38,100 bases of DNA from a virus: the IMG/VR virus record IMGVR_UViG_3300009529_000020, positions 1 to 38,100 of that record; one strand, 5' to 3'. The number at the start of each line of letters is the position of its first letter. Positions within the stretch are counted from its first letter, which is position 1. Under the pieces are notes generated by a model that was not told the DNA's origin, searched no databases, and saw nothing but the letters and a program-made list of their open reading frames with translations. This document shows, one piece after another, positions 1 to 38,100 of the stretch. The translations under genes were made by a program, and so were the position numbers.

Positions 1-615
1 ATCACTCTCACGAGACCAATGTACGTCACAGATGTTGGTGGTGGGGTTGACATCTTCTCTATTCCATACAAGGCAATGGCAATCATGGACACTGGTTTAG
101 GAACTGATGTGTTTGCTACCCCGTTCAGGGCAATGGGCTTCGCGGATGCTGGTAGTGGTGCTGATGTATTCACTGTATTTCTCTTTGTCGAGTTTGCTGA
201 CTCAGGTTCAGGGGTGGATGTGTTTACTGTCCCTTGGAAGGGAATAGCGAAGGACTTTGCTGATACTGTTCTTGGGTCAGAGGTCTTTGTCACTCCGTAC
301 AGAGAGATGGGATTCCAGGATACGATATCAGGCACAGACATCTTCGAGATGTTGAGGTTCTTGGCCTTCGTTGATTCTGCTTCTGGATCTGATGTGTTTT
401 CATTACTTGCGATGATGGACTTCTCAGATGTGGGAAGTGGAGCTGATATATTCGCCACTCCCTTCAGGGCTATGAGATTTGCAGATGTTAGTAGTGGTAC
501 TGAGGTATTCTTCTTACTCGCGGAGATGGGATTTACTGATGTGGGTGCTGGAGATGACGTATTCACAAAATCCTTGATTATGTTCACAAAGATTATAGTC
601 ACAACCATGACGTAG
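1..615 (+). CDS. Tandem-repeat structural protein, 5' end outside window
   Basis: The frame is open from base 1, and the residues before the first ATG (base 19) align with the end of a repeat unit, so the gene very likely begins upstream of the window. The visible 200 residues are about ten copies of an 18-22 residue unit with the core D-x-GSG-x-DVF followed by an aromatic/Met segment (for example TPFRAMGF). The last repeat is followed by a short hydrophobic tail ending at a TAG. I do not recognise a family. The regular spacing suggests a beta-solenoid or repeated beta-hairpin. Its place just before head-tail joining genes suggests a virion protein such as a head decoration or fibre protein. 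That role is inference from position only. Confidence 0.75.
   Translation: MTLTRPMYVTDVGGGVDIFSIPYKAMAIMDTGLGTDVFATPFRAMGFADAGSGADVFTVFLFVEFADSGSGVDVFTVPWKGIAKDFADTVLGSEVFVTPYREMGFQDTISGTDIFEMLRFLAFVDSASGSDVFSLLAMMDFSDVGSGADIFATPFRAMRFADVSSGTEVFFLLAEMGFTDVGAGDDVFTKSLIMFTKIIVTTMT
19..567 (+). repeat. Ten degenerate ~57-bp coding repeats
   Basis: At protein level the unit is [FM]-x-D-x-[GS]-SG-x-[DE]-[VI]-F plus 7-11 variable residues. Copies differ strongly at DNA level, so this is an old repeat array, not a recent expansion. Unit length varies between about 17 and 22 residues, the variation lying in the segment after DVF. Confidence 0.7.
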
Positions 616-624
616 TGAACTGAG

Positions 625-1041
625 ATGGATAATGTCTTTGTGATCAAGATCAGGCATGTAGCGAATGCACCAGTGACTGTTCCTGATTCCAGGTGGTGTG
701 ACTGTGTAGACTCGATCTTGAAGAATCCTAATCCTGATTGCATGAGTTGTGGTGGGTCTGGAATCATTGAATATCCCAGCAACTTTTCTATCAGTGAAGA
801 AGAGGCTGAACCAAGACGACTCACTCAGGCAGATATCCGGTTTGAGACTGATTCTCTATGGGATGGTGAAGATGAGGACTTCCCGGCATCTAACATCATG
901 GCGTACTTCGACAAGGATGAGAACATAGAGCCAGGTAATCAGATCATGCACAAGGCAAAACTCTATTCTGTGATCGCTACCAGGACAGTAGTTGACGTTA
1001 ATAACGTTCAAAAGTTAGAATGTGCGCTTGAGAGAGCATAA
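625..1041 (+). CDS. Small zinc-finger protein, possible head-tail joining factor
   Basis: This 138-residue protein starts at an ATG nine bases after the previous stop. Residues 25-46 hold CDC then CMSCGGSG, a Cys-x-Cys ... Cys-x2-Cys-Gly-Gly arrangement that resembles a DnaJ-type or rubredoxin-like zinc site. The C-terminal half has alternating hydrophobic residues and a stretch (EPGNQIMHKAKLYSVIAT) like the small beta-barrels of head-closure proteins. Its position between a virion repeat protein and a gp10-like tail-completion gene fits a head-closure or adaptor role. No family was recognised with certainty, so the joining role is inferred from synteny. Confidence 0.55.
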   Translation: MDNVFVIKIRHVANAPVTVPDSRWCDCVDSILKNPNPDCMSCGGSGIIEYPSNFSISEEEAEPRRLTQADIRFETDSLWDGEDEDFPASNIMAYFDKDENIEPGNQIMHKAKLYSVIATRTVVDVNNVQKLECALERA

Positions 1042-1047
1042 GAAATT

Positions 1048-1055
1048 CATTTAAG
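1048..1055 (+). promoter_or_regulatory. TATA-like box CATTTAAG
   Basis: CATTTAAG preceded by A/T-rich sequence lies about 34 bases before the TTG start at 1086. The same octamer lies before the genes at 3491 and 15828 at similar distances, which supports an archaeal TBP-binding promoter element. Confidence 0.5.
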
Positions 1056-1085
1056 GGAAGAAGCCGTTGTCAACTCGGTGATGAT

Positions 1086-1814
1086 TTGAAGCCTCTTTCA
1101 AAGCCATATACTATTACTCTTGAAGCAAGTAAGACAGGCAAAGCGGATTCTTCTGATTGGGATCAGGGTACTGTACCTCTCGACTTCCCCGTAGCACGGA
1201 TTACTGGTCTGTTTGATAATGCAGCAGGCACCGGATCCAATTATTGGACAGGCACGTTTGCTGGTGGAACAGCATCGGATAACTGGTTGCATCTAAGCGC
1301 CGCAGCTCTGGCTGCAATTGGTGACGACACTAATGTCTGGATCACATATCAGACAGGCAACACCTATGATGTGGCTGCTGGAGTTCCTATTGGTCAGTTT
1401 AATGCTGCTGCACTTGTGACTGTTCCAATAGTCCTCAGTTCCATAACTGCAATCAGCGACAATGCTACTCCAGTCGACTATGAAATTACGGGACTTACTA
1501 CAGGTCAGACCTTGGCCGCAGAGATACGATTTGTGCCTCCACTGAATGGAGTTGTAATCACACAAGTCGAAGTGAACACTGATGGTACGAACATCTCCAT
1601 TGGTATCTTTGAAGGCACTGCTACCACAGGCACTGTTCTCAATCTCAAGTTCACAAAGGCAACCATCAATGGACTCTATAACAGTAGCACCGAGTATCCC
1701 AACCTCAGAGTTGTGATCGAGGATGATGCCTGGAGACTTGGAATTGTTGACACTGGTATAAACGCCACTCCTGCAACTACCACAGTCACGGTCAGAGGTT
1801 ATCCCCTCATATGA
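1086..1814 (+). CDS. Beta-rich virion protein, function unknown
   Basis: The 242-residue protein begins with TTG, chosen because GGTGAT (1077-1082) lies three bases before it; no upstream in-frame ATG is available. The sequence is rich in Thr, Ala, Gly, Val and Ile, with few charged residues and no cysteine, as in beta-sandwich structural proteins. There is no signal peptide or membrane segment. It has its own candidate promoter, and its end overlaps the next gene by four bases (ATGA), so it is co-transcribed with the tail-completion genes. Candidates are a head decoration protein or a neck/fibre component. I do not recognise a family. Confidence 0.6.
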   Translation: MKPLSKPYTITLEASKTGKADSSDWDQGTVPLDFPVARITGLFDNAAGTGSNYWTGTFAGGTASDNWLHLSAAALAAIGDDTNVWITYQTGNTYDVAAGVPIGQFNAAALVTVPIVLSSITAISDNATPVDYEITGLTTGQTLAAEIRFVPPLNGVVITQVEVNTDGTNISIGIFEGTATTGTVLNLKFTKATINGLYNSSTEYPNLRVVIEDDAWRLGIVDTGINATPATTTVTVRGYPLI

Positions 1815-2269
1815 TCAGACTCAGTGCCAAGTCCGAACTTGACCTCAAGATGCTCGGCTTGAGACAGAAGACTCTTGCTAGAAAAGTCGCTGTCAAAGCA
1901 GCTGAGGAACTGGCAAAGATCATCAAGGCCAATCTTGAGTCAGGATATGTCACTGCTCCTATGGGGGCTGATGAGATATGGCAATGGCTGAGTGACAACT
2001 ATTGGAAAAGCATAGGATCCCCATCTCCTGGTGAACATTCTGGAATGGAGATCACAGGCAATCTGATCAATTCAATTGGAGTACGCATGATCAATGATAC
2101 CACTTTCAAGGTAATAATTGACAATGAATATGCTGCAAGACTCGAGTATGGCGATATGATAATAAATCTACCACCCAGACCCTACGCTGAACCTGCTGTC
2201 CTTTTCTTTAGAGAGACTGGCATCGTGAATGAGTTGGTCGAACAACACCTAGAGGATGTGTTCAGGTAA
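1811..2269 (+). CDS. HK97 gp10-like tail-completion (neck) protein
   Basis: The 152 residues follow the HK97 gp10 / neck-protein pattern. A helical, Lys-rich N-terminal half is followed by TGNLINSIGVRM (about residues 80-91), then VIIDNEYAARLEYG and a PPRPYAEPA segment, and a final helix. Proteins of this family sit at the head-tail interface and help join the tail to the filled head. Its place directly before a tail-terminator candidate and the sheath agrees with the usual order in contractile-tailed phages. The start overlaps the previous stop by four bases. Confidence 0.75.
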   Translation: MIRLSAKSELDLKMLGLRQKTLARKVAVKAAEELAKIIKANLESGYVTAPMGADEIWQWLSDNYWKSIGSPSPGEHSGMEITGNLINSIGVRMINDTTFKVIIDNEYAARLEYGDMIINLPPRPYAEPAVLFFRETGIVNELVEQHLEDVFR

Positions 2270-2979
2270 TGGGATATCAGTATTCCACCCAGGTTGGCTT
2301 ACAGGCAAGTCCTAAGAGGTCTGCTGGTCAGGTAGCAGTCTATGACCATATAATACTCAGACTAGAGGACATTGTGCCTTCCATTATTACAAAGTACGGA
2401 ACCACAAACACTCAGGCACTCAGCTATAGCCTGGAGTATCCTGAACAGATCATGTCATTACCTCACATTTCAGTCGCATTTGTGAGTGAGATAAGCAAAG
2501 AGGTTGGGCTTGGCATGGTTGCTGGCGGGTCAGCAGCAGGAGAACTTTCAGGCTTCACGAAGACCATGATTCTCAGCCTTGATATCTGGGCACGTAACTC
2601 ACAAGAGAGGGATCTCATTGCAGACGCAATCCTCTATTGCATTCATACAAGCAGACCTCATTTCGCTGCAAGGGGAATACGCGACCTCAGACATCTTGAA
2701 GCAGATACCCGCATTTTTGAACAGGCCAAAGAGTCACTGTATCCTCGTGCGAGTCTGCAGACCACAAGAGTCTGGCGAAAAGTATTAAGAGTGCAAGTAG
2801 AGTATGACCTAGTATTCGTTCCGCCATCAGAAGAGGAACTTGCGATCATCGAGCAGATTGATCTCACGGTGTCTTATGATGGTGTTAGTGTCAGCCATCA
2901 GATTGGTCAGGCGACTGATCTACCACTTGACTCATATCTGTTCGATGAACTAGACGACATGGAGAACTTAATATGGTGA
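2269..2979 (+). CDS. Putative tail terminator protein
   Basis: The 236-residue protein starts at ATG 2269, overlapping the last base of the previous stop. The middle contains SLEYPEQIMSLPHISVAF, then a pattern of alternating strands and a helix with SLDIWARNSQERDLIADAIL, as in tail terminator / minor tail U-like proteins that cap the tail tube and stop its growth. The last 50 residues are acidic and carry a second short beta segment. Position between the gp10-like gene and the sheath is the standard place for a terminator. Assignment rests on pattern and synteny. Confidence 0.6.
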   Translation: MGYQYSTQVGLQASPKRSAGQVAVYDHIILRLEDIVPSIITKYGTTNTQALSYSLEYPEQIMSLPHISVAFVSEISKEVGLGMVAGGSAAGELSGFTKTMILSLDIWARNSQERDLIADAILYCIHTSRPHFAARGIRDLRHLEADTRIFEQAKESLYPRASLQTTRVWRKVLRVQVEYDLVFVPPSEEELAIIEQIDLTVSYDGVSVSHQIGQATDLPLDSYLFDELDDMENLIW

Positions 2980-3443
2980 ACAAAAGTTTTGACTTCTACA
3001 AGGACAACCTGCCCTACGGTCACACTGTAATCAGACAAGTAGAATGGGATTCTGCTACTCAACCAGCGTTGGATGTGGCTCCAGAGATTGGATATATTCT
3101 CTTTGTTAAGGGGCTATCATTCATCATGTCTCAGGACTTTGCAATTTCTGCTGGGACTATGAAAATAGGTCACAGTTCATTTGCTGCCCCACATGAAGTT
3201 ATTGAGTTTACTAATGCAGAACAGTTACTTGCTTTTTGTGAAGTGGTTGGGCTGTTTGCTTTCCCCTCAGGTACTAACAGAATTCAGGGATCTTGGAGTT
3301 TTCTTCCACCTGAACAATGTGATGCAGACAGCACTGAGTCTTTCAAGATAATTGAAGATCCGGCTGTTACCATTGCAGGGAATATTATTCTCACCGTTCA
3401 TGGGTGGCAAATGACAAAGACCGAGTACAATGAGGTCACATAG
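2973..3443 (+). CDS. Tail-associated protein of unknown function
   Basis: This 156-residue protein starts inside the end of the terminator gene (7-base overlap, ATGGTGA), so it is translationally coupled to it. It is a soluble, beta-rich protein with several aromatic residues and no membrane segment; motifs such as VKGLSFIMSQDF and GNIILTVHGWQM suggest a jelly-roll-like fold. I do not recognise a family. The place between terminator and sheath suggests a neck, collar or tail-completion component. Confidence 0.55.
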   Translation: MVNKSFDFYKDNLPYGHTVIRQVEWDSATQPALDVAPEIGYILFVKGLSFIMSQDFAISAGTMKIGHSSFAAPHEVIEFTNAEQLLAFCEVVGLFAFPSGTNRIQGSWSFLPPEQCDADSTESFKIIEDPAVTIAGNIILTVHGWQMTKTEYNEVT

Positions 3444-3451
3444 CATTTAAG
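3444..3451 (+). promoter_or_regulatory. TATA-like box CATTTAAG before the sheath gene
   Basis: This is the second copy of the octamer, in the 47-base gap before the sheath gene. It is followed by an A-rich stretch and by GGTGAT at 3480-3485, five bases before the ATG. A separate promoter for the abundant sheath and tube proteins would make sense. Confidence 0.5.
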
Positions 3452-3490
3452 TAGAAGAAAATACATGTGAAACAATAGTGGTGATCATTT

Positions 3491-5815
3491 ATGTCCGAGT
3501 CTCTTCCTGGAGTCTATGTAGAGCGCAGAGAAGGAGCGCTGGCGACAGCATTACCAGTGAGCCTTAACACGCTTGCCATTGTTGGCACTGCTAACAGAGG
3601 TCCAATCAATACTCCTATCGTGATCAACAGTGTATCGGATGCCTATGACATATTTGGCTTCCCTGATGTTTACGATGGCGATAATGAGGGTCAAGAATTG
3701 TCCTTGACACGTGGCATTCAGATTGCAAACGATGCAGGCGCATCCTACATCTATGCAACTAGAGTTGCCTCAAGTTCTGCTGCCAAGGCCACACGCATTC
3801 TATATGGTGACGGTGAGCCAACGCACGATGTAGTCACGATATCAGCAGCCTCTGAAGGAACTTGGGGGAACGATTTACAGTTCAAAGCCGAGATTGCCGA
3901 TGGTCAGACAACCCTTGAAAATCATGTTGATTCTCATTCTGGGTTTGTTGAAGATGAAGATCTCTCCCCAACAATAACTCAGACCGCAATTGGCGTACAA
4001 GACTTCTATTATTATGCAATCATAAGTGCAGCCAACTACTATGCTGACGCAAGTGCTAACAACGCTGTTGTGGTCACTTACCAGAATGGCCCTGCTGTAG
4101 CCATGATTGTTCAGCACAGCGATGCACATCTGTTTCTGACCTCTGGTGAGGCAACCCCTACGACTCACATCTTTGAGTCAAATGACGATCTTATCGCCCA
4201 GACATTCACTACTATTGATTCTGTCTGGATCAAGGCTGTCAGGCTCAGGATTGAATATGCCACAGTCGTACCAGCAACTGGTGATATGCTTGTGGCAATC
4301 AAGGCTGTTGATGGAAGCACTGGTCAACCAACTGGATCTGTGCTTGTGAGCAAGTCGCTTGACATGACCACATTTGATGGGCAGGGTGCCCTTGGTCTTA
4401 CATATGCGACTAAAACATTTGTATTTGCTACTGCTTACAAGCTAGATGCAGAGACCATGTACGCCATTGAGGTCACTTCTTCAGGCGGGTGGACAGCAAC
4501 TGCACAAGTCTTGTTTGGTGGGTTCAGAGCCGCACAGACCGCAACAGACGCCAACACCTATACGAAGGGGGTTGCATGGTTCAATCCTAGCACAGGCTAT
4601 GTAGCATCTGACGGTGTTTCCGGTGAGATCCAGGATTGGACATTTGATCTAGTCCATGAGATGCCAGAAGGATACTGTGAGTTGGTGATCAAGAATTGGG
4701 GAACTTCATATCCATCTGCTCAATTGAAACACATCAGATGGTCTGACTCAAACACCCCCACATCAAGTGACGACATAACCACCCTTGACTATTACACTGC
4801 CGAGTCCAGACTTGTCACCTTGAAGTATGGGGATACGAAAGAGAAGTTCTGGGTGGTTGATGGTAACGATCTTGTCACTGACATAACTGCTAACTCCAGA
4901 CTATGTACAGCAGCAGTTGCAACGTACCCTACAGAAGAGGTAGAAGAGACCACAGGCTGGCAGCAGTTTGGCATTGGCACAGGAACGGCAGGTAACAATG
5001 GTGCAATTGATGTTGCATCCACCGACTACGAAGAAGGATTTGCATCTCTCGAACAGTATTATGTTCACGTACTTTCTGCCGCTGGGAGATTTGACAGGGC
5101 AACCATCTCTGCTCTAGTATCTCACTGTGAGAACATGGCCGAACAACAGAAAGAGAGAGTTGCAGTCGCAGGTCATGGATTTGGTAAGACCCTTGCTGAG
5201 GTCATGGCATCATCAGGTGCATATGCTTCAGAGAGGTTATCATTTGTCAGCCCAGGCATCCTGAGAACCAATGCCTTTACTGGAGATGTAGAGACCCTGA
5301 GTGCGGCATATGCTGCTCAGTATCTTGCCGGGTGGCTGACTCGAGGCGACATTTCTGAGTCCAATCTTTACAAAACGATCAATGCCGCTGGTCTTGAGAC
5401 CTATTACACAAAGAATGAGGCTGACCAGGTAGCCCAACGTAGAATCAACCCCATCACTGAGATGGCAGAAGGAGGCTACAAGTGGCGAGAGTCCATAACA
5501 ACTTCGACTGATACAGCATTGCGTGAGATCACCACAGTACGCATCGTGGACTTTGCAAGTTATGGTCTTAGATCTGTGCTCAATTCCTTCATTGGTAAGA
5601 AGAATCTGCCTGGAATGAGATCTGCAATCTTCAATTCATGTACTGGATTCCTGAAGACCATGAAGAACAGGCAGATGCTGTATAAGAACCAAGAAGCATC
5701 ATTCACTGTGGATGTATTATCCAATAGGGATAATCCAACTATGGTAGATGTAATTGTCACCATTAGACCTGTGTTTGCAATCAAGTACATCAGGCTGATC
5801 TTCTATGTGAGGTAA
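3491..5815 (+). CDS. Contractile tail sheath protein
   Basis: The N-terminus PGVYVERREGALATALPVS, followed by LAIVGTANRGPINTP and a 'Y.IFG' segment, is the classic start of phage tail sheath proteins (Phage_sheath_1 family). The C-terminal domain (about residues 515-774), with YAAQYLAGWLTRGD, an INPI segment, an arginine-rich core and a final beta strand, matches the conserved sheath core that forms the handshake lattice. At 774 residues it is longer than most (roughly 350-660). The extra length is a Thr/Ser/Ala-rich insertion at about residues 140-510, expected to project from the tail surface. It forms the contractile cylinder around the tube and has its own promoter and GGTGAT site. Confidence 0.93.
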   Translation: MSESLPGVYVERREGALATALPVSLNTLAIVGTANRGPINTPIVINSVSDAYDIFGFPDVYDGDNEGQELSLTRGIQIANDAGASYIYATRVASSSAAKATRILYGDGEPTHDVVTISAASEGTWGNDLQFKAEIADGQTTLENHVDSHSGFVEDEDLSPTITQTAIGVQDFYYYAIISAANYYADASANNAVVVTYQNGPAVAMIVQHSDAHLFLTSGEATPTTHIFESNDDLIAQTFTTIDSVWIKAVRLRIEYATVVPATGDMLVAIKAVDGSTGQPTGSVLVSKSLDMTTFDGQGALGLTYATKTFVFATAYKLDAETMYAIEVTSSGGWTATAQVLFGGFRAAQTATDANTYTKGVAWFNPSTGYVASDGVSGEIQDWTFDLVHEMPEGYCELVIKNWGTSYPSAQLKHIRWSDSNTPTSSDDITTLDYYTAESRLVTLKYGDTKEKFWVVDGNDLVTDITANSRLCTAAVATYPTEEVEETTGWQQFGIGTGTAGNNGAIDVASTDYEEGFASLEQYYVHVLSAAGRFDRATISALVSHCENMAEQQKERVAVAGHGFGKTLAEVMASSGAYASERLSFVSPGILRTNAFTGDVETLSAAYAAQYLAGWLTRGDISESNLYKTINAAGLETYYTKNEADQVAQRRINPITEMAEGGYKWRESITTSTDTALREITTVRIVDFASYGLRSVLNSFIGKKNLPGMRSAIFNSCTGFLKTMKNRQMLYKNQEASFTVDVLSNRDNPTMVDVIVTIRPVFAIKYIRLIFYVR

Positions 5816-5820
5816 TCAAG

Positions 5821-6375
5821 ATGAGTTCAAACGAACCTACTTCAACGAGTCCGATTGGAGATCCAGTTCCATTGCAGGGCATCTACAAGGGTTACAATGT
5901 GTACATAACTTTTGCAGGAGTCATTGTTGCAAGGTCAACTGAGATTGAAGTGAATGTGGATAACAATCTCGAAGAGATATATGAATGTGGGAGCCGTCAC
6001 CCGTTGATAGTTCCAGGCAACTTCTCCTGCGGTGGCACACTGACAGGATATGCTTTTGATACTGCAAGGTTCAGCATGGCTGTTGGAATGGAAAGAGATC
6101 TTGTAGATCCACAGGCTGACATTACCATTGCCCCAGATACATTCCCGGATGCCATGTCAACGCCCGAGTTTGGGGATCAACCGTACTACACTCCACCAAG
6201 ATTTCAGATTACATGTGAACTCAACGTTGATGGCAGTGGCAAGCACATCATATACATGATAGAGGGTGCTGTGATTAACAACTGGAGGCTCACAGCGACA
6301 CAGCCAGGAGATGTACGAGAGACCACCACATTCTTGGGCAAGTCAATCAGTAAGCGAATTGGATCAGACGCGTAA
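5821..6375 (+). CDS. Tail tube protein
   Basis: The 184-residue protein follows the sheath gene by five bases, the usual order in myoviruses. It has the features of a tail tube subunit: a short disordered N-terminus, a beta strand with FAGVIVARSTEIEVNVDNN, a GTLTGYAFDT strand/turn, and a C-terminal strand pair with INNWRLTATQPGDVRETTTF. This 'tensioned' pattern is typical of P2 FII / T4 gp19-like tubes. It polymerises to the inner tube through which DNA passes. Confidence 0.85.
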   Translation: MSSNEPTSTSPIGDPVPLQGIYKGYNVYITFAGVIVARSTEIEVNVDNNLEEIYECGSRHPLIVPGNFSCGGTLTGYAFDTARFSMAVGMERDLVDPQADITIAPDTFPDAMSTPEFGDQPYYTPPRFQITCELNVDGSGKHIIYMIEGAVINNWRLTATQPGDVRETTTFLGKSISKRIGSDA

Positions 6376-6389
6376 CTTAGGTGATGTAA

Positions 6390-6731
6390 ATGGCTGAGGA
6401 AGAATCTAACGAACCAAGAACTGTCACACTGGAAGAGTTTCTGGCCGCTGGCAAAGTGATCAAGACCATTGTCATTAATGAGATGAAGATCAGGATCAGA
6501 CCTCTCACCTATCTTCAAGAGTTCAAGATTGCACAGGTCATTGGTGAGCACATCAAGCAGGGAATGCCTAATGAGGTTGCTGATCGGGAATACATGAAGC
6601 TTGCAGTGCTCAATGGCGTGATTGAACCAAAGATGGATGAGATATCAATCCATAATGCTCATTGGGGCTACATCAAAGCCATATCTGATGCCATTGGTGC
6701 TCTTACGAAGAACTTTGAAAAAAAAGAATAG
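6390..6731 (+). CDS. Tail assembly chaperone, short form
   Basis: The 113-residue zero-frame product starts at ATG 6390, with GGTGAT four bases upstream. It is acidic at its N-terminus, then has a KTIVINEMKIRIRPLTYLQ strand pair and helices, the shape of small tail assembly chaperones (lambda gpG, T4/P2 analogues) placed between tube and tape measure. It ends at TAG just after a run of eight A residues, which forms an A AAA AAA slippery site. A further 64 codons are open in the -1 frame, so a longer form is expected (next entry). The chaperone is known to bind the tape measure and bring tube subunits to it, and it is not normally part of the virion. Confidence 0.8.
   Translation: MAEEESNEPRTVTLEEFLAAGKVIKTIVINEMKIRIRPLTYLQEFKIAQVIGEHIKQGMPNEVADREYMKLAVLNGVIEPKMDEISIHNAHWGYIKAISDAIGALTKNFEKKE
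6719..6725 (+). promoter_or_regulatory. -1 ribosomal frameshift slippery site
   Basis: The heptamer A AAA AAA is in the zero frame (codons GAA AAA AAA GAA TAG), inside a run of eight A residues at 6718-6725 and followed by G. Both tRNAs can re-pair after a one-base backward slip, moving into a frame open to 6919. The zero-frame stop lies only one codon after the site. I did not find a strong stem-loop downstream. Confidence 0.7.
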
Positions 6732-6919
6732 AGGCGTTACTGACCACGCCGCTCGGTGAGGAAATATACAATCTCACCGTGCTATTTGACTTTCAAATCA
6801 AGCCTTGGGAGTTTCTTGATATGACTCCTAATCAGATCAATCTGCTAGTGGTTATGAAAGAGAGAAGATCTAAAGAGTTGGTGAGAGAGGCTGAGCGAAG
6901 GAAACAGACTAAGCTATAA
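6725..6919 (+). CDS. Tail assembly chaperone, -1 frame extension (long form)
   Basis: After the slip the frame reads 64 codons to TAA at 6917-6919, giving a fused product of about 176 residues. The extension begins RIEALLTTPLGEEIYNL and continues with a helical, Trp-containing stretch (DFQIKPWEFLDMTPNQ) and an Arg/Lys/Glu-rich end. It has no good start codon of its own near its beginning, and its amino-acid composition is that of a real protein. Tail chaperone pairs made this way (lambda gpG/gpGT, P2 E/E+E') are a conserved feature of long-tailed phages; the same arrangement here is read directly from the sequence. Confidence 0.75.
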   Translation, partial: RIEALLTTPLGEEIYNLTVLFDFQIKPWEFLDMTPNQINLLVVMKERRSKELVREAERRKQTKL

Positions 6920-6920
6920 G

Positions 6921-8138
6921 ATTGCCATTGAGGTAGATGAACAGACATTACTTGATTCGATCACAAAGGCTCTTAGTTCTGCTCAGCCACTGGTAGAGCG
7001 TCAGATCGCACAGATGATCTCCACTGGTGATATGGGCATTGATATTGCGGGGGATGTAAGATCTGCAATCAAAGGGGAGATTGCTGCTACATGGGATGTG
7101 CTTGGATACGCACTCTCAGCACGACAATATGAAGGCAGTAAGACACTTGGCGACTTGAATCGTCAGGTTGCAACCCTGCTAAAGGAGGAACCCAACATTG
7201 GGTCAAACATTCAGCAGATCTTGGAGACCTTTCTTGCTGGCATGGTGGAACTCAGGACTGAGATACCTGACAGTTTTGATGAGTTGATGAAGAGTTCAAT
7301 TGCAGGACTTCCAAGAAGAGGGCTTGTTAGCAGTTCCAATCTTCGCACCTTGGCTATGGAAGTGTCTAGGGTCTTAAAGAGAGCTGCATCTCAAGACCTT
7401 CCTGTATCAGCCATTGATCAATTCAAGTACGTCACTGATGCGTTGATGAGAATAGCAGGCCATGAGACCTTTTCAGATGTGAGGGAACGTGAGCTTGGTG
7501 AGAGAGGATTTGCTGTCAGACCCAAAATGACCCTTGGTAAAGCACTCGAGTTCATGGACATTGATCCTGAACAGGCCTGGGAAGAATTTCAGGCAAGATT
7601 CCCAGATGTGGATAAGGGTGATCTTAGGGATAAATTTGACTACCAGATGCGTAGAAGGATTGACATAGTTGCCCTTGGTGAGGCTGGGGTCAAGTTTGAA
7701 AGAATCAAACCTGCTCTTGAATCAACAGACATTGAGGGCATAAAGGGTTATTATGACCAGTTCTTGGGAATGCTTAGGGACTTTTGGAGAGATGAGGCTG
7801 TCAGAGAGACCTTTGCAAGATCTATGGCTGCTGAGACGGGAATAGACATTGGCATTCCTGGTAAGGATATTGAGGTCGGAGCGGTCACAGGCACTGCAGT
7901 CAGGGGTGGAATAGAGGCATTGACTGCTGGTGGAGTTCAGACCAATCTTATCATTGATGCCATCAGAGATGAACTGAAGAGTCGAGCAGGCGAGATTGCT
8001 GACCAAAGATTTGATAATGTAGACCGATCATTGAATATCATAGTGTCTGTTCTTCAAGAATTGCTGACAAAAGGCAAGGTCAGTGATGATCTGGCTAGTC
8101 AGATGGAACGGGACTCTCGTGCAGGTCTAGGTGGTTGA
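6921..8138 (+). CDS. Short tape-measure protein candidate; start codon atypical
   Basis: The frame is open from 6885, just after an in-frame TGA. The first ATG is at 7014, but 31 codons before it (KIAIEVDEQTLLDSITKAL ...) look fully protein-like. No in-frame ATG, GTG or TTG exists between the TGA at 6882 and 7014, so initiation may be at ATT 6921, right at the chaperone TAA. The product of about 405 residues is mostly helical, rich in Asp/Glu/Arg, with a Gly/Ala-rich part near residues 310-340. Its place after the chaperone is that of the tape measure. It is short; at about 1.5 angstrom per residue it would set a tail near 60 nm, if it is the ruler at all. Confidence 0.6.
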   Translation: MAIEVDEQTLLDSITKALSSAQPLVERQIAQMISTGDMGIDIAGDVRSAIKGEIAATWDVLGYALSARQYEGSKTLGDLNRQVATLLKEEPNIGSNIQQILETFLAGMVELRTEIPDSFDELMKSSIAGLPRRGLVSSSNLRTLAMEVSRVLKRAASQDLPVSAIDQFKYVTDALMRIAGHETFSDVRERELGERGFAVRPKMTLGKALEFMDIDPEQAWEEFQARFPDVDKGDLRDKFDYQMRRRIDIVALGEAGVKFERIKPALESTDIEGIKGYYDQFLGMLRDFWRDEAVRETFARSMAAETGIDIGIPGKDIEVGAVTGTAVRGGIEALTAGGVQTNLIIDAIRDELKSRAGEIADQRFDNVDRSLNIIVSVLQELLTKGKVSDDLASQMERDSRAGLGG

Positions 8139-8139
8139 T

Positions 8140-8844
8140 ATGACTAAGGGTGCTGTCATTGGGATGCCAATCCAACTCATGGCTCGTATTGTTTCAGGCG
8201 GAATGAATTTAGGCGGGTTGGTTGGTGGAAGAGCAGGAACCCTGATTGCTGCTGGCACTGTGGCAGCCACTGCTATCGGAGTTGGGGCTAAGGTCGCAAC
8301 AGGCATAGCACCACACATCAATAGCATGTATTCAAATGACGCCAATAGAGATGCATCCGATCTTGGGGCCATTACAAAGGAGATCATCAAGGAACTTGTC
8401 ACCTTCATGGATCTAAATGCTCAGGTTATCAAGATTGGTGAAAAGAGGCGCATTGCTGTGATTGATGTTCCAGGAAGAGAGGGTGACTACATTCAGAATC
8501 TCGGCGGGAAATCAGCCACATACACGGTCTCAGGCAAGTTCTACAGATCAGATCCTAAGGATGGCACATCTCAGAGTCCATTCTCTGGCGTATTCAGAAC
8601 AATGTTTGATAATGTTGCTGTCGGTCAGGCTCAGTTAATGACCTTACTTGTTAGAACAGGGGTTCCCGTACCTTTCATGTGTGAATATGGTATGGCTGAA
8701 GTGATCATCAGGAATTTTGATACAGAAGTTCCTCAGGGTCAGCCAGAATATATCAACTACACCATCGACATGATCGAGTACAGAAGGCTCCCAACCCTGT
8801 TGAAGATGATAGGTCTGGCAGCGCTGGGCGTGGTGGACAAATGA
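8140..8844 (+). CDS. Baseplate/tail-tube initiator-like protein with hydrophobic N-terminus
   Basis: Two starts are possible: GTG 8131, or ATG 8140 with AGGTGG nine bases upstream; I prefer the latter. Residues 5-60 are very hydrophobic and rich in Gly/Ala (GTLIAAGTVAATAIGVGA), unlike a normal soluble baseplate protein. The rest is a beta-rich domain with IAVIDVPGREGDYIQNLGG, a SGKFYRSDP strand and NYTIDMIEYRR near the end, which resembles the N-terminal domain of phage DNA-circularisation/gp53-like and tube-initiator proteins. In other phages a small protein between tape measure and hub links the two. The hydrophobic segment might contact the tape measure tip or the host membrane. Function is inferred. 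Confidence 0.5.
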   Translation: MTKGAVIGMPIQLMARIVSGGMNLGGLVGGRAGTLIAAGTVAATAIGVGAKVATGIAPHINSMYSNDANRDASDLGAITKEIIKELVTFMDLNAQVIKIGEKRRIAVIDVPGREGDYIQNLGGKSATYTVSGKFYRSDPKDGTSQSPFSGVFRTMFDNVAVGQAQLMTLLVRTGVPVPFMCEYGMAEVIIRNFDTEVPQGQPEYINYTIDMIEYRRLPTLLKMIGLAALGVVDK

Positions 8845-10655
8845 GTTTTGACTTCAATAATCTTCCCGATTGGCTCAAGGGTAAACTTAAGCTTGCTACC
8901 CTATCATCAGGGCTTACACCTGTCTATAAGATTGAGACCTCTCAGAGATTGAGTTCTGGAACCATAGGCGACAAGGTGTTACTTAACAGACTGCCCCTTC
9001 ATATACAGATCCAAGAGGCTGAATCTGGAATATCAGGACTATTCAAGTCTCTCACGAGCCAGATTTCGCTGGGAAAGATATTGGACTTCTTTAGTGCAAA
9101 CAATATGAAGGCCGATGTGCTTGGTATTATGATTGATGAGGGGCTGACAAATCCTTACAGGTTCATCACGAACATCATCTTTCAAGATCAACAGGTCTAC
9201 CGACCAACTGGGAATCAATGGCTGAGCAGTGAACTGGTTAGTGAGGGATATCCTCTCAGAATCACTCTTGGGTTCTTGACTCCTGAGGGTAGTTTCAAAC
9301 AACATCCATATGATGATGTTATCAGGGTTCCCAAGCGAATCCTTCCAGACTATACTGGTGTGGTTGTGGCCGCCACGAGAGAGGTCATTGGTCAGGGTGA
9401 TCGATTTCAGATCACATGCTTTGGGTTTGAATACTTGTGGGACAAAGAGGATGCCGGGGCATTTATTGTATATCCAGGTGAAGAACTACGAGATGTGCTG
9501 GTACGATTGTTGTTGCTATGGGCTACTGGCGAAGAATCTTGGAATCTGTCAGCATCACTTCTCAGACCCATTCCCATTCTGAAGGCAATGGGGGTTGTGA
9601 CCCCTTCCACTGAGAAGTTGAGGTCTCTCAGTGAAATCAGAAAGTCCATCCAGTTCAGAGATATTGCAAAGAACGTAAAGGTGAATGTGACAATCCCTAC
9701 GACTCTTGAAGATGGAGTACATCTTAATGAATGGGGTGAGCCTGAGGAATTTATATCGTTTCTTGATGTCCTTCGTCAGATCCAAGACAAAGACATAACA
9801 GGAACCCATATTTTCTTTGATCATCATGGTAGACTTGCTGTTCAAGGGAGAATGGGCATATTTACAGATGATATCGTGCTTGGTAAGACCCCCAGAACGG
9901 GTACGAAAAGAGTCAGAGTACATGATTGTGTAGTCGGCAGCAATAGCATTCATCTGGAGTTCCATTCAGACATGGAGACCCTTGCCAGTGAGGTCTACGT
10001 GTTCTATGGGCATCCATATCCATTGGCTAGGGAACCATCAATAACAGTTCCAAAACGTGGTGAACATCAACTGCTCATAGATGGTGTGAAGAAGGGCATT
10101 ATTGATGTGGTGGTAGGGAAGGATGAGACCATCAAATACTATGGCAGAAAGTTTGGCACTCAGAATATGTACCTCTATACCAGAGCTGAAGAGACAGATG
10201 TAGGTCCATTTGCTCAGGACTTTGCCAATTCTGTTGCTCAGCGATACAAGTATTGGGGCATGAAAGGATCGTCATACATGATTCAGAACCCGAAGATCAA
10301 GGTGGGTGACGTGCTCAGAACCACTGACATTAGAGGAACTGAAGGTCTGGGCATCAACTTTGATGCAATCTTAGATATCACAAAAGAGGCTTCCAAGGCT
10401 GTCAAGAACTTCATAAGCTCACGGTTCAAGAGTTACGATCCAACCACTGTGAGAAAGAAGGATGTGAGGCTTGCCTTAGGAGAACTGAGTGATTACTTTT
10501 ACATCTGGAAGGTGAGGCATTATATTGGTGGCGGTCAGTTCACCACCAAGGCATTCTTTGTCAAGGAACCGTTCTCATTGATCAGCACCAGTGACATATA
10601 TAGGATTCATATGCGTCAGCGAAGGATCAGAACGGCAGGAGAAGATAAACTATGA
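8841..10655 (+). CDS. Baseplate hub protein (gp27 / gpD-like)
   Basis: The 604-residue protein overlaps the preceding gene by four bases (ATGA) and the spike gene by four. It has the layout of a late-control-gene-D / gp27 hub: two tube-like beta domains (about residues 100-220 and 370-520), with ITCFGFEYLWDK, a helical middle segment, and a C-terminal 'KIKVGDVLRTTDIRGTEG' loop followed by an IWKVRHYIGGGQFTTKAFF strand pair. The hub trimer connects the tube to the spike. Its order next to the OB-fold spike gene is as in P2, Mu and T4. The family call rests on context and pattern, not on a visible catalytic motif. Confidence 0.72.
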   Translation: MSFDFNNLPDWLKGKLKLATLSSGLTPVYKIETSQRLSSGTIGDKVLLNRLPLHIQIQEAESGISGLFKSLTSQISLGKILDFFSANNMKADVLGIMIDEGLTNPYRFITNIIFQDQQVYRPTGNQWLSSELVSEGYPLRITLGFLTPEGSFKQHPYDDVIRVPKRILPDYTGVVVAATREVIGQGDRFQITCFGFEYLWDKEDAGAFIVYPGEELRDVLVRLLLLWATGEESWNLSASLLRPIPILKAMGVVTPSTEKLRSLSEIRKSIQFRDIAKNVKVNVTIPTTLEDGVHLNEWGEPEEFISFLDVLRQIQDKDITGTHIFFDHHGRLAVQGRMGIFTDDIVLGKTPRTGTKRVRVHDCVVGSNSIHLEFHSDMETLASEVYVFYGHPYPLAREPSITVPKRGEHQLLIDGVKKGIIDVVVGKDETIKYYGRKFGTQNMYLYTRAEETDVGPFAQDFANSVAQRYKYWGMKGSSYMIQNPKIKVGDVLRTTDIRGTEGLGINFDAILDITKEASKAVKNFISSRFKSYDPTTVRKKDVRLALGELSDYFYIWKVRHYIGGGQFTTKAFFVKEPFSLISTSDIYRIHMRQRRIRTAGEDKL

Positions 10656-11896
10656 GAGATGTAGTATTCTATCCAGAGTCTGTGGTACTCGAGGTGTATG
10701 CTGAGAACCATGAAAGACGTGGCTGGGTAAAGATCAACTATCGCGGTCTGATCACAGAAAAACCGAAAGAGGGAGAGAAAAAGGTAATAGACATTCACAA
10801 GTTTGATAGAGATGCTTGTCTGTTACAGTCCTTTGGCTTCAAACCAATTACGGAAGAGAGTCAAGCCAGCACCAGTAAGATAGCACATCCAATGAACCAG
10901 CAATACGGATTCGTTGCACCACCCAAGCGTGGTGACAGAGTGCTTGTAATGCGCCAGGGCAGAAGTTGGATAGTAATGGGGTCTCTCCCTGCAACTGGAG
11001 GAAATGAACCACCCATCAGTCACGTTGACGATCTATCATTCATTCACAGAAGTGGTTCATCTTTAAGGTTCAATGATCAATATCCAGGAGTCACAGGTGG
11101 ACTTGATGAGTTTGACGGGATCACCGGAAGCACAACACTGGTTGCACAGCGAACAATGGTACTGGCAGGAGGTCGATTTTTACCATTCGGGCTATTGGCT
11201 GAACATGCTTCGCAGACTGATGTTAAGATTGACATTAATGATGGTGAAGAAGGCGGATATGCTTATTCTGCACTATTTGACAATTCAGAACCCACTACAG
11301 ACTACTACTACGATCCTTGGGCGACTACGATTGGCTCAAAGAAGTTTCTCAGCCCGCCTGACTCTGTGGCTGCTGACACTCTTTTCATGCTTCATCAAGG
11401 TGCTGGCCTGCTCAAGATGGCACCACTTGATACGGACTATACGGGAACCAAGTTCACTGCTGGCGGCCTTACAGTCTCAGTAGGTAAGAAGTATTGGGCA
11501 GCAGGGCTGAAAGACCAGAATGACTGCTCTGGCGAAGGTGTTGCTGTTGCTACGAAAGACACTGATCCAGTTAATGGCGTCATAAGGATTCAGAATGAAG
11601 CCGGGGCATATGTTGAATGGACTGCTGCTGGGGGTATTACAATTGCTACGGCAGATGGACAGACATTCACAGTAACATCTACGGGTACTGGCGATCTCGT
11701 GGTTGAAGCTCCTGGTGGTGGGAATGTACTACTTGGTGGAGCGTCAGCATTACATAATGTGATCAGTGATGGCGATAGCACAACCACTGTGGGTCTGAAA
11801 GATGGAGTATTCCAAGTGCCTGTGCTGACAACAGCATTTGAAGCAGTTCATGGTCATGGACTTACGGCAGGTCAAACAGACGTGAAGGTGATATAA
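10652..11896 (+). CDS. Baseplate central spike (gpV / gp5 OB-fold type)
   Basis: In the 414 residues, about 75-110 carry HPMNQQYGFVAPPKRGDRVL followed by QGRSWIVMGSLP, the OB-fold signature of gpV/VgrG/gp5 spikes. After a long insertion (about 135-310) comes a region of short strands rich in Gly, Thr, Val and Ile (GGITIATADGQTFTV ... GGGNVLLGGAS), as in a triple-stranded beta-helix. The C-terminus has a His-Gly-His (VHGHGL) twelve residues from the end; HxH motifs hold a metal ion at the tip of several known spikes. The protein would pierce the cell envelope on sheath contraction. No lysozyme domain is present. Confidence 0.8.
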   Translation: MRDVVFYPESVVLEVYAENHERRGWVKINYRGLITEKPKEGEKKVIDIHKFDRDACLLQSFGFKPITEESQASTSKIAHPMNQQYGFVAPPKRGDRVLVMRQGRSWIVMGSLPATGGNEPPISHVDDLSFIHRSGSSLRFNDQYPGVTGGLDEFDGITGSTTLVAQRTMVLAGGRFLPFGLLAEHASQTDVKIDINDGEEGGYAYSALFDNSEPTTDYYYDPWATTIGSKKFLSPPDSVAADTLFMLHQGAGLLKMAPLDTDYTGTKFTAGGLTVSVGKKYWAAGLKDQNDCSGEGVAVATKDTDPVNGVIRIQNEAGAYVEWTAAGGITIATADGQTFTVTSTGTGDLVVEAPGGGNVLLGGASALHNVISDGDSTTTVGLKDGVFQVPVLTTAFEAVHGHGLTAGQTDVKVI

Positions 11897-14800
11897 TGTC
11901 GTTACCAGATCTAGGATTCGGGTCAAAGACCAATCACGACCAGATAGGCGGGGTCACATATCCACGATACATGGTACTATATGCTGAGAGAAAAGAGACA
12001 TCTGACAGCACTCCTGCTGATGAGGATCCGATCTTTGGATTCAGAGGCGCAGTCACTCATACCACTGGCACTGATGCCAAGGTGTATGTTGGCATTCTCA
12101 ACGGTGTGCTTCCTACTCCTGAACACAATATCACAGTATCAAACATGAGTGCTGGCGTTGTGATTGAGTCTGATCGGGTGACTGTCACTCCTGCATTGTT
12201 GTTCAATCCACAGAGTAGTGCTCCTGCTGCTGTCACTGGTAATCTGTACTTTGATAGCGTTAGTGGAGAATTGAAGGTTTACAGTGGCGGATGGCAGACC
12301 TTAGAGACTGGTGGCGGCATGACTGCTCACGACTTGACAGGGGCACTTCATACTGAGGATGCAACGGGCGGCGTTGGGAATTTCCTTAAGGCTGATTCTA
12401 CAACCACGTTCTCATGGCAAGCACACGGTCTTGTTGCTTCAGATGTGGGAGCTTACACCACTGCACAAACTGACTCAGCAATTGATGCAGACATATCTAC
12501 TCATGCAGGATTACCAGACAGTCATCATGTGGCCTTTGTGCTGGCTGATTTCACTACAGCATTCGCGGCGGAAAGCTTGGCAAACCTAGCAACCCGGACT
12601 CATGCAAGTCTTTCAGATGCTCCGACAGATGCACACCACGCACAGGCGCACACCCTGTCAGGTTCTGACCACACGGGCGATCTTGCGTACACTCAGGTTG
12701 ATGCCATAGTCGATATTGCTGGAGTTGGTGCAGTTGACCTATTATCACGGGCTGACCATGTGCACACAGATGCCGATGGATCATCAAAAGTCACTTACGG
12801 TAATCTATCAGGGATACCATCAACCTTCACTCCAGCCTCTCACGATTTCGATGTTCATACTGGCGATGTTGATTTTAGTGATATTGCGACTGGTTCTACA
12901 GGTTCTATCTTGGTTATGGGTTCAATTAATTGGGGAGCATTGACGAAAGGAACGAGTGGAACGTTTCTCAAGGCTGGTGCTACTACGGTTTCATGGGTAC
13001 AGGTCTATTATTCAGACCTTGCTGGAACACAACCAGCTCCAATAGCTCACAATCTGATTGATACCACAGGACATCCTGTTTCTAGTCTTACGGATGGTCA
13101 TTTCCTGAAGGCTGATACTGCTACCACTTACAGCTTTCAAGCACACGGTCTTGGTGCTTCTGACGTTGGTGCTTACACCACAGCTCAAACTGATACAGCT
13201 ATTGATAATGACATATCTAATCATGCTTCAATAGGTGATGCTCACCATCTTCAAGTTCATTTAATGACAAGTTCAGACCATGAAGTATATGGTCTTACAA
13301 TAGGACATGTGTTAACAGCTACTGCTGCTGCTGCTTTTGATTGGCAAGCACCATCACCTGGTTCAGGAACTCCTTTGTCATTGCCTGTGTGGGCCACTTC
13401 AACTACTCTTGGGGACTCTATAGTCACTCAGGATGTTGGCGGGACAGCTGTAACTGTTGGTGGTACGCTTACTGTCAGTATGATTGATTCAGCTCCTGCT
13501 GACTATGATGAGTTTCTAGTGTCTAATAGTGGACTTATTCAGTTCAGAACTGGAGCAGAGGTCTATTCTGATATTGGCGGGTACGTGACAGCAGACTTTA
13601 CTACTGACTTTGCTGCCGAGTCACTTGCCAATCTAGCAACAAGAACTCATGCTTCATTGAGTGATGCACCAGCAGATGCTCACCATGCACAGTCACACGA
13701 TTTCGACACTCATACTGGCGACCTTGATTTGGCTGATATTGTTCTTGCTGGTGGTACAGGTGCAATTTTAGTCAATTCAAGCACTCAATGGGGAGCACTT
13801 ACAAAGGGAACCAGTGGGTACTTTCTCAAGGCTGGTGCTACAACTCTTTCATGGGCACAGATCTATTACACAGACCTTGGTGGTACACAGCCTGACCCTG
13901 TTCCTCACGTACTTGACAGTGAGACATATCACACAGCAACGGGCCTTACAGTGGGATGGGTAATATCAGCAGATAGCCCTACCACATTCAGTTGGAAGGC
14001 TCCTGCTGCTGGAATGAGTGCCCACGATCTAACAGGGGCATATCACACTGAGGATGCAACGGGCGGCGCTGGGAACGTGCTTCGAGCATCAGGCGCAACA
14101 GCATTCGCGTGGGCAACTCTGGCACATGGCGATCTGAGTGATGCACCCACAAGTGCTCATCATGTGAGATATGCCGATTCTGAGACTGAAGCCATAATCA
14201 CTGCCGAACTGGTTAATGGACAGAGTATCGACCTTGCTATTGATGCCTTGATTCTCACTCACAAGAATATAGTAGATGCTCACCATGCGGTGTACACAAA
14301 TGCTATGGCTGTAGCAGCGGTGGTTGCACAGAACCCACTTACGCTGACAAACAGCCTCAAGATTGGCGGGAACGACATTCAGGACTCTGGTGGTAATGTC
14401 GTTCTCAGTTCTAATGGTCTTGGGTACATTGACTATCTTGGGTCACAGGGAACGCCAACTGATGATGATGTCTTGGCCTGGGACACTTCGACAAGCAAGT
14501 GGATCGTGCAGGCACAGACAGGAGGAACTGGTTCAGGTCCAGGAACTGGAACACAATGGACACTGCCTGTCTGGGCCACCACAACCACTCTTGGCGACTC
14601 TATGATCTCACAGGACGCCGGGGGAACTGTAGCAGTATCTAATGGTGATTTTTATGCTATTGGTGGTAAAGAACTAGGCTCTGTTGCTTCTGTTGCTGAC
14701 CGTGAAGGTCTGGTCATGCAAATACAATATACTGATGGAAACACTGATAGTAGATTATTCTTTAGAGAGGCCAGTGGAAATCTATATGGTGGTTCAATCA

Positions 14801-15516
14801 TCTATGCTGCTGATGTGAGTCCAGTATTTGATGGAACTACATTTACCAACCTTACAGCCGCTAATACTCTGTATTTCTTGACTCATAGTAATAGTCTGAT
14901 TGGAACAGTGTTCATGAGTGTTCCCAGAGGAACAACTGGTGTCAAGCTCCCCGGTAGTATAGCTCTCAGTGCTGGTGCAGCCGTCAGCGACATAGACACT
15001 GCTATGGCAGCCTCACCTACCGATACCCAGCTACTCACTGCTCAGGGTATCGCTGAATACGTCAATCTGCATTGTGTGATTGGCTCAGCGAATGCCACTT
15101 GGATAAACTGTCCATATGAAGGTGCGGAGTTCGTGGCTGGTGACAAGATGAGATATTCCGGGCAGGTTGAACCGTACTATGTGGGTGGAGCTGGTCGGTG
15201 GGTCTTTTCAGTCCCGTTACCTACTACCAGAGGGGGTAAGGGACTCTACATCAACGGCACAAGGGTCAGTCTATCACTTGCTAATGGTTCTAATCGTGTG
15301 TATGAAACCAACCTCTACGGAATGGCTGATACATCTGGGGTTGAACTGGATTCTGATGAAACGAACAAGGCTTCAGCGGCTCTCTGGGAAGATGTGTCAA
15401 TGGGTGCCGTGAATCTTGGCGGTTATGATGTGGCTAAGGTGATATTAAAGACAGCAATTACTACTGCTGGTGCCTTACAGATTCAATACGTCACGGTCAG
15501 GTACTACTATGCATAA
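11896..15516 (+). CDS. Long tail fibre protein with repeats and His-rich motifs
   Basis: The 1206-residue protein starts at ATG 11896, overlapping the previous TAA by one base, with GGTGAT three bases upstream. It is low in charge and rich in Thr, Ser, Ala, Gly and His. Internal duplications are clear: two copies of a unit with YTTAQTD ... HA, two of FAAESLANLATRTHASLSDAP, two of WGALTKGTSG-x-FLKAGATT, and HDLTGA-x-HTEDATGG near residues 142 and 710. Six copies of a [DS]-[AS]-HH motif are spaced along the fibre. The last 145 residues (from SANATWINCP to VRYYYA) form a domain shared with the fibre encoded at 20367. It is most likely a trimeric adhesin that binds the host surface. Confidence 0.8.
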   Translation: MSLPDLGFGSKTNHDQIGGVTYPRYMVLYAERKETSDSTPADEDPIFGFRGAVTHTTGTDAKVYVGILNGVLPTPEHNITVSNMSAGVVIESDRVTVTPALLFNPQSSAPAAVTGNLYFDSVSGELKVYSGGWQTLETGGGMTAHDLTGALHTEDATGGVGNFLKADSTTTFSWQAHGLVASDVGAYTTAQTDSAIDADISTHAGLPDSHHVAFVLADFTTAFAAESLANLATRTHASLSDAPTDAHHAQAHTLSGSDHTGDLAYTQVDAIVDIAGVGAVDLLSRADHVHTDADGSSKVTYGNLSGIPSTFTPASHDFDVHTGDVDFSDIATGSTGSILVMGSINWGALTKGTSGTFLKAGATTVSWVQVYYSDLAGTQPAPIAHNLIDTTGHPVSSLTDGHFLKADTATTYSFQAHGLGASDVGAYTTAQTDTAIDNDISNHASIGDAHHLQVHLMTSSDHEVYGLTIGHVLTATAAAAFDWQAPSPGSGTPLSLPVWATSTTLGDSIVTQDVGGTAVTVGGTLTVSMIDSAPADYDEFLVSNSGLIQFRTGAEVYSDIGGYVTADFTTDFAAESLANLATRTHASLSDAPADAHHAQSHDFDTHTGDLDLADIVLAGGTGAILVNSSTQWGALTKGTSGYFLKAGATTLSWAQIYYTDLGGTQPDPVPHVLDSETYHTATGLTVGWVISADSPTTFSWKAPAAGMSAHDLTGAYHTEDATGGAGNVLRASGATAFAWATLAHGDLSDAPTSAHHVRYADSETEAIITAELVNGQSIDLAIDALILTHKNIVDAHHAVYTNAMAVAAVVAQNPLTLTNSLKIGGNDIQDSGGNVVLSSNGLGYIDYLGSQGTPTDDDVLAWDTSTSKWIVQAQTGGTGSGPGTGTQWTLPVWATTTTLGDSMISQDAGGTVAVSNGDFYAIGGKELGSVASVADREGLVMQIQYTDGNTDSRLFFREASGNLYGGSIIYAADVSPVFDGTTFTNLTAANTLYFLTHSNSLIGTVFMSVPRGTTGVKLPGSIALSAGAAVSDIDTAMAASPTDTQLLTAQGIAEYVNLHCVIGSANATWINCPYEGAEFVAGDKMRYSGQVEPYYVGGAGRWVFSVPLPTTRGGKGLYINGTRVSLSLANGSNRVYETNLYGMADTSGVELDSDETNKASAALWEDVSMGAVNLGGYDVAKVILKTAITTAGALQIQYVTVRYYYA
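15082..15516 (+). repeat. Fibre C-terminal domain copy 1 (see 21471-21902)
   Basis: This 435-base coding block begins GGCTCAGC-x-AATGCC and ends at the stop after YYYA. It matches 21471-21902 in length (432 bases), in its first 35 bases almost exactly, and in protein blocks SANATWINCP, LYINGTRVSLS, LWEDLSMGAV-like and VRYYYA. The two genes share a swapped or duplicated tip domain. Confidence 0.75.
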
Positions 15517-15528
15517 GGAGATGATAAA

Positions 15529-15771
15529 ATGGAACATCAAGTAATCGGAAAGATGACCTCAGCAGACGACACAGAGATGCTGTCTGCACTGGAATGGATC
15601 AAGGACAACTACGGAACCAAGATCACCAGTTGTCAGGCCACTGGAAGCTCGAAGGAGATCCGGTTCGGTCTTATTGAAGCCACCTTCGCTGAGGCTGTGA
15701 CAACGATCACGGCTCTGAAGGCGCAGTTCACTACGAGGCTCATCGAATACGATCTAATAATGAATCAATGA
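15529..15771 (+). CDS. Small hypothetical protein in baseplate operon
   Basis: This 80-residue protein starts at an ATG preceded by AAGGAGATGAT, the strongest Shine-Dalgarno match nearby. It has an alpha-beta-alpha character (TEMLSALEWIKDNYGTKI ... FAEAVTTITALKAQF), no cysteine pair and no membrane segment. It lies between the long fibre and a small membrane protein. By position it may be a fibre chaperone, which often follows a fibre gene, but I recognise no family. Confidence 0.5.
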   Translation: MEHQVIGKMTSADDTEMLSALEWIKDNYGTKITSCQATGSSKEIRFGLIEATFAEAVTTITALKAQFTTRLIEYDLIMNQ

Positions 15772-15785
15772 TTACTCTCGAATCA

Positions 15786-15793
15786 CATTTAAG
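15786..15793 (+). promoter_or_regulatory. TATA-like box CATTTAAG
   Basis: This is the third copy of the octamer, 38 bases before ATG 15828 in an intergenic gap. The intervening bases carry GATGGTGA as ribosome binding site. Confidence 0.5.
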
Positions 15794-15827
15794 AGAGCAT
15801 CACATTCACCATAGATGGTGAACAAAT

Positions 15828-16139
15828 ATGGATCTAATATCCGTAGCATACTACACCGGACTCTTTGCCGGACTAATCATCTGGATGTTCTATCTCTACT
15901 GGATAAAGCATTCGGGCAATTCAATGATTATCTTCGACAAGAAGTACCTGGTTCCCTTCTTCATATCAGCTCTGATCGCAGCCTTTCAGCTGGCGTTAGA
16001 ACTGACAAGTAATCTCCCTGTGATCGCGTTTGCCGATCCTTGGACAGCATTCATCGCAGGCTTTACCATCTACGTTGCCATTCAGGAGATCTGGAAGGGA
16101 ATATTGAAGTACCCAAAGATAAATTATTTCAACAAGTAG
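15828..16139 (+). CDS. Small three-pass membrane protein, holin-like
   Basis: The 103-residue protein has three hydrophobic segments at about residues 5-27, 40-60 and 68-90, short loops and a Lys-rich C-terminal end (KYPKINYFNK). This size and topology match phage holins, but no holin family is recognised. It sits in its own short transcription unit, with a promoter-like box upstream and a GGTGA site before the ATG, in the middle of the baseplate genes. No endolysin is next to it. It may be a lysis protein or a small membrane protein acting on the host envelope. Confidence 0.55.
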   Translation: MDLISVAYYTGLFAGLIIWMFYLYWIKHSGNSMIIFDKKYLVPFFISALIAAFQLALELTSNLPVIAFADPWTAFIAGFTIYVAIQEIWKGILKYPKINYFNK

Positions 16140-16163
16140 GTTACTTCAACAAGTGGTGATTGC

Positions 16164-16559
16164 TTGAGCAAGGATATAGTGGACTTCATTGGGACAGACT
16201 TGAAGTTTGACATGATAGAGAACGATCTCGAAGGAACGAGTGACGATCTGCTAACCGTGTCAGGCACTGATAACCTTGCTCAGGCTGTTTTTCTCAGACT
16301 TATGACACCAATGGGCACAGATCCATTCACTCCAGAATACGGTAGCAGGACACACTTTTTGCTAGGTAAGGGTCAGAGTGAAGAGAACGAACTGACGGCA
16401 GAGATGTATGTTGGTGAATCACTGCTCAGAGATCAGAGGATAGTAAGCGTGGATAAGATCACTGTACAATATGATGGTAATGAGTTGTCCATCTATGTCA
16501 CAGTCATAGGCATCAATTCTATCCAGCCAGTGGATGTAAGAACAAAGGTGAAAATATAA
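16164..16559 (+). CDS. Baseplate wedge protein, gp25 / gpW-like
   Basis: TTG at 16164 is taken as start because GGTGAT lies three bases before it and the residues that follow (MSKDIVDFIGTDLKF) fit the family start. The 131 residues contain FLRLMTPMGTDPFTPEYGSR, the typical 'L.T..G.....P.YGS' segment of the GPW/gp25 family, then a helix and two C-terminal strands. gp25-like proteins join sheath and baseplate wedge and trigger sheath polymerisation. The next gene, baseplate J, overlaps its stop by one base, the standard pair. Confidence 0.85.
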   Translation: MSKDIVDFIGTDLKFDMIENDLEGTSDDLLTVSGTDNLAQAVFLRLMTPMGTDPFTPEYGSRTHFLLGKGQSEENELTAEMYVGESLLRDQRIVSVDKITVQYDGNELSIYVTVIGINSIQPVDVRTKVKI

Positions 16560-18877
16560 TGGGTTACGAACTTCCTGATCTGAGAACTCCAGAAGAGATC
16601 CGTCAGCAGACCATTGATCAGATCGTCAGCGGCTACAAGCCTGTCTTTGAAGAGGCAATCACATTTCTCTCAGGTACATTGTATTACACATTAAACTGTG
16701 ATGGTGAGACCTCAAAAAAGGTCCATGATGCTCTCAAGGTCAAGGGGGAATTAGATGGCACAGAACATGAATTTGCACAGGCTAATGATTTCACACTATA
16801 CGATTCCACAGGTGACGGATTCTATGATCAGATATCCTTTGATGTTGGTGGCGACACGCCTGACACTAATACTGTGTTCTATGTCGATTATCGTTACATG
16901 ATTCCCCCAAGTGGTCTGACAGATACCACTGAGGGGTCAATACTAATGCAGGTAGTGGGGGCCGTAGCACTTCAGATCTACAAGGTGGAACTGCAGAATA
17001 ATTCAGTTGCTCGAGATAGCTTCGTTGACTCAGCAGACGGTCCTGAGTTGGATGAGCTTGGCAAACTGGTTGAAGTGTCCAGGAACATAGCAACCCGATC
17101 CACAGGATTTGTCACACTGGCAAGACCCTCTAGCATGGCTAATCAGGGAGTGGTGGAGATATCTGTGGGCACTCAGATAGGCACTGCTGGCAGTTCTTCG
17201 CTTCCCGCCATTACCTTTGAGACCACTGTCGCCGCTGAGATTGCCAACACAGAGACTGAGGCCAAGATCTCAGACCTGGCACATGCTGAATATGGTGCTG
17301 ATTGGATTCCAGTACAGAGCATCTATCCAGGTCTGACACAGAATGTCAGCAGTGGTAAGATCATCAAAAACGTCAATGCCGACTCTGTAATAACAACCAT
17401 CAATAATCCTTCCAGTTTCGATCAATCTGATGAGAGGGCTGATGGTACTGGCACTGCCCATGTATTTACACTTATCCACACTCCAGATGGATCCGGGTTT
17501 GTTGACAAAGATGCTGACAGTAAGGCCATCGAGATGGTGAACGAACTGGCCTATGGTTGGCTCGATCAACCATCAACTGGAACTCTTGTTAAGGCCACTA
17601 TCAAAGACACAGGTGGCACACCCCAATTATGGACAGGAAAGATCACTATTGTAGGATATGCAAACAGTGAACTGTTCTTCTCAGAGACCCTTACCTTCGA
17701 TGGAACCACAAACAATGAGACCACAACCAGTTCATTTGATCGAATATTTCACATTATCATTATAAAGTCAGGTGGTGGTGGTCTTGAGGCGACAAGATAT
17801 CTCACACTCGAGAACAGTGGAGCCACCGAGCAATACATTGACCATGAATCATGTGGTGCAAGAGTTGATTCTGGATTCCTGATTCTAAGACATACTTCGG
17901 ACTTGATGGTGTACCTGGATACTGGCACATGGACTCTACAGACAATCACGACTGATTATACTGTCAGTAATCCTACCTTTGGCGGGCTTACATGGACTCT
18001 CATTGATTGGGTCAGCTGGAAAACGGGTAGCAAGGTCAATAACGGAACGCAGAACGTCAAGTACGAGTACGTTCCTCATTCAGATTGGTATGTCCTCATA
18101 AATGACTCATTAGAACTCGAAGGAGCACCGCGATCAGCCTCATATCTCGAGGTTGACTATGCCTGGAACAATCCATTCCAGGATGGTGCTGATACTGAGG
18201 ATGATGATACCTATCGAGAGAGAATCAAGACGGGTGCCAGTAGAGCCGCAAAAGGAACTCTTGATGCAATCAGAGCTACAGTCCTGGCTGTGGATGGAAT
18301 AGTCGGTGCAACTGTTGACGATCACAGCACTGACGGCAGTATCAAGGTTGGTGAGATTTACGTCTATGCATGGACACAGGCGGGCGTTCTCACTGAGGCC
18401 AAGAGATCACAAGTATCTGATGCAGTTGAATCTAGTCGCGCCGCAGGAGTAAAACCGTACATCTATGGACCTGACCCAATATACATTGCAATAGAGGTTG
18501 ACGTGAAAGTCCTCACAGGATCAGGTTATACTCTTGCAGATGTGGAGACCTCTTGTGAAGACGCTCTTGAGGCATGGCTTGACGACTTTGAGATTGGTTC
18601 CGACATTATGGAGTCTGAATTGATATCAATGCTCGAGTCTGTTGCTGGCGTTGAATACATTGATGTTGACTCAATTGTTATGAAAGGATTTGAGAACCTT
18701 AGTGACACAACGCCCAGCACCAGGGAACCTCACACTGGAGGATGGAGTTGGACTGCTGGAACTCATTGGAATATCGTAGGGATTGCAACAGGATCCATTG
18801 TGAAACCTGACACCGATCAGACAGGCGGATCTGGAAGTTGTTATTACATTGACGTGACGGCTGTTTATGTGGGATGA
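16559..18877 (+). CDS. Baseplate J-like wedge protein
   Basis: The 772-residue protein starts LPDLRTPEEIRQQTIDQI, as in gpJ proteins. Residues 150-260 hold the usual ARDSFVDSADGPELDELG segment. The conserved core returns at about residue 540 with DDDTYRERIKTGASRAAKGT and VLAVDGIVGATV, followed by a C-terminal arm domain (IAIEVDVKVLTGSGYTLAD ... VAGVEYIDV). Between about 290 and 520 is a large beta-rich insertion. The protein is the main wedge component linking hub, gp25 and fibres. It overlaps gp25 by one base and the next gene by four (ATGA). Confidence 0.87.
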   Translation: MGYELPDLRTPEEIRQQTIDQIVSGYKPVFEEAITFLSGTLYYTLNCDGETSKKVHDALKVKGELDGTEHEFAQANDFTLYDSTGDGFYDQISFDVGGDTPDTNTVFYVDYRYMIPPSGLTDTTEGSILMQVVGAVALQIYKVELQNNSVARDSFVDSADGPELDELGKLVEVSRNIATRSTGFVTLARPSSMANQGVVEISVGTQIGTAGSSSLPAITFETTVAAEIANTETEAKISDLAHAEYGADWIPVQSIYPGLTQNVSSGKIIKNVNADSVITTINNPSSFDQSDERADGTGTAHVFTLIHTPDGSGFVDKDADSKAIEMVNELAYGWLDQPSTGTLVKATIKDTGGTPQLWTGKITIVGYANSELFFSETLTFDGTTNNETTTSSFDRIFHIIIIKSGGGGLEATRYLTLENSGATEQYIDHESCGARVDSGFLILRHTSDLMVYLDTGTWTLQTITTDYTVSNPTFGGLTWTLIDWVSWKTGSKVNNGTQNVKYEYVPHSDWYVLINDSLELEGAPRSASYLEVDYAWNNPFQDGADTEDDDTYRERIKTGASRAAKGTLDAIRATVLAVDGIVGATVDDHSTDGSIKVGEIYVYAWTQAGVLTEAKRSQVSDAVESSRAAGVKPYIYGPDPIYIAIEVDVKVLTGSGYTLADVETSCEDALEAWLDDFEIGSDIMESELISMLESVAGVEYIDVDSIVMKGFENLSDTTPSTREPHTGGWSWTAGTHWNIVGIATGSIVKPDTDQTGGSGSCYYIDVTAVYVG

Positions 18878-20367
18878 TCATGGAATTTGTACAAGACGAA
18901 CCACACGCATATACATCAGCACGGCTGGAGTACCAATTCAACAAGAGAGATCAAAGCAACTATGAGATCCTATATGTAAGAGGATTCAAGGTGCTTGACA
19001 GTGGCTCTGTGAACCATGTATTCATTCAGGGAGTTGATTACGAACTGAGAGATCAATACGTCTATTGGCTAGACGGAGATCGGCCATCGGTTCCCCCACC
19101 ATCATCTAATCTGACACAGAACTGGTTCTACATCACTTATGTCTACGAGAAGAGACCTGAACAGACAATCAAGAGTTCAGTCTATCCGTTCCTCAAGCCC
19201 AACGGTGTATTCACATCCATCCTTGATGCATTTGGTTCGCAGATCAGGCATGTCTATGAGAAAAGACGTGGCATGGTCAGAAGCAGAAGCCTCAGTTATT
19301 CCCTTGGAACAGAACTCGACATGCTTGGTGATTGGTACGGTGTCACACGTCTTGATGGCGAAACTGACATATCGTTCAGAGCGCGACTTTTTCAGTTCTT
19401 TTCCACCTATCTATCGTCAGGCAACAAAGAGGCCATCAGCAATGTCATAGAGGCTGTCACTGGCACTGTTCCCACAATTCTCGAGTTATGGGAAAATACA
19501 TCTTATTACAACTACGATCCTGCTGACCCAAGCATTCAGTATGTCTATTCATCAAAGACGAATCCACCAGCAGAGACTGAATCTCTTAAGATTGCCCATT
19601 ATTGGGACTTCACTAACACTCTCAATACTTTCTATGTCATTCTTCCTCTATCAGTGATCAACGAGTATGGCATATCAACACTGAAGGATATCATAGATGA
19701 GTCAAAGGCTTCTGGAGTGGTTGGGTATCTTGGATATCTTGTGAATGAGGACTTTGCAGTAGACGCAAGCAATTGGGAAGAGAGAGCCTGGGTGCTCGGG
19801 TCTGGTGACACCAGCAGTGGTGCATGGTCTGTGACAGGTGGCAAATACAGGTATCTTCACGCGCCAGGCGCTAGTGCGGCTACCAATGGACTCAGCGTGA
19901 TTGATGATACGGTATTCACGGGCTGTGATGATTGGCAAGAGTATCAAGTCACATGCTATGCCCAAGATGCGCTTGCTAACTCTGGTAACAAGGTTGGTAT
20001 CATGATCAGATGGGGCGATGAGACTGATGGGTATGGATACTTCCTTGGATTCTCAGCCTTTGCAGACAAAGCATATGCCTACAAGTACACTGTGGGTGGC
20101 TGGGCTGAGATAACAACGGGCGGTGTGGATACAAAATCCCTCACTGCTGGAACTAACTATCATCTCAGAGTGGTGATCAAGGGTTCAACAGCAAGATTTT
20201 ATCTGGACAATGACCTAGTATATGACAGTGTTGTTGAAGATGATGCCGCTGATTGGGATGATCTCACTAGCGGCAGAGTAGGATTCTGCGCCCTTACCAA
20301 CGTTGCTAGTGGCGGGTCAGGGAATGACGTGGATGCCTATTTTGACGACATGGTAGTGGTGATCTAA
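18874..20367 (+). CDS. gpI-like baseplate wedge protein with lectin-like C-terminal domain
   Basis: The N-terminal part (to about residue 290) contains LGTELDMLGDWYGVTRLDGE and SFRARLFQFFSTY, the pattern of tail protein I / YmfQ-like wedge proteins that follow gpJ. From about residue 295 a second domain starts: NEDFAVDASNWE, GKYRYLHAPGA, then GIMIRWGDETDGYGYFLGFS, a YHLRVVIKGSTARFYLDND strand and a final FDDMVVVI. This is the ordering of a concanavalin/LamG-like jelly roll, a common carbohydrate-binding fold. Fusion of a wedge protein to a glycan-binding domain suggests that the baseplate itself touches the host surface. The lectin call is by pattern only. Confidence 0.7.
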   Translation: MIMEFVQDEPHAYTSARLEYQFNKRDQSNYEILYVRGFKVLDSGSVNHVFIQGVDYELRDQYVYWLDGDRPSVPPPSSNLTQNWFYITYVYEKRPEQTIKSSVYPFLKPNGVFTSILDAFGSQIRHVYEKRRGMVRSRSLSYSLGTELDMLGDWYGVTRLDGETDISFRARLFQFFSTYLSSGNKEAISNVIEAVTGTVPTILELWENTSYYNYDPADPSIQYVYSSKTNPPAETESLKIAHYWDFTNTLNTFYVILPLSVINEYGISTLKDIIDESKASGVVGYLGYLVNEDFAVDASNWEERAWVLGSGDTSSGAWSVTGGKYRYLHAPGASAATNGLSVIDDTVFTGCDDWQEYQVTCYAQDALANSGNKVGIMIRWGDETDGYGYFLGFSAFADKAYAYKYTVGGWAEITTGGVDTKSLTAGTNYHLRVVIKGSTARFYLDNDLVYDSVVEDDAADWDDLTSGRVGFCALTNVASGGSGNDVDAYFDDMVVVI

Positions 20368-21902
20368 TGGCAAGAGGACTAATGCAAGCAATCAACATCT
20401 CTCCAGGACAGCCTGTATATGTTGAAGATTATAGAATGCAGGATCAGGGTCTGGAATGGAACGTACAGAATGAGTTTGACTACCGAATTGAGTACCTAAT
20501 GACCAACAGAGTTGTCATGTCTGAGATCTCCAGCGAGACTCTGTGGGGTCTCACTGGCTGGACTCCAGCAAACAGTCTTAAAATAACAATATTGACCGGA
20601 GTTCTACAATGTGCAATCGGCATGGCAGATATCGGGGGCCGAAGGTTCGTGCGAACAGGTGCCGGAGCCATATCTCCCACTGGCGTCACGACTGATGATG
20701 TTGATTATTGGATCAGGGCAAAGTACGACACAAGTGCTGATACTCACTCATTTGTTGCTGAACTAGCATCAGCATCACCGCAGGCAGATACTGACACAGA
20801 CAAGAGAGTCACCCTAGCCACCGCTCACTGGTTAAGCCCTAACTGGACAGGAACCCCTGTGGATAAGAGAACGTCAAACACCCAATTGACTCCACCTGCT
20901 GTGATATCAGGTGATGCAGGTTCAAATCCAGTGCTCAGCCTACATCAGGAAGGAAGTGGTCTAGGTCTCCTGGTCACTGGTGGAGATGTCTCAGTAGGAG
21001 ATGCTACCTATAATCAGCAGCTGATTGTCTATGGTACTAGCACCTATGGAATCACGATATATGACGATCCCAATGGATACTCAGTAGAGATGATTGCGGG
21101 TGCTGCCAACACTCTCAAGGTACAGACCATTGGTGGGGCTGCCGCTACGATCAATGTTGCCACACTCGATGCAGGATCAGTCAGTGGACTTGCAATAAGC
21201 GCGGGAACTATCAACAGTGGCATTTGGCAGGGAACCGCCATCGCAAATGCCTATGTTGCTGGTCTGGATCAAAACTGTCTGCAGGCATCATCACCAACAT
21301 TTGTCGGGCTTACTCTGTCGGGCAATATCGTCACAACAGGATTAGTTGACGGAACTGACATATCTGTTCATGTAGCCAATAATGATGCACATCACGCACA
21401 GAGCCACAATCTTGCTAGTCACTCAGACGTGACAATAGATGGGGCAACACACGAAGACCTTCACGCCTATGGCTCAGCTAATGCCACTTGGATAAATTGT
21501 CCACTAGAGGCTTGGACCCAAATTGGTGCTTTCCAGATTAATACCTTTGGTCGTCTTGTGAATACTGATGATACCAACGGATATGTATTCTACTCGGTAC
21601 CCTTACCAGCCAACAGAGGTAGTAAGACCCTCTACATCAATGGAACAAGAGTCAGTCTATCGGATGCTGATACTACCAATTGTGTGGATGAGACCATAAT
21701 CAAAGGATATTCAGATATTGATGTATCAAACCTTGATACTGATACTACGTCTAAGAACGCACCGGACCTATGGGAAGATTTGTCAATGGGGGCAGTAACT
21801 TGTAATGCTTATCATGGAATCAAAATCGAACTCGTTACCCAGCACTCTCTTGCCAATTCATTGGATATTCAAGTTGTGGCCGTGAGATACTACTATGCAT
21901 AA
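20367..21902 (+). CDS. Second tail fibre / receptor-binding protein
   Basis: The 511-residue protein starts at ATG 20367 with GGTGAT three bases upstream, overlapping the previous stop by one base. Residues 1-130 probably attach to the baseplate (PGQPVYVEDYRMQDQGLEW). The middle resembles repetitive fibre shafts (VSVGDATYNQQLIVYGTS, then GLTLSGNIVTTG). A DAHHAQSH motif like those of the first fibre precedes the C-terminal domain, about 143 residues from SANATWINCP to VRYYYA, shared with the first fibre. It is the last gene of the morphogenesis operon and ends against a convergent membrane-protein gene, overlapping it by ten bases. Confidence 0.78.
   Translation: MARGLMQAINISPGQPVYVEDYRMQDQGLEWNVQNEFDYRIEYLMTNRVVMSEISSETLWGLTGWTPANSLKITILTGVLQCAIGMADIGGRRFVRTGAGAISPTGVTTDDVDYWIRAKYDTSADTHSFVAELASASPQADTDTDKRVTLATAHWLSPNWTGTPVDKRTSNTQLTPPAVISGDAGSNPVLSLHQEGSGLGLLVTGGDVSVGDATYNQQLIVYGTSTYGITIYDDPNGYSVEMIAGAANTLKVQTIGGAAATINVATLDAGSVSGLAISAGTINSGIWQGTAIANAYVAGLDQNCLQASSPTFVGLTLSGNIVTTGLVDGTDISVHVANNDAHHAQSHNLASHSDVTIDGATHEDLHAYGSANATWINCPLEAWTQIGAFQINTFGRLVNTDDTNGYVFYSVPLPANRGSKTLYINGTRVSLSDADTTNCVDETIIKGYSDIDVSNLDTDTTSKNAPDLWEDLSMGAVTCNAYHGIKIELVTQHSLANSLDIQVVAVRYYYA
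21471..21902 (+). repeat. Fibre C-terminal domain copy 2
   Basis: This block is the counterpart of 15082-15516. The first 35 bases are nearly identical while the middle has diverged (for example the segment after WINCP), which suggests duplication followed by diversification or recurrent exchange of tip sequences. Confidence 0.75.
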
Positions 21903-22381
21903 ATTGTTGGTCTTTGGTCTTGCCACCATCTAATCTCAGAGAATCCAACCGCAAACACTACTATGGCAGGAATGGTCTGCAACATCAAATACCACATCAT
22001 GTTTGACTGCACGAGAAGCCCGATTTGAACACCGTATATCTCTGAAATTAGAACAGATGACACTTCGACTATTCCATTTGCTAACCCGAAGACTGCTATT
22101 ATTAGCGATGGTCTTGACTTTATCACTGTTATTCCAGCTACCGCGAATACAAACCAACCACCGAAAAAGGATGCAAGCATTCGGATATTAAAACTAGGTA
22201 CTATAAGAGGGCGTGTAGTGAATGCAAAGAATGGGTCAAACATTATCCCAAACTCTGCTGGAATGCCAAATATCCAATACGCTAACCAGTGCCCAAACTC
22301 ATGCATCGGCATATACAGCAACGTAAGCACGAACATCACTACAGCGTCATTCTTTGTGAACTCTTCACCATACCAATGCAT
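21893..22381 (-). CDS. Small integral-membrane HExxH protein (M50-like zincin candidate)
   Basis: ATG 22381 is taken as start because a TATA-like box lies about 26 bases upstream, which would make the mRNA leaderless; a GTG at 22390 is also possible. The 162-residue protein has about four to five hydrophobic segments. Near residue 27, at the end of the first segment, is MHEFGHWLAYWIFGIPAEF, an HExxH motif followed by a Gly/Pro turn, as in site-2-protease-like or related intramembrane zincins. A clear third ligand motif (N-x2-P-x4-LDG) is not visible; GLANGIVEVS near residue 105 is the only candidate. It may be a membrane protease, or a relative that has kept only the motif. It is on the opposite strand to its neighbours. 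Confidence 0.6.
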   Translation of the reverse strand: MHWYGEEFTKNDAVVMFVLTLLYMPMHEFGHWLAYWIFGIPAEFGIMFDPFFAFTTRPLIVPSFNIRMLASFFGGWFVFAVAGITVIKSRPSLIIAVFGLANGIVEVSSVLISEIYGVQIGLLVQSNMMWYLMLQTIPAIVVFAVGFSEIRWWQDQRPTIYA

Positions 22382-22400
22382 ATTGTTCACACGTTACTAC

Positions 22401-22410
22401 GATAAATAAT
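22401..22410 (-). promoter_or_regulatory. TATA-like box for the HExxH membrane protein
   Basis: On the minus strand the sequence reads ATTATTTATC, about 26 bases before ATG 22381, the usual archaeal distance from TATA box to transcription start. Confidence 0.45.
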
Positions 22411-22487
22411 CATATGAATCATCTGATGGGATTCAAAATGCTTGTCACTGAGTACCCCCCATCTATAGCCACGACAAATAGACATGA

Positions 22488-22495
22488 TTTATAAT
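22488..22495 (+). promoter_or_regulatory. TATA-like box TTTATAAT, leaderless gene, with TTAGACTAA palindrome
   Basis: TTTATAAT is centred 26-27 bases before ATG 22519, so transcription should begin at or next to the start codon. No Shine-Dalgarno sequence is present. The 9-base palindrome TTAGACTAA (22504-22512), preceded by TAGTTAGT, lies between box and start, where a repressor could act. Confidence 0.55.
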
Positions 22496-22518
22496 CTAGT
22501 TAGTTAGACTAATCCACC

Positions 22519-23403
22519 ATGAACGAGATGCAGATCACGATACTATCCCTCATAGTGGGAGCGTTCTTTGGAGTGTTGAGAACATGGCAGACTCATGGAC
22601 TCAGACTGATACAACCTGCCTTCACTGTGAAAGATAGGACCATCAGGGTGAAGTTGGGTTGGATTGCCTCAGTATTGTTAGGTGCAGGGATCTCATGGAC
22701 ATCAGTCTCTGGATATCTATGGTTCTTCTATGAGACCATACCTGACACTTGGGCTGACGTTATCCTGGTATCCATGATGGCTGGCTACGGCAGTCTGGAT
22801 CTATTGAATCGACTAACAGGTAAGGACATTGTAGATCTTGATGCACACGAGTTTGCTGTCGCATATGGTGAGGTCAATCTGCAAAAGGCACTCATGATCG
22901 GAACCATGCTGAAGAATGTGGAATGTGTTGAGAGAATCCAGATCAGAGATGGCGAATACGGTGGGGTGGTCAATGTCTTCGTAGTTCCGAAGCCAGGATT
23001 TGACACTGAAGAATGTCGAAGAATAGTCGAGAACTATATGGCAAAGCATAGACCTGTTGGTGTTCAGTTCTATGTAGTGGCCGCTCATGAGGTCAGGATC
23101 AATATTGAACTGAAAGTGACACTGCTTGTCGTTGATGATGATAACCCAGCTGATTGGTACAAGGAAGAGATCACTAACAGAATCACTACGTACATCAATT
23201 CATTGATGCCTGGAGAATGGGTCAGAAAGAATAAGATGATCACTCGTGCTATCCAAGGATTCACATATGTCACGGATATCCCTGACGATAGTGTGATATC
23301 AGACCCCTCATTTGAAGAGAACTCATTCATCAAGATCGACAGGAACTATGTTGCACGAGCAATGAAAATAACAGTAAAGATCGTAGAGACCTCTCTCTAC
23401 TGA
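22519..23403 (+). CDS. Membrane-anchored protein with baseplate-J-like C-terminal domain
   Basis: The 294-residue protein has three hydrophobic segments at about residues 5-22, 48-72 and 80-95; the last continues into AGYGSLDLLNRLTGKD. The soluble part then resembles the C-terminal arm of baseplate protein J: GGVVNVFVVPKPGFDTEE, a helix, RPVGVQFYVVAAHEVRINIE, a second helix (YKEEITNRITTYINSLMPG), a start-of-helix motif WVRKNKMITRAIQG and FTYVTDI. The gpJ encoded at 16559 ends with the same order of elements. Known gpJ proteins have no membrane anchor. The gene is leaderless and separate from the tail operon. It could be a membrane-side partner of the baseplate or an unrelated use of the fold. 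Confidence 0.6.
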   Translation: MNEMQITILSLIVGAFFGVLRTWQTHGLRLIQPAFTVKDRTIRVKLGWIASVLLGAGISWTSVSGYLWFFYETIPDTWADVILVSMMAGYGSLDLLNRLTGKDIVDLDAHEFAVAYGEVNLQKALMIGTMLKNVECVERIQIRDGEYGGVVNVFVVPKPGFDTEECRRIVENYMAKHRPVGVQFYVVAAHEVRINIELKVTLLVVDDDNPADWYKEEITNRITTYINSLMPGEWVRKNKMITRAIQGFTYVTDIPDDSVISDPSFEENSFIKIDRNYVARAMKITVKIVETSLY

Positions 23404-24359
23404 ACATCCACAACTACTGCTCCAGGTTCATCGTACTTGTCCTCAGGAGTCCATATACCCACATCAGTACAGCTGATACGATCAGCACAGAATCCACATC
23501 TCATCTTGAATCCCATAACACCTGTTCGGATGCTATATGGAAGAGGTCTTGGATCATCCATGATGTGAGCGGCCTCGAAAAAATCCCCAAAATCCTGTCC
23601 GTACTTGTATAACTGATGCTCGGGCATTCCACCCTTGTTCTTGAGCAATACAGACCAGTTCTCTGAGTTGAGTGGGTACTTGCCATTCTGTGTAGCCTGT
23701 TCAAGGACTTCAGTCTCCTTTGCCATCCAACGGTACGCAGACAACTGAATAGGATGGTTCTTGTGCGGCCTCAGTGAGAACTTCCAATCTATGAGCGTGA
23801 CAACATCGTGTACCTCACATTGACACATAGGATCGCCAAGCACATGGATGCACTTCTTGAACTCATTGTCCTCAGACACGGTTCCCTTGAGCTTGACTCT
23901 TGCTATGAGATCTACGGTGCCTGCCAGCTTGTACTGTTTGCCATTCAGTTTGAACTTGTGAAATAGTCTCTTTTCTATGAATATGGGCGTGATATCGTAG
24001 GCATTCCAGAAGTGTTCAAAGTTTGCCATCATCTCTCGTAGTGGAATGACAAGTCGCTGGTTGTATATTTCCTTTTCGCGCCAATCGTTCAAGATCTTCT
24101 TGAACCCGGCATTGAGTCTGATAGGAGCGGGCTTTGCTAACCCAACCTTCTCATTTAGATTTGCATGGATTTTGTGGTGCCCAAAGGTTCCCACAATCAC
24201 AACAGCGTGGGTCTCTCGAGGTCGCTTAGGTTCTGCATGTTTTAACAGATATGCAGTCTGCTCACACTCGAGTGAGTTCAGCCATTCGCTGACCCTATCG
24301 TAGGTCTCATCATCGTGGTAGTACGGCACTACCGTTCCCTCAGTTTCAGGCTTCCCCAT
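23397..24359 (-). CDS. PD-(D/E)XK nuclease, RecB/Cas4-like
   Basis: The protein (320 residues from ATG 24359; a GTG at 24329 is an alternative start) shows all nuclease motifs in order: GTFGHHKIH (about 57-65), an acidic residue in FIEKRLF, AGTVDLIA with Asp150, TLIDWKFS with Asp191 and Lys193, and QLSAYRW (Gln205, Tyr209). The C-terminus has CGFCADRISC, which may be what remains of the Fe-S cluster cysteines of Cas4/AddB-type nucleases. Cas4/RecB-like exonucleases are common in archaeal viruses and act in replication or recombination. The start lies inside the winged-helix gene upstream (31-base overlap), so they are co-expressed. No CRISPR array or cas gene accompanies it. Confidence 0.85.
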   Translation of the reverse strand: MGKPETEGTVVPYYHDDETYDRVSEWLNSLECEQTAYLLKHAEPKRPRETHAVVIVGTFGHHKIHANLNEKVGLAKPAPIRLNAGFKKILNDWREKEIYNQRLVIPLREMMANFEHFWNAYDITPIFIEKRLFHKFKLNGKQYKLAGTVDLIARVKLKGTVSEDNEFKKCIHVLGDPMCQCEVHDVVTLIDWKFSLRPHKNHPIQLSAYRWMAKETEVLEQATQNGKYPLNSENWSVLLKNKGGMPEHQLYKYGQDFGDFFEAAHIMDDPRPLPYSIRTGVMGFKMRCGFCADRISCTDVGIWTPEDKYDEPGAVVVDVQ

Positions 24360-24601
24360 TGAGTGGGCCTGCGACCTACCTTGTGCTTCTTGCTGACTCG
24401 TGAGGCAATCTTACCCTCGTCAGCCAGTTCCAATAGGTCTGGATGGATTGTGGTATAAGGAATCTGGAATACAGCTGCTATCTCTCGGCTGGTCAACCAT
24501 TCCATCCTGGTGTCAAGAAGGGTGACTATGGCATCCTTTCTACTGATATGTCTGATCGTACCTTCTTCTTCTATGAAAGTGTTCTTCGGATTGTTTGGCA
24601 T
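24329..24601 (-). CDS. Winged-helix DNA-binding protein
   Basis: The 90 residues form a winged helix: SRKDAIVTLLDTRMEWLTSR, then EIAAVFQIPYTTIHPDLLEL as helix-turn-helix and recognition helix, and a wing with KIASRVSKKHKVGRRPTQWG. It starts at a TAATG junction (one-base overlap with the previous gene), with GGAG upstream. It may regulate the operon or help place the nuclease on DNA. Winged-helix regulators are common in archaeal viruses. Confidence 0.75.
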   Translation of the reverse strand: MPNNPKNTFIEEEGTIRHISRKDAIVTLLDTRMEWLTSREIAAVFQIPYTTIHPDLLELADEGKIASRVSKKHKVGRRPTQWGSLKLRER

Positions 24602-25011
24602 TATATTACTCTCCTGGCATACACTCTTTTCATATAGGCCGGTTTTAGTCTTTCATCCTGTTTGTTGGGATCTGACTTGAAGCCTTTGCATCCGAAATCA
24701 GTCACTTCGTTCTGCCCATTCTGAGTGCATCGACTTGCGTGTTGATCTCTATAGTATTCACCATCAGGGCGATCAGGTCGTGCACGTCTACACGCACACC
24801 CTCTCACTCCATACGGTTTCACAATATGATTGATGCACTTTTGCCCGTCACATAACCCGCCCTCTATGATCCCAACATTACCCGATCCGAACAGGTCTTT
24901 CTGTTCCTTCAGGGTGAAGTCCAATAGATCATCAGCCTTCTTCAGTCTCCTGGCTGTGGTCTCTTTAGACTTCTCGAGTTCTCGATCTGTGGTGGTGTCC
25001 CAATCACTCAT
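24601..25011 (-). CDS. Cysteine-containing hypothetical protein
   Basis: The 136-residue protein probably starts at ATG 25011, which has GAGGTTG upstream; a TTG at 25023 is less likely. The first 45 residues are a charged helix (ELEKSKETTARRLKKADDLLD). The middle has seven cysteines and two histidines (CDGQKCINHIV, GCACRRARPD, HASRCTQNG, FGCKGF), so it probably binds zinc or an Fe-S cluster. I do not recognise a family. Its place between a coiled-coil protein and a winged-helix protein suggests a role in replication or regulation. Confidence 0.55.
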   Translation of the reverse strand: MSDWDTTTDRELEKSKETTARRLKKADDLLDFTLKEQKDLFGSGNVGIIEGGLCDGQKCINHIVKPYGVRGCACRRARPDRPDGEYYRDQHASRCTQNGQNEVTDFGCKGFKSDPNKQDERLKPAYMKRVYARRVI

Positions 25012-25026
25012 TCCGACTTGCAACCT

Positions 25027-25299
25027 CTAATGTTTTGCTTGAAGATTCCGAACAGATGCTCCAAGTTTTTGTACCATTTCCTCAATCTTGTCAAGTCTCT
25101 CTCCAAGATTAGCAAGCATTGTTGCATCAAACTTCACGACAAGGGCATCGTCATACTCTCGACTCTTTTGGTTCCACACTTTCTTGGTGATTACTAGAGT
25201 ATTATCCTCAGTCGTGAAAGCAAGAAACGTCTTAAGCGGCTCTAACTGCTGGGACAGGGGATAGCTCTCGTTCCAATCACCCATATTCTTGAAAGGCAT
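25027..25299 (-). CDS. Small coiled-coil hypothetical protein
   Basis: The 90-residue protein starts at ATG 25299, 26 bases after a TATA-like sequence, so its mRNA may be leaderless. Residues 30-58 form two beta strands (NTLVITKKVWNQK, YDDALVVKFD). The end (LANLGERLDKIEEMVQKLGA) is a heptad-repeat coiled coil. It is a plausible oligomeric DNA-binding or adaptor protein, family unknown. Confidence 0.55.
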   Translation of the reverse strand: MPFKNMGDWNESYPLSQQLEPLKTFLAFTTEDNTLVITKKVWNQKSREYDDALVVKFDATMLANLGERLDKIEEMVQKLGASVRNLQAKH

Positions 25300-25320
25300 G
25301 GTCAATTATTACGGCTTCGG

Positions 25321-25329
25321 TAAATATAG
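25321..25329 (-). promoter_or_regulatory. TATA-like box TATATTTA
   Basis: On the minus strand CCTATATTTA is centred 26 bases before ATG 25299. This would create an internal promoter in the minus-strand operon, separating the four downstream genes from the helicase part. Confidence 0.45.
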
Positions 25330-25381
25330 GTTTTGCTGTCACTCTTCTACGAACATCACAGTCCAATGCCTGAGTCCATTG

Positions 25382-25780
25382 TCATTCATCTCTGAGTGTT
25401 ATCCACATAATGCCATCGTGAACCCATGTTTTTATCGGGTGATCTTTTTCACAATCCTTACACATGGCCTTGGATTGGTCTTTTAGATAGGCATCAGCTG
25501 CATCTTGCCCCTTCTCTACGACCACTTCCTTTGGAAGATAGTTTCTCCAATAATCACCATCATAAAGCTCTTTCCCGCAGAATACACAGGTTGCTACCAC
25601 TCTTCTAGGCTCATCCTCCATTGCTTCTAACTTCCAGATGTGACCAGCAGGGCATCGCAACCGATACGTATGAGGATCTACTGATTGGCCCTCACGGATA
25701 TTAGGATCTAATGACCAGCTCTCACAGATCATGTTTCCATTGCATTTAGGGCACTTGAGCACGATATTCATGAACTCCAT
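25382..25780 (-). CDS. Multi-zinc-ribbon protein
   Basis: ATG 25780 is chosen because GGAGTGAT, a near-perfect match to the archaeal anti-Shine-Dalgarno, lies four bases before it; a GTG at 25789 also exists. The product of 132 residues has CPKCNGNM, CPAGHIW, CVFCGKELYDG and CKDCEKDH, thus four knuckles able to hold two zinc ions. The second half includes a helical acid-rich segment. Such proteins are frequent in archaeal viruses as transcription or replication accessory factors. The exact role is unknown. Confidence 0.6.
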   Translation of the reverse strand: MEFMNIVLKCPKCNGNMICESWSLDPNIREGQSVDPHTYRLRCPAGHIWKLEAMEDEPRRVVATCVFCGKELYDGDYWRNYLPKEVVVEKGQDAADAYLKDQSKAMCKDCEKDHPIKTWVHDGIMWITLRDE

Positions 25781-25785
25781 TTCAA

Positions 25786-25944
25786 TCACTCCAATCTCTC
25801 AACTAAAAGCCCGTACTTCATTGGTTCAAGATCTGGTAAGAGCCTCTTGACTGCATTCAGAACCCCTATTGGAGATTTGTACGGGCCGTGTAGCTCCCAA
25901 TCCATCTTGGAACGATACAGACGAACAGTGTACGCTTTCTTCAT
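25786..25944 (-). CDS. 52-residue protein between helicase and zinc-ribbon gene
   Basis: This short gene starts at an ATG that overlaps the helicase stop (ATGA at 25944-25941) and ends in TGA overlapping the next gene's upstream region. The product is basic: MKKAYTVRLYRSKMDWELHG, then a helix SPIGVLNAVKRLLPDLEP and KYGLLVERLE. The helix and tight packing between two co-directional genes argue for a real gene. Function is unknown. Confidence 0.55.
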   Translation of the reverse strand: MKKAYTVRLYRSKMDWELHGPYKSPIGVLNAVKRLLPDLEPMKYGLLVERLE

Positions 25945-27473
25945 ACTCTAACCTCAAGATAAGGAACGTCTGTGAGATCCACATCGTACCCCAGATTCAT
26001 CCATATAGTAGATCTCTGCATCGAATGGTCAGCGAGGTACTTACATCTGTCAGCAAAGTCATAGATCAGGACTTCGGTCTTACCAGGTAATACCCGCATT
26101 CCTCTGCCAATCTTCTGAATGGTCTGAATGCTGGACTTGCCACCATCAGCCACAACAACCACGTCAATGCCCTTGTAGTCAAATCCTTCGCCTATCAGAC
26201 CCTCAGTTGCCACCAGGATCTTGATGTTGCCATCCTTGAATCCCTGAAAGATCTGTTCCCTGTCATTGTGAGTACCATGTACGAATGATACAAACCCAAA
26301 TTCCGCAAGGCACGTTGATTTCATTGGTGTCTTAATGCCCCCCAATTCATTCAACATCTCTGCGTACAACATCCCACCATGATCAATCATATCTACAAAG
26401 ACAAGAACATGTTTGCCATTCCTCGCAGCCTGAATAGCCACATCTGCAACCATCTTATTGCGCTGAACATTGAAGACAATGCCCTTCTTGTAGACCTCTC
26501 GGTACTCTTCCCAATGGTCAAAGTACAATCTGTCAGTCTGTATGAACTTGATCTTAGGCTTAGCCAAGTGACCTGTGTTGATCAGGGTCTCCGGCTCAGT
26601 ATTGTACAGGATAGGTCCAGTGGCTGCCATTACCCGAAGGTTGGCATCAATACGGTCAAGCGGAGTGGCACTGAACCCAATTGAATAATAGGTGGGTATT
26701 CTCATCATGACATTGTAGGTCTTTTCTGCCCCAAGCCTGTGACACTCATCGAAGATCTTCATGCCCCAACCCTCAGGATGGATGCCCATCAGTTCAGCTA
26801 TCTTACTTGGATCTCTCTTCATCCAACTCTGTAACGTGGGAATCATGGCTATGGTGATGAAACTAGGCTCATTGGTACGACCCTGAACCTTCCCAACACA
26901 CTCAAGCATACTACCATCCTTGGTCACGTTTGGCAGCTTCAGGAACTTGTGCAGCTCATCGTACCACTGATCAATTAGAATTTCCTTGGTAACTAGAATG
27001 AGAGTTGGTGTGTTCAGTTTGCCGATCAGCATGGCCCCAACTACTGTCTTGCCTGCTCCGGTGGGCATCTTGATGATGCCTCTCTCACCCTTGTATGCAG
27101 CTTCCATAGCCAATTGTTGATACGGTCTTACCTCGAGTGCTGTGGTATATCCAATGGGTGATTTCTTCTTGATAGGAACCCTGCTGTCAATGATAGTCAA
27201 TTTATGCCCTTCAATCTGCAATCTCTCGATTACCTTGGGTACTAGACCCGTTGGGAACTGAGTCTTGCCATACATCAAGTTGATCCTTCCATCCCAATTG
27301 ATGGCATAGTCAAGCTCTTTGTTGTTACCTGAAATCCTGGCCTTTTCCATCATCTTCTCTCTGGCGAACATCCAGTTCTCCATCTGATACGAGCACTCTT
27401 CTCTGATGATATCAATAACGTCACCAGGCATTCTATGTAGCAATGAGTGGATGGGGCCAATCTCGATCTTCAT
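25941..27473 (-). CDS. SF2 DNA helicase, UvsW/XPB-like
   Basis: The start ATG 27473 has GGTGAGGAT just before it; the open frame upstream (to 27674) overlaps a zinc-ribbon gene and is ignored. The 510 residues show, in order, RPYQQLAMEA (Q-motif region, about 116-125), Walker A MPTGAGKT (136-143), DECH (242-245), SATP (268-271), a second RecA-like lobe with KILVATEGLIGEGFD, and motif VI QKIGRGMR (453-460). The ~130-residue N-terminal part resembles T4 UvsW-like helicases, which remodel branched DNA and replication forks. It is expected to act in replication restart or recombination with the nuclease and Sak4 ATPase encoded nearby. Confidence 0.87.
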   Translation of the reverse strand: MKIEIGPIHSLLHRMPGDVIDIIREECSYQMENWMFAREKMMEKARISGNNKELDYAINWDGRINLMYGKTQFPTGLVPKVIERLQIEGHKLTIIDSRVPIKKKSPIGYTTALEVRPYQQLAMEAAYKGERGIIKMPTGAGKTVVGAMLIGKLNTPTLILVTKEILIDQWYDELHKFLKLPNVTKDGSMLECVGKVQGRTNEPSFITIAMIPTLQSWMKRDPSKIAELMGIHPEGWGMKIFDECHRLGAEKTYNVMMRIPTYYSIGFSATPLDRIDANLRVMAATGPILYNTEPETLINTGHLAKPKIKFIQTDRLYFDHWEEYREVYKKGIVFNVQRNKMVADVAIQAARNGKHVLVFVDMIDHGGMLYAEMLNELGGIKTPMKSTCLAEFGFVSFVHGTHNDREQIFQGFKDGNIKILVATEGLIGEGFDYKGIDVVVVADGGKSSIQTIQKIGRGMRVLPGKTEVLIYDFADRCKYLADHSMQRSTIWMNLGYDVDLTDVPYLEVRV

Positions 27474-27483
27474 CGTAATATCC

Positions 27484-27798
27484 TCACCAATTTGCCGTAC
27501 TATCGGTATTTTGCCAACTATTACGCAGAAATGTACTGGTAGCACTAGGATAGGTCGCTGTATCAGAGGTCGCAGATGTTGAATAGTAGCAGTATGGCAC
27601 GGCCTGAGCACTTGACCGCCACCTGTCCTCTGTGATCTCACCATTCTCACAGTACCTATAGTGCTCATGACCACATTTAGGACACTTTATTGTCAGGTTT
27701 CCAGTGGCGTGTCTATTAATGCTCACTCTCACCATTTGCCTACAGTTACTACAGTATAGAGATGTGCTGTGTCTATCCCGCAGATCCATATCTTCCAT
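27484..27798 (-). CDS. Small zinc-ribbon protein
   Basis: The 104-residue form begins at ATG 27798; starts at 27813 and 27822 are also in frame. A TATA-like TTAATAAG about 38 bases upstream of 27798 favours the shorter forms. CSNCRQMV and CPKCGHEHYRYCENGE, 23 residues apart, form a single zinc ribbon, as in transcription factor or ribosomal-type zinc proteins. The C-terminal 40 residues are Ser/Thr-rich and probably disordered. It is the first gene of the helicase operon, ending ten bases before the helicase start. Confidence 0.6.
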   Translation of the reverse strand: MEDMDLRDRHSTSLYCSNCRQMVRVSINRHATGNLTIKCPKCGHEHYRYCENGEITEDRWRSSAQAVPYCYYSTSATSDTATYPSATSTFLRNSWQNTDSTANW

Positions 27799-27822
27799 TG
27801 TTACCAAATCCATTCTTACCAT

Positions 27823-27925
27823 TCTCGTACTTATTAATATCCTTTTGGGTTCCCACTTGGGTAAGCCTTAATAGTGACTGTGTAGAGGAATTATTACCAA
27901 TGTAGAAAAAACAGAGGTTGAAAAC
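27823..27925. promoter_or_regulatory. Divergent promoter region between helicase and actin-like operons
   Basis: The 100-base gap has ATTAATAAG (minus strand, 27831-27839) before the zinc-ribbon gene, and CCTTAATAG (27866-27874) and GAATTATTA (27888-27896) before the actin-like gene. The last would place transcription start about 8 bases before ATG 27926, next to GAGGTTG. I cannot tell which of the two plus-strand boxes is used. Confidence 0.4.
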
Positions 27926-29029
27926 ATGGTTGAAGATAAAGGTCTGACAGTGTTTCCTAATACCCTGGGAGTCAAACTTGGTAGCAAGTGGACTGTCATG
28001 TATGGGATTCCTGTCGGTGAGAACCCACGAAAGGAACTGACCTGCATTCGTAAAGTACCAACACACCTGATCAAGAAAGATGAGTCTGTGTTTGAATACA
28101 GCACTAATGCAGATCCATACCACAACACAATATACCCACTCATTCATGGTGCTCCACGCAACGATGCTGAGGTTCCATTGGGGGTGTCCTGTGAACTACT
28201 TCTTGAATATGCTAATTGGCTGTTAAAAGACATTCCCAGAGATGTTGGAATTGTCTTTTGTCTGCCCATGATTAAGTTCAAAGAAGGACTGTTCGCACTC
28301 AAGGACACCCTTGGACTGTTAGAACATGGCAAGAAGATAGGCATAGAGTTCATTGGTGAGGCCTGGGCAGCAGCTCTGTCTGCAATGCCGATACGTGAGG
28401 CTCTGAGAAAGCAAGTGCTATCTCTCAACTTCGGTTCCAGCACCCTTGAGTCCGTCTTTTTCTCGGGACTCGATCTCATTGATCAGGCTGTCTGGACATT
28501 CGGTGGTTCAGATATTGATAGACGACTCGTTAATGCCTTTGAGCAGGCAACAAGAGGACTCACTGCAACTGAGAGCCAAGCCAGAGCAATCAAGGAACGA
28601 TACAATCATGGTACGAATGAAGATATCCCTGCTGAACTCACTCGAAAGGGTGCTCTCAGCCAAGAGAAGATTTCAGGAGACACCATCAAAGAGGTCGTAG
28701 ATTGGTATATCGTTGAGGTAGCCAACAGGGTCAGGGACTTTCTGGACTTTGCAAGAACCAAGAGCACGGAATCAAGAACTGCAATCAACGCATTTCAGAT
28801 TGAAGGTGAAGGATATCTAGCTCTTGTTGGTGGAATGATGAACATGCCAGGATTCTCAGAGGCTGTGTACAAGGAACTCGTTAAATCAGGTGGAATATCA
28901 AAGAGAGTTGAAATGGTATCGCCTGATGATGGGGTTATTGCACCAGCAATTGGAGCCTGGAAAGCTGCTAATATCTTAGAGGAAGAGAGAAAAGAGCAGG
29001 GAGTGGCAAACTGGTCTAACATAGAATAG
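27926..29029 (+). CDS. Actin/MreB-fold protein with altered phosphate loops
   Basis: The 367-residue protein matches the length and motif order of MreB/ParM-like proteins. LGVKLGSKWTVMYG (about 14-27) is in the place of phosphate-1 (MreB IGIDLGTANTLVY). FIGEAWAAAL (142-151), SLNFGSSTLES (166-176) in phosphate-2 position, GGSDIDRRL (193-201) and VGGMMNMPGF (301-310, adenosine motif) follow. The aspartates usually found in the two phosphate loops appear as Lys17 and Asn168, so hydrolysis may be weak or absent. It heads the operon with the terminase. A role in DNA segregation, filament scaffolding or positioning of the packaging apparatus is possible. The fold call is well supported; the function is inference. 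Confidence 0.78.
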   Translation: MVEDKGLTVFPNTLGVKLGSKWTVMYGIPVGENPRKELTCIRKVPTHLIKKDESVFEYSTNADPYHNTIYPLIHGAPRNDAEVPLGVSCELLLEYANWLLKDIPRDVGIVFCLPMIKFKEGLFALKDTLGLLEHGKKIGIEFIGEAWAAALSAMPIREALRKQVLSLNFGSSTLESVFFSGLDLIDQAVWTFGGSDIDRRLVNAFEQATRGLTATESQARAIKERYNHGTNEDIPAELTRKGALSQEKISGDTIKEVVDWYIVEVANRVRDFLDFARTKSTESRTAINAFQIEGEGYLALVGGMMNMPGFSEAVYKELVKSGGISKRVEMVSPDDGVIAPAIGAWKAANILEEERKEQGVANWSNIE

Positions 29030-29039
29030 GTGATACGCA

Positions 29040-29345
29040 ATGTCTAAGAAACATGAAAAGACTCAGAAACAAAAGAAGGCTGACATATCTCAGTCTTCAG
29101 CAACTCTCCAAAACAAGGTGGATGCACTGTTCCAGCTGGTGACACGACAGGGTGAAAGGCTCGATGTTCTTGAAAGGGATGTAAAGATCATAAACACAGA
29201 CTACTCGTTCCATCTCCACGATCTCACATTAAGAACAGGCCCGAAGTTTTTCAGTGAGCCACTTGCTGAACAGTGGAGGCGCGATCAAGAAGCTATGAAA
29301 CGACCCCCAGCACCGCCCCCAGCAGAACAGCCACCTAAAGAGTGA
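29040..29345 (+). CDS. Coiled-coil protein in actin-terminase operon
   Basis: The 101 residues start with a Lys-rich tail (MSKKHEKTQKQKKADI), then a heptad-containing coiled coil (VDALFQLVTRQGERLDVLER), a short segment and a Pro-rich end (PPAPPPAEQPP). GGTGAT lies five bases before the ATG and the gene follows the actin-like gene by ten bases. A basic tail plus coiled coil could bind DNA or act as an adaptor for the actin-like filament, similar in size to ParR, but no ParR-type sequence pattern is visible. Confidence 0.55.
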   Translation: MSKKHEKTQKQKKADISQSSATLQNKVDALFQLVTRQGERLDVLERDVKIINTDYSFHLHDLTLRTGPKFFSEPLAEQWRRDQEAMKRPPAPPPAEQPPKE

Positions 29346-29350
29346 GGAAC

Positions 29351-29842
29351 ATGAAAGGATTCTTTTCTGTCCTACAGACCGTCAAGGCGTGGACTAGAAA
29401 GATGATTCCTGACCCTGAAATTCGATTGTTCAACACTCACGTCTTGTTGCTATGTGGTATCATTCATCTCAAACAAGAGAACAGTCATATCACCATGACT
29501 GAACTGGAACGAGTGACGACATTGGCTTCATCTGTGGTCAGTAGGGGTCTCAAACACCTGATAGACCACAGTCTCTTGAAGAGAAACAATGACAACACAT
29601 TCGACTTTGCTAACCCACTACCACCGAGCATAGGTGAGATCTCTACCTGTAACAGCAACGTGACTTCTAATCAGATTGACGAACTGAAGTTGTTCGTGAT
29701 AGACAAGTTGAGTGAATTTCAACTACAGGTGCCACGTGGCAAGTCGATTGGTAGACTAGCGGAAGAGGTCAGACAGTATGAACCGAAGAAAAAACCTGAA
29801 AGGAAGGGCACTAAAAAGCTTTTAGGGGATGCCGCCTTATAA
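29351..29842 (+). CDS. Winged-helix protein (MarR-like), candidate TerS or regulator
   Basis: GAGTGAGG precedes ATG 29351; an upstream GTG at 29342 overlaps the previous gene. The 163-residue protein has a helical N-terminus, then HITMTELERVTTLASSVVSR with recognition helix GLKHLIDHSLLKRNNDN and a wing. After a linker comes KLFVIDKLSEFQLQV and a basic tail (EPKKKPERKGTKKL). Proteins of this type placed shortly before TerL may be the small terminase; a transcription factor is equally possible. Confidence 0.55.
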   Translation: MKGFFSVLQTVKAWTRKMIPDPEIRLFNTHVLLLCGIIHLKQENSHITMTELERVTTLASSVVSRGLKHLIDHSLLKRNNDNTFDFANPLPPSIGEISTCNSNVTSNQIDELKLFVIDKLSEFQLQVPRGKSIGRLAEEVRQYEPKKKPERKGTKKLLGDAAL

Positions 29843-29851
29843 CCAGGTGTC

Positions 29852-30778
29852 ATGGCTAAATCTGAACCTGTCGATCCTCTCAAGTACAATCTGCGAGATT
29901 GGTCGGTTACAACCAGTGACGGTGAAGAGCATCCTGTGCTAGTCACCGATCACTGGACTATTATCAATCCCAAATGGTCTTATGATTGGGTACGCAAAGT
30001 CATAGCTGCTGAGAGATCAGTAGGTCACGCTATCTGTGGATGGGAGACGGCAGGTGGTACTCCATGCAGAAATCATCCTATCTCAGATGAAAAGATCGAA
30101 AACATCAAAATGGTAGGAAGATGTGGACTACATTCAAAGCCCCCCGAACTTGCAGAACTACCAAGATACGATATCAAGGTTATTGACAATCCGATGCCTC
30201 TTTCTGCACCCAATCCAACCAGTATCACACTCAGGAGAATTGCTGACGGCATTTTCACCCGTTGCAACAAATGTACTTACCTATACAAGTGTGATAAGGC
30301 CAATGGAACTGAACAATGTGTTGATGAGATAGAACTCTTCGATGAGCTGATGCCCAGAATAGACAGTGAGTACGGTCTCGACAGCGTAGTAGATCAGGTG
30401 TCTGCCCTCACCCTTGTTGTGTCAATCATAGACTACATCAAGACCCTCAAGTACGAGAGATTCAAGGGCCGCGAGGATGCAAAGGACACCGGAGAACTTG
30501 GTCAACGAATGCAGCTTGTCAGACTGATCCATCAGATTATGAAGTCACTTGCCATTGATCGCAAGACCCGCATTGTCCTCAGAAGAGGCGATCATACATA
30601 CCTGCCACAAAAGACTCTATCTCAGTTACTTGCAGATACAGACACAGATATTGAGTTGCGGTCTGAGGTCAAGTCTATGACTGTGAGATCTTCTAAGTCG
30701 GTGTCAAGAGGCAAGACCATATTGGGCATTGATGGTAAACCCATAATTGATATTGAGGTAGACTTGAATGACGAGTGA
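29852..30778 (+). CDS. Cysteine-rich protein preceding TerL, candidate small terminase partner
   Basis: This 308-residue protein overlaps the TerL start by eleven bases. The N-terminal half has ICGWETAGGTPCRNHPI and RCGLHSKP, and then CNKCTYLYKCDKANGTEQC (about residues 138-156), so two metal sites are likely. The C-terminal half is helical and charged (VDQVSALTLVVSIIDYIK, MQLVRLIHQIMKSLAID). Small-terminase proteins precede TerL in many viruses and are variable, and some archaeal virus partners carry zinc sites. Position supports a packaging role, sequence alone does not prove it. Confidence 0.5.
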   Translation: MAKSEPVDPLKYNLRDWSVTTSDGEEHPVLVTDHWTIINPKWSYDWVRKVIAAERSVGHAICGWETAGGTPCRNHPISDEKIENIKMVGRCGLHSKPPELAELPRYDIKVIDNPMPLSAPNPTSITLRRIADGIFTRCNKCTYLYKCDKANGTEQCVDEIELFDELMPRIDSEYGLDSVVDQVSALTLVVSIIDYIKTLKYERFKGREDAKDTGELGQRMQLVRLIHQIMKSLAIDRKTRIVLRRGDHTYLPQKTLSQLLADTDTDIELRSEVKSMTVRSSKSVSRGKTILGIDGKPIIDIEVDLNDE

Positions 30779-32432
30779 TGATGATGATCCTTGGGGCATT
30801 GAGATTGATGAAGATGCGATAAAATATCTCAAGTCAGATCCTGTATTCTTTAGCCGTAAAATATGCCAGGTACATCCTTACTGGTATCAAGAAGAACTAT
30901 TGCTGAATGATGCCAAAGAGATTGTGGCACGTTTGGGCAGACAACTCGGCAAGACCTGGGCTATGGCTCTCAAAGTTGTGCATGAGGCATTCACCAAGCC
31001 CGGAGTGGGTAAAGATGAACCGTTTGTGATCATGATAATTGCACCCACTCAACGACAGAGCCAAATCATGTTCAAGGAGATCCAGAAACTAATCAATTCT
31101 AATCCCATCATATTACAAGATGTGGAAAGAAGCATTCAGACTGAGATCACATTCAAGAACGGATCTATAATTTACAATTTCCCAGTTGGTGAGACTGCAG
31201 ACAGAGTACGTGGTTATGCCATCAACCTGCTTATTGTTGATGAGGCCGCTTACGTACCAGATCAGGTGTTCGTATCCCTTGAGCCTGCCCTAGCCGCAAC
31301 AGATGGAAAGATCATCCTGATCAGCACTCCCTTTGGTAGGTTTGGATACTTCTATGATGCAGTGTCAGGAAGCCTGCCTTACACTAATGACGATCCACCA
31401 TATGGATACATTCAGAGAAAGAGAATGGGCCTCACTGGTATCAGCATCTACGATGAAGATGATGATGATAAACTGATCAAGAGAGGTCTCTATGACCATG
31501 AGGCTCAGTTTGTCAGCCATTGGTATCCCTATGGTGTCGGACTTGATGTGATCAGACGTGACATGAAAGGCAAGCCCACTGGTAGGACACAAATGTCACA
31601 TAGAATCATTGAGCGCAACAAGCGGAAAATGCACCCGAGCCAGTTTGCCCAAGAGTTTGAGGCTCTGTTCGTGGATGATTCTACCATGTACTTCCCATTC
31701 AAGATTCTACTCAATGCCACTGAGGATTATCCTATGGTTCAATATCCAGAGCCAGGAAAGAACTACTACATGGGTGTGGACTTTGCCAAGCTCCAAGATT
31801 TCTATGTGGCACTCATTGTTGAGGCTCCTACTGATGAGTCAGGCCCAATGCGGGTAGTAAACTGGATGCAAGAAAGGAAACGTGACTATTCGATCACAAT
31901 CCCACTCACAGCACAGTTGGCTAAGAGATTTGGATGTGTGTCTGTGTACGCAGATCAGACAGGGGTTGGAGAACCCAACACTGAGAAACTAACAGCACTG
32001 CTTCATGGAATATCTCGAGTAGAAGGAATCAAATTCACATCTCAAAAGAAGAACGAGATGTACGCCAATCTGTACGAATTAATTGGGTCTGGAAAGTTGA
32101 TCCTCCCGGGCATCAATAAAGAGTTCATGGAACAGATGCAGATGGTCACGTTTGAAAAGCTTCCAAGTGGTATCATCAGAATCGGTGCGGCTCCAGGACA
32201 CCATGACGACTATCCTGACGCCTTGGCTCTTGCCATGATGTCAACAATGGAACCAAGATATGAAGCATTCTTTGGCGGCATCAAAAGTGTCACAAGCCCT
32301 CAAATTGAGGCAAGGGTGCAAAAAGAACTCGGAGTATCAATGATCTCACGATTAGATAGAAGAGTATTACGAGATTCTTTGGGCAGAGTCCAAGGAACCC
32401 TCCCTTGGGAAATTGACGATGATGATTACTGA
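30768..32432 (+). CDS. terL: Terminase large subunit (TerL)
   Basis: The 554-residue protein shows the ATPase centre: Walker A GRQLGKT (about 57-63), Walker B LLIVDEA (154-160) and motif III ISTPFG (185-190). The nuclease domain has GVDFAK (Asp338), VYADQTGVGEP (Asp396) and the C-terminal GHHDDYPDALALAMM, the three acidic positions of the RNase H-like terminase nuclease. It cuts concatemeric DNA and drives packaging into the prohead. An acidic N-terminus (MTSDDDDPWG) and a long linker are typical. Portal and capsid genes are not found downstream; they must lie outside the window. Confidence 0.95.
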   Translation: MTSDDDDPWGIEIDEDAIKYLKSDPVFFSRKICQVHPYWYQEELLLNDAKEIVARLGRQLGKTWAMALKVVHEAFTKPGVGKDEPFVIMIIAPTQRQSQIMFKEIQKLINSNPIILQDVERSIQTEITFKNGSIIYNFPVGETADRVRGYAINLLIVDEAAYVPDQVFVSLEPALAATDGKIILISTPFGRFGYFYDAVSGSLPYTNDDPPYGYIQRKRMGLTGISIYDEDDDDKLIKRGLYDHEAQFVSHWYPYGVGLDVIRRDMKGKPTGRTQMSHRIIERNKRKMHPSQFAQEFEALFVDDSTMYFPFKILLNATEDYPMVQYPEPGKNYYMGVDFAKLQDFYVALIVEAPTDESGPMRVVNWMQERKRDYSITIPLTAQLAKRFGCVSVYADQTGVGEPNTEKLTALLHGISRVEGIKFTSQKKNEMYANLYELIGSGKLILPGINKEFMEQMQMVTFEKLPSGIIRIGAAPGHHDDYPDALALAMMSTMEPRYEAFFGGIKSVTSPQIEARVQKELGVSMISRLDRRVLRDSLGRVQGTLPWEIDDDDY

Positions 32433-32450
32433 CCAGTAGAGGTCTCTCAA

Positions 32451-33164
32451 ATGAGTGACAACACCACCAGTAACACAAACGGTGTGTCAAATGTCGAATC
32501 CACAGTCAAGAAACTAAACCTAATCGCCTTTACTATCACAGTCACTTTGCTTGCTGTTCACATATTAATTCCAATTGACATAGAAACCGCATACAACATA
32601 ATGATATCCCTCATACTGTCTAGCCTGTTTCTTGGTATATTAACTGCGGCTTCGGTCATGACGTACAGTAAACGTGACATCATTAGGATCACCCAGCCTC
32701 ATGGTAATCTGAAAGGAATACACAGGCTTCTGAGTACCACATTCTCTCACTCATTCGATCTGATTGTGTCTCCTGCTCTCATTCTCATGGTGTTCAACAA
32801 TGTTGCACCATATTATGACTACATCAATCTGAATCTAGCAACACTAGCTACTGCTGCATTCATAATCATTACATTAGTTCAATTGGCTCCACTCAAGGTG
32901 AGAAAGGATATTTATTTCAGACTTGCCAAGACTGAGATCAGAGAGTCGATTAATGATATTACTCTGGCCAGATGCATGAGAGAAGGGCTTGATCGCAGAA
33001 AGAGAGAATACAAACATCTCTATCAGAGTCAGATTGATGCAGAGACTCTGATCAGAGCACACATGGAGTTCCTTACCTTATCACACGAAGTTGCCGCCCT
33101 TCTCACATCAATGGCTAGGTTCCTTCTGCCCATTGCCGGGAGTGTATTCAACTTGTTCTTTTGA
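32451..33164 (+). CDS. Multi-pass membrane protein
   Basis: The 237-residue protein has an N-terminal Ser/Thr/Asn-rich segment, four hydrophobic helices at about 22-42, 47-72, 102-122 and 129-150, a charged helical stretch (REGLDRRKREYKHLYQSQ) and a final hydrophobic helix ending FNLFF. It follows TerL by 18 bases in the same operon. I recognise no family. Roles might be virion-membrane, lysis or host-envelope modification; none is shown. Confidence 0.55.
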   Translation: MSDNTTSNTNGVSNVESTVKKLNLIAFTITVTLLAVHILIPIDIETAYNIMISLILSSLFLGILTAASVMTYSKRDIIRITQPHGNLKGIHRLLSTTFSHSFDLIVSPALILMVFNNVAPYYDYINLNLATLATAAFIIITLVQLAPLKVRKDIYFRLAKTEIRESINDITLARCMREGLDRRKREYKHLYQSQIDAETLIRAHMEFLTLSHEVAALLTSMARFLLPIAGSVFNLFF

Positions 33165-33174
33165 TTCCTCACAA

Positions 33175-33199
33175 CTTTAATATGAGAGAGGGTTATTAG
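33175..33199 (+). promoter_or_regulatory. Candidate promoter of the Glu/Pro-rich protein
   Basis: CTTTAATATG (33175-33184) and GGTTATTAG (33191-33199) are both TATA-like and lie 50-75 bases before the GTG start. Neither is decisive. Confidence 0.3.
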
Positions 33200-33250
33200 A
33201 TTCTTTGACTGTTCCGATATGTTCAACGATTTGAAACAAAGCTCTTCCTG

Positions 33251-33904
33251 GTGACTGATGTGACACAATTCGAGTTTGCTTTGCTCAAGGGCGAAAAGGG
33301 TAGAGGCGGAACTCCTGTTGGCGTCAAGGCACCCTACGAACTCACTAGGATAGTGGAGGGAGAGGCGGCTGTCGAGGAAACGATAGAAATGCCACCCGAA
33401 GAAGAAATCCCTAGTACGGAGATTCCCGAAGATACACCTGTCGAGGAATCTCTTCCAGAATCCCAGCCTGAACCAGAACCTGAGGTTGAGACTGCACCAG
33501 AAGTTGAAACAGCAGTTGAACCTGAAATTGAAGAAGAAGAAGCAATTGAACCAGTAGTTGAACCAGTAGTTGAAGAACCTGTGGTTGAAGAAGTTGTCGA
33601 AGAACAGACTCCAGCACCACCTGATTATTCTAACGTTGTGATCACTTTCGATCCAGAGAGTCCACAACAGACTGACAATCGTGTGGATATCACTGGAACC
33701 ATAACAGGGCTTTCTGAACCCGAATATTTTTTGATGGTCAATCGAAAAGTTAACGGGAATGGAACCGAGTTTGTAAAGGAAATAGGGCTAATCGTTGATG
33801 GCGAAAGAACAGTCGTCTCTAACACCAATGCTCTAAACCCTGTTTTCGTTTGTCCTTCGACTCGCCCCTATCAACCACAGGTATATCCCTTTCAGCACCC
33901 TTAG
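33251..33904 (+). CDS. Acidic Glu/Pro-rich protein with beta-rich C-terminal domain
   Basis: The GTG at 33251 or the one at 33260 (with GGTGAC five bases upstream) is the start. Residues 35-125 are almost only Glu, Pro, Val, Thr and Ile (EIEEEEAIEPVVEPVVEEPV), a stiff, highly negative linker. From about 128 follows a beta-rich unit (VVITFDPESPQQTDNRVDI, ITGLSEPEYFLMVNRKV), Ig-like by pattern. The last 30 residues overlap by 86 bases the end of the convergent zinc-protein gene, so either is possibly longer than in nature. The architecture suggests an adhesin or surface-linked protein; function is unknown. Confidence 0.6.
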   Translation: MTDVTQFEFALLKGEKGRGGTPVGVKAPYELTRIVEGEAAVEETIEMPPEEEIPSTEIPEDTPVEESLPESQPEPEPEVETAPEVETAVEPEIEEEEAIEPVVEPVVEEPVVEEVVEEQTPAPPDYSNVVITFDPESPQQTDNRVDITGTITGLSEPEYFLMVNRKVNGNGTEFVKEIGLIVDGERTVVSNTNALNPVFVCPSTRPYQPQVYPFQHP

Positions 33905-34202
33905 TCTTGACACGAGTCCAACCATGACATGATGAGCATCGAAGTCTCTTAGCAAAGTGACCTCTTAACACATCAGATCTGAGAAATCGTCTGACAATCA
34001 TGTAACTGCATTCTGATTCCATACATCGGTACATCATTTGGATGATCTTTGGTATCTGAACCAAGAATCCCTCTTGAGGATTGTCAGGATTGGGAACGTA
34101 ATAGACCCTATCCAATCCTTCGGCAATAGCCTTGTCAACAATATCGGTCTGATCTTCTATTCTTTCAATGTCGGCAAGAAGTTTGCATTTTCTTTGATCC
34201 AT
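33819..34202 (-). CDS. Zinc-ribbon protein downstream of Sak4
   Basis: The product of about 127 residues from ATG 34202 overlaps the Sak4 gene end by 46 bases; the frame extends further upstream without clear coding character. The part VDKAIAEGLDRVYYVPNPDN and FLVQIPKIIQMM is well ordered, then CMESEC, RRFLRSDVLRGHFAKRLRC and CSSCHGW form one zinc site. The basic tail follows. The start is uncertain. It belongs to the operon of the single-strand-binding and Sak4-like genes and may be a recombination or replication accessory factor. Confidence 0.5.
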   Translation of the reverse strand: MDQRKCKLLADIERIEDQTDIVDKAIAEGLDRVYYVPNPDNPQEGFLVQIPKIIQMMYRCMESECSYMIVRRFLRSDVLRGHFAKRLRCSSCHGWTRVKTKGAERDIPVVDRGESKDKRKQGLEHWC

Positions 34203-35104
34203 CCAAACACATCCCAAGGTGCAGGGTTGAAGAACACAGGTGCTATTGTGATAGGAGCCTTGTACTTCTTGAGTTCTGCCCATCTCAAGGTCTCTGTGTG
34301 ATACTTGCCTGGTAACAGTTCTGCATCAAGAGGCACATGTGACTTGTTTGCATCCTCATACATCTTAGTGACCTTGTGAAGGTGAACAATAGTAGTTGCC
34401 TCATATCCAAGTTTGCTTGGATTCTCCTTCGCAGACCCATCCCATTCGGGTTTCTCATCTCTTGTCCATCTGAACGTGACCGCGCCATCTACTTTACTCA
34501 CTTCGCCAAGCGGTTCAGTCCTACCAGTGAGAATCACATGGGTTGGGCATTTGAACAGTCTCTTTGCCATGACATTGAACTTTCTCTTTGAAGACCCATA
34601 GGCAAATCGTGCTCTCTTCTGACCAATCTTCATCTGATGGCCGTCAGCTAATTCGTGAATCTGATCATAGGTCTTATTGACAAGTTCCTTTGCAATCTGA
34701 GATGCAGTATCAACCATGATGATCCACTTCTTCAGTTCTTCAGCAGGCTGATTTGCTACCTTGAGCAGTTCAGAATGCAGAAACTCAGCAAGTGCTATCT
34801 CTTGACCTGACTTGAATCCTTCAGAATCGTACCAGTCACCAACCTCTCTGATCTTGTCCATCTGTTCTTCATTTGGAATATAGACAGTACGTTTCTTAAC
34901 GTCAGGATAGGTGTCAAGTATTGCCTTCAAGTTCTCAAACGGTTCTGTGAGAGCAATGAACAGCTTCAGATCTGGAAACATCTGTGCAGTCCTTACTCCA
35001 AAGGTAGTCTTGCCAGCACTCGGATTCCCATAGATTGCAAGTTTGATCTTCTCATCCATGTCCAATACTGGAGCTGCTCTGAGCATAGGCGAAGTGTCAC
35101 TCAT
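34157..35104 (-). CDS. Sak4-like RecA-fold ATPase (AAA_24 type)
   Basis: The 315 residues contain Walker A GNPSAGKT (26-33), Walker B WIIMVDTAS (127-135) and a strand with FKCPTHVILTGRTEP (sensor-like), all in the order of phage Sak4 / AAA_24 ATPases. Those are single-strand annealing recombinases related to RecA/Rad51, normally working with a single-strand-binding protein. Here the gene lies 41 bases after a probable OB-fold protein in the same operon, which matches. The C-terminal DVFGWIKENANF segment overlaps the downstream zinc-protein gene. Confidence 0.8.
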   Translation of the reverse strand: MSDTSPMLRAAPVLDMDEKIKLAIYGNPSAGKTTFGVRTAQMFPDLKLFIALTEPFENLKAILDTYPDVKKRTVYIPNEEQMDKIREVGDWYDSEGFKSGQEIALAEFLHSELLKVANQPAEELKKWIIMVDTASQIAKELVNKTYDQIHELADGHQMKIGQKRARFAYGSSKRKFNVMAKRLFKCPTHVILTGRTEPLGEVSKVDGAVTFRWTRDEKPEWDGSAKENPSKLGYEATTIVHLHKVTKMYEDANKSHVPLDAELLPGKYHTETLRWAELKKYKAPITIAPVFFNPAPWDVFGWIKENANFLPTLKE

Positions 35105-35145
35105 TCATTCCACATCCATTGAAATAAAGGGGAGGGAGTAGTTGC

Positions 35146-36858
35146 CTACTCCTTCTTGTCACCGTGTATCGCTGTGCACGACTTGTAATGATCGAACACG
35201 TTGCCCTCTATGATTTCACCACAGCCTGAGCAACGAGTTGGTTCGACATGAGCCATCTTCTCGATTGGCCCCTCACCATTCTCAGACACAGCCTTTGGCA
35301 GAGAGGCAGCTGCTGGAGCGGCCTGCTCACCAACAGGACTATCACCAATCTCCTTCTTTAGAATCTCGATCTGCTTTCTGATGAAAGGCTTATGCTCATC
35401 CAGGATCTTCATCTTGGCATCGCAATAAGGCTTCATAATGAACAACTCAAGAGATTCGATATCTTCAATTCCAGCAGATGATGTATAGAGTTCTCGGGTC
35501 TCCATGATTGCCTGTCTGATAATCTGTGCCTTTGATTGTCCTTCCTCACTCACTACCACTGGAGTAGAAGGAGGGGGCGTTACAGCCGACTTGACGACCT
35601 CAGGCGCAACATCAGAAGCAATTGCAGCTAGACCTTCTTCGGAAGGGGTGGGCTGAGGCTCCGACTCTGGAGTTGTTGGTTTAGTAGTGGTGATCTCCTG
35701 TCCAACGGCCCCTGATGTTAGTTCATCCACTTTTATAACAAGGGATGCTTCAAACTCAACCCAATTGATGGGTCGTTTTTCATCAGGTGCAAATCTAGTG
35801 ACTGCTCCTACGCACAGAACCTCAGTCCCTCTGTATGTTGATGAGAGATAGTCCAATGGATCCTCTTCCTGCATGGCATCGGCAAATACTTCCTGCATTC
35901 CAATGCCAAGATCCAGAAGATGGTTCCCAAACTTCTTGTTCAGAAGCCTGAACTTGAGCTTGTTCTCGGTCTTCTCATCAGGATCAAGTGGCGACACATT
36001 AGCTCCCAATGTGTAGATTGTAACATCTGGATTGCTGAGCCTTGGTTGAATGACAGGCTGACCTTCAGCAGTGGGTTCTTTCTTGGCACGCATCCGTGCC
36101 TTGCCAGTGTTCTGGTCTATTACAGGCATTCCATCAGTATCAGTGATAGGAACCATCTCGCCTGTTACTTGCCAATCCTCAAGTGATCTGAACCCGCCAA
36201 GTCTGCCATGAATGACAATGGGCTTCCACATGTGAGACTCTTCACTTATGGCGTCAAATGGAATCGCCTTTGCAATCAGTCTCTCAACGATTGTCTTACG
36301 GTCAGCAGGCTCCTCATTCTCAATAAATGCAAATGTATATCCTGTGCCCTTTTCCCCACTCTGACGGGTGAACTCAGTCTCTTCGAGCATTGCCTGTATC
36401 TTGTGCCAGAAATGAAGTGGTTTCTTGTTACCCTCTTCACCTGGACCTATGCCCCAGACTGTTGCTTCAATGATCTCGTCAGTCTTGTCTATCAAGAGTA
36501 GGGATCTATGCCCACTGACACGCATTGGATCATAATCGTTCTTCTGGGTGAGAATATCGCGGCTGCCCAGATAATACACAGTCATATCGTGCATGTCCCC
36601 TTTTCTTTTCTCAGCACGTACTGCAGATTTCAAATAGTTGACACAGATCTCAAGCGGATATTCTCTGCGCTTGGAATGGTCATAAACTGTCTTGACTACA
36701 GCTCGTGTGACAAAAGAAGCAAGGTCTTTACCAACCAGAATAGATGTGATCTCGACAAGCTTGTCAAGAGGAATCTGTTTTAGTTGTACTGCAAAAGTGC
36801 CGTCTTTCTTCCATCCTTCAATGATCTCGGCACGCTTTTCAAAAGTAATATCTGACAT
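35146..36858 (-). CDS. Putative OB-fold single-strand-binding protein with C-terminal zinc finger
   Basis: The 570-residue protein has an N-terminal helical part, then DPMRVSGHRSLLLIDKTDEI and IEATVWGIGPGEEG (about 108-140), alternating strands typical of an OB fold. More beta-rich segments follow at 195-260 and 300-400 (NPDVTIYTLGANVSPLDP, GTEVLCVGAVTRFAPDEKR). A Pro/Thr/Ser-rich linker (about 385-440) leads to a helical part and the zinc finger CSGCGEIIEG ... HYKSC near the end. The pattern resembles archaeal RPA proteins, but no definite RPA motif can be claimed. Operon partnership with Sak4 and divergence from the primase gene support a role on single-stranded DNA. GGAG lies 12 bases before ATG 36858. 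Confidence 0.6.
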   Translation of the reverse strand: MSDITFEKRAEIIEGWKKDGTFAVQLKQIPLDKLVEITSILVGKDLASFVTRAVVKTVYDHSKRREYPLEICVNYLKSAVRAEKRKGDMHDMTVYYLGSRDILTQKNDYDPMRVSGHRSLLLIDKTDEIIEATVWGIGPGEEGNKKPLHFWHKIQAMLEETEFTRQSGEKGTGYTFAFIENEEPADRKTIVERLIAKAIPFDAISEESHMWKPIVIHGRLGGFRSLEDWQVTGEMVPITDTDGMPVIDQNTGKARMRAKKEPTAEGQPVIQPRLSNPDVTIYTLGANVSPLDPDEKTENKLKFRLLNKKFGNHLLDLGIGMQEVFADAMQEEDPLDYLSSTYRGTEVLCVGAVTRFAPDEKRPINWVEFEASLVIKVDELTSGAVGQEITTTKPTTPESEPQPTPSEEGLAAIASDVAPEVVKSAVTPPPSTPVVVSEEGQSKAQIIRQAIMETRELYTSSAGIEDIESLELFIMKPYCDAKMKILDEHKPFIRKQIEILKKEIGDSPVGEQAAPAAASLPKAVSENGEGPIEKMAHVEPTRCSGCGEIIEGNVFDHYKSCTAIHGDKKE

Positions 36859-36863
36859 TTGAT

Positions 36864-36894
36864 TTAACTCCTAGTTAACTCCTAGTTAACGTAG
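36864..36894. repeat. 11-bp tandem repeat TTAACTCCTAG, likely operator
   Basis: TTAACTCCTAG occurs at 36864-36874 and 36875-36885, followed by TTAAC-GTAG at 36886-36894. The 11-bp period is about one helix turn, so repeated factors would bind on one face. The repeats lie between the TATA-like box and ATG of the OB-fold gene, a position for repression. Confidence 0.6.
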
Positions 36895-36902
36895 TTTTAA
36901 GC
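36893..36902 (-). promoter_or_regulatory. TATA-like box of the OB-fold gene
   Basis: On the minus strand GCTTAAAACT lies about 26 bases upstream of a predicted transcription start near 36871, inside the tandem repeat. Confidence 0.45.
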
Positions 36903-36932
36903 TGCAATTCCAAAGAACTGCACGGTCTATTG

Positions 36933-36958
36933 TTACGCATTCCGTAATAAATGTTACG
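36933..36958. repeat. TTACG / CGTAA / TTACG cluster
   Basis: TTACG (36933-36937), CGTAA (36943-36947) and TTACG (36954-36958) form an inverted pair plus a further direct copy at about 10-11 base spacing, in the divergent region between OB-fold and primase genes. It could be an operator or a replication-initiator site. Confidence 0.4.
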
Positions 36959-36980
36959 ACAGAGCCATGCAGCAACAGAG

Positions 36981-36990
36981 TACTTAATAG
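36981..36990 (+). promoter_or_regulatory. TATA-like box of the primase gene
   Basis: TACTTAATAG is centred about 26 bases before 37012, close to the candidate TTG starts at 37016 and 37028, consistent with a short or absent leader. Confidence 0.4.
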
Positions 36991-37027
36991 ATACCCGAGC
37001 GCAACCAACAGATGGTTGTGCTGTGGA

Positions 37028-38100
37028 TTGGCAACGAAGAGCATCTTCAAACAGATAGGTCGTACAAACTATGACACTATCAAGGGTGCTGACGCCTACA
37101 CACTGGCACGACACGGCTCTGATAGACCTGGACCTTGGTTCCAAATGGTCGAAGGCATCATTCCGTATCGACCATTCCATAGAACAACCACTGGGCATGA
37201 TCACACGTATTTTGTTTTGGACTTCGACATTGATATTCTTGATCCACGACCACATCTCCAGCACAACCCACTTCTTTTGCGAGATGTCAAGATCAGAATA
37301 GGAACCAAGTTCGTAAAGTCATGGCTTGATCAACATCCTGACTATCAGTTCTTCGCCAAAATCTCAGGCTCAGGTGTTCACCTTATCCAGAGATATGAAA
37401 GGCGAATTGATCCTCAGCGTATGCAACCAGTGGTCAAGCATCTATTCCCTCAGTGTAATCACGCCCCCTCTTTCCCCAAAGACACCAAAGAACAACCACA
37501 CATCTGTGACGAGACCTGTGCTGGCTGGCACTACCCATTCGATTACAATGCTGATGAAAAAGAGTGGAATCCAAACCTGAAGCAGTGGACTAAGATCCTC
37601 AAGGTTGCTGGCATGACAGTCAGAATCAACGTAGACCTCAAGATGTTTGAAAGAATACACATGATCAGATGGACTTACAGCAAGAACATGAAGATACCTG
37701 ACCGATTCAACTTTGCAATACCCATAACGAATTGGAATCCCAACTGGATACTCAATCACATGTATCAACAAGACTTGCAGATCCTTCCTTACAGCATTCC
37801 TCAGTTTCAGTTCGATGGCCTGCTATTACCTGAGGCTGAGATCTATCGACTGTACACCCGCCAGAAAGATGCTGACTACGAGAGGTCTGATTGGTATCTC
37901 GTTGAAGTGCCTGATGTCGATGATGAGTTGACAGCTCTACAGACATATACTATTGAAAAGATTGATGGGCTATTATCTGCTGATGAAACGGTAGTTCCCC
38001 CCTGTGTATCCAAATGGTATCATAGATCCAAGAAAGAGAAGGGCATTTATTGGGGCCGATATCCTTGGATCAGATGGCTTGCAAACAAAGGATACACCCC
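37028..38100 (+). CDS. Archaeo-eukaryotic primase (PriS-like), 3' end outside window
   Basis: No ATG is available; TTG 37028 or TTG 37016 are the possible starts, and the frame runs off the window end. In the 357 visible residues, YFVLDFDIDILD (about 61-72) has the paired catalytic aspartates of archaeo-eukaryotic primases. FFAKISGSGVHLIQ (108-121) has the Ser-Gly-x-Gly-x-His motif, and RINVDLKMFERIHMIRWTYS (199-218) the third metal-binding Asp and nucleotide-binding residues. Between them, CNH ... HICDETC (143-164) looks like the zinc-binding stem of PriS. It makes RNA/DNA primers for viral DNA replication. The nearby SSB, Sak4, helicase and nuclease are its likely partners. Confidence 0.85.
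   Translation, partial: MATKSIFKQIGRTNYDTIKGADAYTLARHGSDRPGPWFQMVEGIIPYRPFHRTTTGHDHTYFVLDFDIDILDPRPHLQHNPLLLRDVKIRIGTKFVKSWLDQHPDYQFFAKISGSGVHLIQRYERRIDPQRMQPVVKHLFPQCNHAPSFPKDTKEQPHICDETCAGWHYPFDYNADEKEWNPNLKQWTKILKVAGMTVRINVDLKMFERIHMIRWTYSKNMKIPDRFNFAIPITNWNPNWILNHMYQQDLQILPYSIPQFQFDGLLLPEAEIYRLYTRQKDADYERSDWYLVEVPDVDDELTALQTYTIEKIDGLLSADETVVPPCVSKWYHRSKKEKGIYWGRYPWIRWLANKGYT

Follow-up and report, generated by a model that had tools for sequence, protein, structure and literature searches.

The tmJ locus and its genomic setting

The stretch of DNA analysed here, called the window, is the 38.1 kb IMG/VR record IMGVR_UViG_3300009529_000020, in which the genes of a contractile tail (sheath, tube-like protein, gp25-like protein, gpJ, and gpI-like protein) are found together with a large terminase gene. 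The sheath gene matches phrog_279 (E 3e-40), and the best match of the terminase is Halogranum tailed virus 1. Behind the tail-fibre gene and outside the gp25-gpJ-gpI operon lies the gene named here tmJ, whose product fuses a hydrophobic N-terminal domain to the C-terminal arm of gpJ (Table 1).

Table 1. Features of the tmJ gene, its surroundings and the baseplate genes of the window
Feature	Residues	Position	Strand	Remark
tmJ gene		22519..23403	+	294 aa; hydrophobic N-terminal domain, then gpJ C-terminal arm
Hydrophobic segment 1 of tmJ	4-22	22528..22584	+	firm; apparent insertion score -0.5
Basic loop of tmJ	23-45	22585..22653	+	predicted cytoplasmic
Hydrophobic segment 2 of tmJ	46-64	22654..22710	+	probable; score 1.0
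Hydrophobic segment 3 of tmJ	78-96	22750..22806	+	marginal; score 3.0
gpJ arm domain of tmJ	109-294	22843..23400	+	Pfam, PHROG, arm HMM, alignment
PF04865 match in tmJ	139-238	22933..23232	+	
TATA-like box TTTATAAT		22488..22495	+	23 nt before tmJ ATG; resemblance to consensus only
Divergent neighbour of tmJ		21893..22390	-	multi-helix membrane protein, HEFGH zinc-protease motif
PD-(D/E)XK exonuclease-like gene		23397..24359	-	conserved right border of variable slot, directly after tmJ
gp25-like baseplate wedge protein		16164..16559	+	phrog_975 E 1e-22
Ordinary gpJ		16559..18877	+	772 aa; arm at its residues 549-740; predicted partner of tmJ arm
gpI-like baseplate protein		18874..20367	+	phrog_1160 E 7e-9

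A close relative, IMGVR_UViG_3300029813_000075 (L002-L005), is 85% identical to the window in DNA and encodes DNA polymerase B, portal and capsid proteins and a weak TFIIB-type zinc ribbon protein, which is accompanied in L003/L004 by several DNA methyltransferases and a PAPS-reductase-like gene. On the 76 kb contig of this relative the positions of the two window ends are about 46 kb apart, so the window is probably part of a larger genome of some 85 kb; by the same comparison the capsid, portal and polymerase genes fall within the missing part. The host of this tailed virus is likely archaeal, as suggested by the zinc ribbon protein, the TATA-like boxes, the salactin-like actin and the terminase match. 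The actin-family gene (27926-29029, +) matches Pfam Salactin (E 5e-25), and its product, which is 88% identical to its counterpart in L002 and 65% to that in L236 (a second relative, described below), is a conserved viral protein related to salactin, the actin of haloarchaea; no structure solved so far was found to be close to it. Directly 3' of the terminase gene, a strongly hydrophobic protein of 237 aa with three predicted membrane helices is encoded (32451-33164, +), for which a family match was sought and none was found.

The place beside gp25 and gpI in the wedge operon is occupied by the ordinary gpJ, with tmJ 3.6 kb downstream. The gene at 16559 had previously been taken for the true gpJ of this virus, and its matches to PF04865 (E 1.6e-17) and phrog_6 (E 4e-37) confirm this. 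In their N-terminal parts, gpJ and the gpI-like protein are alike and both match phrog_1160, pointing to a shared or duplicated baseplate domain. Beside gp25 and gpJ there is also a gene for a conserved 103-aa membrane protein (15828-16139, +), a holin candidate, with homologues at L005:18476-18790, L233:2246-2569 and, weakly, L236:9072-9422 (other strand).

The TATA-like box upstream of tmJ is of the archaeal type, and a transcript started from it would be leaderless or nearly so. In the second relative, IMGVR_UViG_3300022540_000315 (L236), a matching gene order is found, gp25-gpJ-gpI-fibre-[slot]-exonuclease-helicase-actin, but the slot holds a gene for a tail-anchored coiled-coil protein of 132 aa that has a single hydrophobic helix at its C-terminus. 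Since different genes lie between fibre and exonuclease in the window and in L236, this site is a variable slot, and the simplest account would be that tmJ is a self-contained module inserted there. The L236 protein resembles a holin PHROG only weakly (E 0.046); its layout is similar to that of XhlA-type lysis proteins, but it has no Pfam XhlA match, and this assignment was rejected. The divergent neighbour of tmJ, the HEFGH protein gene, is absent from the corresponding place in L236. Its 165-aa product has weak similarity to DUF3267/Peptidase_M50, below the cut-offs, and if it were an intramembrane-type protease, its presence in a virus would be unusual.

A gpJ arm joined to hydrophobic segments

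The frame of tmJ, placed correctly at 22519-23403 in the earlier note, is a real coding frame, with the codon usage of the other genes of the virus (0.28 bits per codon, compared with -0.12 to 0.04 for the other five frames). Its C-terminal half matches Pfam Baseplate_J (PF04865) with E 8.7e-9 and 35.5 bits, above the curated cut-off of 21.1, a six-frame search with the same family scores it at 35.8 bits, and it also matches two phage tail families, phrog_1608 (E 2.4e-9) and phrog_6 (E 2.8e-9). For comparison, 60 regions around gpJ genes from archaeal genomes, with 3,922 ORFs, were used; a phmmer search of these with tmJ residues 109-294 found mainly gpJ ORFs. An HMM built from 16 gpJ arms without tmJ recovers it with 48.2 bits (E 2.3e-13), a result that is mildly circular, as the arms were chosen, trimmed and aligned together with tmJ, whereas the Pfam and PHROG results are independent. 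Chance likeness was ruled out, since 2,000 shuffled sequences reached at most 9.2 bits with the arm HMM. The alignment begins with the helix that precedes the first strand and reaches the final 'EN..I..D...AR...I.V' strands, and the conserved core motifs RPVGV, GE..., V.DI and EN..I..D...AR...I.V are kept. The order of gpJ-arm elements described in the earlier note for this half is thus upheld by Pfam, PHROG, the arm HMM and the shuffles, although the arm begins about 40 residues before the first element named there, VNVFVVP.

The whole gpJ arm is therefore present in tmJ, at about residues 109-288, and the N-terminal domains of gpJ are absent: only positions 150-250 of the 255 in the Baseplate_J profile are covered, and residues 1-105 are hydrophobic. 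The arm is very divergent, with an end branch of 8.6 in the tree and at most 30% identity to every arm compared. It does not group with the gpJ of the same virus in the tree, where its branch is too long to be placed, and a recent duplication of that gpJ arm is not supported, the virus's own gpJ giving 6.8 bits against 25.0 bits for the gpJ of L183.

The hydrophobic segments of the N-terminal half lie within residues 4-97 and were scored with an approximate insertion scale in a custom script, not with a trained predictor. Of the three N-terminal helices originally described, those at 4-22 and 46-64 stand as firm and probable, respectively, but the one at 78-96 is marginal, and its score is matched by the best segments in soluble control proteins (3.0-3.9). 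Residues 21-47 contain six K/R and one D/E, and the charged residues of the loop 71-79 are acidic only, which predicts an N-terminus outside the cell. If all three segments span the membrane, the arm is predicted to be cytoplasmic; if only two do, it is predicted to lie outside. No family above cut-off and no holin model was found for the N-terminus in Pfam, PHROGs or NCBIfam; DUF4257 (PF14074), with 17.9 bits against a cut-off of 27, is a lead only. An origin of the N-terminal half from the small membrane protein that the virus encodes at 15828-16139 was considered and set aside, since the layout is similar but no homology to the tmJ N-terminus was detected. Among ORFs of the other loci that match the arm HMM, none has two membrane-like segments and a few weak matches have one; the gpJ ORFs of the 60 archaeal loci lack the helix pair, in agreement with the earlier remark that gpJs are not membrane proteins.

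Two AlphaFold models of tmJ, made without a deep alignment, have mean pLDDT values of 50 and 54 and are thus of low confidence. A structural match to gpJ, which the earlier note had suggested seeking, was obtained for the first of them at that low confidence, with T4 gp6 as the best PDB match (E 4e-3) and diffocin and phiCD508 baseplate chains close behind, but not for the second, in which the arm was modelled with two gpJ arms and which matched generic ferredoxin-like domains; a VIA-align comparison of this second model gave no baseplate chain among the matches listed, a result that carries no weight alone. A membrane protein of the CDF/RND kind with a ferredoxin-like domain was rejected, as it has low-confidence fold matches only and no Pfam sequence support. 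The predicted structures neither prove nor contradict the profile result.

Occurrence of the fusion and likeness to known systems

The fusion found in tmJ is a single occurrence, in one genome. Searches with the whole protein found no relative among viral contigs, species genomes and phages or in 393 Halobacteriota genomes, although the contig scans, which rely on exact matches of short peptides, may miss distant ones, and plasmids gave insignificant matches to the arm only (E 0.3 or worse). An arm-only gpJ was sought in about 1,200 archaeal genomes (393 Halobacteriota, 398 Thermoproteota, 390 Thermoplasmatota and 28 from the phylum to which a Thermococci archaeon belongs). Baseplate_J matches were present in 45, 10 and 5 genomes of the first three groups, respectively, and in none of the four groups was an arm-only gpJ like tmJ found, with the exception of one gpJ reported as three pieces of one frame. 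Proteins like tmJ would have been seen in this survey, since tmJ itself is recovered by the identical search. The proposal to look for the same fusion in archaeal viral and cellular genomes has thus yielded no second case. In the 85% identical relative the 8.8 kb segment concerned is missing from the contig, and the 76 kb and 46 kb relatives are uninformative on the conservation of tmJ because their contigs end at or before it. In the searchable literature no description of such a fusion of gpJ arm and membrane helices was found, and it looks new.

With the Baseplate_J/gpJ family (PF04865; T4 gp6, P2 gpJ, Cis11) tmJ shares the whole C-terminal arm, above the cut-off, but it differs in lacking the N-terminal domains, in possessing hydrophobic helices and in its position outside the gp25-gpJ-gpI operon of a genome that has a normal gpJ too. 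The profile of phrog_1608, a 192-residue 'tail protein', seemingly corresponds to the arm alone, since residues 541-696 of the virus's own gpJ align to its positions 2-159, and arm-only tail proteins therefore appear to exist; judging from the profile coordinates, 192 positions starting at the arm would leave no space for a membrane domain like that of tmJ. Class I holins have three segments, an N-out/C-in topology and about 100 residues. The loop charges of tmJ fit this pattern, and its small membrane domain would be like theirs if the marginal third segment spans, but tmJ matches no holin profile and has a 186-residue arm in place of a short charged tail.

Dedicated membrane anchors of contractile systems can be compared with tmJ by description only, and working in an anchor-like manner would not amount to membership in their families. 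In the haloarchaeal T6SS a putative membrane anchor, Hbor_38620, consists of helices and a cytoplasmic domain of about 150 residues (PMC11566945). It combines membrane helices with a soluble domain, as predicted for tmJ, and is linked to a contractile system of an archaeon; unlike tmJ, it has six predicted helices, and the main text of the paper does not say what its soluble domain is. In the thylakoid CIS (tCIS) of Anabaena the system is tied to the membrane by Cis13 (PMC8894136), and for CisA of Streptomyces a contact with the gpJ homologue Cis11 is predicted (PMC12237407). Both have a membrane helix, as predicted for tmJ, and tie a contractile system to the membrane or help to bring it there, as tmJ might do. 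However, Cis13 has a fibre-like and CisA a substrate-binding-like domain, neither has been described as a gpJ arm, and both are cellular, whereas tmJ is viral.

A possible membrane tether for the tail and its alternatives

The arms of gpJ proteins connect neighbouring wedges of the baseplate, as in T4 gp6, and an arm bound to the membrane could therefore seat itself in a wedge contact. It is proposed that tmJ tethers the contractile tail of its own virus to the membrane, gripping baseplate wedges on the inner side, a reading that we consider possible, with the odds somewhat against it. The N-terminal helices would put tmJ in the cytoplasmic membrane of the host, and its arm, derived from a wedge protein of the gpJ type (T4 gp6/Cis11), could pack against the arms of baseplate gpJ, mimicking the contacts between neighbouring wedges. 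With three spans the arm would be in the cytoplasm, and assembling or finished tails might be held on the inner side of the membrane, which would serve to order their assembly or to position them ahead of release. In favour of a tether are the complete arm with its conserved motifs, the profile matches, the N-out/C-in charges with three spans, the intact gpJ whose own arm is a possible partner, and the helix pair absent from other gpJ ORFs; the dedicated baseplate anchors cited above may serve as precedents in kind (PMC11566945, PMC8894136, PMC12237407). Against it, there is no homologue in which conservation or selection could be tested, the divergent arm, with only 6.8 bits of likeness to the virus's own gpJ, may have lost its original interface, the marginal third helix, if it does not span, would leave the arm outside the cell, and tmJ stands apart from the tail operon, has a promoter of its own and is missing at this place from L236. 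The earlier interpretation is borne out by the profile evidence as far as a hydrophobic-helix protein with a gpJ arm is concerned, while docking, superinfection control and release stay candidate roles on the sequence evidence.

Phage lysis genes are usually found behind the tail-fibre gene, which is where tmJ lies, and its size and loop charges suit the class I holin topology. It might thus be a release protein with a holin-like N-terminal domain, whose arm binds wedges or completed baseplates and thereby tunes the timing, the membrane opening only when tails are ready. The L236 slot protein, with its single C-terminal helix and faint holin likeness, fits this idea. However, the tmJ N-terminus belongs to no recognised holin family, no endolysin gene was recognised, and the small membrane protein encoded at 15828-16139, kept in at least three relatives, could be the holin instead; a role in release seems unlikely. 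Somewhat more improbable is a 'moron' gene for superinfection control, the membrane-bound arm acting as a decoy that jams the baseplates of incoming related virions. The separate TATA-like box, the divergent neighbour and the slot content differing from L236 would suit such a gene, and two spanning segments alone would expose the arm outside. With three segments, however, it is inside, beyond the reach of incoming baseplates, and its distance from the virus's own gpJ is odd for a decoy against close relatives.

The very long branch and the low identity to any arm compared could also mean reuse of the arm to bind something that has nothing to do with baseplates, such as a membrane complex of the host, in which case the gpJ ancestry would say nothing about present function. 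In line with this, the first domain of the arm is ferredoxin-like in the low-confidence models, a fold common in other membrane proteins. Such reuse is improbable for a contractile-tail virus with tail genes adjacent to tmJ and with the full arm length and conserved motifs kept. A chimeric assembly or a decaying gene fragment, which the single record and the missing segment in the 85% identical relative (hence no second copy) might suggest, is very improbable: the 294 codons form a single open frame with the virus's codon usage and a TATA-like box, and the exonuclease gene directly after tmJ also borders the slot in L236.

The fusion itself is real, yet it is a singleton whose arm is very divergent, and we infer rather than observe membrane insertion, topology, arm-arm binding, purpose and every other functional step. 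The construct is small and testable: it has two domains, and the same genome encodes its one predicted partner. A further-reaching reading, conceivable but rather doubtful, is that by this fusion the virus has made itself a dedicated receptor in the membrane to which its baseplates bind, and that assembly or waiting of tails, or the triggering of release, takes place on the inner side of the membrane; if true, it would be the viral equivalent of T6SS docking, or a checkpoint that couples tail assembly to lysis. Should the arm bind wedges, tmJ would provide a ready-made link between contractile tail and membrane in one polypeptide, and would bear both on the possible route from free phage tails to membrane-docked secretion systems and on the assembly and exit of tailed archaeal viruses.
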